Below are positions 1 to 64,000 of a stretch of 64,000 nt of DNA, piece after piece. Position numbers and translations under genes: made by a program. Location of the stretch: assembly GCF_000334915.1 (NCBI RefSeq), contig NZ_AMSF01000001.1, forward strand, positions 1 through 64,000, read 5' to 3'. The notes under the pieces were generated by a model. That model was given only the letters and a program-made list of their open reading frames with translations, made no database searches and was not told where the DNA came from. The stretch is from Dyella ginsengisoli LA-4. GTDB taxonomy: Bacteria > Pseudomonadota > Gammaproteobacteria > Xanthomonadales > Rhodanobacteraceae. Position 1 is the first letter of the stretch. Every line of letters begins with the position of its first letter.

Positions 1-1
1 C

Positions 2-691
2 TTTTTCACGTCCAATCTCCATCAGTTGGGGGATTGGACTCCAAACCACGGTGCTACTCAAAAGTGGGGGGACGTCGCTAGCATCACAGGCATCAAGACC
101 CCGACTAAGCTTGGTTTCGTGCAAACCCTGAGTTTTGCAGGGTTGACTATTAGGGATGCATCAATACATGTCTCGAAGGATGACTCGAATGCCGCTGAGG
201 ATGGCATCTTGGGATTAGATGTACTTCAGAAATTTCCGTCACTTACTTTCACGAAGGAAAAACTGTTTTTCGGGAAGCCGCCAGAGGCAGACTGCAAAAA
301 TCGCTTCACAGTCTCCTCGAACATATTTGGAGACATTATTGGAGTCAAAGCAGGCGGGACGCTTTATAACGGACAGCCCGCCGTCGCAATTCTAGACACG
401 GGAAACGCGACGGCCAAGGTCTCGCCGACATGGTGGGCCGTCAAGCACTTCCGTATTCCGGTCCTTGGCATCAAACGAGGTTACGCGGCCGACTCAAGTG
501 GACTTCATCCAATAGATCAGGGAGAAATTGAGGGCAGACTTGAGTTTCTTGGTAAAGAATATTCAGGGCCAATGACCGTTGAAGCAAACTACCAATTCGG
601 CGCCGTAGACTTCAATATTGGCATGCCTTTTTTCTATGGACACAACCTCTATGTGGACTTCAAGGAAAAAAGGATGTGCTTTTTTCACTAG
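2..691 (+). CDS. Retropepsin/pepsin-like aspartic protease, 5'-truncated by the window edge
   Basis: The reading frame is open from base 2, so the N-terminus lies outside the window. A TTG at 26 is only an internal candidate start. The visible part (about 229 residues) looks like two related halves. The first half ends in GILGLDVLQKFPSLTF and a short strand KEKLFF. The second carries AILDTGNATAKVS, the Asp-Thr-Gly signature of aspartic proteases, and ends in FNIGMPFFYGHNLYVDF and KRMCFF. Each half therefore ends in the hydrophobic 'G(L/M)-x-(F/V)(L/F)' strand that follows the active-site motif in retropepsin-like folds. The first DTG would be upstream of base 2. Base composition is clearly more AT-rich than the neighbours, which suggests recent acquisition. 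Substrate and location are unknown. The fold assignment is fairly firm; protease activity is inferred from one visible catalytic motif. Confidence 0.7.
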   Translation, partial: FFTSNLHQLGDWTPNHGATQKWGDVASITGIKTPTKLGFVQTLSFAGLTIRDASIHVSKDDSNAAEDGILGLDVLQKFPSLTFTKEKLFFGKPPEADCKNRFTVSSNIFGDIIGVKAGGTLYNGQPAVAILDTGNATAKVSPTWWAVKHFRIPVLGIKRGYAADSSGLHPIDQGEIEGRLEFLGKEYSGPMTVEANYQFGAVDFNIGMPFFYGHNLYVDFKEKRMCFFH

Positions 692-781
692 CCAATGTCA
701 ATTTGAAGCGTCGCGGAGGTGAGCGCTTCAGCGGGTGCCCCGACACCCCTTCAAACACCATTCGTCCCACTATCAGCGAAA

Positions 782-808
782 AAAAGGCCATGAAAATCAT
801 GGCCTTTT
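782..808. terminator. Bidirectional terminator between the protease-like gene and ssb
   Basis: A perfect 12-bp stem, AAAAGGCCATGA / TCATGGCCTTTT, closes a 3-nt AAA loop. The A-run on one side and T-run on the other make it usable in both directions, which fits the converging genes on either side. Confidence 0.85.
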
Positions 809-840
809 GATTACACGATAAATCCGGGATGTGGTGCAAA

Positions 841-1389
841 TTAGAACGGAATGTCGTCGTCGTCGAAACCGCCGGCATCCGCCGGAGCAGGCGCCTGCCG
901 AGGCATGTCGTTGCCGCCGCGCTGGAAGTCGTTGTTGTTGCCACCACGACCACCGCCGTAACCGCCACCGCCGCCGCCACCGGAACGGCCACCGCCGCCC
1001 TGGCCACGCTGCTGGTAGCCGCCGCCACCACCGCCACCCATGCCACCTTCGCTGCCGCCACCGAGCATCTGCATCTCGCTGGCCACGATGTCGGTGCTGT
1101 AGCGCTCCACGCCCTGCTTGTCGGTGTACTTGTCGGTGCGCAGCGAGCCCTCGATGTAGATCTGACGGCCCTTCTTCAGATATTCGCCGGCGATCTCGGC
1201 GAGGCGGCCGAACAGCTTCACGCGGTGCCACTCGGTGCGCTCCTGCTTCTCGCCGCTCTGCTTGTCGGTCCAGCTCTCGGAGGTGGCGACGCTGAGCGTG
1301 GCGATGGCGGTGCCACTGCCGGTGTAGCGCACCTCGGGATCGGCGCCCAGATTGCCGACCAGGATGACCTTGTTGATGCCACGTGCCAT
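841..1389 (-). CDS. ssb: Single-stranded DNA-binding protein
   Basis: This 182-residue protein coats single-stranded DNA during replication, repair and recombination and recruits partner proteins through its C-terminal tail. It begins [18 protein letters not shown], typical of the SSB OB-fold (about residues 1-110). A long glycine-rich linker with Arg, Gln and Asn follows (about 115-165). The acidic tip DDDDIPF binds RecQ, PriA, Exo I and others in this family. Length matches the E. coli protein. A GAGG ribosome-binding site lies just ahead of the ATG. The gene converges on the AT-rich gene to its left and shares a terminator with it. A possible -10 (TATGAT, 1485-1490) lies about 95 nt upstream, but with no clear -35. 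Confidence 0.97.
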
Positions 1390-1629
1390 GGAACTACCTC
1401 GCTGTGCTTGACCGGCCCGGGAGGCCGGCCGGCGGTCGTGGATGACCGGGTCACCGGCGTCGGCCGGCTCCGGAATGGCCCCCTATCATAGCCCGAGCCC
1501 ACCGCCGCGGCTCGGCCCGAGCCCGGGCCGGCATCTCCCGCCGCATCCGCGGCGCAGCGGCGCGCGTAAACACGTTGGACAGCGCCATGACCATGGCGCC
1601 ACCTGCTCCCGCCGGCGTGGAGGCCGACC

Positions 1630-2442
1630 TTGAGGACCATCCCCCTGTTGCCCGTGCTCGCGGGCCTGATCCTGTCTGCGGCTTCGGCCGGCCATGCCAC
1701 GGGCGCCGCGCCCACGGGCGGCACCGGCATCCGCCAGCTCGAGGGCCGGGCTTATGCCACCGGAGACGGTCACCTGATGTACACCGAGAGCCACTGGCTC
1801 TACGCCGACCACGGCGTTCCCGCCCGACTGGTGCTGTATCGCTGCCCCGATGGGCGGCCGTTCGCGCGCAAGTGGCTGCGCGAGGACGGGCCGGCCCAGG
1901 CGCCGGACTTCGAGCTGACCGACGGCCGCAGCGGCTACCGCGAGGGCGTGCGCCGGACCGGTGACGGCCGGGTCGTGTTCGTGCAGCCGGGCGGCGGGGC
2001 CACCGAGCGGAGCGCGAGACTGCCGGCTTCGCCCGATCTGGTGATCGACGCCGGCTTCGACGCCTACATCCGCCAGCACTGGGACCGTCTCGGCCGCGGC
2101 GATGCGGAGACGGTGCCATTCCTGATCCCCAGCCGCCTGGGCGCACTCGACTTCAAGGTGCGCCGCCTCGACGACGCGCTGGTCGAGGGGCGGCCGGCCC
2201 GTCGCTACCGGCTGGGGCTGGCCAGCTGGATCGGCTTCGCCCTGCCCCACATCGACGTGGCGTACGACGCCGCGAACCGCGAACTGCTGCAGTTCGTCGG
2301 ACTGGCCAACATCAGGGGCAGCAACGGCGACAACGTTCGGGCACGGATCGTGTTCGATCCGGCAGCGGAGCACCCGGCCACGCCCGGGTCGCTCGACGCG
2401 GCACGGGTCGAACCGCTGGACGGCCGCTGCCCGATTCCCTGA
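1630..2442 (+). CDS. Exported protein of unknown function
   Basis: This 270-residue protein starts at TTG with GTGGAGG a few bases upstream; the ATGs at 1587 and 1593 are in another frame. The N-terminus has a hydrophobic stretch (LLPVLAGLILSAASAGHATG) that reads as a Sec signal peptide cleaved near residue 23. The rest is soluble, rich in charged residues and predicted to be mixed beta structure. It has three mature-region landmarks: a YRCPDGRPFARKW segment near residue 70, paired aromatic strands around 170-210, and a C-terminal Cys (DGRCPIP). Two cysteines could form a periplasmic disulfide. I do not recognise a catalytic motif. It lies between ssb and the DedA-rhodanese gene and converges with the latter with a 9-nt gap. 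Confidence 0.7.
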   Translation: MRTIPLLPVLAGLILSAASAGHATGAAPTGGTGIRQLEGRAYATGDGHLMYTESHWLYADHGVPARLVLYRCPDGRPFARKWLREDGPAQAPDFELTDGRSGYREGVRRTGDGRVVFVQPGGGATERSARLPASPDLVIDAGFDAYIRQHWDRLGRGDAETVPFLIPSRLGALDFKVRRLDDALVEGRPARRYRLGLASWIGFALPHIDVAYDAANRELLQFVGLANIRGSNGDNVRARIVFDPAAEHPATPGSLDAARVEPLDGRCPIP

Positions 2443-2451
2443 GCGGGCGGC

Positions 2452-3423
2452 TCAGGCGGCGCGGTCGTGCGCTCCGCCGCGCTCGCCCGACAGGGTGGCC
2501 ACCGGGTAACCCGCCTCCTGCCAGGCCTCCAGCCCGCCCTGCAGTGGCCGCACGTTGCGGTAACCCAGTGACATCAGCAGGCTGGCGGCCTTGGCCGCCG
2601 AGACCTCGTTCGGGCAGCTGCAGTAGATCACCAGCTCGCGGTCCCGCGGCACGTCGGCCAGCGCCAGGTGAACGCCCTCCAGGTCGGCCAGCAGCGCGCC
2701 GGGGATGGCGCGCCCGTCCAGCAGTCGCGCCGCGGACGAACGCACGTCCACCACCACCGGGTTGCGTCCGGCGGCGATGGCGTCGTTGAGCTCCTCGACC
2801 GAGATCCGCGCCATGCGCAGCGAGACCAGCAGGCGGTGGCGCTGCCACCACTTGACGACGATGTAGAGCACCAGCAGGACGGCCAGCCCTTGCAGGGCGA
2901 CCACTCCGGCCTGCTCGATCGCGTCGATGACCCGGTCGATCTGCGGCGCGAAGACATAGCCCACACCCACCGCTGCGCCGGCCCACAGCAGCGAGCCGAG
3001 GCCGTCCAGCAGCAGGAAAGCGCCCGGGCGCAGGCCCATCGCGCCGACCAGCGGCGGCGCCACGGTGGACAACCCCGGCACGAACTTGGCCACCAGCAGC
3101 ATGCGCCCGCGCCAGCGCTGGAAGCGCAGCTCGGACTGTTTCACGCAGGAGTCGGGCGAGAGCGAGATGCGGCACAGCGTGCGCATCACGCCGCCGCCGA
3201 AGCGGCGACCGGCCAGGTACCAGCCGGTGTCGCTGATCAGGCTGGCCACCAGCGCCGCCAGCAACACGCCGGGAAGCGGCAGCCGGTCCCCGGCAGCCAG
3301 CGCGCCGGCGACCACCAGGGTCGGCACCGCCGGCACCGGCACGCCGGCCTGTTCGGCCAGCACGTTGACGAACACCACGAACAGGCCGTAGTGCGCGATC
3401 AGCGCAATGAGGTCATGAGCCAT
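2452..3423 (-). CDS. DedA-family membrane protein fused to a C-terminal rhodanese domain
   Basis: This 323-residue protein starts at the ATG giving MAHDLIALIAHYG; the frame extends further upstream but without family resemblance. Residues 1-195 are a DedA/SNARE-associated module with several membrane segments and the family's G-x-FVPG-like sequence (KFVPGLSTVAPPLVGAMG, about 113-130). DedA proteins are linked to phospholipid flipping, proton gradient maintenance and drug resistance. Residues about 205-315 are a rhodanese domain with DVRSS near 226-230 and an active-site-like loop CSCPNEVS, with Cys268 as the probable catalytic residue. It follows the MFS gene by 40 nt on the same strand, so the two are probably co-transcribed. 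The rhodanese part should face the cytoplasm. Substrate is unknown. Confidence 0.85.
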   Translation of the reverse strand: MAHDLIALIAHYGLFVVFVNVLAEQAGVPVPAVPTLVVAGALAAGDRLPLPGVLLAALVASLISDTGWYLAGRRFGGGVMRTLCRISLSPDSCVKQSELRFQRWRGRMLLVAKFVPGLSTVAPPLVGAMGLRPGAFLLLDGLGSLLWAGAAVGVGYVFAPQIDRVIDAIEQAGVVALQGLAVLLVLYIVVKWWQRHRLLVSLRMARISVEELNDAIAAGRNPVVVDVRSSAARLLDGRAIPGALLADLEGVHLALADVPRDRELVIYCSCPNEVSAAKAASLLMSLGYRNVRPLQGGLEAWQEAGYPVATLSGERGGAHDRAA

Positions 3424-3463
3424 GCGCGACGTCCCTGGCGCGGCCGCAACCGGCCGCAGGACG

Positions 3464-4690
3464 TCATGATTGGGTCGACAGGCCCGTCTTGCAATCGGCC
3501 TCGGCAACGACCGCCCGGGCGGCGATCCGGCGCGCACCGACCACCACCAGCGGCAGCCACAGCAGGGTCATCGCCGCGGCGCAGGCGAACACGCCGGCCG
3601 GACCCAGCCGCCCCAGCGCGTAACCGCCCAGCGCACCGCCGACGAAGGCGCCGACGAACTGGCTGGTGGAATACGCCCCCATCGCCGCGCCGCGCAGCTC
3701 GGCCGGCGCCAGCCGCGAGACCAGGCTCGGCAGCGAGGCCTCCAGCAGGTTGAAGCCCGAGAAGAACAGCGTGGCGGCGACGCCGAGCAGGAGCACGTGA
3801 TCGCCCCCCAGCGCGAACAGCACCAGCGCGACACCGATCACCACGATGCAGGCCTGCACGATGCGCAGGCTCTGCGCCACTTCCTTCATCCGGTGCATCA
3901 TCCCGCCCATCACCAGCGCGGCGATCACCATCACCGGCAGGTACAGCTCCCAGTGCTTCTGCACCGGCAGGTGCAGCTGGTTGACCAGCAGCAGCGGCAG
4001 GCCGACGAAGCTGGCGGTCAGCAGCATGTGCAGGAAGAACACCGAACCATTGAGCACCATCAACCGGCTGTCGCCCAGCATCGAGGCGACGCCGCCGAAA
4101 CTGCTCGCCGCAGGCGCCTTCGAACGCTCCGGCGTAGGCACGATGAGCCACAGCAGGATCAGCGCGAACAGCGCCAGCAGCGAGGTCGCGGCGAACAGGC
4201 CGGGCAGACCGTCGATCGCTTCCAGCGGCGGCCCGAGGATCAGCGCGAGCAGGAAGGCCATGCCGATCGACACGCCGATGATGCCCATCACCTTGGAGCG
4301 GTTCTCCTCGCGGGTAAGGTCCGCCGCCAGCGCGGTGCCCGCGCCGGCCACCGCTCCCATGCCCTGCAGGGCACGACCGATCACGATACCCACGAGGGTA
4401 TGCGAGGCCGCGGCAACCAGGCCGCCGGCGATGAACACGCCCAGGCCCAGGGTGATCGCCGGCTTGCGGCCGATGCGATCGGACAGCATGCCGAGCGGGA
4501 TCTGCAGCAGCATCTGGCCCAGGCCGTAGACGCCCAGCGCCATGCCGATCAGCCAGTCCGACGCATCGGGCATCGTCTGCGCGTACACCGAGAACACCGG
4601 CATGATCAGGAACAGGCCGAACAGCCGCAGGCTGATCACGCAGGCCAGGGTCAATGCGCTGCGGCGCTCGAGTCGGGAAAGTGCACTCAC
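3464..4690 (-). CDS. MFS transporter, YajR-like
   Basis: This 408-residue inner-membrane protein has about 12 hydrophobic segments and the MFS motif A in loop 2-3 (GMLSDRIGRKPAI, about residues 67-79). It resembles YajR-type drug/proton antiporters. E. coli YajR has an extra C-terminal cytoplasmic domain of about 60 residues that is absent here. The start is GTG with no clear Shine-Dalgarno sequence; a perfect TATAAT (4723-4728) lies 32 nt upstream. It is divergent from ispB and upstream of the DedA-rhodanese gene. The transported compound cannot be read from sequence. Confidence 0.9.
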   Translation of the reverse strand: MSALSRLERRSALTLACVISLRLFGLFLIMPVFSVYAQTMPDASDWLIGMALGVYGLGQMLLQIPLGMLSDRIGRKPAITLGLGVFIAGGLVAAASHTLVGIVIGRALQGMGAVAGAGTALAADLTREENRSKVMGIIGVSIGMAFLLALILGPPLEAIDGLPGLFAATSLLALFALILLWLIVPTPERSKAPAASSFGGVASMLGDSRLMVLNGSVFFLHMLLTASFVGLPLLLVNQLHLPVQKHWELYLPVMVIAALVMGGMMHRMKEVAQSLRIVQACIVVIGVALVLFALGGDHVLLLGVAATLFFSGFNLLEASLPSLVSRLAPAELRGAAMGAYSTSQFVGAFVGGALGGYALGRLGPAGVFACAAAMTLLWLPLVVVGARRIAARAVVAEADCKTGLSTQS

Positions 4691-4722
4691 GGGAGGTTCC
4701 AGATCGGCGAAGGTATCCGGCG

Positions 4723-4799
4723 ATTATACGAGTCGTGACCGGATTGGCCGTTGTGGTGACGTGTCGCGCCATCGCGCGATCCTGCGCCCGCCCTATAAT
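4723..4799. promoter_or_regulatory. Back-to-back -10 elements for the MFS gene and ispB
   Basis: On the minus strand TATAAT lies at 4723-4728, and on the plus strand TATAAT lies at 4794-4799. Both match the sigma70 -10 consensus exactly. Neither has a good -35 at 16-18 nt. The plus-strand element would start transcription near 4806, only a few bases before an in-frame GTG (4809) and about 24 nt before the ATG (4830) of ispB. Confidence 0.55.
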
Positions 4800-4829
4800 C
4801 GGGCGCTTGTGACCACCCTGACCGCAAAG

Positions 4830-5828
4830 ATGCCGATGCCCGCCGACGCCCCCCGCCCCGACGATTTCACCCGAGTGCGCGAGCTGGCCGCCGGCGACAT
4901 GCAACGCGTCGATGCGCTGATCCGCCATCGCCTGTCATCCGACGTGGTGCTGATCAACCAGATCGCCGAACACATCATCGCCGGCGGCGGCAAGAGATTG
5001 CGACCGATGCTGCATGTGCTGGCGGCAGGCGCGGCCGGCTACAGCGGCGACAAGCACACCAAGCTGGCGGCGATCATCGAGTTCATCCACACCTCCACGC
5101 TGCTGCACGACGACGTGGTCGACGAGTCCGACCTGCGCCGCGGCCGCAAGACCGCCAATGCGCTGTGGGGCAACGCGGCGAGCGTGCTGGTCGGCGACTT
5201 CCTGTACTCGCGCTCGTTCCAGCTGATGGTCGAACTGGACGACATGCGCATCATGCGCATCCTCGCCGACACCACCAACACCATCGCCGAAGGCGAGGTG
5301 CTGCAGCTGCTGAACATCGGCAACGCCGACGTGGACGAAGCGGCCTACCTGGCGGTGATCGAGCGCAAGACCGCGGTGCTGTTCGCCGCCGCCACCGAGC
5401 TCGGCGGCCTGCTCGGCGGCCTGCCGGACGACCAGGTCGCCGCGCTGCGCAGCTACGGCATGGAGCTGGGCTACGCCTTCCAGATCGCCGACGACCTGCT
5501 CGACTACGTCAGCGATGCCGACACGCTGGGCAAGAACATCGGCGACGACCTCGCCGAGGGCAAGCCGACCCTGCCGCTGATCTACGCGCTGCAGAAAGCC
5601 AGCCCCGAGCAGGCACAGTCGCTGCGCCACGCGATCGAACACGGCGGGCTGGATTCGCTCGACCGCATCGTCGCCGCCATCCGCGATTCCGGCGCGCTCG
5701 AACGCACCCATGAACGCGCCCTGCAGCACGCCCGCGCCGCCCGCGCGGCGCTGGCCGGACTGGCCGACTCGCCGCATCGCGACGCGCTGCTGGCGCTGGC
5801 CGACTACTCGGTCGAACGCCGGCACTGA
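4830..5828 (+). CDS. ispB: Polyprenyl (octaprenyl) diphosphate synthase
   Basis: This trans-prenyltransferase extends farnesyl diphosphate with isopentenyl units to make the ubiquinone side chain. With the ATG at 4830 it has 332 residues, close to E. coli IspB (323). It carries both aspartate-rich motifs that bind the Mg-diphosphate substrates: DDVVD at 94-98 (after LLH) and DDLLD at 221-225 (after FQIA). It also has GGGKRLRP near 52-59. The in-frame GTG at 4809 would add seven residues and sits only 9 nt past a perfect TATAAT, so a very short leader with the GTG start is possible. Two ubiquinone hydroxylases at 15-18 kb belong to the same pathway. The exact chain length (C40) is inferred from the family. 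Confidence 0.93.
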   Translation: MPMPADAPRPDDFTRVRELAAGDMQRVDALIRHRLSSDVVLINQIAEHIIAGGGKRLRPMLHVLAAGAAGYSGDKHTKLAAIIEFIHTSTLLHDDVVDESDLRRGRKTANALWGNAASVLVGDFLYSRSFQLMVELDDMRIMRILADTTNTIAEGEVLQLLNIGNADVDEAAYLAVIERKTAVLFAAATELGGLLGGLPDDQVAALRSYGMELGYAFQIADDLLDYVSDADTLGKNIGDDLAEGKPTLPLIYALQKASPEQAQSLRHAIEHGGLDSLDRIVAAIRDSGALERTHERALQHARAARAALAGLADSPHRDALLALADYSVERRH

Positions 5829-5863
5829 CCCGGCACCGCGTGGCCGCGCATCGACGGCCCCGA

Positions 5864-5885
5864 AAAGGGCTTCGCACAGCCCTTT
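5864..5885 (+). terminator. Possible weak terminator after ispB
   Basis: An 8-bp stem AAAGGGCT / AGCCCTTT with a 6-nt loop lies 35 nt after the ispB stop. The T-run is only three bases, so termination may be partial. Confidence 0.4.
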
Positions 5886-5932
5886 GACGCCATTTGCCCC
5901 CGACGACACGAATCTGTGGCAGGGTCTGGCGA

Positions 5933-8599
5933 ATGGAGATCAGATCGATCCAAATTTTCGCGCGACGGTGTGCCTGTACCCTGCTCGCAGGGCTGCTGCC
6001 GGGCCTGGCTACGGCCGGTCCAACAGCGCTTCGCACGATGCGCCTGGATCACGGCTGGGAACTTCGCCTCGCGCCCGGCTCACCGGCGACAAAGGCGCAT
6101 CCGGAAGGCGCCCAATGGCAGGTCGCCACCGTGCCGGGCAGCGTGCAGGCCACCCTGCTCGCCCACGGCCAGTTGCCCAACCCGGACTGGCGCGACAACG
6201 AAGCGAAGGTGCAGTGGGTCGGACTGGCCGACTGGCAGTACCGGCGGCGTTTCACCGTCGATCCCGCGCTGCGCGGCGAGCGCCATCTCGCGCTGGTGTT
6301 CGACGGCCTGGACACCCTGGCCGACGTCACCCTCGACGGACGCCCGGTATTGCACGCGGACAACATGTTCCGGCACTGGCGCGTACCGCTCGACGGCCTC
6401 GACCGGGCCGCGGAGCACACGCTGGAAATCACTTTCCACTCGCCCGTGACACGGCTGCAGCCGTGGCTGGCGAAACAGCCCTACGCGCTGCCCGGCGAGT
6501 TCGACTCCGCCTTTGGCGACGAACCTCCCGGTCGCCAGGTCGCCAACTACGTGCGCAAGGCGGCCTACCAGTTCGGCTGGGACTGGGGCCCACGGATCAT
6601 CACCGAGGGCATCTGGCAGCCGGTGCGGCTGGAAGCATGGAGCGGCTGGCGACTGGACGATTTCCATGTGGCGCAACTGCACGTCGACGCCGACCAGGCA
6701 CAACTGCGCGCCGGCTTCGCGATCCGCGCCGATGCCGCGGGCCCGGCGCAGCTCACCGTGCACTGGCGCGCACCCGATGGTCGCGAGGGTTCGGCCACGC
6801 GCGCGGTGCAGCTCGTCGCCGGCGAGCAGCAGCTCGACCTGCCACTGACCATCGCCCATCCGCAACGCTGGTGGCCGGCCGGCTACGGCGCGCCGAACCT
6901 CTACGCAATGTCGGCCGAAGTCACCGTCGGCGACCGCGTGGTCGCGCAGGAGCAACGCGAGATCGGCCTGCGTTCGATCGAGCTGCGCCGCACGCCCGAC
7001 CGCTGGGGTCGCAGCTTCGCCTTTGTGGTCAACGGCGTGCCGGTGTTCGCCAAGGGGGCCAACCTGGTGCCGTTCGACTCCCTGCCCTCGCGCACCACCG
7101 ACGCCCGCATGCGTCGCCTGCTGGACGATGCGCGCGACGCGCACATGAACATGCTGCGCGTGTGGGGCGGTGGCACCTACCTGCCCGATGCGTTCTACGC
7201 GATGGCCGACCGCCGCGGCCTGATGATCTGGCAGGACTTCATGTTCGGCGGAGCGATCCCGCCGCCCGATGCCGCCTTCCGCGCCAACGTGAAGCAGGAG
7301 GCGATCGAGCAGGTGACCCGGCTGCGCAACCATCCGTCGATCGTGCTGTGGTCGGGCAACAACGAAGTGCAGACCAGCTGGGAGAGCTGGGGCGACCGGC
7401 AGGCGTTCCGGCGGCGCATCGGCCCGGCCGAGAGCATGCGCATCGAACAGGGCATGCATGCGCTGTTCGACGGCACCCTGCACGAGGTCGCCGCTCAGCT
7501 TGATGCCGACGTGCCGTACTGGCCCGGCTCGCCGGAGAGCGACGATGGCGCCGCGGCCAACAGCCCGGACAGCGGCGATGCCCACGTGTGGGATGTGTGG
7601 GGTGGCTCGGCACCGGTCGAGGACTACCTGAAGACCACACCGCGCTTCCAGTCGGAGTTCGGCCTGCAGTCGCTGCCCGCGATGGCGACGATCCGGACGT
7701 TCGCCACGCCGCAGGACCTGGCGATCGACTCGCCGGTGATGCGAGCACACCAGAAATTCGACCACGGCAACGGCAACCAGCGGCTGCTGCTCTACGTGCG
7801 TCGCGGCTACGGCGAGCCGAAGGATTTCGGATCGTTCGCCTACCTCAGCCAGGTCATGCAGGCGGACGGCATCGAACTGGCGGTGGACCACCTGCGCAGC
7901 GCACGACCGCGCAGCATGGGCGCGCTGTACTGGCAGCTCAACGACGTGTGGCCGGGGGCGTCGTGGTCGAGCATCGACGTCGACGGCGGCTGGAAGGCGC
8001 TGCAGTTCCGCGCCCGGCACTTCTACGCACCGGTGCGCGTGGTGCCGCTGCGCCGGGACGGGCGTACCGCGGTGTTCCTGGTGTCCGACCGCACCACGCC
8101 GCTCGCCGCGCAGCTGCGCACGCGGGTGCTCGACGTGAACGGTACGATGGTCTCGGACACCATGCGCGCCGTGACGCTGCCGCCGCTGGCCAGCACGCGC
8201 ATCGACGACCTCGCCGATGCCGACCTGCTGCACGGCGCCGACCCGCGCCGCACCGTGGCAGTGTTCGATCTGGTCGCCGACGGCCAGGTGCTTTCGCGCC
8301 ATCTGCTGTATTTCCGCCGCGCGGTGGATCTGGTCCTGCCCGATCCGCAGATCAGGGCCACGCTGCGGCGGGACGATCGTGGCCTCGTTCTCGAACTGCA
8401 GGCCAAACGCTTCGCCCGCGCCGTATGGATCGACTTCGGCGACCTCGACGCCACGCTGTCGGACAACGGTATCGACCTGCTCCCCGGCGAACGCGTCACG
8501 TTGCGGGTGACATCGCGCGATACGCCCGACACGCTGCGCCGGGCGATGCACCTGCGCTCGCTGGTCGACGCCACCCTGCCGCATGGAACCACGCCATGA
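5933..8599 (+). CDS. Exported GH2 beta-mannosidase
   Basis: This 888-residue glycoside hydrolase family 2 enzyme probably removes beta-linked mannose, such as the Man-beta-1,4-GlcNAc of N-glycan cores or mannan fragments. The ATG at 5933 gives a Sec-type signal peptide (hydrophobic CTLLAGLLPGLATAGP). Layout follows GH2: a jelly-roll sugar-binding domain (about 35-200), an Ig-like domain, a TIM barrel (about 330-640) and C-terminal beta domains. The acid/base is E478 in LWSGNNEVQ and the nucleophile is E575 in FQSEFGLQS. A barrel strand motif (MNMLRVWGGGTY) is typical of beta-mannosidases. Its stop overlaps the next gene's ATG (ATGA), so the two are translationally coupled. It is the first gene of a three-mannosidase operon. 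Beta-mannosidase is favoured over galactosidase by overall similarity; the exact linkage is inferred. Confidence 0.9.
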   Translation: MEIRSIQIFARRCACTLLAGLLPGLATAGPTALRTMRLDHGWELRLAPGSPATKAHPEGAQWQVATVPGSVQATLLAHGQLPNPDWRDNEAKVQWVGLADWQYRRRFTVDPALRGERHLALVFDGLDTLADVTLDGRPVLHADNMFRHWRVPLDGLDRAAEHTLEITFHSPVTRLQPWLAKQPYALPGEFDSAFGDEPPGRQVANYVRKAAYQFGWDWGPRIITEGIWQPVRLEAWSGWRLDDFHVAQLHVDADQAQLRAGFAIRADAAGPAQLTVHWRAPDGREGSATRAVQLVAGEQQLDLPLTIAHPQRWWPAGYGAPNLYAMSAEVTVGDRVVAQEQREIGLRSIELRRTPDRWGRSFAFVVNGVPVFAKGANLVPFDSLPSRTTDARMRRLLDDARDAHMNMLRVWGGGTYLPDAFYAMADRRGLMIWQDFMFGGAIPPPDAAFRANVKQEAIEQVTRLRNHPSIVLWSGNNEVQTSWESWGDRQAFRRRIGPAESMRIEQGMHALFDGTLHEVAAQLDADVPYWPGSPESDDGAAANSPDSGDAHVWDVWGGSAPVEDYLKTTPRFQSEFGLQSLPAMATIRTFATPQDLAIDSPVMRAHQKFDHGNGNQRLLLYVRRGYGEPKDFGSFAYLSQVMQADGIELAVDHLRSARPRSMGALYWQLNDVWPGASWSSIDVDGGWKALQFRARHFYAPVRVVPLRRDGRTAVFLVSDRTTPLAAQLRTRVLDVNGTMVSDTMRAVTLPPLASTRIDDLADADLLHGADPRRTVAVFDLVADGQVLSRHLLYFRRAVDLVLPDPQIRATLRRDDRGLVLELQAKRFARAVWIDFGDLDATLSDNGIDLLPGERVTLRVTSRDTPDTLRRAMHLRSLVDATLPHGTTP

Positions 8600-10038
8600 C
8601 GATGACCCGCCGCACCCTGCTCAAGCTCGCCGGCGCCGCCGCCGGTGGACTGGCCTCGGGCACCGGCTTCGCCCGGGGGCAGGCCGCAGCCACCACCCCT
8701 CGCTACGCCAGCCACCGCCCGCCGCCGGCCAAACGCCTGTTCACCAGCGCCGCGGTGGAGCGGCAACTGGCACAGACCACGGCGAAGATCGGCGACCCGG
8801 AACTGGCCTGGCTGTTCGGCAACTGCTACCCGAACACGCTGGATACCACCGTGCACCTTGACACCCTGGACGGTCGACCGGACACCTTCATCGTCACCGG
8901 CGACATCGACGCGATGTGGTTGCGCGACTCGTCCGCCCAGGTCTGGCCCTACCTGCCGCTGGCGCGCGGGGACAAGGCGCTGCAGCGGCTCTACCGCGGG
9001 CTGATCCACCGCCAGGCCCGCTGCATCGCGATCGACCCTTACGCCAACGCTTTCCTGCCCGACCCACGCAGCCGCGCCGCGCTGAGCTGGGCGCTGCACG
9101 ACGACACCGACATGCGCCCCGGCGTGGCCGAGCGCAAATGGGAGATCGATTCGCTGTGCTGGCCGATCCGCCTGGCCCACGGCTACTGGCAGGCGAGCGG
9201 CGACACGGCCCCGTTCGACGACGACTGGCGCGCGGCCATGCACGCGGTGCTCGCCACCTTCCGCACCCAGCAGCGCAAGCACGATCGCGGCCCGTACCAC
9301 TTCCAGCGCCTGTCCGAAGTGGCCTCGGAGAACCCGCCATTGAGTGGCTACGGCAACCCGACCCGGCCGGTCGGACTGATCCATTCGATGTTCCGCCCCT
9401 CCGACGACGCCTGCCTGTATCCGCTGTCGGTGCCGTCCAACTTCTTCGCCGTCACCTCGCTGCGGCAGCTGGCGACGATGAGCGACACCATCCACCACGA
9501 CCGGCAATTCGCCGACGACTGCCGCGCGCTGGCCGACGAGGTGGAACAGGCGCTGCACCGCCATGGTCCGTTGACCGGCAACGACGACGTCTGGGCCTAC
9601 GAGGTGGACGGCTTCGGCAACCAGGTGTTCATGGACGACGCGAATTCGCCCAGCCTGTCCAGCCTGGCCTACCTCGGCGCCTGCGCTGCCGATGACCCAC
9701 GCTACCGACGCACCCGTGCGCTGGCCTGGAGCAACCGCAACCCGTACTTCTTCGAGGGCAAGGCCGCGCAGGGTATCGGTGGCCCTCACCAGGGATTGCG
9801 GATGATCTGGCCGATGTCGATCACCATGCGCGCACTGACCAGCGACAGCGACCGCGAGATCGCGCAGTGCCTGCACTGGCTGAAGACCACCCATGCCGGC
9901 ACCGGCTTCATGCACGAGGCGTTCGACCAGGACGACCCGTCGAAATACACCCGCCCCTGGTTTGCCTGGGCCAACAGCCTGTTCGGCGAGTTGATCGTCA
10001 CGCTGGCCGAACAGCGCCCGCGGCTGCTGCAGGCCTGA
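8596..10038 (+). CDS. Exported GH125 exo-alpha-1,6-mannosidase
   Basis: This 480-residue protein belongs to the GH125 (DUF1237) family, metal-independent alpha-mannosidases that release alpha-1,6-linked mannose. It has a twin-arginine signal (MTMTRRTLLKLAGAAAGG), so it is probably exported folded by Tat. Family landmarks are TGDIDAMWLRDSSAQ (about 101-115), a WEIDSLCWP segment, and the C-terminal GPHQGLRMIWPMS (about 396-408). The start ATG overlaps the stop of the beta-mannosidase; a second ATG two codons later is equally possible. Together with the GH92 enzyme downstream it could trim the branches of high-mannose glycans before the beta-mannosidase acts on the core. Confidence 0.92.
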   Translation: MTMTRRTLLKLAGAAAGGLASGTGFARGQAAATTPRYASHRPPPAKRLFTSAAVERQLAQTTAKIGDPELAWLFGNCYPNTLDTTVHLDTLDGRPDTFIVTGDIDAMWLRDSSAQVWPYLPLARGDKALQRLYRGLIHRQARCIAIDPYANAFLPDPRSRAALSWALHDDTDMRPGVAERKWEIDSLCWPIRLAHGYWQASGDTAPFDDDWRAAMHAVLATFRTQQRKHDRGPYHFQRLSEVASENPPLSGYGNPTRPVGLIHSMFRPSDDACLYPLSVPSNFFAVTSLRQLATMSDTIHHDRQFADDCRALADEVEQALHRHGPLTGNDDVWAYEVDGFGNQVFMDDANSPSLSSLAYLGACAADDPRYRRTRALAWSNRNPYFFEGKAAQGIGGPHQGLRMIWPMSITMRALTSDSDREIAQCLHWLKTTHAGTGFMHEAFDQDDPSKYTRPWFAWANSLFGELIVTLAEQRPRLLQA

Positions 10039-10075
10039 GCCATCCCACCCTCCCCGCCCACGGAGAAACAGCACC

Positions 10076-12514
10076 ATGGTGACCCGTCGCCGCTTCCTGC
10101 AAGGTTCCGCCACCGCCCTCACCCTGCTCGGCACCGGACTGGCGCGCACGACGCCACTGGCGGCCGCGCTGGGAGACGCGCTGCACGCGCCGGCATCCCA
10201 CGCGGCGCAGGGCGCAGGACTTGCCCGCTACGTCGACGTGTTCGTCGGCACCGGTGGCCATGGCCACACCTATCCCGGTGCCTCGGTGCCGTTCGGCATG
10301 GTGCAGCTCAGCCCCGACACCCACGACGCCGGCTGGGACGCCTGTTCGGGCTACCACCAGGGCGACGGCTCGATCATGGGCTTCTCGCACACCCACCTGT
10401 CCGGCACCGGTGCCTCGGACATGCTCGACGTGCTGGTGATGCCGGCGCAGGGTCCGGTGGAACTCGAGCCGGGCGACCGCGGCCGGCCGGACATCAACTA
10501 CCACTCGCGCTACGACCTGCCGCCGGCACCGGGCAAGCCGCAGCAGTTGCCGGTCGACGCCGTGATCACGCCGGGCAAGGGCTATCGGCAGCGCTTCAGC
10601 CAGGCCGAGGAAACGGCACATCCCGGCTATTACCGGGTGCGCCTGCAGGATCACGACATCCTCGCCGAGCTCACTGCCACCGAGCGCACCGGCCTGCACC
10701 GCTACACCTTCCATCGCCCGGGCAAGGGCCATCTGCTGGTGGACCTGGCGCACGGCTTCCACGACGACCCGAAGACCCCGTGCAAGGTCAGCGACGCCAC
10801 CCTGCGCATGGTCGGCCACGACACCCTGGTCGGCTCGCGCCGCGTACACCAGTGGGCCAACGGACGGACCATCCACTTCGCGATGAAGGTCTCACGCCCA
10901 TTCGTCCGCGCCGAACTGTTCAGCGACGACCGTTCGCAGGGCGATACCGGCGAAGCCCGCGGCACGCACCTGAAGGCGGCGCTGCATTTCGACGAGGTGG
11001 GCGAGGCGCCGCTGCTGGTCAAGGTCGGCCTCTCCGGCGTCGACATCGACGGCGCGCTGCGCAACCTGGAACGCGAACAGCCCGGCTGGGACTTCGACGG
11101 GACCCGTGCGCGGGCACTGGCCGCATGGGAGAGCGAACTCGGGCGCATCCGCATCGATGCGCCATCGGACGAGGTGAAGCGGATCTTCTACACCTCGCTC
11201 TACCACACCATGCTGGCGCCCACGCTGTTCGATGACGTCGACGGCCGCTATCGCGGCATGGACGCGAAGATCCACCAGCTCGATGCAGGCCAGCACAACT
11301 TCAGCACCTACTCGCTGTGGGACACCTATCGGGCGCTGCATCCGCTGTTCACGCTGGTGCAGCCCGAGCGCGTACCGGTGCTGGTGAACGGCCTGATCCG
11401 CATGGCCGCGGAAAGCCCGGACGGCCCGCCGGTGTGGCCGCTGCAGGGCGTGGAGACCGGCTGCATGATCGGCTACCACTCCGCCTCGGTGGTGGCCGAG
11501 GCGATCGCCAAGGGCTTCCCCGGCATCGACGTGGCCAGCGCCTGGCCGCTGTTCCGCCAGCGCGCCATGGTCGACGATTACCGCGGCCTGCCGTACTACC
11601 GCAAGCTCGGCTACATCCCCAGCGACAAGGACTGGGAGGCGGTCAGCAAGACGCTGGAATACTGCTACGACGACTGGGCCGTGTCACACATCGCCGACGC
11701 GGCCGGTGCGCACGATGAGGCGAAGGCGCTGCGCGAGCGTTCGCGCAACTACCGCAACGTGTTCGACAAGTCGGTCACCTTCGTGCGTCCTCGCGGCGCC
11801 GACGGAAAGTGGCTGGAGCCGTTCTCGCCCGATGCCGTCGGCCACTCGGACAAGTGGCGCGACTTCACCGAATCCAATGCCTGGCAGGCGACCTTCCTCA
11901 ACCAGCACGACCTGGCCGAGTACATGACGCTGTTCGGTGGCGACAAGGCGTTCGAGGCCAAGCTGGATGGCCTGTTCAACGCGCCCCCCTCGCTGTCCGG
12001 CAACGCGCCACCGGACATCGCCGGCATGGTCGGCCAGTACGCGCACGGCAACGAACCCAGCCACCACGTGGCCTACCTGTACGCCTACGCCGGCGCGCAC
12101 CACAAGACGCAGTCGCGCGTGCGCATGCTGCTGGACACCATGTACCGCGCTGCGCCCGACGGTCTGGCCGGCAACGAGGACTGCGGCCAGATGAGCGCGT
12201 GGTACGTGCTCGGCGCGCTCGGCCTGTATGCAGTGGACCCGGTCAGCACCCACTACGTGTTCGGCAGCCCGCTGCTGGACCGCGCCGAACTCGCCCTGGG
12301 CGGCGACCGCACCCTGGTGATCGAGACGAAGGGCAACGGCCAGGACGCACCGTACATCCAGTCGGTGACATGGAACGGCCAGCCGTGGACGCGCAGCTGG
12401 ATCGGTCATGCCGAGCTGGCCAGGGGCGGGCATCTGGTGTTCACCATGGGCCGCACCCCGAACCCGGCATTCGGTCGTGACGTGGCGGACCGGCCGCCAT
12501 CGATGCAGGTTTAA
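10076..12514 (+). CDS. Exported GH92 alpha-mannosidase
   Basis: This 812-residue protein is a GH92 enzyme, a calcium-dependent, inverting exo-alpha-mannosidase family active mainly on alpha-1,2 linkages (also 1,3, 1,4 and 1,6 in some members). A Tat signal (TRRRFLQGSATALTLLG) precedes the N-terminal domain, which opens with the family sequence VFVGTGGHGHTYPGASVPFG near residue 58. The catalytic half carries HGNEPSHHVAYLY (E660, candidate general acid) and GNEDCGQMSAWYV (D702), both strongly conserved in the family. It follows the GH125 gene by 37 nt and ends the operon before a strong hairpin. No transporter, sulfatase or endoglycosidase gene lies next to it. Confidence 0.94.
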   Translation: MVTRRRFLQGSATALTLLGTGLARTTPLAAALGDALHAPASHAAQGAGLARYVDVFVGTGGHGHTYPGASVPFGMVQLSPDTHDAGWDACSGYHQGDGSIMGFSHTHLSGTGASDMLDVLVMPAQGPVELEPGDRGRPDINYHSRYDLPPAPGKPQQLPVDAVITPGKGYRQRFSQAEETAHPGYYRVRLQDHDILAELTATERTGLHRYTFHRPGKGHLLVDLAHGFHDDPKTPCKVSDATLRMVGHDTLVGSRRVHQWANGRTIHFAMKVSRPFVRAELFSDDRSQGDTGEARGTHLKAALHFDEVGEAPLLVKVGLSGVDIDGALRNLEREQPGWDFDGTRARALAAWESELGRIRIDAPSDEVKRIFYTSLYHTMLAPTLFDDVDGRYRGMDAKIHQLDAGQHNFSTYSLWDTYRALHPLFTLVQPERVPVLVNGLIRMAAESPDGPPVWPLQGVETGCMIGYHSASVVAEAIAKGFPGIDVASAWPLFRQRAMVDDYRGLPYYRKLGYIPSDKDWEAVSKTLEYCYDDWAVSHIADAAGAHDEAKALRERSRNYRNVFDKSVTFVRPRGADGKWLEPFSPDAVGHSDKWRDFTESNAWQATFLNQHDLAEYMTLFGGDKAFEAKLDGLFNAPPSLSGNAPPDIAGMVGQYAHGNEPSHHVAYLYAYAGAHHKTQSRVRMLLDTMYRAAPDGLAGNEDCGQMSAWYVLGALGLYAVDPVSTHYVFGSPLLDRAELALGGDRTLVIETKGNGQDAPYIQSVTWNGQPWTRSWIGHAELARGGHLVFTMGRTPNPAFGRDVADRPPSMQV

Positions 12515-12566
12515 TACGCTTGCATCCGCCCGCGGAGAGCCTGGCGAAGCGCGCGGCCCCATGCCT

Positions 12567-12592
12567 GAAGCCCCGGGGTTTCCCGGGGCTTC
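12567..12592. terminator. Terminator hairpin between the GH92 and sulfotransferase genes
   Basis: An 11-bp perfect stem, GAAGCCCCGGG / CCCGGGGCTTC, with a GTTT loop, lies 53 nt after the GH92 stop and between converging genes. There is no long T-run, so efficiency is uncertain. Confidence 0.6.
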
Positions 12593-12656
12593 CTGTTCAG
12601 CCATCCCTCGACGGTGAACGCCGCTTCGCGCCCGGTCCGACCGAAGAAACCGGCGA

Positions 12657-14264
12657 TCAGGCCAGGGCCAGCCGCAGCGCCTCCAGTTGCGCAGCGTAAT
12701 GTTGCCACTCACCGAGTCCACGGCTGTGGATGGCCTCGCGAACCTGAGCGCTGCTCGGCGTCGCCACCGGTGCGGTATTGCGTTCGGGGTGCAGGCAATC
12801 CTCTTCCAGATCCAGCCGGCAATACGCCAGCACCTCGCGCATCACCCTCTCCGGCTGCTGGACCAGCGCGGCATATGAAACATCGAGCACGGCACCGGGG
12901 AGCGTGGCGTGCCAATGTCTCATCAGACGAACGTACTGCCCGTGGTAATGCGCCAGCGACGCCAGGTCGTAGCTGTAGGCCGAGGTATTGCCGAACATGG
13001 CCTTGAGATTGGAAAAGCACACGTCCATCGGTTCCCGCACCATGTGCAGGATCGGGGCATGTGGCAATGCTCGGTGAATGATGTCGACGAACGGGAAGTT
13101 CGTCGGCAGCTTGTTGATGTAGTACCCACGTCCCTGCGCGCGCCACTGAGTCTGCCTCAGGTAGCGCGCTCCGAGCTCCTTGAAATCGATGTCCCTGCTG
13201 CGATTGATGAGCTCCACCCTGCGCTGCACGCCGCCATCGGGCACATCCGCGAGCCACTGCAGCTGACGCAGCAGCTCATTGATCTCCCCCGCGGAAACCA
13301 CCTCCGAATGGTTCGACAACATGCGATCGAGCAGGGTCGACCCGGACCGGGGCATGCCAACGATGAAGACGGGTATGGGGCCACCGAACTCAGGCAGCTG
13401 CGTGCTGACGGCCGGACCGGCCAGGGGCAGGCGAATGATCGCGTCCGTGACTGCAGCTTCACCGGCAGCATCGTACGGATTGAGCGCATGCATGATTGCG
13501 TTGCTGCGCTCCAGCGCCGACCAGGCCTCGGCGTATTGCCCGAGGTCATCGAGTTCCTTGAAGAGCGCGTGTTCGAATTCGGCACGTACAAGATTGTCCG
13601 CGGCGACATGGCTGTCGACCGGGATACGGCCAAGCTGTGCCCGAAGGAAGTCGATGTGGTTCGATCCTGCGGTCTGCCGGCGCAGGCGAGCTCGCGCCAT
13701 CGCCGCACCGCTGAAGGTCGGCCAGCGGCGCAAGCACGTCTCGAGCACCGCCCCTGCCGCCTCCAACTGACCGGAAAACTGAAGCAGCATGGCGTGCAGG
13801 TAGTGCTCGTCCGGCGTGTCGACACCCGCAGCCATTGCGCGCTCGAGCAGGACAAGTGCCGCAGGAATCTCATTGAGCATCCAGCGCAGGTGGGCCTGCA
13901 CGGCGAGCAACGAGGCTGACGATTCGTGCGCGATCGAGGGATGCTCAAGGCAAGCCCGAGCCGCAATGGTTTCGCCGCGGATGCACAGGCGCCGGGCCAG
14001 CTCCGTGAGCAGCGCGGCATCATCGGGAAGCCCGGACATGACTGCCAGCAGTTCCCTGGTGGATGCGCGCAGTTGGCCACGTTCGAGCAACACGTCGGAA
14101 AGTTGCATGCGGGCGACGGCATCGTGGGGCACCCGCTCGAGCAGGGTCTCGAGTGTTGCCTGCGCAGCAACCAGCTGGCGATTTTCAATGTACTGCCGCG
14201 CCCGGCGCCGAAGGCGATCCTCCGACGCGTGAAGGGGGTCGATTGTCATCGGCAGATGTTGCAT
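12657..14264 (-). CDS. TPR-repeat sulfotransferase
   Basis: This roughly 535-residue protein combines an N-terminal array of helical TPR-type repeats (about residues 10-270) with a C-terminal sulfotransferase domain. The PAPS-binding P-loop is clear (IVGMPRSGSTLLDRML, about 301-316). It is followed by the family's ILHMVREPMDVCFSN, the 3'-phosphate-binding Arg-x-(P)-x-D segment. The enzyme would transfer sulfate from PAPS to a protein, glycan or small molecule; the acceptor is unknown. I used the ATG at 14264; a second ATG (14249) and an upstream TTG (14285) are in frame, and none has a strong ribosome-binding site. No PAPS synthesis gene is nearby. It converges with the mannosidase operon and is probably expressed on its own. 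Confidence 0.88.
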   Translation of the reverse strand: MQHLPMTIDPLHASEDRLRRRARQYIENRQLVAAQATLETLLERVPHDAVARMQLSDVLLERGQLRASTRELLAVMSGLPDDAALLTELARRLCIRGETIAARACLEHPSIAHESSASLLAVQAHLRWMLNEIPAALVLLERAMAAGVDTPDEHYLHAMLLQFSGQLEAAGAVLETCLRRWPTFSGAAMARARLRRQTAGSNHIDFLRAQLGRIPVDSHVAADNLVRAEFEHALFKELDDLGQYAEAWSALERSNAIMHALNPYDAAGEAAVTDAIIRLPLAGPAVSTQLPEFGGPIPVFIVGMPRSGSTLLDRMLSNHSEVVSAGEINELLRQLQWLADVPDGGVQRRVELINRSRDIDFKELGARYLRQTQWRAQGRGYYINKLPTNFPFVDIIHRALPHAPILHMVREPMDVCFSNLKAMFGNTSAYSYDLASLAHYHGQYVRLMRHWHATLPGAVLDVSYAALVQQPERVMREVLAYCRLDLEEDCLHPERNTAPVATPSSAQVREAIHSRGLGEWQHYAAQLEALRLALA

Positions 14265-14448
14265 CGTGCTTCTGCGCCAAGGCAAATGCCTGCCGCCGCG
14301 GTCCAGGTCGGGAACCGGCCGCCTGTTGCCGGTCGGACGCCACGCACATCACCTCGCAATCGTGGCAACCACCCCGCCCCCGGCCATCCGGATCCCGCGC
14401 CGTCCGATGCGCTTTTGCCAGGGGCAACGCTGTCCGGTGACCCGGGAC

Positions 14449-15237
14449 CTAGTCGGTGCCGGCGAACGCGTGATCCAGCCAGTCGTGCATCAGCCGGTAG
14501 CTGCGCGCGGCGGCGCGGGCGTCGTACATGCAGCCGGGGCTGTGCTGGTCGGTCTCGGTGAAGCAGTGCACGGCGTGGCCGAGCACCACGAACTGCCAGT
14601 CGGCCGGGCTGCCGCGCATCTCGTTCATGAAGGCATCGGCATCCTTCATGGTCCAGCTGTCGTCGGCGCCGTTCATCACCAGCACGCGGGCCTTGATCTG
14701 CTTCGCCAGGGCGGGATCGTCGGTGGTAAGGCCACCGTGGAACGACACCACCGCCGCCACGTCGGCACCGCTGCGCGCCAGGTCGAGCACGGCCGTGCCG
14801 CCGAAGCAGAAGCCGATCGCGGCCAGGTGCGTCAGGTCGATCGGCGCATCCTTGGCCTGCGCCTTGAGCTGCGCCAGTGCCTCGTTCATCCGCTGACGCA
14901 TCAGCGGGCGGTTGGCATACAGGGGCTTGGTCGCGACCTCGGCCTGGTCATTGCTGGTTGGCCGTACGCCCTCGCCGTAGAGGTCGGTAACCAGGATCAC
15001 GTAGCGCGAGCCGGCGATCATCTCGGCCTTCTTCACGGCCATGGCGTTGACACCGTACCAGTTCGGCACCATCACCAGCCCGGGGCGCTTGGCCGAAGTC
15101 GCGTTGTCGTAGACCAGCACGCTCTTGAAGGTGGTCCCGTCCCGGGTCCAGGTCACCGTCTTGTGCACCATCGCCGCGTGGGCGGCAACCGGACCGAGGA
15201 CAAGCAGCAGCAGCGAGGCAAACCGAAGCAGGCGCAT
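14449..15237 (-). CDS. Exported dienelactone-hydrolase-family protein
   Basis: This 262-residue alpha/beta-hydrolase has a cleavable signal peptide (LLRFASLLLLVLGPVAAHA), so it acts outside the cytoplasm. The nucleophile elbow is GFCFGG with Cys144 as the nucleophile, the hallmark of the dienelactone hydrolase family as opposed to serine hydrolases. The acid is probably D192 or D193 (NGADDSW) and the base H221 or H224 (GHAVHCF). Classical dienelactone hydrolases are cytoplasmic and belong to aromatic degradation. No aromatic pathway gene is nearby here, so the substrate is open. It lies 28 nt downstream of the quinone hydroxylase pair on the same strand and may be transcribed with them. Confidence 0.87.
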   Translation of the reverse strand: MRLLRFASLLLLVLGPVAAHAAMVHKTVTWTRDGTTFKSVLVYDNATSAKRPGLVMVPNWYGVNAMAVKKAEMIAGSRYVILVTDLYGEGVRPTSNDQAEVATKPLYANRPLMRQRMNEALAQLKAQAKDAPIDLTHLAAIGFCFGGTAVLDLARSGADVAAVVSFHGGLTTDDPALAKQIKARVLVMNGADDSWTMKDADAFMNEMRGSPADWQFVVLGHAVHCFTETDQHSPGCMYDARAAARSYRLMHDWLDHAFAGTD

Positions 15238-15265
15238 GGGATGACTCCTTGGTGGAAGGGAAAAC

Positions 15266-16480
15266 TCAGCGGCCGGCGGCGTGATCGGCCAGCCGCTGCT
15301 TGAGCGGCGCGAAACGGTCGATCAGCCGCACGCCCAGCGCACGGGCGACAACCAGCGGCGCGGACTGCCAGCCGTAGATCCGGCCCAGCGCATCGAAGCC
15401 CAGCGCGTCCAGCGTGTCGGCACTGCGCCGGCGGCGCGCGTAGCGGCGCAGCACGTGCGGTGCGGCGATGTCGCGGCCCGCATTGCGCGCATCGACCAGG
15501 GTCTCGCGCAGTTCGGCCACGTCGCGCAGGCCGAGGTTCACGCCCTGTCCGGCCAGTGGATGCACCGCGTGGGCGGCATCCCCCAGCAATACGAAGCGCG
15601 CTGCCTCGTAGCGTTCGGCCAGCTGCAGGCGCAGCGGGAACGCCGCACGCGCACTGCTGCCGGTGATGCGACCGAGACGGAAGTCGATCGCCACACCCAG
15701 CTCGTCGCAGAAGGCTGCTTCGTCCAGCGCCAGCACGCGGGCAGCTTCGTCCTCGGGCAGCGACCAGACGATCGAGCTGCGCCCGTCGGCCAGCGGCAGC
15801 AGTGCCAGCGGACCGCCGGGCAGGAAGCGCTGCCACGCGGTGTGTTCGTGCGGCCGCTCGGTCGCCACGTGGGCAACCACGCCGCGCTGCGCGTAGTCGC
15901 GGCCGCGGGTGTCGATGCCGGCCATCGTGCGCAGCGGCGAGCCGGCACCGTCGGCGGCGACCAGCAGGCGCGCGGCCAGCGTGCGGCCATCGGCCAGCGC
16001 CACGTCGACCCGGTCATCGCGCGACTCGAAACCTGCCACCTCGGCCGGGCACACGCGCTGCACGCCGGTGCCGTCCAGTGCCTGCCACAACGTCGACTGC
16101 ACCAGCGCGTTCTCGACGATGTAGCCCAGCGCCGCCAGGCCCTCGCGACCGGCGTCGAAATCGATCGCGGCGCCGCTGGCGGCATCCCACACATGCATGC
16201 GCTCGTAGGGGCAGGCGCGTGCGTCGCGGATCGCCGGCCACACGCCCAGCTCATCCAGCAGGTGGATCGAGGACGCGGCCAGGCCGACCACGCGCAGGTC
16301 GACCTCGTGTTCGCTCTGCCACGGCGCGGGCTCGCGCGACTCGACCAGCGCGGTGGCGAAACCGGCCCGGCCCAGCGCCAGCGCGGTGGCCGCGCCGACC
16401 ATGCCGCCGCCCACCACCACCACGTCCAGCGCGGGGCCGCGGCGGCGCACGCCTTCTTCCCGTCCAATCAGCCGGCTCAT
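15266..16480 (-). CDS. UbiH/UbiF/VisC-family FAD hydroxylase (UbiI-like)
   Basis: This 404-residue flavoprotein monooxygenase probably hydroxylates the ring of a ubiquinone precursor. It has the dinucleotide-binding GGGMVG (24-29), the DG motif (AADGAG, about 175-180) and the FAD-binding GD motif (LLGDAAHAVHPLAGQGVNLG, about 298-317) that define the UbiH/COQ6 family. Its position right after ubiH, overlapping by 4 nt (ATGA), matches the ubiH-visC arrangement of gammaproteobacteria, so a C5-hydroxylase (UbiI) role is the best guess. UbiF-type function at another ring position cannot be excluded from sequence. A run of charged residues precedes the Rossmann motif, and internal starts are possible. 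Confidence 0.88.
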   Translation of the reverse strand: MSRLIGREEGVRRRGPALDVVVVGGGMVGAATALALGRAGFATALVESREPAPWQSEHEVDLRVVGLAASSIHLLDELGVWPAIRDARACPYERMHVWDAASGAAIDFDAGREGLAALGYIVENALVQSTLWQALDGTGVQRVCPAEVAGFESRDDRVDVALADGRTLAARLLVAADGAGSPLRTMAGIDTRGRDYAQRGVVAHVATERPHEHTAWQRFLPGGPLALLPLADGRSSIVWSLPEDEAARVLALDEAAFCDELGVAIDFRLGRITGSSARAAFPLRLQLAERYEAARFVLLGDAAHAVHPLAGQGVNLGLRDVAELRETLVDARNAGRDIAAPHVLRRYARRRRSADTLDALGFDALGRIYGWQSAPLVVARALGVRLIDRFAPLKQRLADHAAGR

Positions 16481-17700
16481 GGCAGCGGCTCCCGCACGGC
16501 GCGCGGCGGGTCGCCGCGGAAACCCATGCCGCGCCGGGCCAGCAGGCGCTGCAGCGGCGGCACGCGGTCGTAGGCCAGCAGGGCCAGCGAGCGGAACGGC
16601 GCCAGCAGCGGCTGCGGCAGGCAGGCCAGCTGCACCAGGCCGTGGCTCATCGTCATGGTGCCTTCGCGATCGGGCGCGCGGCGTGCGGCGTACGTCTCCA
16701 GCAGCACCGGGGCACCGGGATCGGCGGCCTCGGCGACCAGCTCGGCCAGGGTCAGCGCATCGCGCAGGCCCAGGTTGAAACCCTGTGCGCCAATCGGGTG
16801 CACCGTCTGCGCCGCGTTGCCGACCAGCACCGCCCGCGGTCCAACCAGCCGCGTCGCCGCGACACGGCGGATCGCCCAGGGCTGGCGCCGGCCGGGCCGG
16901 GACAGGCGCCCCAGCTTGCCGCCGAAGCGCTGCTGGGCGAGCTCCGCATAGGCCGTATCGTCCAGCGCGGCGATCGCGTCCGCCTGCTCGGCCGGCACGG
17001 TGAGCACCAGGCCGGCGCGCCGCTCGGCCAGCGGCAGCAGGGCGATCGGGCCGTCGTCGCCGAAGCGCTCGAAGGCGCGCCCGGACGGATCACGCTCCGG
17101 CGTGATGGTGCAGACGAACAGGCTCTGGCCGTAGTCGTGGCGTTCGGCGGCAATCCCCAACCGCTCGCGCACGAAGGATTCGGTGCCGTCGGCGCCGACC
17201 ACCAGGGCGGCGTCCAGCGTCTGGGTACCGTCGGCCGTGCGCACGGTGACGCGCCAGCCACCCTCGACCGACTCCATGGCTTCCAGCGTGGCCGGTGCCA
17301 TGCGCACCAGGGTGCGGCAGCTCTCCAGCCGACGCTCCAGCGCCTCGCCCAGCTCGCGTGCCGGCAAAGTCCAGCCCAGCGCGTCCACGCCGTGGCGGGC
17401 GGCATCCAGCCGGGCCGTGCCGAACTCGCCGGCGCGGCTGACCTGGATGCGGGTGATCGGTGTGGCGCGCGCCTCGGCATGCGGCCACACACCCAGCGCA
17501 CGCAGGCCGTTGACGGTGGCGCGGGCCAGCGCCAGGTTGCGCTCGTCGTAGCTGGCCGGGGCGGTGCGACGCGGTGGCGCGGTGTCGAGCAGGGTCGCCG
17601 GCACACCGGCGGCATCGAGTGCGATGGCCAGGCTGGCGCCCACCAGCCCGCCACCGACGATGAGGACGCCGCGCGGAGCGGCCGGGTCGTTCAGGTTCAT
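16477..17700 (-). CDS. ubiH: 2-octaprenyl-6-methoxyphenol hydroxylase
   Basis: This FAD-dependent monooxygenase of about 407 residues belongs to ubiquinone synthesis. It shows GGGLVGASLA near residue 16, the DG motif (GADGTESFVRERLG) and a GN variant of the second FAD motif (LVGNAAQTVHPIGAQGFNLG), the version typical of UbiH proper rather than UbiI. Two in-frame ATGs exist, at 17700 and 17709. A TATCAT at 17708-17713 overlaps the upstream ATG, so the 17700 start with a very short leader is preferred. The stop overlaps the start of the next hydroxylase (ATGA). The three-gene run continues to the exported hydrolase. Confidence 0.9.
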   Translation of the reverse strand: MNLNDPAAPRGVLIVGGGLVGASLAIALDAAGVPATLLDTAPPRRTAPASYDERNLALARATVNGLRALGVWPHAEARATPITRIQVSRAGEFGTARLDAARHGVDALGWTLPARELGEALERRLESCRTLVRMAPATLEAMESVEGGWRVTVRTADGTQTLDAALVVGADGTESFVRERLGIAAERHDYGQSLFVCTITPERDPSGRAFERFGDDGPIALLPLAERRAGLVLTVPAEQADAIAALDDTAYAELAQQRFGGKLGRLSRPGRRQPWAIRRVAATRLVGPRAVLVGNAAQTVHPIGAQGFNLGLRDALTLAELVAEAADPGAPVLLETYAARRAPDREGTMTMSHGLVQLACLPQPLLAPFRSLALLAYDRVPPLQRLLARRGMGFRGDPPRAVREPLP

Positions 17701-17707
17701 CCGCCGC

Positions 17708-17713
17708 ATGATA
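17708..17713 (-). promoter_or_regulatory. Possible -10 element just upstream of ubiH
   Basis: TATCAT on the minus strand ends 7 nt before the ATG at 17700. Transcription from it would give a leader of about one base. There is no convincing -35. Confidence 0.35.
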
Positions 17714-17829
17714 CGCGCCCGGCCGACGGTTCCCGCAGCGGTGGGGCGTCGCGCCCGGCCGGGTCGCCAAGCGCCGGGCGCCAGACTAGACTAGGGGGTC
17801 GATTTTCGCCGCATTCCCAGGAGCCCTTC

Positions 17830-18423
17830 ATGGCCATGACGCAGACCCAGCGCCTCGGCATCTTCACTCTTCTTGCCTTGGTCATGGGCGCCACGCGCCT
17901 GCACCATTTCGATGCGATCCCGGATGCGTCCTGGGGCGTGTTCTTCCTGGCCGGTTTCTGGCTGCGCGGCTCCGTGCGCTGGGCGTTCCCGCTGCTGATG
18001 GCGCTGGCCGTGCTGGTGGACTTCTTCGCCATCACCAGCCAGGGCCTGAGCTTCTGGAGCCACTACTGCGTCTCGGTCGGCTACTGGTTCCTGGTGCCGT
18101 CCTACCTCGCACTGTGGCTGGGCGGCAGCTGGCTGGCCCGCCACCAGGCCGGCCTGCGCGCCTCCAGCCTGGGCCTGGCCGCGCTGGCACTGCTGGTCAG
18201 CGAGGGCGTGTGCTACCTGCTGTCCAACGGCAGCTTCTACTGGCTCTCGCCGGTCACGGCCGCCGTGCGCAGCATGGACGGCTGGTTCGCCAACCTTGGC
18301 GACTGGTACCTGCCCTTCCTCGGCACCACGGCGATGTACGTGGCGATCGGCGCCGTGTTCCACGTGCTGGTGACCCTGCTGGCGCGTACCGCCGACAGCT
18401 CGCGGACCAAGCTGGCCGGCTGA
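17830..18423 (+). CDS. Small integral membrane protein next to the cobalamin adenosyltransferase
   Basis: This 197-residue protein has about five hydrophobic helices and few charged residues. An AGGAG ribosome-binding site precedes the ATG. The opening, with RLHHFDAIPDASWGVFFLAG after the first helix, resembles small uncharacterised membrane proteins that look like substrate-binding (S) components of ECF transporters. That is a resemblance, not a confident assignment. It ends 7 nt before the cob(I)alamin adenosyltransferase gene, so the two are almost certainly co-transcribed. This suggests, without proving, a role in uptake of cobalamin or a precursor. No EcfA or EcfT gene is in the window. 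Confidence 0.75.
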   Translation: MAMTQTQRLGIFTLLALVMGATRLHHFDAIPDASWGVFFLAGFWLRGSVRWAFPLLMALAVLVDFFAITSQGLSFWSHYCVSVGYWFLVPSYLALWLGGSWLARHQAGLRASSLGLAALALLVSEGVCYLLSNGSFYWLSPVTAAVRSMDGWFANLGDWYLPFLGTTAMYVAIGAVFHVLVTLLARTADSSRTKLAG

Positions 18424-18430
18424 GGCCGCC

Positions 18431-19006
18431 ATGGGCAACCGTCTCTCCAAGATCTATACCCGCACCGGCGACGACGGCAGCACCGGCCTCGGCGACGGCT
18501 CGCGGGTGCCGAAGGACTCGTTGCGCGTCGCCGCCTACGGCACCGTCGACGAGCTCAACAGCACGGTCGGCATGGTGCTCGCCTGCGACGGCGTTCCCGA
18601 CGACATCGCCGAGGCGCTGACCCAGGTCCAGCACGAACTGTTCGATCTGGGCGGCGAGCTGTGCATCCCGGGCATGGCGATGATCGACGACGCCGACATC
18701 ACCCGCCTGGAGCAGGTGCTGGACCGTTTCAACGATCCGCTGCCGCCACTGAAGGACTTCATCCTGCCCGGCGGCGGCATGGCTGCATCGTGCTGCCATC
18801 TGGCGCGTACCGTCTGCCGTCGCGCCGAGCGCGAGGTGGTGGCGCTGGGCCGCGAGGAAAGCATCCGTCCGCAGGCATCGCGCTATCTCAACCGGCTCTC
18901 CGACCTGCTGTTCGTGCTGTGCCGGGTGCTGGCCCGCGCCAGCGGCCACGGCGAAGTGCTGTGGCAGCACGAGCGCCGGCGCAAACCCGCCCCTCCCGCT
19001 GCCTGA
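18431..19006 (+). CDS. PduO-type cob(I)alamin adenosyltransferase
   Basis: This 191-residue enzyme transfers the adenosyl group of ATP to cob(I)alamin to make adenosylcobalamin. It has the N-terminal ATP-binding motif YTRTGDDGSTGL (9-20), the helix with YGTVDELNS near residues 36-44, and the C-terminal RYLNRLSDLLFVL (about 155-167). These define the PduO/MMAB family rather than CobA/BtuR. Length matches. It is the middle gene of a compact three-gene run, 5 nt before the deacetylase-like gene. Cobalamin-dependent enzymes are not in this window. Confidence 0.95.
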   Translation: MGNRLSKIYTRTGDDGSTGLGDGSRVPKDSLRVAAYGTVDELNSTVGMVLACDGVPDDIAEALTQVQHELFDLGGELCIPGMAMIDDADITRLEQVLDRFNDPLPPLKDFILPGGGMAASCCHLARTVCRRAEREVVALGREESIRPQASRYLNRLSDLLFVLCRVLARASGHGEVLWQHERRRKPAPPAA

Positions 19007-19011
19007 TTTCC

Positions 19012-19932
19012 ATGCTCCGCCTGTACACGCACGCGAGCTGCCTGCGACACGACCCCGGTCCGGGGCATGCCGAATCGCCGTTGCGTCTGAAGGCCGTGCT
19101 GCAGGCGCTGGACGCCGACCGCTTCGCCACGCTGGACCGGGTCGAGGCGCCGCGCGCCACCCGCGAGCAGTTGCTGCGCGTGCATGACGCGGCCCACGTC
19201 GACCGCGTGCTCGGCAGTGCACCCCGGGAAGACCGCGTGCAGCTGGATCCGGACACCTGGATGTCGCCGGACTCCGACGAGGCCGCGCTACGTGCCGCGG
19301 GCGCCACCTGCGCCGCGGTCGACGCGGTGCTCGCTGGCCAGGCGTCCCGGGCATTCTGCGCCGTGCGCCCTCCCGGCCATCACGCCACGCCCGGCCAGGC
19401 GATGGGCTTCTGCCTGTTCAACTCGATCGCCGTGGCGGCCGCGCATGCCATCGCTGCCCATGGCCTGCAGCGCGTACTGATCGCCGACTTCGACGTGCAC
19501 CACGGCAACGGCACGCAGGACATCTTCGAGCGCGAACCCCGGGTGATGTTCGTATCCAGCCACCAGTCGCCGCTGTACCCGGAGACCGGCTTCGCGCACG
19601 AACGCGGCGTCGGCAACATCGTCAACGCGCCGCTGCCGGCCGGCGCCGGCTCGATGGAATTCCGGGAGACCTGGCATCACGAGCTGCTGCCGCGCATGCA
19701 TGCCTTCAAGCCGCAGCTGGTGCTGGTTTCGGCCGGCTTCGACGCGCACCGCGACGACCCGCTCGCCGACCTGCGACTGGGTACCGAAGACTACGCGTGG
19801 ATTACCCACCAGCTGGTCGAACTGGCCCATGCACATGCCGGTGGCCGGCTGGTGTCCAGCCTCGAGGGCGGATACGACCTGCGCGCGCTGGCCGCCAGCG
19901 CCGCCGCGCACGTCGAGGCGCTGCTCTACTGA
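19012..19932 (+). CDS. Histone-deacetylase-like amidohydrolase
   Basis: This 306-residue protein has the whole active site of the zinc-dependent HDAC/acetoin-utilisation family: RPPGHHATPG with H123-H124, DFDVHHGNGT with zinc ligands D161 and H163, SAGFDAHRDDP with the third ligand near residue 242, and SLEGGYD near the C-terminus. Bacterial relatives act on acetylpolyamines, acetyl-lysine or similar amides. The SHQSPLYPETG stretch fits class II-like members. It begins 5 nt after the adenosyltransferase stop. The true substrate cannot be read from sequence, and a functional link to cobalamin is not evident. Confidence 0.92.
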   Translation: MLRLYTHASCLRHDPGPGHAESPLRLKAVLQALDADRFATLDRVEAPRATREQLLRVHDAAHVDRVLGSAPREDRVQLDPDTWMSPDSDEAALRAAGATCAAVDAVLAGQASRAFCAVRPPGHHATPGQAMGFCLFNSIAVAAAHAIAAHGLQRVLIADFDVHHGNGTQDIFEREPRVMFVSSHQSPLYPETGFAHERGVGNIVNAPLPAGAGSMEFRETWHHELLPRMHAFKPQLVLVSAGFDAHRDDPLADLRLGTEDYAWITHQLVELAHAHAGGRLVSSLEGGYDLRALAASAAAHVEALLY

Positions 19933-20048
19933 GCTCGGCAAAGGCGGCCTGCGACTGAATCCGCAGACCCTTTCGACGCCTCCGAGCCTGCCGGCTGCGG
20001 GACGTTTCTGCTAGCTTAACGGGCCATTTCCGCCTAAAGACTGCCATC

Positions 20049-22475
20049 GTGACGATGACGCCGCGCCCGTTGCCTCCGCGCCGCCTGCTGGCGGTCGCTG
20101 CCGCCCTTGCCCTGCTCGGCGCACCGCTCGAAGCGGATGCCGCCACCGGCCAGACGCCGATGCCCGGCAACATGCGCGCTCCGGAACAGGTCAGCTGCCC
20201 GCTCGGCTCGTTCCTCTGTCCGGCCCGTCCGATCAGCTACGCGATGTGCCGCCCCAACGCACTGCTGTCGTTCTACGACCCGACGCTGCCACTGGACAGC
20301 TCCGGGCGCGATACCGCCAACACGGATATCCACGCCGAGCGCGCGGACAGCTCCAACCAGTCGGTCTACCGGTTCACCGGCGAGGTCCGCATGCAGCGCG
20401 CCGATCAACTGCTGCGTGCCGATCGCGTCGACTACAACGACCAGACCACCGATTACGATGCCCGCGGCAACGTGCGCTACCAGGAAGCCGGAGAGCTGCT
20501 CTCCGCCGATCGCATCAAGGGCAACAACACGGCCAAGCGCGGCGTGGCCGACAACGTGACCTACCAGTTGCTGCAATCGCGCGGCAATGGCGTGGCGAAG
20601 CAGGCCGTTCTGACCGACGCGCAGCACAGCCACTATCGGGACGTCACCTATTCGACCTGCGATGTCGGCCACCGACTGTGGGAGTTCAGCGCCAACCGAC
20701 TCACCCTGAACCGCGAGACCGGAGTGGGCGTGGCCCATGGCGCCGTCATGCGTTTCGCCGACGTGCCGTTCTTCTACCTGCCGTACCTCACGTTCCCGAT
20801 CGACAACCGGCGCAAGAGCGGCTTTCTGGCGCCCACGTTCGGCAGCTCCAGCCACTCCGGCTTCATGGTCAGCGTGCCGTACTACCTGAATCTGGCGCCG
20901 AACTACGATGCGACGTTGGAGCCGCGCACCTACACCAAGCGCGGCGCGATGCTGGCCGGCCAGTTCCGCTATCTGCTTCCGGGGACAACCGGCCATCTCG
21001 ACTTCGAGTACGTGGCAAAGGACCATGGCCCCAACCTGGACGGCTCGGGGCTGGAGACCCAGGGCAAGCAGCGCTACCTGTACAAGTTCGGCGACACCAC
21101 CCGCCTCTGGCCGGGCTGGGTGTTCACCACCAGCGTCAATCGGGTGTCGGACAAGAACTACCTGCGGGACTTCAGCAACGACCTCTACACCAACGCAACC
21201 AACTTCATCCCCTCCAACGCCTACGTTCTCGGATCGGGGAGCTGGTGGAGCGCCTCGCTGGGCGTGGATGCCTACCAGAACACCGACCCCTATCTCAACG
21301 ACAACTCTCTCCAGTACCGGCGCTGGCCGCGTGGCACCCTGAATCTCGACGTGCCGCTCAACAACTGGCTCGAGTTCGGCATGAACAACGAGACCGTCGC
21401 CTTCCGCAAAAGCGGATACATCAGCGGCAATCGCGCCGACCTGTATCCGTACTTGGAAGCGGACTGGCAGGGAGCGGCGTGGTTCGTGCGACCGCGACTG
21501 GCCTATCGCTACACCGCCTACCAGCTGGACGACAATTTTCAACACTACGGCTTCGGCGGGCGGCTCGGAACTAATCAGCAGTCGCCATTCACCAGCCAAG
21601 ACCCATCGCGCTCGCTCCCGGTCGCGAGTCTGGATGCCGGCCTGATCTTCGATCGCAGCACATCGCTGTTCGGAACAGGCTACACGCAGACCCTGGAGCC
21701 CCGGCTCTACTACCTCTACATCCCCTACCGGAACCAGGACGACCTGCCGCTGTTCGACACGCGGCTGATGAATTTCGACTACTGGCAGCTGTTCTCTCCG
21801 AATCAGTATTCGGGCGCCGACCGGCAGATGAACGCAAACAACCTCACCGGTGCCCTGACCACCCGGCTGCTCGACGACAACGGTGTCGAGCGGTTTTCCG
21901 CCAGCCTGGGGCAGATCCGCTATTTTGATCCACAGCGGGTAAAGCTGCCCGGCCAAAAGGTCACCGACTGGACCGGCTCCGACTACGTGGCCCAGGCCGA
22001 CGTCCAGCTCAACGACCAGTGGCGGGCCAGCACCGCTTACCAGTGGAGCCCGAACACGCGCCAGGTCGATCTTGGCACCTTCCAGATCCAGCGCCGGATC
22101 AAGACCGACGGCGTCCTGAACTTCTCGTACCGGTTCCGCCGTACGCCGGGCAGCACCTCCGTGCTGCTGGAACAATACGACGCATCCACGGTCTATCCGG
22201 TCTCGGATCGCTGGCGCCTGCTCGGACGGTGGACCTATTCGGTCAAGGATCGCCGCACGGTGGAAGCACTGGCAGGTGTCCAGTACGAGAGCTGCTGCGT
22301 GATCTTCAGTGTGGTCGGGCGGCACTACGTGAGCCAGTACGCTCCCATAGGCAGCACATCGCAACGAATCCCCTCGAACAATGCGGTGATGTTCGAGCTG
22401 CAGTTCAAGGGCCTGGGCGCGTTCAACGGTCAGGCCGAGGACTTTTTCCGGCGTGCTATTCTGGGATATCAATAA
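20049..22475 (+). CDS. lptD: LPS-assembly outer membrane protein LptD
   Basis: LptD is the outer-membrane barrel that, with LptE, inserts lipopolysaccharide into the outer leaflet. This 808-residue protein has a signal peptide, an OstA/LptA-like jelly roll (about residues 85-230, with RADRVDYNDQTTDYDARGNV), and a long C-terminal region of amphipathic strands. Six cysteines are visible: 50, 57, 67, 204, 749 and 750. The adjacent pair 749-750 and C204 match the positions that form the two interdomain disulfides in E. coli. Two of the three N-terminal cysteines are extra. The start is GTG at 20049 or ATG at 20055. It leads the lptD-surA-pdxA-rsmA operon, and SurA, encoded next, helps fold it. 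Confidence 0.95.
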   Translation: MTMTPRPLPPRRLLAVAAALALLGAPLEADAATGQTPMPGNMRAPEQVSCPLGSFLCPARPISYAMCRPNALLSFYDPTLPLDSSGRDTANTDIHAERADSSNQSVYRFTGEVRMQRADQLLRADRVDYNDQTTDYDARGNVRYQEAGELLSADRIKGNNTAKRGVADNVTYQLLQSRGNGVAKQAVLTDAQHSHYRDVTYSTCDVGHRLWEFSANRLTLNRETGVGVAHGAVMRFADVPFFYLPYLTFPIDNRRKSGFLAPTFGSSSHSGFMVSVPYYLNLAPNYDATLEPRTYTKRGAMLAGQFRYLLPGTTGHLDFEYVAKDHGPNLDGSGLETQGKQRYLYKFGDTTRLWPGWVFTTSVNRVSDKNYLRDFSNDLYTNATNFIPSNAYVLGSGSWWSASLGVDAYQNTDPYLNDNSLQYRRWPRGTLNLDVPLNNWLEFGMNNETVAFRKSGYISGNRADLYPYLEADWQGAAWFVRPRLAYRYTAYQLDDNFQHYGFGGRLGTNQQSPFTSQDPSRSLPVASLDAGLIFDRSTSLFGTGYTQTLEPRLYYLYIPYRNQDDLPLFDTRLMNFDYWQLFSPNQYSGADRQMNANNLTGALTTRLLDDNGVERFSASLGQIRYFDPQRVKLPGQKVTDWTGSDYVAQADVQLNDQWRASTAYQWSPNTRQVDLGTFQIQRRIKTDGVLNFSYRFRRTPGSTSVLLEQYDASTVYPVSDRWRLLGRWTYSVKDRRTVEALAGVQYESCCVIFSVVGRHYVSQYAPIGSTSQRIPSNNAVMFELQFKGLGAFNGQAEDFFRRAILGYQ

Positions 22476-22514
22476 TTTGTCCATCGCCTGACGGCGATCC
22501 AAGGCACCGTTCTG

Positions 22515-23873
22515 ATGAAGCAATCTCTCGCGCTGTTCCTGTTCGCGGTCGTCGCCGCGTCTGTTTCCCCCGCGCATGCCCAGCTCCTTGCCCCGGCCAG
22601 CCAGACCAGCGCGAACTCCGGCGAACAGCCGCTGGACCGGATCGTGGCGGTGGTCGACGACGGCGTGATCCTGCAGAGCGAGCTGGACGATGCGGTTCGT
22701 GCCATCCAGCAGCAGTACGCCAGCAATCCCGGTCAGCTGCCGCCGCTGAACGTGCTGCAACGCCAGGTGCTCGAGCGCCTCATCCTGATGCGACTGCAGG
22801 TCAACAAGGCCAATGACCAGGGCATCCGGGTCTCCGACGGCGAAGTGGACCAGGCGGTCGGCCGCGTGGCCCAGCAGAACCACATGACGGTGGACCAGCT
22901 GCGCGGCGCCATCGCGCAGAGCGGCGCCAGCTATGCGGCCTTCCGGCGTCAGATCGCCGAGCAGCTCACCGTGCAGCGCCTGCACGACAGCGTGGTCCGC
23001 GACTCGGTGCAGATCACCGACAGCGAGATCAACAATCTGCTGAACAGCCCGACCTACAAGGCCGGTGAAGTGCACCTGGCGCACATCCAGATCAGCGTGC
23101 CGGCGGGCGCCACCGCAGCCGATATCCAGGCGGCCCAGAACAAGGCCTCCGAGGCCCTGAACGCGATCAAGGGCGGCATGGATTTCAACGCCGCGGCCAT
23201 CCGTTATTCCGATGCCCAGGACGCACTCGATGGCGGCGACCTCGGCTGGCGTCGGATGGACGAGATCCCTCCGGCGTTCACCGATACCGTGGCTGCGATG
23301 AAGCCCGGTGACGTCACCCCGGCGCTGCGCGGCCCCACCGGCTTCACCATCCTGAAGCTGGTCGGTCAGCGGCAGCCCGAGCGGCAGGTGATCACCGAGT
23401 ACCACGCCCGCCAGATCCTGATCAGCCCGAGCGAGCTCATCACTCCGGCCCAGGCACAGCAGAAGGCGCAGGACATCTACCAGCGCATCGTCAACAAGCA
23501 CGAGGATTTCGCCAAGCTGGCGAAGGCCGACTCCACCGACGACACCACTGCCAATGCCGGCGGCGACATGGGCTGGTTCGCCCAGGACGCCTGGGGTGCC
23601 GCGGTGGCGCAGCAGCTGTCCGCACTCAAGCCGGACCAGGTCTCCAAGCCGTTCCAGACGGAAGCGGGCTGGCACATCATCGAGCTGCTCGGCACGCGCC
23701 AGGCCGACCGTACCGACGAAATCGCCCGCAACCAGGCTCGCCAGGCCATCGGCAACCGCAAGGCCGAGCAGGCGTACGAGGACTTCCTGCGCCAGCTCAA
23801 GGCCAGCGCGTACATCCGGATCCTCGTGCCGGAGCTGCGCTCGCCCGGGCAGCCGGACGACGGCACCGCCTGA
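22515..23873 (+). CDS. surA: Periplasmic chaperone/peptidyl-prolyl isomerase SurA
   Basis: SurA escorts outer-membrane proteins, including LptD, across the periplasm. This 452-residue protein has a signal peptide (LALFLFAVVAASVSPAHAQ), an N-terminal chaperone domain beginning PLDRIVAVVDDGVILQSEL, and two parvulin domains (about residues 185-285 and 295-395). Each carries the parvulin pattern of HIQI or HARQIL, followed by a GGDLGW or GGDMGW turn. The C-terminal helix completes the chaperone fold. Length is slightly above E. coli SurA (428). It lies 39 nt after lptD and 10 nt before pdxA. Confidence 0.97.
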   Translation: MKQSLALFLFAVVAASVSPAHAQLLAPASQTSANSGEQPLDRIVAVVDDGVILQSELDDAVRAIQQQYASNPGQLPPLNVLQRQVLERLILMRLQVNKANDQGIRVSDGEVDQAVGRVAQQNHMTVDQLRGAIAQSGASYAAFRRQIAEQLTVQRLHDSVVRDSVQITDSEINNLLNSPTYKAGEVHLAHIQISVPAGATAADIQAAQNKASEALNAIKGGMDFNAAAIRYSDAQDALDGGDLGWRRMDEIPPAFTDTVAAMKPGDVTPALRGPTGFTILKLVGQRQPERQVITEYHARQILISPSELITPAQAQQKAQDIYQRIVNKHEDFAKLAKADSTDDTTANAGGDMGWFAQDAWGAAVAQQLSALKPDQVSKPFQTEAGWHIIELLGTRQADRTDEIARNQARQAIGNRKAEQAYEDFLRQLKASAYIRILVPELRSPGQPDDGTA

Positions 23874-23883
23874 TCCCGCCACC

Positions 23884-24882
23884 ATGGACATCCGACCCCG
23901 TCCCCGGCTGGCCCTGACCGCTGGCGAGCCGGCGGGTGTCGGCCCCGAGCTGCTGGTTCGCCTCGCTTCGATTCCGTTCGATGCCGAGCTGGTGGCCATC
24001 ACCGATCGCGAGCTGCTGGAGCGCGCCGCGCGACGCTGCGACATCCAGCTCCAGCTGCTGGACGAAGATGCATCCGCGCCCGCTCTCGCCACGGCAGTCC
24101 AGTTGCGCGTCCGCCATGTGCCGCTGGGAGCGACCGAGCGCCCGGGCCACCCCGACCCTGCCAACGCGGCGCACGTCCTCGCCACCCTCGCCGCGGCCGC
24201 CGATGGCTGTCTCTCGGGGCGCTACGATGCGGTAGTGACCGCCCCGCTGCAGAAGGCGTCGATCAACGACGCCGGCATCGCCTTTAGCGGCCACACGGAA
24301 TTCTTCTCCGAGCGGGCCCGTGCCGACGTGGTGATGATGCTGGCCAGTCCGGAGCTGCGGGTGGCCCTGGCCACGACGCATCTGCCCCTGGCTGCGGTTC
24401 CCGCCGCCATCCAGGCTGACCTCCTGAGCCGCACGCTGCGCATCATCGATGCCGAGCTGCGTGCGAAGTTCGGCATCGAGCACCCCCGCATCGGCGTGCT
24501 CGGACTGAACCCCCACGCAGGTGAGGGCGGACATCTGGGTCGCGAGGAAATCGACATCATCGCTCCGGTGCTGGATCGCCTGCGCGACGAAGGCATGGAC
24601 CTGCTCGGTCCGTTGCCGGCGGACACCGCTTTCGTGCCCGCCATGCGCGCCCGCTACGATGCGGTGCTGGCGATGTACCACGACCAGGCCCTGCCGGTGC
24701 TCAAGAGCGAAGCGTTCGACCGCACGGTCAACCTGACCCTTGGCCTTCCCTTCATCCGCACCTCGGTCGACCACGGCACCGCACTCGACCTGGCCGGCAG
24801 CGGCCGGGCCGACGCCTCGAGCCTGATCGCCGCCACCCGCATGGCGCTGGACCTGGTCCAGCGCGCCCGCGGCAACGCCTGA
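23884..24882 (+). CDS. pdxA: 4-hydroxythreonine-4-phosphate dehydrogenase
   Basis: PdxA oxidises 4-phosphohydroxy-L-threonine in pyridoxal phosphate synthesis. The 332-residue protein begins with LALTAGEPAGVGPELL (the family usually has TPGEPAGIGP) and has the substrate-binding SGHTEF, GLNPHAGEGGHLG, the metal ligand region MYHDQALPVLK, and TSVDHGTALDLAG near the end. The metal-binding histidines of the family are all present. It starts at the ATG at 23884, 10 nt after surA, in the standard lptD-surA-pdxA-rsmA order. Confidence 0.97.
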   Translation: MDIRPRPRLALTAGEPAGVGPELLVRLASIPFDAELVAITDRELLERAARRCDIQLQLLDEDASAPALATAVQLRVRHVPLGATERPGHPDPANAAHVLATLAAAADGCLSGRYDAVVTAPLQKASINDAGIAFSGHTEFFSERARADVVMMLASPELRVALATTHLPLAAVPAAIQADLLSRTLRIIDAELRAKFGIEHPRIGVLGLNPHAGEGGHLGREEIDIIAPVLDRLRDEGMDLLGPLPADTAFVPAMRARYDAVLAMYHDQALPVLKSEAFDRTVNLTLGLPFIRTSVDHGTALDLAGSGRADASSLIAATRMALDLVQRARGNA

Positions 24883-24903
24883 CCCGACGTGCCGAGCCCA
24901 CCC

Positions 24904-25704
24904 ATGAATGCACGTCCCAAGAAAAGCTTCGGCCAGCACTTCCTGCACGAGAAACGCTACATCGAGCGCATCGTCAGCGCGATCGCACCAAGGCACGGTG
25001 ACACGCTGGTCGAGATCGGCCCCGGCGAGGGCGCCCTGACCCTGCCGCTGCTCGCCGCGGCCCGGCGGCTGACCGCGATCGAACTGGACACCGACCTGAT
25101 CCCCGCGCTGGGCGAGCGCGCGGCACCGATCGGCGAACTGCGGATCGTCCACGCGGACGTACTGAAAGTCGACTTCGCCGCGCTGGCCCGCGAGCTGGGA
25201 GCCAGCCGCCTGCGCATCGCCGGCAACCTGCCCTATTACATCTCCAGCCCGATCCTGTTCCACTGCGTCGAACATGCCGAGTCCATCCAGGACATGCACT
25301 TCATGCTGCAGAAGGAGGTGGTCGACCGGATGGCCGCGGACCCCGGCAGCAAGGTGTATGGCCGTCTCTCGGTGATGCTGCAGCTGGCCTGTCGCGTGGT
25401 GCCGCTGTTCGATGTGCCGCCCGGTGCGTTCCGCCCTCCGCCGAAGGTCGACTCGTCGGTCGTTCGGCTGGTGCCGCTGGCGCCGGAAGAGCGCCACGAC
25501 GCCGACCCGGACGCCGTGCATGCCGTGGTCAAGGCGGCATTCGCCCAACGCCGCAAGACGCTCTCCAATGCGCTTCGGCAATTGCTCGACGCCGACTCGA
25601 TCCGCGGTGCCGGCATTGACCCCGGCGCGCGCGCGGAGACGCTGGCGCCAGGTGATTTCGTGCGACTCGCCAAGGCGTTGCCGCCCCGGGCGGCGAAAGA
25701 CTGA
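24904..25704 (+). CDS. rsmA: 16S rRNA dimethyladenosine transferase RsmA (KsgA)
   Basis: RsmA dimethylates two adjacent adenosines in the 3' terminal helix of 16S rRNA during 30S assembly. The ATG at 24904 gives 266 residues beginning NARPKKSFGQHFL, the family's usual opening; a GTG at 24889 would add five residues. The SAM-binding EIGPGEGALT is near residue 40, the catalytic motif NLPYYISSPI near 107, and the C-terminal helical domain has FAQRRKTLSNALR. It is the fourth gene of the lptD operon. Confidence 0.97.
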   Translation: MNARPKKSFGQHFLHEKRYIERIVSAIAPRHGDTLVEIGPGEGALTLPLLAAARRLTAIELDTDLIPALGERAAPIGELRIVHADVLKVDFAALARELGASRLRIAGNLPYYISSPILFHCVEHAESIQDMHFMLQKEVVDRMAADPGSKVYGRLSVMLQLACRVVPLFDVPPGAFRPPPKVDSSVVRLVPLAPEERHDADPDAVHAVVKAAFAQRRKTLSNALRQLLDADSIRGAGIDPGARAETLAPGDFVRLAKALPPRAAKD

Positions 25705-25745
25705 AGGCTCCGGCGTCTCACTGAGCGGACGCACACCACAGGCCG

Positions 25746-25751
25746 TACAAT
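25746..25751 (+). promoter_or_regulatory. -10 element placing the apaG start codon at +1
   Basis: TACAAT is followed by exactly six bases and then the ATG of apaG. With the usual 6-nt spacing to the start point, the mRNA would begin at or next to the A of the start codon. No good -35 is seen. Confidence 0.5.
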
Positions 25752-25757
25752 CGCGAC

Positions 25758-26141
25758 ATGAGTCCGAAATCCCCCTACACGATCGATGTTCACGTGCACA
25801 CCCGCTTCGTTCCCGATCAATCGAAGCCTGACGACAACCGCTACGTGTTCGCCTACACGGTTACCCTGCGCAATGCGGGCGACGTTCCCGCCCAGCTGCT
25901 TCGCCGCCACTGGGTGATCACCGACGCCAACGGCAAGATCGACGAGGTGCGCGGCGATGGCGTGGTCGGTGAGCAGCCTTGGCTGCGTCCGGGCGACGAT
26001 TACGAGTACACCTCCGGCGCGGTGCTGGAAACCGCGGTGGGCACCATGGCCGGCAGCTACCAGATGCTCGCCGACGACGGCACCGAATTCGACGCCCCGA
26101 TTCCCACCTTCACCCTCTCGATTCCGCGCACGCTGCACTGA
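25758..26141 (+). CDS. apaG: ApaG-domain protein
   Basis: This 127-residue protein is a single ApaG domain, a fibronectin-III-like beta sandwich of uncertain biochemical role that is encoded beside apaH in many proteobacteria. It shows the family sequence RRHWVITDANGKIDEVRGDGVVGEQP and the YEYTSGAVLETAVGTMAGSY region. A -10-like TACAAT ends 6 nt before the ATG, suggesting its own leaderless transcript besides read-through from rsmA. The stop shares one base with the apaH start (TGATG), indicating coupled translation. Confidence 0.95.
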   Translation: MSPKSPYTIDVHVHTRFVPDQSKPDDNRYVFAYTVTLRNAGDVPAQLLRRHWVITDANGKIDEVRGDGVVGEQPWLRPGDDYEYTSGAVLETAVGTMAGSYQMLADDGTEFDAPIPTFTLSIPRTLH

Positions 26142-26992
26142 TGGCGACCTACGCGATCGGCGACGTGCAGGGCTGCTATCCGGAGCTGCAGCGCCTGCTC
26201 GACAAGCTGCGCTTCGATCCGGCGCAGGACCACCTGTGGTTCTGCGGCGACCTGGTGAATCGCGGCGGACAGTCGCTGGAGACGCTGCGCCTCCTCCATG
26301 GACTGCGTGAGCGAATCGTGGTCACGCTCGGCAACCACGACCTCAGCCTGCTCGCCATCGCCCAGCGCAAGCCGGACGCCCAGGCCCGGGTCAACCCCGA
26401 ACTGCGCGAAGTGCTGTTCGCCGACGACGCCCCGGTGCTTTTCGAATGGCTGCGCTCGCAGAAGCTGCTGCACCAAGACGAGCAGTTGGGCTGGACGATG
26501 GTGCACGCCGGGCTGGCGCCAAGCTGGACACTCAGACAGGCCCTGCGGTCGGCACAGGAGATCGAGCGGGAACTGACCAGCCCGCGCCACCCCCGGTTGC
26601 TGAGGAACCTGTTCGGAAACCGACCCGCCGCCTGGTCGAGCCGGCTGCAGGGCATCGAGCGGATGCGTGCCTCGATCAACACCTTCACGCGCATGCGCTA
26701 TTGCGACATCCAGGGGCGCATCGACTTCGAGGGCAAGGGCATCCCCGGCACCCAGAAGCCAGGCATGTATCCGTGGTTCGAGGTTCCCGGCATGCGGCGG
26801 CGGGATACGCGCGTCGTCTGTGGCCACTGGTCGGCGCTCGGCCGTTTCGCCGGGCTCGGGGTGTACGCCATCGACACCGGCTGCGTCTGGGGCGGCCAGT
26901 TGACCGCGCTGCGACTGGACTCCGAGGAGCCGGCTTATTTCACGGTGAACGCCGAACCGCATCGCAAGCGCCCGCCCGGCGCCGAGGACTGA
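26141..26992 (+). CDS. apaH: Diadenosine tetraphosphatase (symmetrical)
   Basis: ApaH cleaves Ap4A to two ADP and also removes Np4 caps from RNA in E. coli. This 283-residue protein has the metallophosphatase motifs in order: GDVQGCY (7-13), GDLVNRGGQS (about 38-47), VTLGNHD (about 64-70), VHAGLAP and VCGHWSA. The start follows apaG with a 1-nt overlap. It is the last gene of the operon, ending two bases before a strong terminator. Length matches the family (about 275-285). Confidence 0.96.
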   Translation: MATYAIGDVQGCYPELQRLLDKLRFDPAQDHLWFCGDLVNRGGQSLETLRLLHGLRERIVVTLGNHDLSLLAIAQRKPDAQARVNPELREVLFADDAPVLFEWLRSQKLLHQDEQLGWTMVHAGLAPSWTLRQALRSAQEIERELTSPRHPRLLRNLFGNRPAAWSSRLQGIERMRASINTFTRMRYCDIQGRIDFEGKGIPGTQKPGMYPWFEVPGMRRRDTRVVCGHWSALGRFAGLGVYAIDTGCVWGGQLTALRLDSEEPAYFTVNAEPHRKRPPGAED

Positions 26993-26994
26993 AC

Positions 26995-27030
26995 AAAAAG
27001 AAAGGGAGGCAATTGCCTCCCTTTCTTTTT
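26995..27030. terminator. Bidirectional terminator between apaH and secA
   Basis: This is a perfect 18-bp palindrome: AAAAAGAAAGGGAGGCAA and its complement. The A/T tracts at both ends suit termination of both converging operons. Confidence 0.92.
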
Positions 27031-27047
27031 CAGCATGACCCGCAGAC

Positions 27048-29750
<2,703 letters not shown>

Positions 29751-29815
29751 CGATCATCCGGTGACTGGAGACAGGAAAACCCCGCCAGCGCACGGCCGGC
29801 TGGGGCAAATTCACG

Positions 29816-29844
29816 ATGATACTAGGGTCCGACGGCTATCCCAA
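29816..29844 (-). promoter_or_regulatory. secA promoter
   Basis: On the minus strand TTGGGA (29839-29844) and TATCAT (29816-29821) are separated by 17 nt. This is a reasonable sigma70 match, with the start point expected near 29809. Confidence 0.6.
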
Positions 29845-29954
29845 ACGCGCCATCTGGCGCAAGGAAACGCGGCACCCCAGTCCGTCGCCGCAATGAGGGG
29901 TGGCGGCGGGACGAGGCCGTTTCAAGTCCCCGCCCCCCGCATTCGCAGCCCGCT

Positions 29955-30884
29955 TCAGCGGTGGCTGCGGACGTAGGCCAGCGGATTGACCACGCGGCCC
30001 TTGAACCAGACCTCGAAATGCACGTGGGAGCCCGTCGAACGCCCGGTCGACCCCGCATCGGAGATCACGTCGCCCACGCGAACGCGCTGCCCCGGATGGG
30101 CGATCAGCTTGCTGTTGTGGGCGTAACGGGTCATGTAGCCGTTGCCATGGTCGATTTCGATGACCTTGCCGTAGCCGGTACGGATGCCGGCGAACGTGAC
30201 CATGCCTTCGGCCACCGCATGCACCGGCGTTCCCAGCGGGACGGCGATATCGATACCCGTGTGGCGCGCGGCATGACCGGTGAACGGATCGGGACGGACG
30301 CCGAAATAGGACGAGATGTAACCCTGCACGGGCATGCCGGTGGGCTTGAGGTTGGATTCGATGCGCGCGTCCATCAGCAGGCTCTGCAGGGCAGTCAACT
30401 GCGCCTGCTGGGCATCGAACTGCGACGAAAGCTGGTCGATGCTCGATTCCAGCGACTGCGGCAGGGTGTAGGAGGATGCACTCGAGTCCTCCACGCCACC
30501 TACCGGCGGGGCCTGATCGAAGTCGAATTCGCCATTGTCCAGCTTGCCCATCTGGGCGAGGCGCTCGCCGAGCGCGTTCAGACGGGTCGACTGCGCCTGC
30601 AACTGGCCCAGCTTGATCGCCAGCGCATCGAGGTTGCGCTGGGCATCGCGCTTCACCTCGACCAGCTGCTGATTCTGCTGGTCGATGGTCTGCTCGAGCT
30701 TGCGAACCTGCGCAAGGGCCTGATCGCGCGGACTGGCCACGACCAGGGCCATGACGGCACCCATGGCCATGCATGTGCCCACTGCGATGGCCGCCAGGGC
30801 GCCGATCCGCCAGCGCATGCCACGACTGGCCAGATCGAGAGTCTTGGGCACCTTCTTGGTGCGGGACACAAGTATGATTTGCAT
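29955..30884 (-). CDS. M23-family metallopeptidase with a coiled coil, membrane-anchored
   Basis: This 309-residue protein probably cleaves peptidoglycan cross-bridges or regulates amidases. It has a basic N-terminus, one membrane segment (about residues 28-51), a periplasmic coiled coil (about 55-110), a linker and a C-terminal LytM/M23 domain. The zinc ligands are present: H208 and D212 in HTGID, and H287-x-H289 in SHVHFEVW, so it should be catalytically active rather than a degenerate activator. The chosen ATG (30884) lies 28 nt from the divergent dciA start; the frame extends further upstream into dciA but without family resemblance. In related gammaproteobacteria a gene of this type sits next to secA. 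Confidence 0.9.
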   Translation of the reverse strand: MQIILVSRTKKVPKTLDLASRGMRWRIGALAAIAVGTCMAMGAVMALVVASPRDQALAQVRKLEQTIDQQNQQLVEVKRDAQRNLDALAIKLGQLQAQSTRLNALGERLAQMGKLDNGEFDFDQAPPVGGVEDSSASSYTLPQSLESSIDQLSSQFDAQQAQLTALQSLLMDARIESNLKPTGMPVQGYISSYFGVRPDPFTGHAARHTGIDIAVPLGTPVHAVAEGMVTFAGIRTGYGKVIEIDHGNGYMTRYAHNSKLIAHPGQRVRVGDVISDAGSTGRSTGSHVHFEVWFKGRVVNPLAYVRSHR

Positions 30885-30912
30885 GCGTTTCCACGTTGAA
30901 GAAGTCGTCACC

Positions 30913-31374
30913 ATGCAGCGCGCGACCCCACCCATCCCTCGCCGCCCGGCCCCGGGGCTCAAACCCCTGGCCGAATGCGGTGCGTTCGCGCGGCTAGCCT
31001 CGAAGGCCGCGGAACTGGATGCGCTGGACCGAGCCCTGCGCCAGACGCTGCCGACATCACTCCGCGATCAGGTGCGTTTCGCACAAAAGCGCGGCGACCG
31101 CCTCGTCTTTCTGGCGTCTTCCCCGGCATGGGCTTCCCGTCTGCGCCTTGTTCAGACGCAACTTCTTGCCACCGCGCGCGCACTGGGCGCACACGCCAGT
31201 TCAGTCACCGTGAAAGTGGCCCCCCAACCGCCGGTCGCAACGGAACCGGATCGGTCAAAACCGCTTTCTCCTGCCGCAGCCGTCCATCTCAAAGCGGCTG
31301 CAGAGTCAGTCACAGACCCCGAACTGCGGGCGCTGTTCCTGGAGTTGGCGTCCCTCGCCGAAACTGCTGATTGA
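30913..31374 (+). CDS. dciA: DUF721/DciA-like protein, replicative helicase loader
   Basis: This 153-residue protein has a DUF721 (DciA) domain at residues about 30-100 (ELDALDRALRQTLPTSLRDQ, then a strand with RLVFLASSPAWASRLR). DciA proteins are thought to load the DnaB helicase in the many bacteria that lack DnaC or DnaI. The ATG at 30913 is preferred; an upstream in-frame ATG (30883) would overlap the divergent peptidase gene. A variable C-terminal tail ends in an acidic helix (ALFLELASLAE). The family match is moderate because the domain is short and divergent, but position between lpxC and secA is typical. Confidence 0.82.
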   Translation: MQRATPPIPRRPAPGLKPLAECGAFARLASKAAELDALDRALRQTLPTSLRDQVRFAQKRGDRLVFLASSPAWASRLRLVQTQLLATARALGAHASSVTVKVAPQPPVATEPDRSKPLSPAAAVHLKAAAESVTDPELRALFLELASLAETAD

Positions 31375-31550
31375 GCCCCTGCCAGGCGTCGGCAGCATTC
31401 CGGCCGGCGCCCCTCATCGACACCTCGGCATCGAAAAAACTGCCCGGCCGGAGCCGGGGGCGGTCGGTTTATAACACGCAGATATGAGGGCATGCCAATC
31501 CCGCGTGTCCGCAGCGTGAGGTACTCGTGAACCGTTGCGTGATATTGCCC

Positions 31551-31586
31551 ACAAAACAAAACGGCCACGCTCTCCAGCGTGGCCGT
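31551..31586 (-). terminator. lpxC terminator
   Basis: On the minus strand an 11-bp stem, ACGGCCACGCT / AGCGTGGCCGT, with a GGAG loop is followed by TTTGTTTTGT. It lies 37 nt after the lpxC stop. Confidence 0.85.
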
Positions 31587-31622
31587 TCCGCTTACCTCAC
31601 GATTTCGTGCGGATTATCCGCC

Positions 31623-32537
31623 TCAGATGGCCTGTGCCGGATGGGCGTAGGAGATCGGGGCAGTCGCCGGATCATCCTCGTAGCTCACCTCTTCCCAGGC
31701 GCTGGCATCGGCGATCAGGGCCCGCAGCAGCTTGTTGTTGAGCTCGTGGCCCGACTTGTGCGCGTGGTAGGAGCCGACAAGGCTGTGGCCGAGCAGGTAG
31801 AGGTCACCGATGGCATCGAGGATCTTGTGCTTGACGAACTCGTCCTCGTAGCGGAGGCCGTCCTCGTTGAGCACGCGGTAATCGTCGAGCACCACCGCGT
31901 TGTCCATCGAGCCGCCCAGGGCGAGATTGTGCTCACGCAGCATCTCGATGTCGCGCATGAAACCGAAGGTGCGGGCGCGGCTGACTTCCTTCACGAACGA
32001 CGTGGTGGAGAAGTCGATTTCCGCACGCGAGGTGCGCTTGTTGATGATGGGGTGGTTGAACTCGATCGAAAAGCCGACCTTGAAGCCCTCGAACGGCTCG
32101 AAGCTGGCCCACTTGTCGCCTTCCTGCACCTTCACCGGCTTCTTGATGCGGATGAAGCGCTTGGCCACCGGCTGCTCCTCGATGCCCGCAGACTGCAGCA
32201 GGAACACGAACGGGCCGGCACTGCCATCCATGATCGGCACTTCGGGGGCCGACAGGTCGACGTAGGCATTGTCGATGCCCAGACCCGCCATCGCCGACAG
32301 CAGGTGCTCGACCGTGGACACGCGGACATCGCCGTTGACCAGGGTCGTCGACAGGCGCGTGTCGCCCACACAGTCCGGGCGTGCATGGATGTCCACCGGC
32401 GGATTGAGGTCGGTGCGACGGAACACGATGCCGGTATTCGGCGCCGCCGGGCGCAGCGTCATGTAGACCTTGTCGCCGGTGTGAAGACCGACGCCGGTCG
32501 CGCGAATGATGTTCTTGAGCGTACGCTGCTTGATCAT
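31623..32537 (-). CDS. lpxC: UDP-3-O-acyl-N-acetylglucosamine deacetylase LpxC
   Basis: LpxC is the zinc deacetylase that commits UDP-acyl-GlcNAc to lipid A synthesis. The 304-residue protein has the family's start [20 protein letters not shown], the zinc-ligand helix [20 protein letters not shown] (His near residue 79), [16 protein letters not shown] with the second His and Asp, and the catalytic His in [13 protein letters not shown]. In E. coli its level is set by FtsH degradation through a C-terminal LA-x6-AVLA signal; here the C-terminus reads SYAHPAQAI. It follows ftsZ in the usual order but has its own promoter and terminator. Confidence 0.97.
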
Positions 32538-32580
32538 TTTTATGGGTACCTGTGGAAGGCAGCAGCCAGAATGGACGGGG

Positions 32581-32608
32581 ATGCTAACACAGTCTTAACC
32601 TCGGACAA
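32581..32608 (-). promoter_or_regulatory. Possible lpxC promoter
   Basis: On the minus strand TTGTCC (32603-32608) and TAGCAT (32581-32586) are spaced 16 nt apart. The predicted start point is about 35-40 nt ahead of the lpxC ATG. Confidence 0.45.
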
Positions 32609-32637
32609 TAGCAAACCGGACCGTACAGTCTTTAACC
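32589..32637. repeat. Direct repeat flanking the lpxC -35 region
   Basis: ACAGTCTTAACC (32589-32600) recurs as ACAGTCTTTAACC (32625-32637), 36 nt apart and differing by one inserted T. One copy lies between -10 and -35, the other just upstream of -35. Confidence 0.6.
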
Positions 32638-32719
32638 GTCCTTCATGCTTCCAGCCTTTTGAAAGGATCGCCCCCGTCGGGAAAGCACTCTGGAAACATC
32701 AGGTTGCGCAAAACAAGAG

Positions 32720-32755
32720 ACCTCATGGCCGGGGACGGGATTCCGGCCATGAGGT
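32720..32755. terminator. Hairpin between ftsZ and lpxC
   Basis: A 13-bp perfect stem, ACCTCATGGCCGG / CCGGCCATGAGGT, encloses a 10-nt loop. On the minus strand it is followed by CTCTTGTTTTG, a weak T tract. It would separate the dcw transcript from lpxC. In this 399-nt gap I otherwise see only the lpxC promoter, its repeats and the hairpin next to ftsZ. Confidence 0.55.
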
Positions 32756-32880
32756 TTTCCGCGGGTCATCCGGACACGCGGCCTTGCTGACGCCTTCACA
32801 TTTCTGAAGCCATCAGCGATTCGGCTCGATCGACGGTGAACCGGGCCAACGGTCGGAACGGCCGGCTCCAGTGCCACCAA

Positions 32881-32937
32881 AGATGCACAGACCGGAGGGC
32901 CGGGGAATGGTTCCGCCGGATCCGGCCGCGTGCATCT
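32881..32937 (-). terminator. Long imperfect hairpin at the ftsZ stop codon
   Basis: The 8-nt arms AGATGCAC (32881-32888) and GTGCATCT (32930-32937) are complementary, with further GC-rich pairing between them. The first arm overlaps the last base of the ftsZ stop codon. On the minus strand the hairpin ends in a short T-run (TTT). It may terminate or protect the dcw mRNA. Confidence 0.45.
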
Positions 32938-34115
32938 TAGTCCGCCTGCCGGCGCAGGAAAGCCGGAATGTCGAGGTAGTCGAAACTCGAGTCCGCCGAC
33001 TTCGCCGGCGCGGTCTCCTGGCGACTGGTCGGCACGACGTCAGGCTGTGCGTAGTCCACCACCTCGTTGCCGGTTCCCGTGCGCAGCACCACGGGACGCG
33101 GGCGCTGACGCATCTCCACCTGCTGGGTCTGTACCGGGCGTACCGGCTGGCGGGCGGAAGCGCGGTTGAGGCCCGTGGCCACCACCGTGACACGCACGTC
33201 GTCCTGCATCTCCGGATCCAGCGAGGTGCCGATCACCACGGTGGCGTCCTCGGAAGCGAAGTCGTGGATCACCCGGCCGATCTCGTCGAACTCGCGCATG
33301 GTCAGGTTCGGGCCGGCGGTGACGTTCACGAGGATGCCGCAGGCGCCATTGAGGTTGACGTCTTCCAGCAGCGGGTTGTTGATTGCCGCCTCGGCCGCGG
33401 CCTGGGCGCGATCATCGCCCCGGGCGGTGCCCGAGCCCATCATCGCCATGCCCATCTCGCTCATCACGGTGCGCACGTCGGCGAAGTCGACGTTGATCAG
33501 GCCAGGGGCGGTGATCAGGTCGGCGATGCCCTGCACAGCGCCCTGCAACACGTCGTTGGCGGCCTTGAAGGCGTTCAGAAGGGTCACTTCGCGGCCAAGC
33601 ACCGACAGCAGCTTCTCGTTCGGCACGGTGATCAGCGAGTCCACGTGCTGCGACAGGTCCTCGATGCCCTTCAGGGCGACCTGCATGCGGCGACGGCCCT
33701 CGAACGGGAACGGCTTGGTGACCACCGCCACGGTCAGGATGCCCTTTTCCTTGGCCAGCTGCGCCACCACCGGCGCGGCGCCGGTGCCGGTGCCGCCGCC
33801 CATGCCGGCAGTGATGAACACCATGTCGGCACCCTCGAGCATCTCCTCGATGCGCTCACGGTCTTCCAGCGCGGCCTGGCGGCCGACCTCCGGGTTGGCG
33901 CCAGCGCCCAGGCCCTTGGTGACGTTGGCGCCGAGCTGCAGGTGGGTACGCGAGCCGCAGTTCTTCATGGCCTGCGCGTCGGTGTTGGCGACGACGAACT
34001 CGACGCCTTCGATGTTCGCATTGAGCATGTGGGCCACGGCGTTGCCGCCACCGCCACCCACGCCGATGACTTTGATGACCGCGTTGGGGGTCAATTTATC
34101 GATCAGTTCAAACAT
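32937..34115 (-). CDS. ftsZ: Cell division GTPase FtsZ
   Basis: FtsZ is the tubulin homologue that polymerises at midcell to form the division ring. The ATG at 34115, with GGAGG upstream, gives 392 residues beginning [19 protein letters not shown]. The GTP-binding signature GGGTGTG lies at 106-112 and the T7 synergy region [13 protein letters not shown] near 200. After a variable linker rich in Gln, Arg and Pro, the conserved tail [15 protein letters not shown] binds FtsA and ZipA. It is the last dcw gene, 118 nt after ftsA, with a tandem repeat in the gap and hairpins downstream. Confidence 0.98.
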
Positions 34116-34150
34116 TTCCCGTCCTCCGTAGAGCTTTCGTTGTCGTTGTA

Positions 34151-34200
34151 ACCGCGGCGGGCGACTCCTGTCGGACCGCGGTGGTGGGCGACTCCCTTCG
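34151..34200. repeat. Imperfect 25-bp tandem repeat in the ftsA-ftsZ gap
   Basis: The unit beginning ACCGCGG and ending GGGCGACTCC is present twice in tandem, at 34151-34174 and 34175-34200, with small changes. It lies in the untranslated gap ahead of ftsZ. Confidence 0.6.
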
Positions 34201-34233
34201 CCCGGGGCGCGGCATCCGGCCGCGCCAATTCCG

Positions 34234-35466
34234 TCAGAAATTCTTCTTGAACCAACCCCGCAGCTTGTCCAGCGAGCTGCCCATGCTTCCGCCCACCGGC
34301 CCGCCGTGGCGCACGCCGACGCTGCGCGCGCCATGCAGCAGCAGCCCGACACCGGTGGAATGCAGGGGGTTGGCGATCACTTCGCCGAGTCCGCCCACGT
34401 GCTGAGGCACGCCTACGCGCACCATCTTGTGGAACATCTCCTCGGCCAGCTCGAGTGCGCCTTCCATCTTCGCGGCGCCGCCCGTCAGCACCACGCCCGC
34501 GGCGATCAGGCTGTCGTAGCCGGAGCGACGCAGTTCGTCCTGCACCATCTCGAAGATTTCCTCGTAGCGCGCCTGCACGCTCTGCGCGAGCGACTGGCGG
34601 GCCAGCCGGCGTGGAGGGCGGTCGCCCACGCTGGGCACCTGGATGGTCTCGTCGGCGTGCGCCAGCTGGGCCAGCGCACAGGCGTACTTGATCTTGATTT
34701 CCTCGGCATGCGCGGTCGGCGTGTGCACGCCGTAGGCGATGTCGTTGGTGACCTGGTCGCCGCCGACCGGCAGCGACTTGGTGTAGCGGATCGCGCCCTG
34801 CGTGTAGATCGCGATGTCGGTGGTGCCGGCGCCGATGTCCACCAGGCACACGCCGAGCTCGCGCTCGTCGTCGGTGAGCACCGACTTGCTGCTGGCCACC
34901 GCCGAGGGCACCAGCTCGTCCACCGACAGGCCGCAGCGCTGGATGCACTTGGTGATGTTCTGCACCGCGGCGGCCGCACCGGTCACCAGGTGCACCGAGG
35001 CCTCCAGGCGCACGCCACTCATGCCCACCGGCGAGCGGATGCCGTCCTGGCCGTCGATGCGGTATTCCTGCGACTCCTTGTAGAGCACCTTGCGGTCGGC
35101 CGGGATCGCCACCGCACTGGCCGCCTCGAGCACCTGCTCGAGATCGCCCGGGGTGACCTCGCGGTCGCGGATCGCCGCGGTACCGTGCGAGTTGCGCGTT
35201 TCCAGATGGCTGCCGGAGATCGAGGCGAATACCGAGCGGATGTCGCAGCCGGCCATCAGCTCGGCCTCTTCCACGGCCCGCTGGATCGAGTGCACGGTGG
35301 ATTCGATGTCCACCACCGAACCACGCTTCAGGCCACGCGAGACGTGCGAACCGATGCCGATCACCTCGATCGGCTCGCCCGGCTCGTACTCGCCGACGAT
35401 CGCCACCACCTTCGAGGTGCCGATGTCCAGTCCGACGACCAGCTGCTTGTCGTTGCGCGTCTTCAT
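34234..35466 (-). CDS. ftsA: Cell division protein FtsA
   Basis: FtsA is an actin-like ATPase that tethers FtsZ filaments to the membrane and recruits later division proteins. The ATG at 35466 gives 410 residues: the phosphate-1 motif [19 protein letters not shown] near residue 10, the SHS2/1C insertion (about 85-160), phosphate-2 ([16 protein letters not shown] near 202), and the adenosine motif ([12 protein letters not shown]). The C-terminus ends in a short amphipathic helix ([13 protein letters not shown]) that serves as the membrane anchor. It follows ftsQ by 13 nt. Confidence 0.97.
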
Positions 35467-35479
35467 AGGCAGGTGTTCT

Positions 35480-36220
35480 TCATGTGCGGGGCGCGCCCCT
35501 GTCGTTGGAGGCCGGGGCCGCCGGCGGCAACCAGCGCACGGCAAAGCCGTTGGTGTAACGGAGGTCCGCGTAGGCGAAGCCGCTGTCGTGCCCGGCGATC
35601 ACCTTCGGGTACACGTCCAGGAATCGACGCAGCCGCTTGCCGGCCTGTTCGCGGTCGCCCAGCACGATCTGCGCGCCATCCGCGGTGACCAGGCTCCAGC
35701 TGCCGCGCTCGGTCAGCGTCACGCCGGTGATCTCCAGGTGGGTGCCGGCGAAGGCCTTGCGCGCATCGGCGTAGAAGCTCACCACCTCGGCCAGGTGGTC
35801 GTCCGGGCCGTGCAGGCTGGGCAGGTCCGGCGAGAGGTCGCTGGCGGGGACGCTGAACACCTGGCCCTGCCGGCTGATCAGCTGCCTGTCGTTCCATCGC
35901 GCGAACGGCTGGCGCTCGTAGATACGCAACAGCAGCGTGTCCGGCCAGCGCTTGCTCGCTTCCACCGACTCCACCCATGGCAGCGACGCGACCGCCTTCT
36001 GCACCACATCGAGGTCCAGCGCGAAAAACCCGTGCCCGAGGTGCGGCAGCACCGCTGCGCGCACCTGCTCGGCCTTCACGTGCTTGAACTCGGCCTGCAC
36101 GGTGAGCTGGGTCACCGGCCAGCGATCGGCCGCAAACCAGCCTCGCAGCACGCCGACCACCGGCAGCACCACCAGCGTGATGGCCAGGCACCAGGCGACG
36201 AGGCGCAGGCTTCCCTTCAC
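35480..36220 (-). CDS. ftsQ: Cell division protein FtsQ
   Basis: FtsQ is a bitopic membrane protein linking cytoplasmic and periplasmic division proteins through FtsL and FtsB. A GTG start at 36220, overlapping the ddlB stop (GTGA) and preceded by GGGAGG, gives 246 residues. It has a short cytoplasmic tail, one membrane segment (about 5-27), a POTRA domain (about 38-108, [20 protein letters not shown]) and a beta domain with [21 protein letters not shown]. The periplasmic domain ends near residue 235. Length is close to E. coli FtsQ (276). Confidence 0.95.
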
Positions 36221-37176
36221 GCGCGTCCTCCCGGAATGCCGCGTTCGTGGTCGAAGCTGGTTTCCAGCACGCGCCAGCACAGCTCCTCGTAGCCGATGCC
36301 CGCGGCCGCGGCGGCTTTCGGCACCAGCGAATGCGAGGTCATGCCCGGCGCGGTGTTCACCTCCAGCAGCCAGTTGCGACCGTGGCGGTCGCGCATCACG
36401 TCGACGCGGCCCCAGCCGCTGCAGCCGAGCGCGTCGAACGCAACCAGCGCCAGCGCGCGAAGCTGCGCCTCCGCCTCGCCATCCAGACCCGGACAGATGT
36501 AGCGGGTGTCCTCGGCGACGTACTTGGCGTTGTAGTCGTAGAACGCACCCTGCGGGACGATGTGGATCGAAGGCAGCACCTCGCGGCCGAGCACGGCCAC
36601 GGTGAGTTCGTCGCCCTCGATCAGGGTCTCCATGAGCAGGTCGCCGGGATACCGGGCCGCCAGCTGCACCGCCGCGTCGAGGTCCTTTTCCTCGAACACG
36701 CGGGTCACGCCCACGCTCGAGCCTTCGCAGGCCGGCTTGACGATCAGCGGGAAGCCGATCTCGCGCGCAGCCGCGTGCACGTCCGCGCCGCGCGGCAGGG
36801 CCGCGAACTTGGGCGTCGGCAGGCCCAGCGACTGCCACACGCGCTTGGAGCGCGTCTTGTCCATCGACAGCGCCGAGCCGAGCACGCCCGACCCGGTGTA
36901 CGGCACGTTGAGCGACTCCAGCGCCCCCTGCAGTACGCCGTCCTCGCCACCGCCATGCTGGCCGTGCAGGATGTTGAACACGCGCGCGAAGTGGCCGGCG
37001 CGCAGGGCGTCCAGCAGCGCCGGGATGCCGTCGATGGCGTGCGCATCCACGCCGCGCGTCTTCAGCGCGGCCAGCACGTTGCGGCCCGAATCGAGCGACA
37101 CCTCGCGCTCGGCCGAGCTGCCGCCCATCACCACGGCGACGCGTCCGAACTGGGCCGGGTCGGTGATCTTGCTCAT
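36217..37176 (-). CDS. ddlB: D-alanine--D-alanine ligase
   Basis: Ddl joins two D-alanines using ATP, supplying the terminal dipeptide for MurF. The 319-residue protein has an ATP-grasp fold: [18 protein letters not shown] near residue 12, [17 protein letters not shown] in the N-terminal substrate site, [14 protein letters not shown] in the ATP site, and the metal-binding [15 protein letters not shown] at the end. Start and stop overlap murC and ftsQ by four bases each. Confidence 0.97.
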
Positions 37177-38612
37177 GGTTTGGTCGTCCTCAGGCTGCCC
37201 GACTGGGCCAGCTCCAGCGCTGCCGCGCCGATGTCGCCGGCGCCCAGCAGCAACAGCAGGTCGCCGTCGCGCAGCAGCGTCGGCAGGGTTTCCTTGAAGT
37301 CGCGCGGATGCTCGACCAGCACCGGATCGACCTTGCCGCGCGCACGCACGGCGCGGGCCAGCGCACGGCCATCGGCGCCGGCGATCGGCGCCTCGCCAGC
37401 CGGGTAGACCTCGGTGAGCACCAGCACGTCGGCGTCCGCCAGCACATTGGCGAAATCGTCGAGCAGGTCGCGCGTGCGGCTGTAACGGTGCGGCTGGAAG
37501 GCCACCACCAGGCGGCGGTCCGGCCAGCCGCCGCGGGCCGCGGCAAACACGGCGGCGAGCTCGCGCGGATGATGGCCGTAATCGTCCACCAGCAGCGCGG
37601 TACCGCGGTCCAGCTGCAGCTCGCCACGCGCGTGGAAGCGGCGCCCCACGCCCTGGAAGCCCGCCAGCGCGCGACCGATGGCCTCCGCCTCGACGCCCAG
37701 CTGCCAGCCGATCGCGGCGGCGGCCAGCGCGTTGAGCACGTTGTGGCGCCCCGGCAGGTTCAGCTGAACCGGCAGTGCGTCGCGACCGGGCAGGAGCAGG
37801 TCGAAGTACATCGTGAAGCCGCGCTGGGAGACATTCGTCGCGCGCACATCGGCATCGGTGCGGTCGATACCGTAGGTCATGATCCTGCGCGAGGTGTCCC
37901 GGGCCAGCTCGGCCACTTCCGGATCGTCCAGGCACAGCACGGCCAGGCCGTAGAACGGCAGCCGGTGCAGGAAAGTGGCAAAGGCCTTCTTCACCTCGGC
38001 GAAATCGCCGTGGTAGTTCTCCAGGTGGTCGGCATCGATGTTGGTGATCGCGGCGACCACCGGCGACAGCAGCAGGAACGAGCCGTCCGATTCATCCGCC
38101 TCGGCGACCAGGTACTGGCCGGTGCCTAGCCGCGCATTGGCGCCGGCCGCATTGAGCTGGCCGCCGATCACGAAGGTCGGGTCGTAGTTGGCCTCGGCCA
38201 GCACGCTGGCGGCCAGGCTGGTGGTGGTGGTCTTGCCGTGGGTGCCGGCGATCGCGATGCCGCGGCGGAAACGCATCAGCTCGCCCAGCATCTCCGCGCG
38301 GGGGATCACCGGGATGCGCGCCTCGCGCGCGGCCACCAGTTCGGGGTTGTCGGCGCGGATCGCGCTGGAGGTCACCACCACGTCGGCGTCCCCCACGTGG
38401 GCGGCCTCGTGGCCGATCCGCACGTCGATGCCGAGCCCGGCCAGGCGCTGGGCGGTGGCCGAATTCGACTTGTCCGAGCCGGACACGGCATAGCCGAGGT
38501 TGTGCAGCACCTCGGCGATGCCGCTCATGCCGACGCCACCGATGCCGATGAAGTGGACCCGGCGGAAGGTGGTCATGAGATCTTCATGCTGGAGCAGGCG
38601 ACGCAGGGTCAT
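37173..38612 (-). CDS. murC: UDP-N-acetylmuramate--L-alanine ligase
   Basis: MurC adds L-alanine to UDP-MurNAc, the first of the peptide-adding Mur ligases. The 479-residue protein has the N-terminal Rossmann motif [17 protein letters not shown], the P-loop [11 protein letters not shown] (122-132), the Mg-binding region ([11 protein letters not shown]) and a C-terminal domain with [11 protein letters not shown]. The ATG at 38612 overlaps the murG stop, favouring this start over the internal ATG at 38576. The absence of murD nearby is notable because MurD acts directly after MurC. Confidence 0.97.
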
Positions 38613-39685
38613 GCGGCAACCTCCAGGCAGGCGCGGGCGATTTCCGCAGCCGCGCCGGGTTTGGCCAGCGCGCGCGCCGCCGAGGCCATCGCCAGCAGCG
38701 CGGCGCGGTCATGCAGCAGGGCATCGAGGCGCCCGGCAAGGGTCTGTACGTCCAGTTCGCTTTCCTTTGTCAGTTCGGCCGCGCCGGCGGCGACCAGCGC
38801 CTCGGCATTGCGGGTCTGGTGGTCGTCCACCGCATGCGGGAACGGCACCAGCAGCGCGCCGAGGCCCGCACTGGTGAGCTCGGCCAGCGTCAGGGCGCCA
38901 GCACGGCAGACGGCGAGATCGGCCCAGCCGTAGCGGGCCGCCATGTCGTCGATGAACGGCACCACCTCGGCGGTCACGCCCGCTTCGGCATAGGCCAGGC
39001 GGGTCTCGTCCAGCCCGCGCTTGCCGCATTGGTGCAGCACCTCGGGGCGGCGCGCGGGAGGCAGCAGGGCCAACGCCTTCGGCATGGCGAGATTGAGCGC
39101 GCGCGCGCCCAGGCTGCCGCCGAGGACGAGCAGGCGCGGCGTGCCCTCGCGGCCGGCCATGCGCGCGGCCGGCGGCGGCAGCGCAGAGATGGCATCGCGC
39201 ACCGGATTGCCGACCCAGGTGCCGTCCGGCAGGGCGCCGGCGAAGCCGGTCAGCACCCGGCGTGCGAAGCCGGCGAGCCTGCGGTTGGTGTAGCCGGCGA
39301 CCGAGTTCTGCTCGTGTACCAGCAGCGGGGTGCCGGTAAGGCGCGCGGCGATCCCGCCGGGTCCAGCCACGTAGCCGCCCATCGACAGCACGCTGCGCGG
39401 ACGCAGCCGACGCAGCACCCGCAGCGAGGCCAGCAGCGCGCGGGCCAGCATCAGCGGTGCGCCGAGCCGGGTCTTCCAGCCCTTCCCGCGCAGGCCGCCG
39501 ACCGGCACCACATGCAGCGGCAGCCCGTGCGCGGGCACCACCTGGGTCTCCATGCCGCCGGCTGCACCCAGCCATGCCACCGGCACGCCCTGCGCGCGCA
39601 GCGCGTCGGCCACGGCCAGGCCGGGGAAGATGTGGCCACCGGTACCGCCGGCCATGATCAGCACGGGACGCTGCGTCGCGTTCAT
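38609..39685 (-). CDS. murG: UDP-GlcNAc:lipid I GlcNAc transferase MurG
   Basis: MurG transfers GlcNAc to lipid I on the inner face of the membrane to form lipid II. The 358-residue GT28-family protein begins with [19 protein letters not shown], the first glycine-rich loop, and has a second, [13 protein letters not shown]. The UDP-GlcNAc site in the C-terminal half is [24 protein letters not shown]. It is coupled on both sides by 4-nt overlaps with ftsW and murC. Confidence 0.97.
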
Positions 39686-40923
39686 GCGGCCACCGCCTCG
39701 CGCTCACGCGGCGCGTTGGCCGGATTGGCATCGGCCACGGCCAGCGCCGGCATGCGCGTGGCCATCTGGCGCGCGTCGAGCGCCCGGTTGATCTCGTAGG
39801 TGGCGCGCAGCAGTACGCCGGCCATGGCGCAGATCAGCAGCACCGAGGAGCCGCCCGAGCTGATCAGCGGCAGGGTGAGCCCCTTGGTCGGCAGCGCACC
39901 GAGGTTCACGCCGATCGACACCAGCGCCTGCAGGCCGATCATCAGCGAGATGCCGAAGGCGACGTATCCGGCGAAGCGCTGCCCGACCTCGACGCCCCGC
40001 AGCCCCATCACCAGTCCGCGGGAGATGACCAGGGCGAACAGCGCCATCACCCCGATCACGCCGGCCAGGCCCAGTTCCTCGCCGATCACCGCGAGGATGA
40101 AGTCGGTGTGCGCTTCCGGCAGGTAGGACAGCTTGAGCACACTCGATCCAAGCCCGACCCCGGTCCACTCGCCGCGACCGATCGCCATCAGCGACTGGGT
40201 CAGCTGGAAGCCGTCGTTGAACGGATCTTTCCAGGGGTTCATGAACGACGTGAGGCGCTTCATCCGGTAGCTTTCGCTGGTCGCCGCGATCGCCAGCAGC
40301 GGCATCAGCGGCAGGCCCATGCCGAACAGGAATACCGGCCGCGCGCCGCCGAGCCAGACCATGCCGATGGTGACCGCGATCACCAGGGTGGCCGAGCCGA
40401 AGTCCGGCTGCGCCAGCAGCAGCAGCACGATGACGCCAGCGACGATGATCGGCCGCAGCAGGCCCCAGAAGGTGTTTTCCACGCTTTCACGATGACGCAC
40501 CAGGAAGCTGGCGACGTACACCACGAGGATCAGCTTGACGGCCTCCACCGGCTGGAAGCTGGTGACGATGAAGTTGAGCCACCGACGCGCGCCGTTGATA
40601 CGCATACCCAGGTGCGGCACGAAAACCGCCAGCAGCATGCACAGGGCGGCCAGCAACAGCGGCACGGAGTACTTCTCCAGCAGCTTCAGCTCCACGCGCA
40701 TCGCGACGCCGGCCAGGATCACCCCCAGCGTCAGGTAGGCCAGATGCTTCTTCAGGTAATAGAACGCACCCAGATGGTCCGCATCGGCCACGGCGATCGA
40801 GCTGGAAGCGACCATCACCACGCCGACGCTGGCCAGGCCGACCAGCCCGAGGATCAGCCACAGGTCGTAGCTGCCCCGCGGTCCGGTGCGCTTGATCGCC
40901 TGGCTGTTGCCTAGTCCGAACAT
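39682..40923 (-). CDS. ftsW: Lipid II polymerase FtsW (SEDS family)
   Basis: FtsW is the septum-specific glycosyltransferase that works with FtsI. The ATG at 40923 gives 413 residues with about ten membrane segments and the SEDS signatures [31 protein letters not shown], the long periplasmic loop, and [20 protein letters not shown] near the C-terminus. Upstream is mraY, sharing one base (TGATG); in most gammaproteobacteria murD would lie between these two genes. The C-terminal tail is cytoplasmic. Confidence 0.97.
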
Positions 40924-42005
40924 CAGCGCACCTTCAGCGTGGCAAGGCCGATCAGCACCAGCACGACGCTGATGATCCAGAAGCGCACGATCACTCGGGG
41001 CTCGGGCCAACCCTTGAGCTCGAAGTGGTGATGGATCGGCGCCATGCGGAAGATGCGCTTGCCGGTGAGCTTGAAGCTCGCCACCTGCATCATCACCGAA
41101 ACCGTTTCCATCACGAACACGCCGCCCATCACCAGCAGCACGATCTCCTGGCGCACGATCACCGCGATCGCCGCCAGCGCTGCACCGATCGCCAGCGCAC
41201 CGACGTCGCCCATGAAAACCTGCGCCGGATAGGTGTTGAACCAGAGGAAGCCGAGGCCCGCGCCGGCCAGCGCGCCGCAGTAGATCGACAGTTCGCCCGC
41301 ACCGGGAATCGAGGGGATGCCCAGGTACTCGGAGAACACCTTGTTGCCGGCCAGGTACGCGAACACGCCGAGCGCGCCGGAGACCAGCACCGTCGGCATG
41401 ATTGCCAGCCCGTCCAGACCGTCGGTGAGATTCACCGCGTTGGAGAAGCCGACGATCATGAAGTAGGCCAGCACCACGAACAGCACGCCGAGCGGCACCG
41501 CGACCTGCTTGAACAGCGGCACGTACAGGGCGGTCTCGGCCGGGATCTGCGCGGTGTGGTAGAGGAACCAGGCGGCGATCAGGCCGAACACCGACTGCCA
41601 GAAATACTTCCAGCGCGAGGCCAGTCCGCGGCTGTCGCGCAGGACGATCTTGCGGTAGTCGTCGTAGAAGCCGATCGCGCCGAACCCCAGCGTCACCGCC
41701 AGCACCACCCACACGTAGCGGTTGTGCAGGTCGGCCCACAGCAGCGTGGAGACGGCCACCGACAGCAGGATCATCACCCCGCCCATGGTCGGCGTGCCGG
41801 CCTTGGTCAGGTGGGTCTGCGGACCGTCGCTGCGCACCACCTGTCCGGCCTTGAGCAGCGCGAGCTTGCGGATCACCGCCGGACCGAACAGCAGCGACAG
41901 CGCCAGCGCGGTCAGCGCCGCCATGATGGTGCGGAAGGTGATGTACTGGAACAGGTGCAGCGTCGCGAAATGACGAGCCATCCAGTCGGCCAGGTCAAGC
42001 AGCAT
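40923..42005 (-). CDS. mraY: Phospho-MurNAc-pentapeptide transferase MraY
   Basis: MraY transfers phospho-MurNAc-pentapeptide to undecaprenyl phosphate, making lipid I. The 360-residue membrane protein has ten predicted helices and the family motifs [21 protein letters not shown] with the Asp pair, [23 protein letters not shown], and the histidine-rich [13 protein letters not shown] near the C-terminus. Its start lies inside the end of murF (11-nt overlap). Confidence 0.98.
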
Positions 42006-43362
42006 GAGGCGCACCTCCGGTATCGGTTGGGGGGCGCAAGGCCGATGCCACCTGGTCCATGCCCGACGAGCGCGAGCCCTTGACCAGGCAGGTGACGCCG
42101 GCGTGCAGCAGCGGCTGCAGCGCGGCCACGAGGGCTTCCTTGCTGGCGAAGTGCGTTGCACCCTCGCCGAATGCCTCCACTGCGGCGGCGCTTAGCGCTC
42201 CAACCGCGAGCAGGCGATCCAGTCCGCGCTCGCGCGCGTGCGCGCCGACGGCGGCATGCAGCGCGCGCGCGCCGGGGCCGAGTTCGGCCATGTCGCCCAG
42301 GACCAGGAATCGCTCGCCGGCCGCCAGCGCCAGCGTGTCGATGGCGGCGGTGACCGAACCGGGATTGGCGTTGTAGCTGTCGTCGATCAGCGTCCAGCCC
42401 GCAGGCATCGCCTCCACCTTCAGCCGTCCGGCCACGCCATTCACCTGCTCCAGCCCGGCCACGATGACGTCCAGCGGGACATCCAGCGCCAGTGCGACCG
42501 CCGCCGCGGCCAGTGCGTTGGCGATGTTGTGACGACCGGCCAGCGGCAATGAGACGTCGGCATCGCCCATCGGCGTGCTCAGCACGAAGCGCGAACCGTC
42601 AACGCGCTGCTCGACGATCTCCGCACCGATGTCGGCAGAGTGGTCGAGCGCATAGCGCAGGATCCGGCGCGTACCGGCAAGGCCGGTGAAGAACGAGGCG
42701 AACGCGTCGTCGGCATTGATCACCGCCACGCCATCGGCCGGCAGCGACTGGTACAGCGCGCCCTTGGTCTCGGCCACGCCCTCGATGCTGCCCATCCGCT
42801 CCAGGTGGGCCGGCGCGACACAGGTGATCACGCCCACATCCGGCCGCGCGATCGATGCGAGGTAATCGATGTCGCCCGGCTTGCCCGCGCCCATCTCCAG
42901 CACGGCGTACTGAGTGTCCTCGGGCATCGCCAGCAGGGTCAGCGGCAGGCCGAGTTCGTTGTTGTAGTTGCCCGCATTGACATGCGTGTGGCCATGGCGC
43001 GAAAGGATCGAAGCCACCAGCGTCTTCACCGTGGTCTTGCCGTTCGAGCCGGTGATGCCGATGACCCGCACGTTGCGCTGTGCACGCACGGCGCTGGCCA
43101 GGTCACCCAGCGCGGCCGCCGCATCGTTCACCAGCACCTGCGGCAGGTCGATGTCCAGCTTGCGCGTGACCATCGCTGCCACAGCGCCGCGCGATTTTGC
43201 TTCGACGACGAAGTCGTGTCCGTCCACGCGTTCGCCCGGCAGTGCCACGAACAGGTCGCCCGCACGGAGCTTCCGGGTGTCGATCGCCACGCCCTGCACG
43301 GCCACATCGTCACCGTAACGGCGGCCGCGGGTCCACAGGGCAATGGTGTCCAGCTGCATCAT
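41995..43362 (-). CDS. murF: UDP-MurNAc-tripeptide D-Ala-D-Ala ligase
   Basis: MurF adds the D-Ala-D-Ala made by Ddl to the muramyl tripeptide. The 455-residue protein starts at the first of two adjacent ATGs (43362), which overlaps the murE stop. It has the P-loop [12 protein letters not shown] (102-113), the family's [16 protein letters not shown], the Mg site [11 protein letters not shown] and the C-terminal [11 protein letters not shown]. The 3' end overlaps mraY by 11 nt. Confidence 0.97.
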
Positions 43363-44837
43363 GCGCAGGCCTCCAGCGCGACGCGCGCCACTTCCATGTC
43401 GTCGAACGGGCGCTTTCCCTGCGCGCCCTCCTGATAGGTTTCGTGGCCCTTGCCGGCCACCAGCAGCACGTCGCCGGCACGGGCCATCGACAGCGCCAGG
43501 CGGATCGCCGTCTCGCGGTCGCGCTCCACGCGTGCCCTGGCAGGATCGGCGAAGCCGGCCACGATCTGCGCCACGATGGCGTCGCCATCCTCGCCGCGCG
43601 GGTTGTCGTCGGTGACGATCGCCACATCGGCGAGCCGCTCGGCAATCGCCCCCATCACCGGACGCTTGCCGGGATCGCGCTCGCCACCGCAGCCGAATAC
43701 GCACAGCAGGCGACCGGCGCAGTGCGCGCGCAGTGCCGTGAGGGCCTGCTCCAGCGCGTCCGGCGTGTGTGCGTAGTCCACCACCACGAGCGGCTGGCGC
43801 AGGCCGTCGCCGAGGCGGTTCATCCGGCCATTGACCGGCGCCAGCGCCTGCACCGCTCCGACGATGTCCTCGAACGATTCGCCCAGCGCACCGAGGCAGG
43901 CCACCACGGTCAGCAGGTTGGCCACGTTGAAACGGCCCAGCAGCGGGCTGCGCACCGGCCGGGAGCCCCAGGGCGTACGCAGCAGGAAAGCCAGGCCCTC
44001 GCCAGACGTCACCACCTGTTCGGCCACCACGTCCGCACCGGCCAGGCCGGCGGCGCTCACGCGCAGGCCCGCCACCCCCGGCGGCAGACGCTCGGCCAGT
44101 GCCGCACCGAACGCGTCATCGACGTTGATCACGGCGGCCCTCAATCCCGGCCATGCGAACAGGCGGGACTTGGCCTCGCCGTAGGCCTCCATGGTGCCGT
44201 GGTAGTCGAGGTGGTCGCGGGTGAGGTTGGTGAAGGCCGCCACCTCGAACGCGACTCCGTTGACCCGACCCTGCACCAGCGCATGGGAGGAGACCTCCAT
44301 CGCCACGTGGCTGGCCCCGGCGTCGCGAAACGCCGCCAGTGTCGCCTGGACGCTGATCGCATCAGGCGTGGTGCGCTCGCCTTCGCGCAGCTCGCCGACC
44401 AGTCCCGCACCGAGCGTGCCGATGGTCGCTGCCCGGTGGCCAAGTGCGTGCAGGGCCTGCGCCAGCAGTTGCACGGTGGAGGTCTTGCCGTTGGTGCCGG
44501 TCACGCCGATCACGCGCAACTGCCGCGAGGGCTCGCCATGAAAGCGCGCGGCGACCTCGCCGATCCGCGCGGCAAGGCCGTCCACCCACACCACCGGCAC
44601 ATCCAGCGCAGGCGCATCGGCCGGGACGGGAGACTCGGCGATCACCGCCACCGCGCCACGCGCCACCGCGTCGGCTGCAAACGCGACGCCGTGATGGCGG
44701 GTGCCGCGCAGGGCGACGAACGCGACGCCCGGCCGGGCATCGCGCGAATTGAGGGTGAGCCCGGAAACGGCAAGACCGCCCCATGGGGCGGTGTCGGCGA
44801 GGCCCTGCAGCAACTGGTCGAGTCGCTGGGTCGTCAT
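43359..44837 (-). CDS. murE: UDP-MurNAc-dipeptide--meso-diaminopimelate ligase
   Basis: MurE adds the third residue of the stem peptide. The 492-residue protein has the P-loop GVTGTNGKTSTV (111-122), the carbamylated-lysine region, and DNPR at 411-414 (in TDDNPRGED), the signature for meso-diaminopimelate rather than lysine. The wall is therefore predicted to be the Gram-negative A1-gamma type. Start and stop overlap ftsI and murF by four bases. Confidence 0.97.
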   Translation of the reverse strand: MTTQRLDQLLQGLADTAPWGGLAVSGLTLNSRDARPGVAFVALRGTRHHGVAFAADAVARGAVAVIAESPVPADAPALDVPVVWVDGLAARIGEVAARFHGEPSRQLRVIGVTGTNGKTSTVQLLAQALHALGHRAATIGTLGAGLVGELREGERTTPDAISVQATLAAFRDAGASHVAMEVSSHALVQGRVNGVAFEVAAFTNLTRDHLDYHGTMEAYGEAKSRLFAWPGLRAAVINVDDAFGAALAERLPPGVAGLRVSAAGLAGADVVAEQVVTSGEGLAFLLRTPWGSRPVRSPLLGRFNVANLLTVVACLGALGESFEDIVGAVQALAPVNGRMNRLGDGLRQPLVVVDYAHTPDALEQALTALRAHCAGRLLCVFGCGGERDPGKRPVMGAIAERLADVAIVTDDNPRGEDGDAIVAQIVAGFADPARARVERDRETAIRLALSMARAGDVLLVAGKGHETYQEGAQGKRPFDDMEVARVALEACA

Positions 44838-46657
44838 GGCGTTACCCGGTCCACCGGGGCCTCCTCGATGTCGGGCGCCTCGGGGGCCTTGCTGCCGATC
44901 AATCCGTTCTTGTCCTGCAGCGGCTGCCCGACGTACCAGCGGCCGATGTTGTCCGGCGGGATGTCGAGCAGGCGCAGTGCGCCGTCCATCACCCGGGCGA
45001 ACACCGGGCCGGAGACCAGGCCGCCGTAGTAGCTGCCCTTCTTCGGATTGTCGACCACCACGGCCGCGACCAGTCGCGGATGGGTCGCCGGCACGATCCC
45101 GACAAACGCGGAGGTATAGCTGTTCTTCGAATAGCCTCCCGCGCTGGCCTTGTGCGCGGTACCGGTCTTGCCCGCCACGGCGTAGTTGGCGACGTAGGCG
45201 TAGGGCGCGCCGGTACCGCCGGGCTGGATCACCGTCTCCAGCATCTGGATCAGCTCGTGCGCGATCTGCGGCGAGATGATCGCCTTGGGCGGCGAATCGC
45301 TGCCCTTGATGAAACTCGGCGAGTGCATCACGCCGCCGTCGGCGATCGTGGCGTAGGCGTTGGCGAGCTGAAGGACGGTCACGTTCAGGCCATAGCCGTA
45401 GCCCATGATCGCCTTTTCCAGCGGACGCCAGTCGCGGCCGATCTTCAGGTAACCGGAAGCCTCGCCGGGGAAGCCGCTGTTGGTGCTGTTGCCGAAGCCG
45501 AACGCCCGGTAGGTGTCGTACATCAGCTTGGTATCCAGCGACATCGCGATGTGCGCAGCACCGACGTTGGACGACTTGGTGATCACGCCCGTCGGGGTGA
45601 GCACACCCCAGTTGTGGGTGTCGTGGATATCGTGGCCCTGGAAATACCAGTGCCCCCCGGTGGTGTCGATCAGGGGACTGGTCGGGGTGTACTGGCCACT
45701 GGACAGCGCGGCGGCCATCAGCACCGGCTTGATGGTCGAGCCGGGCTCGAGCACGTCGGTCATGGCGCGGTTGCGCCGTGACGACGCCGTGCTGGACCCG
45801 ATCGCGTTCGGGTTGTAGGTGGGCATGTTGACCATGGCCAGCACCTCGCCGGTCTTCACGTCGAGGATCACCATCGAGGCGGAGTCCGCCTCCGACTTCT
45901 CCACCGCGTTCTTCAGCTCGCTGTAGGCGAGGAACTGGATACGGCGGTCGATGCTCAGCGTGAGGTTGTGACCGGGCTTGGGCGCGCGGATCTGCTCCAC
46001 GTCCTCGACGATATGACCCTTGTTGTCGCGGATCACCCGCTTCCTGCCGGGCTGGCCGGACAGCCAGTCGTCGAAGGCCAGCTCCAGTCCTTCCTGGCCG
46101 TGGTCGTCGATGTTGGTGAAGCCGAGCACGTGCGCGGTCACCTCGCCCGAGGGGTAGTAGCGGCGGAACTCACGCTGGCCGTTGATGCCGGGAATGCCCA
46201 GATCGAGCACGGCCTGCGCGGCCTCCGGGCTCATCTGCCGCTTCAGGTAGGCGAACTCGCGGTTGGAACGCTGCTCGAGGTAAGTCCGCAGCTGATCGGT
46301 GCTGGTGCCGAGCGCCGCGGCGAGTGCCGGCAGCTGGTCGTCGCTCTCCAGCACCTGCGAGGGCACCGCGGTAATCGAGACCATCGGGGTGGAGACCGCC
46401 AGTGGCTCGCCATTGCGGTCGAAGATCGTGCCGCGCGAGACCGGGATCGGCACTTCGCGCAGGAAACGGGCATCGCCCTGCTCCTGGTAGAAGTCCTTGC
46501 GGATCACCTGGATGTCGAACGCGCGCGCGACCAGGCCCGCCGAGGCCAGGCCGAGCAGGCCGACGACCAGGGTCAGGCGCCGGCGCGCGCTCGGCGCCAC
46601 GGCACGGCGACGGCTGCTGCCGGAGTTCGCGGGCACGACCTTGCGCGGGCGGCTCAT
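44834..46657 (-). CDS. ftsI: Septal peptidoglycan transpeptidase FtsI (PBP3)
   Basis: FtsI cross-links septal peptidoglycan and partners FtsW. The ATG at 46657 gives 607 residues: a basic cytoplasmic tail, one membrane helix (about 28-48), a pedestal domain with RGTIFDRNGEPLA near 75, and a transpeptidase domain with all three active-site motifs: S307-x-x-K (EPGSTIKPV), S362-S-N and K497-T-G. It is the target of aztreonam- and cephalexin-type beta-lactams in this family. Start overlaps ftsL by four bases. Confidence 0.97.
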   Translation of the reverse strand: MSRPRKVVPANSGSSRRRAVAPSARRRLTLVVGLLGLASAGLVARAFDIQVIRKDFYQEQGDARFLREVPIPVSRGTIFDRNGEPLAVSTPMVSITAVPSQVLESDDQLPALAAALGTSTDQLRTYLEQRSNREFAYLKRQMSPEAAQAVLDLGIPGINGQREFRRYYPSGEVTAHVLGFTNIDDHGQEGLELAFDDWLSGQPGRKRVIRDNKGHIVEDVEQIRAPKPGHNLTLSIDRRIQFLAYSELKNAVEKSEADSASMVILDVKTGEVLAMVNMPTYNPNAIGSSTASSRRNRAMTDVLEPGSTIKPVLMAAALSSGQYTPTSPLIDTTGGHWYFQGHDIHDTHNWGVLTPTGVITKSSNVGAAHIAMSLDTKLMYDTYRAFGFGNSTNSGFPGEASGYLKIGRDWRPLEKAIMGYGYGLNVTVLQLANAYATIADGGVMHSPSFIKGSDSPPKAIISPQIAHELIQMLETVIQPGGTGAPYAYVANYAVAGKTGTAHKASAGGYSKNSYTSAFVGIVPATHPRLVAAVVVDNPKKGSYYGGLVSGPVFARVMDGALRLLDIPPDNIGRWYVGQPLQDKNGLIGSKAPEAPDIEEAPVDRVTP

Positions 46658-46926
46658 CGGCCCACCAGCTGGATGTCCTGCGGCGCAGGCGCGACCATGC
46701 CGAGCTTGCTGCGCGCTTCTTCGTCGATGCGGCGCGGTTCGGCCCAGGTGGCCTGCTCGAGCTCGAGCCGGCCGTACTCCACGTTCAGCGCATCGCGCTG
46801 GTTCTGCAGCGTGGTCAGCTGCACGAACAGCACGCGACTCTCGTGGCGCGTCCACACCACGCCCAGCGCGCTCAGCAGCACCAGGCTGAGCAGTCCGACC
46901 AGGGCGATGGCGCCGAACACCTTCAT
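46654..46926 (-). CDS. ftsL: Cell division protein FtsL
   Basis: FtsL forms the FtsQLB complex that activates FtsWI. This 90-residue protein has a very short cytoplasmic end, one membrane helix (about residues 4-24), and a periplasmic leucine-rich coiled coil (about 28-65, [20 protein letters not shown]). It is shorter than E. coli FtsL (121) because it lacks the long cytoplasmic tail. It overlaps rsmH and ftsI by four bases each. Sequence conservation is weak in this family, so size, topology and position carry the call. Confidence 0.93.
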
Positions 46927-47873
46927 GCGAGCTTCTCCGCCACGCGCAGCACCGCCGAGCGCGAGCGCGGATTGGCCGCCTGCTCCGCATCGGAAGGAAA
47001 CCGCGCCTTGCCGACCGCCGCCAGTCGCGCCGGCACCGCCGCCACCGGCGGGCCGCGGCGACTGCCCTGGACGCGGCCGGAGTGATCGCGGATGAACAGC
47101 TTCACCGCGCGATCCTCCAGCGAGTGGAAGCTGATGATCGACAGCCGCCCGCCCACGTTCAGGCGTTCCAGCGCCGCCTCCAGCCCGCGCTGCAGCGACT
47201 CCAGCTCGCCGTTCACGTGGATGCGCAGGGCCTGGAAGCTGCGGGTGGCCGGATGCTTGCCCGGTTCGCGGCGGCCGACGATGCGCTCGATCAGCGCCGC
47301 AAGCTGGCCGGTGCGGGTGAACGGCGTGGCTTCGCGGTCGGCCACGATGGCACGGGCGATGCGACGAGCCTGCCGCTCTTCGCCGAACTGCCACAGCACG
47401 TCGGCGATCTCGCGCTCGTCGGCACGGGCGAGGAACTCCGCCGCGCTCTCGCCGCGGGTCGGGTCCATGCGCATGTCCAGCGGCGCATCGGCCATGAAGC
47501 TGAAGCCGCGGGCGGCCTCGTCCAGCTGCGGCGAGGACACGCCAAGATCGAGCAGCACGCCGTCGAGCCCGGCCGCGGTCTCGTCCCAGTCGGCCAGGGC
47601 GGAGAAATTGTCGTGGCGGATCGAGACCCGTGGATCATCGGCGAACGCGGCACGCGCGGCGGCAATCGCCTGCGGATCGCGGTCCATCAGCAGCAGGCGA
47701 CCGCCGGCGCCCAGGCGCGACAACACGGCGCGCGCGTGTCCGCCGCGTCCAAACGTGCCATCCAGGTAGCGCCCGCCCGCTTTCACGGCGAGACCCTCCA
47801 CTGCCTCTTCCAGCATCACCGGAATGTGCTGCAGCGGGGCGGAGCCTGATTTTGTCATCCGGCTCTCGCCCAT
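46923..47873 (-). CDS. rsmH: 16S rRNA m4C1402 methyltransferase RsmH (MraW)
   Basis: RsmH N4-methylates C1402 of 16S rRNA; the 2'-O-methylation of the same base is done by RsmI, encoded about 1.2 kb upstream of this gene. The ATG at 47873, preceded by GGAG, gives 316 residues. It begins its domain with [19 protein letters not shown] and has the SAM motif [36 protein letters not shown], and [13 protein letters not shown] near the end. An internal ATG at 47858 is an alternative. It is the second dcw gene, 49 nt after mraZ. Confidence 0.97.
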
Positions 47874-47922
47874 ACCGCACTCCCGCTCCCGTCCCGCTTT
47901 TGTCGCTGCGCCGCCTGCAATC

Positions 47923-48369
47923 TCAGAGGCGCAGATCTGCCATTTCGTGGGTGATGTCGTCTTCGCCGAGGGTCTGGCGGATCTTTGCCAGATGGGCCTG
48001 CTCGCTCCAAAGCTCGAACTTGTTGCCCATGCCCAGCAGCACCGCCTTCTTCTCGATCCCCGCGGTACTTCGCTGGCTCGCCGGCAGCAGGATCCGCGCG
48101 GCGCTGTCCGGCTCGACCACCGACGCGGCACCCACCAGCTTCATCTGCAGGTTGCGATGGGCAGCCTTGACGCTGGGCAACGCATTGACCTGGTCCCGCA
48201 CCTGCTCCCACTCCGCATGGGGGAACAGCCAGAGACAGCCATGCTCGAAGGGGTTGTAGGTCACCACCAGGCGATTGGCACAGGCGCCCGCGACCAGCTC
48301 CCGATACATCGTCGGGATGGCCAGCCGGCCCTTGTCGTCAACGCTGATGGCGGTCTCGCCCTGGAACAC
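47923..48369 (-). CDS. mraZ: Transcriptional regulator MraZ
   Basis: MraZ is a ring-forming DNA-binding protein that represses its own dcw promoter in E. coli. The GTG at 48369 gives 148 residues starting [19 protein letters not shown], as in the family. A TTG 18 nt upstream would add six residues. Two SpoVT-AbrB-type halves are visible (DDKGRLAIP near residue 11 and [11 protein letters not shown] near 86). Four repeats matching the MraZ operator overlap the promoter just upstream, so autoregulation is expected. Confidence 0.96.
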
Positions 48370-48379
48370 GGCCCAATGG

Positions 48380-48414
48380 CTCCACAAAAACCCACGATTT
48401 CACACCGAAACCCA
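48380..48414 (-). promoter_or_regulatory. MraZ operator: four repeats with a 10-nt period
   Basis: Read on the minus strand, the 5-nt units are TGGGT (48410-48414), TGTGA (48400-48404), TGGGT (48390-48394) and TGGAG (48380-48384), each separated by 5 nt. MraZ binds TGGGN direct repeats with 5-nt spacers. The first unit touches the -10 element and the rest cover the start point and leader. Confidence 0.8.
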
Positions 48415-48442
48415 CGATAGTCTCGCCCCCTGAGACTGTCAA
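48414..48442 (-). promoter_or_regulatory. dcw promoter upstream of mraZ
   Basis: On the minus strand a perfect TTGACA (48437-48442) is followed after 17 nt by TATCGT (48414-48419). The start point is expected near 48407, inside the MraZ repeats. Confidence 0.75.
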
Positions 48443-48476
48443 GGGAATTTCTTTTGTGAATCAAGGAGTAAAGGCA

Positions 48477-48501
48477 AAGAGGTGACCAAATTTCACCTCT
48501 T
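48477..48501. repeat. Inverted repeat upstream of the dcw promoter
   Basis: The 9-bp arms AAGAGGTGA (48477-48485) and TCACCTCTT (48493-48501) flank 7 nt. It lies 35 nt upstream of the -35, between the rnpB terminator and the dcw promoter. It could be a regulator site or a weak second terminator. Confidence 0.5.
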
Positions 48502-48611
48502 ACCTGAGGAAGCCCGGCGAGATGCTTGAAACCATGGAATTTTTGTCCCGCGCCAGCGGCACAACCCCATGCCGCCCGGGATGAACCGGCATTCAGAACC
48601 GGCCGCACCAC

Positions 48612-48641
48612 AAAAAACCCCGGGCGGTCGCCCGCCCGGGG
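48612..48641 (-). terminator. rnpB terminator
   Basis: A perfect 10-bp stem, CCCCGGGCGG / CCGCCCGGGG, with a 4-nt loop is followed on the minus strand by six T residues. It lies just past the 3' end of RNase P RNA. Confidence 0.93.
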
Positions 48642-48650
48642 TGGAAAAAG

Positions 48651-49013
<363 letters not shown>

Positions 49014-49018
49014 CTCGT

Positions 49019-49024
49019 ATTGTA
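49019..49024 (-). promoter_or_regulatory. rnpB -10 element
   Basis: TACAAT on the minus strand lies about 6 nt before the predicted RNase P RNA 5' end. The -35 region is GC-rich and poor. Confidence 0.5.
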
Positions 49025-49086
49025 GGGGGCGGGAGCGGGAATAGGGAGAACGGATCGGGAACGGACCGCGCAGGCAGCGCTCAGCG

Positions 49087-49914
49087 CTACTCGCGGTACA
49101 GCAGCTTGCGCGGAGCGCCGCTGATCGCCGCAGCCAGCTTGGCCGCCCTGGCCGGCGGCAGCTCCTCGCGCAGGATGGCGAACACCCGCTCGCCCTCTGC
49201 CAGCCGGGCGTCGACCTCCTCGCCGCGCCCGGCCACCAGCACCACGCATTCGCCGCGCTGCTGGTCGGGGTCGGCGGCGACCCGCGCGGCCAGCTCGCCC
49301 AGCGGCTCGCCCAGCACGGTCTCGAACAGCTTGGTCAGCTCGCGGGCCAGCACCGCCTCGCGCTGCGCGCCGAAGGCGTCTCGCATGTCCGCCAGGCTCT
49401 CCGCCACGCGGTGCGAGGACTCGTAGAAGATCAGCGTGCGCCCTTCCCCGGCCAGCTCCTGCAGGCGGCCGCGCCGCGCCGCAGCCTTCGGTGGCAGGAA
49501 GCCCTCGAACACGAAACGGTCGCTGGGCAACCCTGCCACCGACAGCGCGGCGATGGCCGCGCAGGCGCCCGGCACCGGGATACAACGCACGCCGGCTGCA
49601 CGCGCGGCGCGCACCAGCCGGAAGCCCGGATCGGAGATCAACGGCGTGCCGGCGTCGGAAATCAGCGCCACCGACTCGCCCTCGGTCATGCGGCGAACCA
49701 GGCCGTCCACCACCTCGCGCTCGTTGTGTTCGTGCAAAGCCACCAGCGGCGTACCGATGCCGTGATGCTGCAGCAACGGACGGCTGTGTCGGGTGTCCTC
49801 GGCGGCGATCACCGCGACGTCGCGCAAGGTCTGGATGGCGCGTGCGGAAATATCGTCACGGTGGCCGATCGGCGTGGCGACCACCCACAGGGAACCGGAT
49901 TGGCTGACTGGCAT
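49087..49914 (-). CDS. rsmI: 16S rRNA 2'-O-methyltransferase RsmI
   Basis: RsmI methylates the 2'-OH of C1402 in 16S rRNA, the same nucleotide modified by RsmH. This 275-residue protein belongs to the tetrapyrrole-methylase-like fold: LWVVATPIGHRDDISARA near residue 9, EDTRHSRPLLQHHGI, ALISDAGTPLISDPGF (about 83-98), VPGACAAIAALSVAGLP, and IFYESSHRVAESL. It is divergent from lpoA, the common gammaproteobacterial arrangement. Confidence 0.96.
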   Translation of the reverse strand: MPVSQSGSLWVVATPIGHRDDISARAIQTLRDVAVIAAEDTRHSRPLLQHHGIGTPLVALHEHNEREVVDGLVRRMTEGESVALISDAGTPLISDPGFRLVRAARAAGVRCIPVPGACAAIAALSVAGLPSDRFVFEGFLPPKAAARRGRLQELAGEGRTLIFYESSHRVAESLADMRDAFGAQREAVLARELTKLFETVLGEPLGELAARVAADPDQQRGECVVLVAGRGEEVDARLAEGERVFAILREELPPARAAKLAAAISGAPRKLLYRE

Positions 49915-50005
49915 CGACTGGGATCCTCGTCCGCCGCGGCGCGACGGATTGATCGTCTATCATCGCGCAGTCCTACCTTTCCGATCACGACCCAAGGGAT
50001 TCTCC

Positions 50006-51844
50006 ATGCGCCTGACTCGCGCCGCCGGCCTCGGCCTGCTGATCAGCCTTGCGCTCACCGCCTGCGTGCCGACGGCCACCCAGCGCTCGCCCGCCGAGAT
50101 CGCCGCCCTGCACCAGGCCGACACACTGCGCCAGCAGGGCAATTTCGACCAGGCCGCGCAGGCATACCTGGCCCTAGCCGGCAACAGTCCCGCCCATGCC
50201 GACACCTACCGCCTCAGCGCGGCGGAGGCGTACCGGCAGGAAGGCGACCTGGACAAGGCCGCCGCCCTGCTCGCCAATATCCGCCGCGATCGCCTCAGCG
50301 GGGACGAGCCGGTACGGCTGGACCTGCTGCGCGCCGAGATCGCCCTGCACCACAACGATCCGCGCAGCGCCCTCAACCTCACGACGCAACCGACCCTGCG
50401 GGTACCGCAGGATCTCCAGTTGCGCCTGCTGGAGATGCGCGCCCGCGCACTGGATGCCATCGGCGACCACTGGACCGCGGCGCGTACCCGCGCGCAGATG
50501 GACGACTCGCTCAGCGGACTGGACCGCGCACAGAACCAGCGTGAGGTGCTGGCGCAGCTCGGCAAGCTCAGCGTGGCCGAACTGCAGCAGCGTGCCAGCG
50601 CCATGACCCCGTCGGACCGCATGCTGCCGTGGATCAACGAATCCCTCTCGCAGCGCGGCATCACCGTCGCGACGCCGCAGCCATCGCTGGATCAGCCGGT
50701 GGGCACCATGATGCCCGGCGCCGACGCCAACGTCCGCGAGGGTTACCATATGCCTGCGCGGATCGCCCTGCTGCTGCCCGACTCGCCGGAGTTCGCCAGC
50801 GCTTCCACATCCGTGCGCGAAGGCTTCTTCGCCGCCTATGCCGACGCCAGCAGGAGCCATGCGCCGCGCGCGGAAGTGCGCGTCTACGGCAGCGACGGCA
50901 CCGCCGTCGGCGCAGTGAAGGCCTACCAGCAGGCCGTGAGCGACGGCGCCGAACTGGTGGTCGGCCCCCTCACCCGCGCGGCGGTCACCGCCGTCGCTAC
51001 CCAGGCCATCCTGCCGGTACCGGTGCTCGCCTTGAACCATGCCGACGACAACACGCCCCCCTCGGCCAACGTCACCGAGTTCGGCCTGCTACCCGAGACC
51101 GAGGGCGCCCAAGCCGCCGACCACCTGATCGAGCGCGGGCTGCACTCGGCCTACGTGATCGTGTCCAGCCAGGACTTCGCGCAGCGTGCCGCCGCGGCGT
51201 TCAAGGCCGAGCTGGTCGCGCGCGGCGGACAGGTGGTGACGCAGGCGTCGCTTGCCGTCGGCGCCATCAACTTCACCCAGACCATCGCCAGCATGAACAT
51301 TCCGGCCGCCCAGCCCGACGCGGCGATCTTCATCAGCATGCGCCCCGAGCAGGCACGCCTGCTGCTGCCGCAGCTGCGCGTGGCGCACATCACGTTGCCG
51401 GTCTTCGGCACCTCGCACATCTACGGCGGCACCGACGATGCCGGCGACGACCGCGACCTGGAAGGCGTGGAGTTCTGCGACGCCCCCTGGCTGTTCGATG
51501 CGCAGCCCGGCCTGCCGCCGCACGCCGGCATCGCCGCCCTGCTTCCGGCCGCCAGCGGCAGTGCGGCGCGGCTGTTCGCCTTCGGCATGGACGCGTGGAA
51601 CCTGGTGCCGTACCTCGGCTGGTTGCGCGACCACCCGGGCAGCTACCTGCCCGGTGCCACCGGCCAGCTTGCCGCCGACCCCTTTGGCCACGTGCGGCGC
51701 GTACTGGTGTGGGCGAAGTTCACCGATGGCGTGGCGCGCCCGCTGACCGGCAGCCTGCAACTGGATGCGCCGTCGGTCGCTCCACCGGAACAGGCCCCGG
51801 GCAGCGGACTGCCGGCCCCGGCCAACAGCGCCGGCCAGCCCTGA
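50006..51844 (+). CDS. lpoA: Penicillin-binding protein activator LpoA (outer-membrane lipoprotein)
   Basis: LpoA spans the periplasm from the outer membrane and stimulates the transpeptidase PBP1A. The 612-residue protein has a lipoprotein signal with lipobox LTAC (Cys about residue 20), a TPR-like N-terminal domain (about 30-230) and a periplasmic-binding-protein-like C-terminal domain (about 250-590, with [16 protein letters not shown] and [21 protein letters not shown]). The start ATG follows AAGGGA. It ends by sharing ATGA with yraN. It is divergent from rsmI, as in E. coli. Confidence 0.92.
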
Positions 51845-52200
51845 TGCGCAAGGCCGGCGCCGCCTTCGAGGCGCTCGCGCAGCGCGACCTGGAGCGCGCC
51901 GGACTGGTCCTGCTTTCGTGCAACTACACCACCCGGCACGGCGAGCTCGACCTGGTGATGCGCGACGGCGAACAGATCGTCTTCGTCGAAGTGCGCCAGC
52001 GTGCGCGCAACGGACACGGCGGCGCCGCGGCATCGATCACCGCCAGCAAGCGCGGGCGCCTCATCCGCACCGCCTCGTTGTGGCTGGCCGCTCATCCGCA
52101 GCATGCCCGGCGGACCTGCCGCTTCGACGTGGTCAGCTACGACGGCGCGGGCGAGGAGGCGCAGATGCGCTGGCTGCGCGGCGCGTTCGAGGCCGACTGA
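51844..52200 (+). CDS. yraN: YraN/UPF0102 family protein
   Basis: This 118-residue protein of the UPF0102 family has an endonuclease-like fold of unproven function. It shows [17 protein letters not shown] at the start, then the conserved [20 protein letters not shown], in which Glu, Asp and the VEV(K/R) motif resemble a PD-(D/E)XK nuclease core. The start overlaps the lpoA stop (ATGA), so the two are coupled. In E. coli diaA and yraP follow; here the next gene is on the other strand. Confidence 0.92.
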
Positions 52201-52212
52201 GCCTCGGCGCCT

Positions 52213-52833
52213 TCAGACCGGGCGCTCGCCCAGCAGCAAGCGCAGGCCGAACAGCACGAACACCGCGCCCGCCAGCGCATCGATCGCGCGGGCCATCCGC
52301 AGGTAGCGGCGACGCACCGCCGGCAGGCCGAAGCACGCCGCCACCAGGGCGAACCACGCCAGCGTCTCGCCCACCACCAGTCCGCCGATGAGCCAGCGCA
52401 TGCCCGCGCTCGCGGTCGGCCCCACCAGCACCGAGAACACGCTGCCGAAGTAGACCAGCGCCTTGGGGTTGGAAAGATTGGTCAGCAATCCAGCCCGCAG
52501 GCTTTGCCAGGCATCGGGCGCGACGCGCGCGGGCGGACGGCCACCGGCACCTCGCCACGTACTGCGCAACAGTTGCACGCCCAGCCAGATCAGGTAGGCC
52601 GCACCCGCCGTGGCGATCGCCTTCTGCAGCCAGCCCAGGCGCGCCATCACCAGGTGCAGTCCGAGCAGGGCCAGCGCGGCCCACACCGCCACCCCCAGCG
52701 CGATGCCGCACACACCGGCCATCGCCTGCGCGCGCGACCGGGCCACCGCGGTCTGCGAGACGAACAGGAAATCCGGCCCCGGGCTGGCAAGCGCGAGCAG
52801 GTGGATCACGGCGATGGTGAGGAGGTTGCCCAT
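52213..52833 (-). CDS. LysE/RhtB-family amino acid exporter
   Basis: This 206-residue membrane protein has about six hydrophobic helices and the family's early ASPGPDFLFVSQTAVARSR motif (about residues 16-34). It also has LTNLSNPKALVYFGSVF in the middle helices. RhtB/LysE transporters export amino acids such as homoserine, threonine or lysine, or related metabolites. The substrate is not predictable here. It converges on yraN with a 12-nt gap. The ribosome-binding site is weak. Confidence 0.9.
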   Translation of the reverse strand: MGNLLTIAVIHLLALASPGPDFLFVSQTAVARSRAQAMAGVCGIALGVAVWAALALLGLHLVMARLGWLQKAIATAGAAYLIWLGVQLLRSTWRGAGGRPPARVAPDAWQSLRAGLLTNLSNPKALVYFGSVFSVLVGPTASAGMRWLIGGLVVGETLAWFALVAACFGLPAVRRRYLRMARAIDALAGAVFVLFGLRLLLGERPV

Positions 52834-53062
52834 GGAATCCGATCCGGCGAAAGCGCAGGTGGCCAGTGTAGGGCTCCGCCCCCGCCGCGGCGCGGCTTGC
52901 TCCTCGCCGGCCGGCTCCTCTACGCTGCGGCGCACTGCATCCCGCCCCGGCGGGGCCGATCCGGGGAATGCCTCCTGTCGCTTCCGGTCGAAACCGTGGC
53001 CCCGGCCGCGATCGCCGTCGCGTGCAGAAACGCCCCACCCACTTGCCGCACGAAGCCGACCG

Positions 53063-54328
53063 ATGAGTATCAAGTTCCGCCTGGTGGTGATGAATTTCCT
53101 GCAGTTCTTCGTCTGGGGATCGTGGCTGATCACCATCGGCGCCTACTGGTTCCAGAACAGGCACTGGGGCGGCGCGCAATTCGGCGCGATCTTCTCGACG
53201 ATGGGTATCGCCTCGGTGTTCATGCCCTCACTGATGGGCGTGGTGGCGGACAAGTGGATCAACGCCGAGAAGCTCTACGGCCTGCTGCACATCCTCGGCG
53301 CGATCGTGCTGTGCATCGTGCCGACGATCGACCGGCCCGGCGTGCTGTTCTGGGTGATGCTGGTGAACATGTGCTGCTACATGCCCACCATCGCGCTGTC
53401 TTACGCGGTGGCCTACAACGCACTCAAGCGCGACGGGCTGGACGTGGTGACCTCCTTTCCGCCGATCCGCGTGTGGGGCACGGTGGGTTTCATCGCCGCG
53501 CTGTGGACGGTGAGCCTGCTGCACCTGGAAACCACTCCCGGCCAGTTCTACGTCGCCGCCGGTGCGGCGCTGGTGCTGGGCCTGTACGCATTCGCCCTGC
53601 CGCCGTGCCCGCCCAAGCTCGAACGCGTCGCCTCCAGCCGCTCGCTGCTGGATACGCTGGGCCTGACCTCGTTCAGGCTGTTCAAGAACGCCAAGATGGC
53701 GATCTTCTTCCTGTTCGCGATGCTGCTCGGCGCCTCGCTGCAGCTGACCAACGCCTACGGCGACACCTTCCTGCACGACTTCGCGACGGTGCCCGCGTAC
53801 CAGCACCTGATCGCGGTGAAGTACCCGGCGATCATCATGTCGATCTCGCAGGTCTCCGAAACGCTGTTCATCCTGGCCATTCCGTTCTTCCTCAAGCGCT
53901 TCGGCATCAAGACAGTGATGTTCATCTCGATGGCGGCGTGGGCGCTGCGCTTCGGCCTGTTCGCCTACGGCAATCCCGGCCCGGGGCTGTGGATGATCGT
54001 GCTGTCGTGCATCGTCTACGGCATGGCGTTCGACTTCTTCAACATCTCCGGCTCGCTTTTCGTCGAGGGCCAGAGCGATCCGGCGATCCGCGCCAGTGCC
54101 CAGGGCCTGTTCATGATGATGACCAATGGCATCGGCGCCATCCTCGGCAGCTCGATCAGCGGCGTGGTGATCGAGGCCTTCTTCACCGCCCCGGACGGCG
54201 CGAAGGACTGGCACGGTATCTGGATGAGCTTCGCCGCCTACTCGGCGGTGGTCGCGGTCGCCTTCCTGATCCTGTTCCGCCACAAGCACGTACCCGGACG
54301 CGACCTCGGCGGCACCATCGCGCACTGA
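53063..54328 (+). CDS. MFS permease of the nucleoside:H+ symporter (NupG/XapB-like) type
   Basis: This 421-residue protein has 12 predicted membrane helices and resembles the NHS family (NupG is 418 residues). It has RLVVMNFLQFFVWGSWLITI in the first helix, FPPIRVWGTVGFIAALW near residue 133, and a C-terminal half with SQVSETLFILAIPFFLKRFG. Substrate could be nucleosides or sugars: in Bacteroidetes and xanthomonads similar permeases also occur with sugar-utilisation genes, so nucleoside specificity is only a guess. No catabolic gene lies next to it. It converges with the diguanylate cyclase gene (12-nt gap). Confidence 0.87.
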   Translation: MSIKFRLVVMNFLQFFVWGSWLITIGAYWFQNRHWGGAQFGAIFSTMGIASVFMPSLMGVVADKWINAEKLYGLLHILGAIVLCIVPTIDRPGVLFWVMLVNMCCYMPTIALSYAVAYNALKRDGLDVVTSFPPIRVWGTVGFIAALWTVSLLHLETTPGQFYVAAGAALVLGLYAFALPPCPPKLERVASSRSLLDTLGLTSFRLFKNAKMAIFFLFAMLLGASLQLTNAYGDTFLHDFATVPAYQHLIAVKYPAIIMSISQVSETLFILAIPFFLKRFGIKTVMFISMAAWALRFGLFAYGNPGPGLWMIVLSCIVYGMAFDFFNISGSLFVEGQSDPAIRASAQGLFMMMTNGIGAILGSSISGVVIEAFFTAPDGAKDWHGIWMSFAAYSAVVAVAFLILFRHKHVPGRDLGGTIAH

Positions 54329-54340
54329 GCGACGGCGCGG

Positions 54341-56116
54341 CTAGTCCACTGCTGCGGCGGCGACCGCGCAGTCGCGACCGGACGACTTGGCGGCATACAG
54401 CGCGGCATCCGCCGCGCGCATCCAACCATCCAGATCGTTGTGCCGCAGGGCGTCGAACACCGCCACCCCGATACTCACCGTAACGCGCTCCGGACCGACC
54501 TTCGACGACAGGGGCAGCCCTGCCACGCCCGCGCGCAGCGTCTCGGCCAGCCGCATGCCGGCCTCGGCACCCAGCATCGGGCAAAGCACCGCGAACTCCT
54601 CGCCACCGATGCGCGACACGCGCCCGTGCGTGCCGACCGCTTCGCACAGGAATGTCGACACCTGCACCAGCACGCGGTCGCCCTGCGGGTGACCAGCGCT
54701 GTCGTTGATGCGCTTGAAATGATCGACGTCGATCAGCATCAGCACCGGCGCCGGCACATCCCCGCGCAACGGCAACAGCGAGCCGGCGTGCTGCAGGAAC
54801 GCACGACGGTTGTCGATACCGGTAAGCGGGTCGCGCAATGCCAGCAGCTGCAGCTCGGCGGCATGCCTGCGCTGCGCCCGCAGCAGCAGGAACAGGAGGA
54901 CCGCCACCAGCATCAGTCCGGCCAGCGCCCCGCCGGTCACCCGGCCGACCAGCACGTCGCGCCGACGCGCTTCCTCGCGCTGTCGTGCCTCGGCGCGCGC
55001 CGCCTTGAGGGCCAGATCCTTGATGCGGTTTTCTCGCTCCAGGTCGTGGATCCGCAGCTCTTTCTCGCGGACCGCATAACGCGCCTCCAGCTCGGCCTCG
55101 ATGGCGCGCAACGCAGGCGTGCTGGTGGCGGCCGTCAGCTTCAACGCCTCACGCAACTGGGCCACCGCATCGTGCATGCGGCCGTTCCGCTCGGCCAGTT
55201 CGCTCTCGCTGCGCAGGAGGTCGACCAGTTGTCCATCGATTCCGGCGGCACGAGCGCGCGCGACGGTGGCCTGCATCATGGCGTAGGCCTGGCGGGGATG
55301 ACCCAGCGCCGCCTCGGCACGCGCGATGTCGGTGCTGGAATCGAGCGAATCGCTGATCCGCCCCGCGGCCAGTTCGTGCGCCAGCGAGGTGCGCGACAGC
55401 GCCAGCGCTTCGCGCGGACGGCCCAGCTTCAGGTACATCTTGGACAGGTTGTCGCCAACCATCACCGCCAGCTCGGTAGCCCCCACCCCGGCAAAACGGC
55501 GGCGCGAGCGCTGGTAGGCCGCGGCCGCCTCCCGGGTTCGTCCCAGGGTGGCCAGGGCGATGCCTTCGTCATTCTCGGCATCGGCGATACCCCAGGCATC
55601 GCCGACGGCGCGGTAGCTGTCCTCGGCCCGACGGCACAGCTCCAGCGCCTTCGTGGCACTCTCGTCCAGCGCATAGGCGTCGCAAAGCTGGAACCGCGCC
55701 CACGCGACGATCTGCGCATCACTGCTGCCCTGCACCCGGGCGGCGGCGCGCAGCGCCTCGCCGAGCCCGTCGCCGATGCCGTTGGCCACGTCATGGCGGG
55801 CACGCAGGAACCCCGACGCTGCCAGCGCCACGGCGTCTCCCCGGGCCTTCCCGAGGCTGTCCAGACGCAGCGTGGATTCGGCGAATGCCGCTTCGTCGTC
55901 GGCATTGATCGCCGCCGTGCCCATGCCCCAGAGCAATGCGCGCTCGTCGGCCGGCGCCAGGTTGGCGCCGCCACGATCGAGACGCTGGCGCACGTCGACG
56001 ATCACGCCGTGCGGATCGGTCACGGCCCGACCGCGCAGCGCGTTGATCGACATCGCACCGCCAGCATGTGCCACCAGCGGCAGCAACAGCGCCATCGCGA
56101 CCAGGTGTCTGGACAT
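54341..56116 (-). CDS. Membrane diguanylate cyclase with periplasmic TPR-like sensor
   Basis: This 591-residue protein makes cyclic di-GMP. It has a signal peptide (AMALLLPLVAHAGG), a helical-repeat periplasmic domain (about 25-330), a coiled-coil stretch (about 335-385), one membrane helix (about 393-413) and a cytoplasmic GGDEF domain (about 425-585). The active site is GGEEF at 504-508, so catalysis is expected. The RxxD inhibitory site five residues upstream is absent, which would remove the usual product feedback. The architecture suggests the periplasmic repeats sense a ligand or protein. It is divergent from dusB. Confidence 0.92.
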   Translation of the reverse strand: MSRHLVAMALLLPLVAHAGGAMSINALRGRAVTDPHGVIVDVRQRLDRGGANLAPADERALLWGMGTAAINADDEAAFAESTLRLDSLGKARGDAVALAASGFLRARHDVANGIGDGLGEALRAAARVQGSSDAQIVAWARFQLCDAYALDESATKALELCRRAEDSYRAVGDAWGIADAENDEGIALATLGRTREAAAAYQRSRRRFAGVGATELAVMVGDNLSKMYLKLGRPREALALSRTSLAHELAAGRISDSLDSSTDIARAEAALGHPRQAYAMMQATVARARAAGIDGQLVDLLRSESELAERNGRMHDAVAQLREALKLTAATSTPALRAIEAELEARYAVREKELRIHDLERENRIKDLALKAARAEARQREEARRRDVLVGRVTGGALAGLMLVAVLLFLLLRAQRRHAAELQLLALRDPLTGIDNRRAFLQHAGSLLPLRGDVPAPVLMLIDVDHFKRINDSAGHPQGDRVLVQVSTFLCEAVGTHGRVSRIGGEEFAVLCPMLGAEAGMRLAETLRAGVAGLPLSSKVGPERVTVSIGVAVFDALRHNDLDGWMRAADAALYAAKSSGRDCAVAAAAVD

Positions 56117-56195
56117 CGTATCCCTGAGTCTCCCTTGGAGCGCCCGGCCACCGCGACCGCCACGGCCTGGCGCGGGTGCATCTCCGCCCAGACGT

Positions 56196-56201
56196 TACAC
56201 T
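56196..56201 (+). promoter_or_regulatory. -10 element placing the dusB start codon at +1
   Basis: TACACT is followed by exactly six bases and then the dusB ATG, the same spacing as at apaG and uup. There is no clear -35 and no Shine-Dalgarno sequence. Confidence 0.45.
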
Positions 56202-56207
56202 AACGCC

Positions 56208-57203
56208 ATGCAGATCGGCCCCTACCGCATCGACCCGCCGGTGGTGCTCGCGCCCATGGCGGGCGTCACCGACAAACCGTTCCGCCTGCTGTGCAAACGG
56301 CTGGGCGCGGGTCTGGCCGTGTCGGAGATGACCACCGCCGATCCCAGCCTCTGGCACACCCGCAAGTCGCTGCGGCGAATGGACCACGAGGGCGAGCCCG
56401 AGCCGGTCAGCGTGCAGATCGCCGGCTACGACCCGGCGATGCTGGCCGAGGCGGCGCGCTTCAACGTGGCCAACGGCGCGCAGATCATCGACATCAACAT
56501 GGGCTGCCCCGCCAAGAAGGTGTGCAACGTGTGGTCCGGCTCCGCCCTGCTGCAGGACGAGCCACTGGTCGCGCGCATCTGCAAGGCGGTGGTCGGGGCG
56601 GTCGAGGTGCCGGTGACGCTGAAGATCCGCACCGGCTGGGATCGCGAACACAGGAATGCGCTGCGCATCGCCCGCATTGCCGAGGACGCAGGGATCGCCG
56701 CGCTGTCGGTGCATGGTCGCACCCGCGCCGACAGGTACGAGGGCGAGGCCGAGTACGAGACCATCGCCGCGGTGAAAGCCAGCGTGGGTATCCCGGTGCT
56801 CGCCAACGGCGACATCACCACGCCCGAGCGAGCGCGGCACGTGCTCGATGTCACCGGCGCCGACGCCGTGATGATCGGCCGCGGCGCCCAGGGCCGTCCG
56901 TGGATCTTCCGGGAGATCGCCCACTATCTGGCCACCGGGGAAAAGCTTGCCGAACCGACTCCGGACGAGGTTGCCACCATCCTGCTCGGCCACCTCGAAC
57001 ACCTTCATGCGTTCTACGGCGAACTGGCCGGCGTGCGCATCGCGCGCAAGCACCTGGGCTGGTATGCCAGGGACCGGCCGGAAAACGCCGCTTTCCGCCA
57101 GGTGGTGAACCGCGCCGACAGCGCACGCGAGCAGATCGCGCTGACCCGCGCCTACTTCGCCACCCTGGCCGCCGACGAGCCGATCCACGAAGCCGCCGCC
57201 TGA
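56208..57203 (+). CDS. dusB: tRNA-dihydrouridine synthase B
   Basis: DusB reduces a specific uridine in tRNA to dihydrouridine using FMN and NADPH. The 331-residue protein begins with IGPYRIDPPVVLAPMAGVTD, has INMGCPAKKVCN with the catalytic Cys100, LSVHGRTRADRY, and GADAVMIGRGAQGRPWIF at the phosphate site. It resembles DusB (GCPAKKV) rather than DusA or DusC. In many gammaproteobacteria fis follows dusB in one operon; here a diguanylate cyclase follows instead. Confidence 0.95.
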   Translation: MQIGPYRIDPPVVLAPMAGVTDKPFRLLCKRLGAGLAVSEMTTADPSLWHTRKSLRRMDHEGEPEPVSVQIAGYDPAMLAEAARFNVANGAQIIDINMGCPAKKVCNVWSGSALLQDEPLVARICKAVVGAVEVPVTLKIRTGWDREHRNALRIARIAEDAGIAALSVHGRTRADRYEGEAEYETIAAVKASVGIPVLANGDITTPERARHVLDVTGADAVMIGRGAQGRPWIFREIAHYLATGEKLAEPTPDEVATILLGHLEHLHAFYGELAGVRIARKHLGWYARDRPENAAFRQVVNRADSAREQIALTRAYFATLAADEPIHEAAA

Positions 57204-57328
57204 TCCAGGAACCGCCCCGGGGGCGGCACAATGGGGGGCACGCGAACCATTGGCGACACCGCACAAAGGCGGTGCACAACATGACCCGCGCGCGTACGAT
57301 AAGCCACCCGCTGTTCACCAGGCCCCCC

Positions 57329-58672
57329 ATGGAAGCCATCCCCACCGCAGCTGCTGCCAGTGATGCTCTCGCACAGCTCGAGCGCAGCCGCGCGCAGTGG
57401 TCGCTGCTCGATGCGCTGCTGCGTCGCCTGGTCACCCGGCTGACCTACGCTGCCGACGGACGGGGCCCGGCCCTGGACGCCGCGCTCGCGACGATTCGCC
57501 GCCAGGTCCGCGAGCCGGTCGGCGAGGCGGAACTCGAGCCCCTGCTCACCGAGCTCGGCGAGGCGATCAAGGCGCTGGACGAGCCCGAGGCCACCGGCGA
57601 GCGCGGCCCGGATCCGCTGCCGTTCACCGAATCGCTCTCGGTCGGCCAGATGCTGCTCGCACTGGTGGACCGCCTGAAGCTTGGGGACGAGGCACTGGAC
57701 CGTCTCGAGGCCCTGCGCCAGACCATTTCCGACTGCACCGACCCGGGCACGCTGGCGATCCAGGCGGATGCCATCGCCACCCTGGTCAACCGCCAGTGCG
57801 AACGGCTGACCGAAGCACGCGACGCCGCCGAGCGCCTGCTCAAGCACGTCACCGAGCAACTGGAAGAGCTGGCCGTCTACCTGGCGCGCGAGGACATGTC
57901 CCATCGCGACGGCGCCAGCGCGCGCGAGCAGCTCGACCAGGAGGTGCTGGGCGAGATCCGCGAGCTGGAGTCGGAAGTGGCCAGCGCGTGCGAGCTGGGG
58001 GCGCTGCAGACCCAGGTGCAGCAGCGCCTCGGTGCGATCAGTGGCCACCTGAAGAACTTCCGCCAGCGCGAGGAAGCCCGCGAGCACGAGTGGCAGGCGC
58101 GCACCGAGCAGATGAGCCAGCGCATCCGCGAACTGGAACGCTCGGCCCAGGCGATGGAGACGAGCCTTCGCCAGGAGCGCGCGCTGGCCTCGACCGATCC
58201 GCTGACCGGCGTGGCCAATCGCCTGGTGTTCGAGCAGCACATCGCCGATGCGTGCCTGCGCGCGGCGCGCTCCGGCGCCCAGAGCAGCCTGCTGGTGCTG
58301 GACATCGACCGTTTCAAGCAGATCAACGACAACTTCGGCCACGCCGCGGGCGACCGCGCCCTGCGCATCGTGGCCGAACAGCTGCGCGCCGGCCTGCGCT
58401 CGGACGACCTGCTCGCGCGCTACGGCGGCGAGGAGTTCGTGGTGGTTCTCGCCGGCGTGGGAGCCGAGGCCGCCCTGCGCGCCGCCGAATCGCTGCGTCG
58501 GCGGATCGAGAGCCTGGGTTTCCACGGCCAGCAACGCCCGGTCCGCATCACCCTGTCGTGCGGCGTCACCGTGCTGCGCGCCGACGACTCCCCGGAGAGC
58601 GCCTTCGAGCGCGCCGACAGCGCCCTGTACCGGGCCAAGCGCGGCGGCCGCAACCGCTGCGAGCTTGCCTGA
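57329..58672 (+). CDS. Cytoplasmic diguanylate cyclase with an N-terminal coiled coil
   Basis: This 447-residue protein has no membrane segment. Residues 1-170 are helical and of unrecognised family, 150-285 form a long coiled coil, and 288-445 form a GGDEF domain (STDPLTGVANR, then GGEEF at 366-370). RSDD at 357-360, five residues before GGEEF, is an RxxD inhibitory site, so feedback inhibition by c-di-GMP is expected. The ATG at 57329 is preferred because a TACGAT -10-like sequence (57295-57300) lies between it and the alternative ATG at 57281. It lies 125 nt after dusB on the same strand. Confidence 0.9.
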   Translation: MEAIPTAAAASDALAQLERSRAQWSLLDALLRRLVTRLTYAADGRGPALDAALATIRRQVREPVGEAELEPLLTELGEAIKALDEPEATGERGPDPLPFTESLSVGQMLLALVDRLKLGDEALDRLEALRQTISDCTDPGTLAIQADAIATLVNRQCERLTEARDAAERLLKHVTEQLEELAVYLAREDMSHRDGASAREQLDQEVLGEIRELESEVASACELGALQTQVQQRLGAISGHLKNFRQREEAREHEWQARTEQMSQRIRELERSAQAMETSLRQERALASTDPLTGVANRLVFEQHIADACLRAARSGAQSSLLVLDIDRFKQINDNFGHAAGDRALRIVAEQLRAGLRSDDLLARYGGEEFVVVLAGVGAEAALRAAESLRRRIESLGFHGQQRPVRITLSCGVTVLRADDSPESAFERADSALYRAKRGGRNRCELA

Positions 58673-58760
58673 TCCGGGATGCATGCACGGCCGTCCAGAC
58701 GGCTGAACGGGAGGCACCCCGCCCCATCAGGCGGCCGCTGCAAACCCTCGACCGGCGTTG

Positions 58761-58766
58761 TATCAT
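58761..58766 (+). promoter_or_regulatory. Possible metK -10 element
   Basis: TATCAT lies 49 nt before the metK ATG. The -35 is not convincing. The pyrimidine-rich leader between it and the ATG ends in AAAGGAAGGA, which can serve as the ribosome-binding site. Confidence 0.4.
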
Positions 58767-58815
58767 CCCCGTTTTCTCTTTATCTCTTTATCCGAAAGGA
58801 AGGATATAGCCCGCG

Positions 58816-60015
58816 ATGAGCAGCCATCTCTTCACCTCCGAGTCGGTCTCCGAAGGCCACCCGGACAAGGTCGCCGACCAGATTTCCGATGCCGTCCTCG
58901 ACGCGATCCTCGCGCAGGACCCGCGTGCCCGCGTGGCGTGCGAAACCATGGTGAAGACCGGCGTGGCGATCGTCGCCGGCGAGATCACCACCAGCGCCTG
59001 GATCGACCTGGAGGCGCTGACCCGCAAGGTCATCGTCGACATCGGCTACGACTCCTCCGAGGTCGGTTTCGACGGCGCCACCTGCGGCGTGCTGAACCTG
59101 ATCGGCAAGCAGTCGCCGGACATCAACCAGGGTGTGGACCGCAAGAAGCCCGAGGAACAGGGCGCCGGCGACCAGGGCCTGATGTTCGGCTACGCCACCA
59201 ACGAGACCAGCACCTTCATGCCGGCGGCGATCCATCTGTCGCACCGCCTGGTCGAGCAGCAGGCGAAGATCCGCAAGAAGAAGAACTCGCCACTGTCGTG
59301 GCTGCGCCCGGATGCCAAGAGCCAGGTCACCCTGCGCTACGAGAACGGCAAGGCCGTGGCGATCGACGCGGTGGTGCTGTCGACCCAGCACGACCCGGGC
59401 GTCAAGCAGAAGCACCTGATCGAAGCGGTGCGCGAGGAGATCCTCAAGCCGGTGCTGCCGGAGAAGTGGCTGCACAAGGGCACCAAGTACCACATCAACC
59501 CGACCGGCAAGTTCGTGATCGGCGGCCCGGTGGGCGACTGCGGCCTGACCGGCCGCAAGATCATCGTCGACACCTACGGCGGCTGGGCCCGCCACGGCGG
59601 CGGCGCATTCTCCGGCAAGGATCCGTCCAAGGTCGACCGCTCGGCCGCCTACGCCGCGCGCTACGTGGCCAAGAACGTCGTGGCCGCGGGCCTGGCCGAC
59701 CGCTGCGAGGTGCAGGTTTCCTACGCCATCGGCGTGGCCGAGCCGACCTCGATCTCGGTGACCACCTTCGGTACCGGCAAGATCGCCGACGACAAGATCG
59801 AGAAGCTGATCCGCAAGCACTTCGACCTGCGCCCGTACGGCATCATCCAGATGCTCGACCTGATCCATCCGATGTACCAGCAGACCGCCAGCTACGGCCA
59901 CTTCGGCCGCAAGCCCTACGAGATGAAGGACGCCGCCGGCAAGGCCTTCACCGCGTTTTCGTGGGAGAAGACCGACAAGGCCGACGCGCTGCGCGCCGAC
60001 GCCAAGCTGAAGTAA
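58816..60015 (+). CDS. metK: S-adenosylmethionine synthetase
   Basis: MetK makes SAM from methionine and ATP, feeding all the methyltransferases in this window. The 399-residue protein begins [20 protein letters not shown] and has the family's [12 protein letters not shown] motif (about 115-126) and the P-loop-like [16 protein letters not shown] (about 258-273). It then continues [20 protein letters not shown]. Length matches E. coli MetK (384). A very strong terminator follows. I see no SAM or SAH riboswitch fold in the 143-nt upstream region. Confidence 0.98.
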
Positions 60016-60044
60016 GCGACTCGCCGCAACAACGGGTCACCGAG

Positions 60045-60074
60045 AACCCCGCGCCCAGGCGCGGGGTTTTTTTT
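60045..60074 (+). terminator. metK terminator
   Basis: A GC-rich stem of about 10 bp (AACCCCGCGCC with GGCGCGGGGTT) is followed by a run of eight T residues. It lies 30 nt after the metK stop. Confidence 0.94.
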
Positions 60075-60102
60075 CGGCCCGCCACATCGACCGGCCCCTG
60101 GC

Positions 60103-62961
60103 TCAGGGCATCGGTGGCGACTTGGCCGTCCCGAGCATGCTCAACGCCTCCTGGCGTTCGCCGCGAAGGCTCGCGTTGAGCTTGCCCGGGTCCATCGCGA
60201 TGACCGGGTCCATGTAGCGCTGGCGCACCGCCTGCGCCGCTGCCGTGTCATGCAGGTGCTCCAGCACGCCATACAGCCGCGACGCACTCTCGATGGTGTG
60301 CGCGTCGCTCTTTCCGAGCAGCTCGTTGCGCCCTTCCACCGCCTTTTCGTAGGGAGCGCGCGCGGCCGCCCAATGGCCGGCGGCGGCCTCGATGTCGCCC
60401 AACAGGTTGTAGGTGGCGAATACGATCGGATGCTGCGGCCCGAGCACCCGGATCTGCCCGGCGAGGGTCAGGCGCGCCTGGCTCATTGCCTCCTGGTACT
60501 GGCCGTCATAGCTGAGCAGGTTGGCGAGGCTGCCGTGTGCCATCAGCGTGTCGGGATGATTCTCGCCCAGCTGCCGCTGGTGCGCGGCGAGAATCCGTCG
60601 CTCGATGGCGATCGCCCGCACCATGAAAGCGTGCCGCACGGCCGGGTCGTCGGAGGCGTTGCCGCGCTTGGCCAGCAGCCGGACCATCAGGGTCATCGAG
60701 GCGATGGTCTCGGGGTGATCCGGCCCCAGGACGCGGCTGCGCGTGTCGATCACCGCCGTCACATCCTGGGCCGCCTTCGCATAGGCCGCCTCGTCACCCG
60801 ACAGATAGACCTCGTCCATCGCCAGCATGTGGCGCGCGGCGAGCGTGTCGGGGTGGTTCGCTCCCAACCGCCGGGTACGGATCGCGACCACTTGGCGCGC
60901 CAGTGCCAGCGATTTCTCGAAGTTGTGGCGGTAATGCTGCAGCTGCGCCAGGGTGATCATGGCGTCCAGGGTCTCCGGCGCCTCGGCGCCGAACGTGGCC
61001 CGGTCCAGTTCGACCATCGGCTCGGCCAGCGCCAGTGCCTCGTCGCGCTGCCCCAGCCCGATCAGGGTGACGACCAGGTCACGGCGCAGCCGCAGCAAGC
61101 CCGGGTCGGTGGCCGGCATGGTCCGGCTGAGGGCGTTGTAGAGCGACTGCTGCTCCTGGCGGGCCTCTTCCAGATGACCCTGGCCGGCCAGCACCTTCGC
61201 CCGGCCAGCCTCGGCCCGGACCCGCACCGGATCGCCGATCGGCCGCAGCGCGGTGGCCGCAACCACCCCGGAGTACAACGCACCGGCCGAGGCCAGGTCG
61301 CCCTGGCGCAGGCGCACGCGTGCCAGGTCCAGCTGCGCCGAAAGCACCCCGTCCGGATCGGCCGGACTCAGCCTCTTGCGTGCCGCCAGCACCTGCTCCA
61401 GCTCCGCCGCCGCATGGTCGTAGCTGCCGATGTTGAGCAACACCCGCGCCAGGGACTGGCGGACATCCGCGGCCAGCCGCGGCGCATCGGCGAAATCATG
61501 GCCGATCCGGTCCAGCGCGTGATTGACCACGAAGGTGTCCAGCATGCGCCGCGCCAGGTCGGTGGAACCGGCGGGGTTTGTCGTGGTGTCGGCCTGGCGC
61601 GCGCCGGTGATGGCATGTCCCATCGCGTCGATGTCCACGCTGTCGAGCATCGACTGCTGGAAGGCCACCACGCGCTCGAGCTGCCGCTGCCGCTGCTCGG
61701 CGAGACCGCGTGCCGCGCGCGCATCGTCGAGGGCGATCAGCGAAGCGAACAGACCGGCCAGCATGGTGAGCAGTACGGCCGCCGCCGCCGCCAGCGGCCA
61801 CCGGTTGCGTTGCATGTAGCGTCGCGCGCGGTACCAGTGCCGGCCGCGCCGCGCCTCGACCGGACGACACTCGAGGAAGCGCCGCAGGTCCACCGCGAGC
61901 GCGGTGACGCTGGCGTAGCGCTCGTCGATCCGGCGGCGCAGCGCCTTGAGGATGATCGCCTCCAGGTCCGATGGCACCGCCCGTCCGCGGGCCGGCGGCA
62001 GGCCGGCCTCCTGCCGGGCCAGGCGGGCTGCGCGACTGGGCGACACGAGGTTGCCGGCGATGATCGCGTTGGACAGCACGTGCGGCGTCACCAGTTCCTG
62101 GTAGGGCCGGCGTCCCGCCACCAGCTGGTACAGCACCACGCCCAGCGAGTACACGTCGGCCGCGGCAGTCAGCGGCAACCGCTCGATCTGCTCCGGGCTG
62201 GCGTAGGCCAGCGTCATCGCCTGCGCGGCGGTGGCGGTCCGCTGGGGATCGAGGTGGTCGCCGACCATCCGTGCGATGCCGAAGTCCAGCAGCTTCGGCG
62301 ATCCATCCGCCGTCACCAGGATGTTCGCCGGCTTGATGTCGCGATGGATGATCAGGTTGCGGTGGGCATATTCCACCGCCGTGCAGACCTTCAGGAACAG
62401 CTCGATCCGTCCGGTCAGGTCCAGTCCGCGGCGGTCGCACCAGACATCGATCCGCTCGCCGTCGACGTATTCCATCGCCAGGAACGGCCGGCCGTCGGCG
62501 AGCAGTCCGCCGTCGAGCAGGCGCGCGATGCCGGAATGCTCGAGCCGGGCCAGCAGCTTGCGCTCCTGGCAGAACCGCTCGGTCAGGACCGGCGAGCCCT
62601 CGGCGGCAGCCGTCAGCAACTTCAGTGCCACCTGCTGGCTGAAGTCATCGTCGACCCGCTCGGCCAGGTAGACCGTACCCATGCCGCCCTCGCCGAGGTG
62701 CCGCAGCAACCGGTAGTGGCGGGTATCCCGCGCCTGGGCATCCTGGCCGGTCAGGTCAGGCGACGTGACCTGCAGCACCGGCAGCGGTGCGGTGTGGGTG
62801 GAATCGATCGCCGCAAGCATCCAGCGCACCTCGCGCAGCAACGCCTCGTCCACCCCGCATTCGCCCACGACAAAACCATCCCGCGCGGACTCCGGCAGGT
62901 CGGCAGCGGCCAGCGCAACGCGCTTGGCCTCGGCATAGCGATCGGTTTGTGCCCCCTTCAT
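60103..62961 (-). CDS. Hanks-type Ser/Thr protein kinase with C-terminal TPR-like repeats
   Basis: This 952-residue protein has an N-terminal kinase domain (about 83-365): the glycine loop HLGEGGMGTVYLAE, K114 in VALK, HRDIKPANIL (206-215), DFG (226-228), the ASPE segment and DVYSLGVVLY. One membrane helix (about 388-410) follows a basic stretch. The rest (about 420-930), presumably periplasmic, holds TPR-like repeats with the recurring LG-x-x-HP(D/E)T signature. All catalytic residues are present. Target proteins are unknown. It lies 33 nt downstream of the methyltransferase gene on the same strand, so they probably form an operon. Confidence 0.93.
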   Translation of the reverse strand: MKGAQTDRYAEAKRVALAAADLPESARDGFVVGECGVDEALLREVRWMLAAIDSTHTAPLPVLQVTSPDLTGQDAQARDTRHYRLLRHLGEGGMGTVYLAERVDDDFSQQVALKLLTAAAEGSPVLTERFCQERKLLARLEHSGIARLLDGGLLADGRPFLAMEYVDGERIDVWCDRRGLDLTGRIELFLKVCTAVEYAHRNLIIHRDIKPANILVTADGSPKLLDFGIARMVGDHLDPQRTATAAQAMTLAYASPEQIERLPLTAAADVYSLGVVLYQLVAGRRPYQELVTPHVLSNAIIAGNLVSPSRAARLARQEAGLPPARGRAVPSDLEAIILKALRRRIDERYASVTALAVDLRRFLECRPVEARRGRHWYRARRYMQRNRWPLAAAAAVLLTMLAGLFASLIALDDARAARGLAEQRQRQLERVVAFQQSMLDSVDIDAMGHAITGARQADTTTNPAGSTDLARRMLDTFVVNHALDRIGHDFADAPRLAADVRQSLARVLLNIGSYDHAAAELEQVLAARKRLSPADPDGVLSAQLDLARVRLRQGDLASAGALYSGVVAATALRPIGDPVRVRAEAGRAKVLAGQGHLEEARQEQQSLYNALSRTMPATDPGLLRLRRDLVVTLIGLGQRDEALALAEPMVELDRATFGAEAPETLDAMITLAQLQHYRHNFEKSLALARQVVAIRTRRLGANHPDTLAARHMLAMDEVYLSGDEAAYAKAAQDVTAVIDTRSRVLGPDHPETIASMTLMVRLLAKRGNASDDPAVRHAFMVRAIAIERRILAAHQRQLGENHPDTLMAHGSLANLLSYDGQYQEAMSQARLTLAGQIRVLGPQHPIVFATYNLLGDIEAAAGHWAAARAPYEKAVEGRNELLGKSDAHTIESASRLYGVLEHLHDTAAAQAVRQRYMDPVIAMDPGKLNASLRGERQEALSMLGTAKSPPMP

Positions 62962-62994
62962 GCCCTCCTCCCGAGGGTCGCTCCACGCCCGGAC

Positions 62995-63597
62995 TCAGCC
63001 GGGCTTGCGTGCCACCAGATCGATCAGCGCGGACATCCCCCGATGCCCGGCACCTTCGTCCAGTTCGGCGTCGTACGACGCCAGATGTTCGATCTGCAGG
63101 TCGGCGAAAGCCTCCCGCAGCATCGGCTCGGTGTACAGATGGGCGAGCTCGGACGGCCCGCCGGTGCGGTATTCCAGCTGCTCGGGGCGGTAGCCCTCCA
63201 GCAGCAGCACGCCGCCGGGCTTCAAAGCAGCCCGGATGCCCTCGAAGATCCGGGCACGCAGCGCCGGGTCGGCGAACTGGAAAAAGATCGCCGCGATCAC
63301 GTCGAAGCGCTCATGCCCGAAATCCCAGCTCGCCAGGTCGGCCAGCTCCCAGGTGAGACTCACGCCACGCTCGGCGGCCAGGCGGCGGCTCTTGCCCAGC
63401 CCGACCTCGGAGGCATCCACGGCCAGCACGTCCAGACCCTGTTCGGCGAGCCAGACACCGTTGCGCCCCTCGCCGTCGGCCAGCGCCAGCGCGCTGCCAC
63501 GGGCGGGCAGCCGACGCTGCTCGGCACGGAGGAAGGCGTTGGGCGCGGTGCCGAACAGGAAGTCCTCGCCCGCGTAACGTTCATTCCATCGATTCAT
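62995..63597 (-). CDS. Small SAM-dependent methyltransferase, TehB-like
   Basis: This 200-residue class I methyltransferase begins WNERYAGEDFLFGTAPNAFL, as in TehB/thiopurine-type enzymes, and has a SAM motif (ALADGEGRNGVWLAEQG, about 38-54), LAVDASEVGLGKS and a late LKPGGVLLLEGY strand. TehB-type proteins methylate tellurite or other small thiols or metalloids; the real substrate here is unknown. The ATG at 63597 lacks a strong ribosome-binding site. A TAGACT -10-like sequence lies at 63624-63629 on the minus strand. It is the first gene of a two-gene run with the kinase and is divergent from uup. Confidence 0.9.
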   Translation of the reverse strand: MNRWNERYAGEDFLFGTAPNAFLRAEQRRLPARGSALALADGEGRNGVWLAEQGLDVLAVDASEVGLGKSRRLAAERGVSLTWELADLASWDFGHERFDVIAAIFFQFADPALRARIFEGIRAALKPGGVLLLEGYRPEQLEYRTGGPSELAHLYTEPMLREAFADLQIEHLASYDAELDEGAGHRGMSALIDLVARKPG

Positions 63598-63684
63598 GAC
63601 CGATCCCGGAGGGAAGCCGCCGGAGTCTAGACCACCCCGCCCGGCTCCGCATGTCCCGGCCTCCAGACGGACGCCCTGCACCCG

Positions 63685-63690
63685 TACAAT
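63685..63690 (+). promoter_or_regulatory. -10 element placing the uup start codon at +1
   Basis: TACAAT is followed by exactly six bases (GGGCGG) and then the ATG at 63697. The predicted transcript would be leaderless. Confidence 0.5.
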
Positions 63691-63696
63691 GGGCGG

Positions 63697-64000
63697 ATGT
63701 CCCTGATCCAACTCCAGCGCGTCGACTTCAGTATCGGCGGCCCCCTCCTGCTCGAACATGTCGATCTGTCCATCGATCGCAACGAGCGCGTGTGCATCGT
63801 CGGTCGCAACGGCGAAGGCAAATCCACCCTGATGAAGCTGATCGCCGGCGAGCTGCAGGCCGACGACGGCGAGATCCGCGTGCAGAACGGCATCGTCGTC
63901 GCACGCATGGCGCAGGAGGTGCCGCAGGGCACCGAAGGCACGGTGTTCGACGTGGTCTCCGACGGCCTCGGCGACCTCGGCCACCTGCTGGCGCGTTACC
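63697..64000 (+). CDS. uup: ABC-F ATPase Uup, 3'-truncated by the window edge
   Basis: Only the first 101 residues are in the window. They begin MSLIQLQRVDFSIGG, as in Uup, and contain Walker A GRNGEGKST (about residues 37-45), followed by KLIAGELQADDGEIRVQNG. Uup is a soluble ABC-F protein with two ATPase domains that acts on the ribosome and on DNA branch intermediates, and influences precise excision of transposons in E. coli. Another ABC-F paralogue such as EttA or YheS is less likely, given VARMAQEVPQGTEGTVFDVV. Confidence 0.88.
   Translation, partial: MSLIQLQRVDFSIGGPLLLEHVDLSIDRNERVCIVGRNGEGKSTLMKLIAGELQADDGEIRVQNGIVVARMAQEVPQGTEGTVFDVVSDGLGDLGHLLARY

Follow-up and report, generated by a model that had tools for sequence, protein, structure and literature searches.

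A GH2-GH125-GH92 mannosidase operon at a contig end of Dyella ginsengisoli LA-4, probably one arm of a dispersed LacI-type mannoside regulon

The window, that is, the whole stretch of 64,000 nucleotides of Dyella ginsengisoli LA-4 that was analysed, starts at the end of contig C1 of a genome that comes in 99 contigs and 4.55 Mb. Close to this end lie three mannosidase genes, here called the trio, and a few features that bear on their interpretation:

1..842, no strand: contig end, sequence unmatched in relatives, lying between ssb and the adjoining genes of contig C24
4761..5828, forward strand: polyprenyl synthetase gene, ispB-like, its reading frame perhaps starting at 4542
5933..8599, forward strand: GH2 exo-beta-mannosidase, 888 amino acids (reading frame, Pfam, solved relatives)
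5939..5954, no strand: predicted LacI-type operator palindrome ATCAGATCGATCCAAA in the first GH2 codons (matrix score)
8596 or 8602..10038, forward strand: GH125 exo-alpha-mannosidase, 480 or 478 amino acids (reading frame, Pfam, conserved residues)
10076..12514, forward strand: GH92 alpha-mannosidase, 812 amino acids (reading frame, Pfam, conserved residues)
12568..12591, no strand: GC-rich perfect hairpin AAGCCCCGGGGTTTCCCGGGGCTT 3' of GH92 (read by eye)

A sequence-only reading had described an operon of three mannosidase genes of families GH2, GH125 and GH92 at 5933-12514. Open reading frames and Pfam agree on the genes, and we keep the operon because of its layout: a single strand, a 4-nt overlap between GH2 and GH125, and a 37-nt gap between GH125 and GH92. 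Profile search also confirms the families. The GH2 protein matches Glyco_hydro_2_N2 (5.9e-50), Mannosidase_ig and Ig_mannosidase, the TIM-barrel model alone falling just short of its cut-off (19.2 versus 21); the second protein matches Glyco_hydro_125 over its full length (4.7e-162), and the third Glyco_hydro_92 (1.5e-168), with both N-terminal and catalytic domains present. The closest solved structures are 6bye for GH2 (1047 bits), 2p0v for GH125 (536 bits) and 7zgm for GH92 (580 bits). The GH2 match to 6bye, 6byc, 6byg and 6byi, which we take to be of X. citri origin, covers residues 35-882, reaches the same 1047 bits for 6byc, and shows no difference in domain layout.

Catalytic residues are in place in all three proteins. 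The GH2 enzyme has, by motif, Glu478 and Glu575 intact, presumably the acid/base and the nucleophile, and both Glu motifs align with 6bye. In GH92, Glu599 and Asp702 are kept, which we assume to be acid and base; in GH125, the acid Asp268, the base Glu439 and Arg451 are kept. The alpha-1,6-mannosidase XmGH125 of Xanthomonas manihotis belongs to the same family, and the residues K185, D274, E447 and R459 given for it in a passage of PMC9425025 correspond, by offset mapping, to K179, D268, E439 and R451 here. By profile and catalytic residues, the three genes are ordinary members of GH2, GH125 and GH92.

Compared with the same-genus locus L042, differences at codon positions 1/2/3 number 39/40/163 in GH2, 13/15/84 in GH125 and 29/22/136 in GH92; synonymous versus other codon differences number 133 versus 74, 75 versus 25 and 124 versus 47. 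The third-position bias is as expected under purifying selection on all three genes and, together with the domains, rules out chance reading frames. Other long reading frames that overlap the operon, on the reverse strand or in other frames, are taken as GC-rich shadows. The polyprenyl synthetase gene is a conserved 5' neighbour of the trio in the genus and lies outside the system. A sigma-70 scan of 5600-12800 found no promoter. The hairpin at 12568..12591 is a possible end of the operon; it has no T run, and a terminator scan did not call it.

The sequence-only reading had also placed export signals on all three proteins, of Sec type on GH2 and of twin-arginine type on the other two, and by motif this stands. 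Signals were read as RRx[FLM][L..] followed by a hydrophobic stretch: the GH2 N-terminus MEIRSIQIFARRCACTLLAGLLPGLATA is Sec-like, with an RR pair that the Tat consensus does not follow, while the N-termini of GH125, MTRRTLLKLAGAAAGG, and GH92, MVTRRRFLQGSATALTLLGTG, are both of Tat type. The genome encodes TatC. The split is conserved in relatives, where a rough classifier gives Tat calls to 72/80 GH125, 59/74 GH92 and 4/45 GH2 proteins. The plain RR motif occurs in 77/80, 64/74 and 1/45 of them, as counted in the best 80 loci with named records on proteins matched to near the N-terminus; the 74 GH92 proteins of these export counts include some paralogues outside the trio. Other proteins seldom carry the motif: GH3 (3/25), GH20 (1/18), GH18 (0/8), GH29 (1/11), TonB receptors (1/9) and the GH92a of the cassette discussed below (0/6). 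Judged by motif, the mixed Sec/Tat route is real and general in relatives. A putative Tat signal had been noted earlier on a Xanthomonas GH125, in a passage of PMC9425025. A conserved division of labour between Tat and Sec inside one operon is documented here. That the Tat signals fall on just these two enzymes, GH125 and GH92 of the trio, could mean, in a reading that we hold to be very unlikely, that both are exported as a pre-folded working unit.

GH125 is matched in 80/147 genomes of the family. Among 96 distinct loci (the best 80 loci with named records plus 20 family loci), 52 have GH2, GH125 and GH92 in that succession on the same strand, with loci truncated by a contig end scored as misses. 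Of these 52 loci, 24 have GH3 between the genes, 10 a seed-like receptor on the upstream side, 9 a Nix-type GH18, and 6 a LacI gene like that of the cassette. Among the matches listed, Dyella lutea (L089) is the nearest named relative, with a GH125 that is 95% identical.

The closest known system with these families is the N-glycan cluster of Xanthomonas campestris, reportedly described by Dupoiron et al. in 2015 under the Nix gene names. Our comparison set consists of the 11 named Xanthomonas loci among the matches listed, and X. campestris is not among them. The kinship with xanthomonad loci that had been proposed holds: the gene order is the same, and GH92 is 61-62% identical in Xanthomonas loci. 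Five of the 11 have the order GH2-GH125-GH92 with GH3 between and also carry GH18; one (L132) has the same order, again with GH3 between, and no GH18; in the remaining five (L114, L122, L126, L128, L133) no GH2 is seen in the stretch. The Nix-type cluster differs from the trio in having GH20 and, in 5/11, GH18 in the same stretch, and no palindrome at its head, whereas the trio of LA-4 is detached from GH20 and GH18 and has the palindrome. Pfam finds no GH20, GH3 or GH29 among the genes around the trio (window 26-15237, ssb excepted).

No GH18 or GH85 endoglycosidase had been seen next to the operon, and the whole genome agrees: it holds no GH85, no GH76, and no close relative of the Xanthomonas-type GH18, the presumed endoglycosidase. 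A relative of the latter with at least 70% identity is present in 8/21 genomes, the source of the query included, and in 0/4 genus members. The three weak GH85 matches among the 21 genomes overlap the Xanthomonas-type GH18. The system is apparently one without an endoglycosidase, as far as Xanthomonas-type GH18, GH85 and GH76 are concerned. The best match to the Nix-type GH18, on contig C33, was rejected as a candidate: it is 25% identical and sits inside a 1140-aa fusion with polysaccharide deacetylase and glycosyltransferase. This GH18-like, polysaccharide deacetylase and GT2 frame (L038, 9663-13085) has matches of similar length in several relatives. The only GH20 of the genome is on contig C13.

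The trio could be a plain remnant of a Nix-type N-glycan cluster that has lost GH18, GH20, GH3, GH29 and the transporter, with no regulatory tie to the mannose cassette described below. The same trio does stand with GH18, GH20 and GH3 in Xanthomonas (L121, L123, L125, L127, L131) and in Nitrospirillum (L129, L135), and the absence of Nix-type GH18 and GH85 from the genome fits a loss. We nevertheless find this account quite unlikely, given the mainly synonymous differences to L042 and two results described below: the common palindrome and the conserved nearness to a mannose cassette.

The alpha-1,2 linkage that had been assigned to GH92 is not supported by its sequence. When the trio GH92 is aligned to 2wvx, Pro-Asp is found in place of His584-Glu585 of BT3990, the pair that we take to be the alpha-1,2 determinant. 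Alpha-1,3 is a fair candidate, because of this replacement and of a passage in the review PMC10154615. The substrate itself might be a fungal or yeast alpha-mannan instead of an N-glycan, a reading that is compatible with a regulon and that we regard as doubtful. According to PMC10154615, yeast mannan is a substrate of GH92 and GH125 in B. thetaiotaomicron, and GH92, GH2 and GH125 occur together in a marine operon with GH76. However, the genome has no GH76 endo-mannanase, and a beta-mannosidase in the same operon suits an N-glycan core better.

The trio had been said to stand alone, without a transporter or a regulator. This isolation comes from the limits of the window and from the contig end, together with dispersal of the genes. 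In the same-genus genome G029, an unbroken stretch aligns first with C1, as far as position 843, and next with C24, beginning at position 1131, the two matches overlapping by 3 nt; G045 has the same abutment, and G003 has the same C1-C24 order, with C24 matched from 3732. From these relatives, we infer that C1 and C24 are adjacent in LA-4 as well. An insertion between ssb and an ABC-permease gene probably broke the assembly, because there is extra sequence at both contig ends, with a 16-mer in common. These unmatched parts are C1:1-842 and positions 1-1130 of C24 (L004), and the shared 16-mer is GGGGGGACGTCGCTAG.

What the contig end appears to hide, judging by these alignments, is the linkage of the trio to a mannose cassette. 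Near its start, C24 carries a GH92 gene (GH92b), an AGE-family epimerase, a PfkB-family kinase, a FucP/GluP-type transporter, a LacI gene and a divergent second GH92 gene (GH92a). The two GH92 genes that the genome has beside that of the trio are both on C24. The one labelled C24b (L004 7942-10335, reverse strand) is divergent in sequence: the catalytic Glu is kept, and the HGNEP motif present in both other GH92 proteins is missing. GH92b lies about 12.8 kb from the trio's first base in G029 and 11.9 kb in G045; in G003, which has no GH92b, the distance to the AGE gene is 9.7 kb. These distances, 10-13 kb in three same-genus genomes, are arithmetic from match coordinates. Four other loci (L043, L092, L111, L119) have the cassette immediately next to the trio, and L103 has just the LacI gene there.

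The AGE protein of the cassette is closest to structures 3gt5 and 5x32, the latter presumably a mannose isomerase, and it scores 237 bits, short of the NCBIfam D-mannose isomerase cut-off of 600. The kinase is also short of its cut-off (206 bits versus 450 for fructokinase), and the transporter is above the cut-offs of both GluP and FucP.

A palindrome was first spotted by eye in the promoters of the cassette and of the trio, the start of the GH2 gene of LA-4 included. Since the motif had in this way been picked with the data in view, the operator model TTTRGATCGWTCYAAA was trained only on sites outside the genus: its matrix comes from six sites in LacI promoter regions. In the window, the best score, 21.5, is attained at 5939-5954, and the next is 10.1. 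The highest maximum in 60 first-order Markov simulations of 64 kb is 19.7, a value that the core filter makes slightly low. With at most two mismatches, the whole genome has sites at four places in 4.55 Mb, and the reversed control has 0. They are the head of the trio, position C24:15191 in the gap between GH92a and the LacI gene, which spans C24:14031-15086, position C21:2315 before a TonB receptor gene, and C80:17405. The last is inside a gene, has no identical counterpart in the other six genomes, and is treated as spurious. A site similar to it is present at C1:2776111 of G045.

The same model was applied to relatives. Among loci with GH2, 26/59 have a site at the head of the trio or of the receptor just before it, against 77/2950 random windows from the same loci. 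When the loci connected with training sites, six in number (L043, L051, L092, L103, L111, L119), are left out, the proportion is 20/53, with a Fisher p of 1.8e-17 against the random windows, which is not to be taken literally, the loci being related. The site is absent from the other 33/59 trio heads, including every one of the 10 that have a Nix-type GH18 gene: 0/10 versus 26/49 elsewhere (p 0.0016), a difference that is confounded with phylogeny. Two forms of the trio can be told apart: loci with a Nix-type GH18, and operator-bearing loci without it. LacI-type palindromes also occur about 250-500 nt before GH125 in L055 (8683-8797), L058 (9126) and L092 (7623), which suggests an internal regulatory site in some relatives.

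The palindrome at 5939-5954 could be an accident of coding, in the codons I-R-S-I-Q, with the trio outside the LacI regulon in the genus. The site has two mismatches and lies within codons 3-8, where coding constraint could preserve it; it is missing in L040 (G003) and present in L041 (the same as L089) and L042, so that 3/4 genus members have it. We judge a coincidence unlikely, since this is the best site in 64 kb and one of four in the genome, and since in several other loci, such as L093, L101, L106, L108 and L110, the palindrome lies 110-290 nt 5' of the conserved GH2 part.

The transporter that was thought to be missing has a candidate elsewhere in the genome. The site at C21:2315 is a perfect palindrome, 125 nt before a TonB-dependent receptor gene that is cut by a contig end, the next gene lying beyond that end. 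G029 and G045 have this perfect site ahead of a full receptor of 1050 aa, followed by a protein of 505 aa which is a tryptophan halogenase by Pfam (G029 scanned), and G046 has two sites before a similar pair. In L194, the tryptophan-halogenase-family protein directly 3' of the operator-bearing TonB receptor is at 12732-14249. We propose the C21 receptor as a candidate transporter for the trio, on the strength of its operator; it is only about 27-29% identical to a trio-linked receptor of relatives. The receptor of LA-4 most similar to the trio-linked ones is on C13 (513 bits). It was set aside: its neighbours are GH20 and what look like genes for GlcNAc use, and no palindrome with two mismatches or fewer goes with it.

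By sequence, one predicted operator would be shared by regulator, inner-membrane transporter, catabolic enzymes and TonB receptor, as in a LacI-type regulon. Regulation of mannose and mannoside use by LacI-type proteins is already known as a class, ManR, with five groups (PMC4052901), and the regulon predicted here shares this control with it; the main text of that paper names no xanthomonad. In the literature searched, RegPrecise being outside its scope, we found no link of the GH2-GH125-GH92 trio to a LacI operator.

We consider it probable that the trio serves a dispersed LacI-family mannoside regulon as the arm that trims mannose outside the cytoplasm; it reads as a dispersed variant, apparently without endoglycosidase, of the xanthomonad N-glycan/mannoside system. 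Starting from gene families, catalytic residues, synteny in relatives, the common palindrome and the Tat/Sec split, we infer a substrate, an order of steps, a repressor-operator pair, an effector, a sub-cellular site and the enzyme activities. Oligosaccharides from N-glycans or mannan would enter the periplasm, probably via a co-regulated TonB-dependent receptor. In that compartment, or extracellularly should the enzymes be secreted onward, alpha-linked mannose would be taken off by GH92 and GH125, which Tat would export in folded form, and beta-1,4-mannose would be cut by GH2, a Sec-exported enzyme. Mannose would be taken up by the FucP/GluP-type symporter, turned into fructose by the AGE-family mannose isomerase, and the fructose into fructose-6-phosphate by the fructokinase. 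The LacI-type repressor encoded in the cassette would bind TTTRGATCGWTCYAAA at three places, namely the LacI/GH92a gap, the stretch ahead of the receptor gene and the head of the trio; mannose or a derivative would lift the repression of all arms. A bolder version, which we hold to be very unlikely, is that scattered loci coordinated by LacI strip mannose from intact glycoproteins without any endoglycosidase, with GH125 and GH92 as a pre-folded unit.

A carbohydrate system with parts seemingly missing from a single window can thus grow much fuller once a common operator is traced through the genome: a regulator, one 16-bp site and one receptor gene are now identified as candidates. The points that seem worth keeping are that a LacI-type regulon with a receptor is predicted, that an endoglycosidase is apparently lacking, and that the Tat/Sec split is conserved.

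Two minor observations concern the rest of the window. A gene with TPR and sulfotransferase parts (12657-14264, reverse strand) adjoins the trio; it has the same place in L041, not in L040, L042 or L055, and a relative with 38% identity adjoins GH125 in L045. Further along, a class A RNase P RNA is found at 48649-49011 on the reverse strand.
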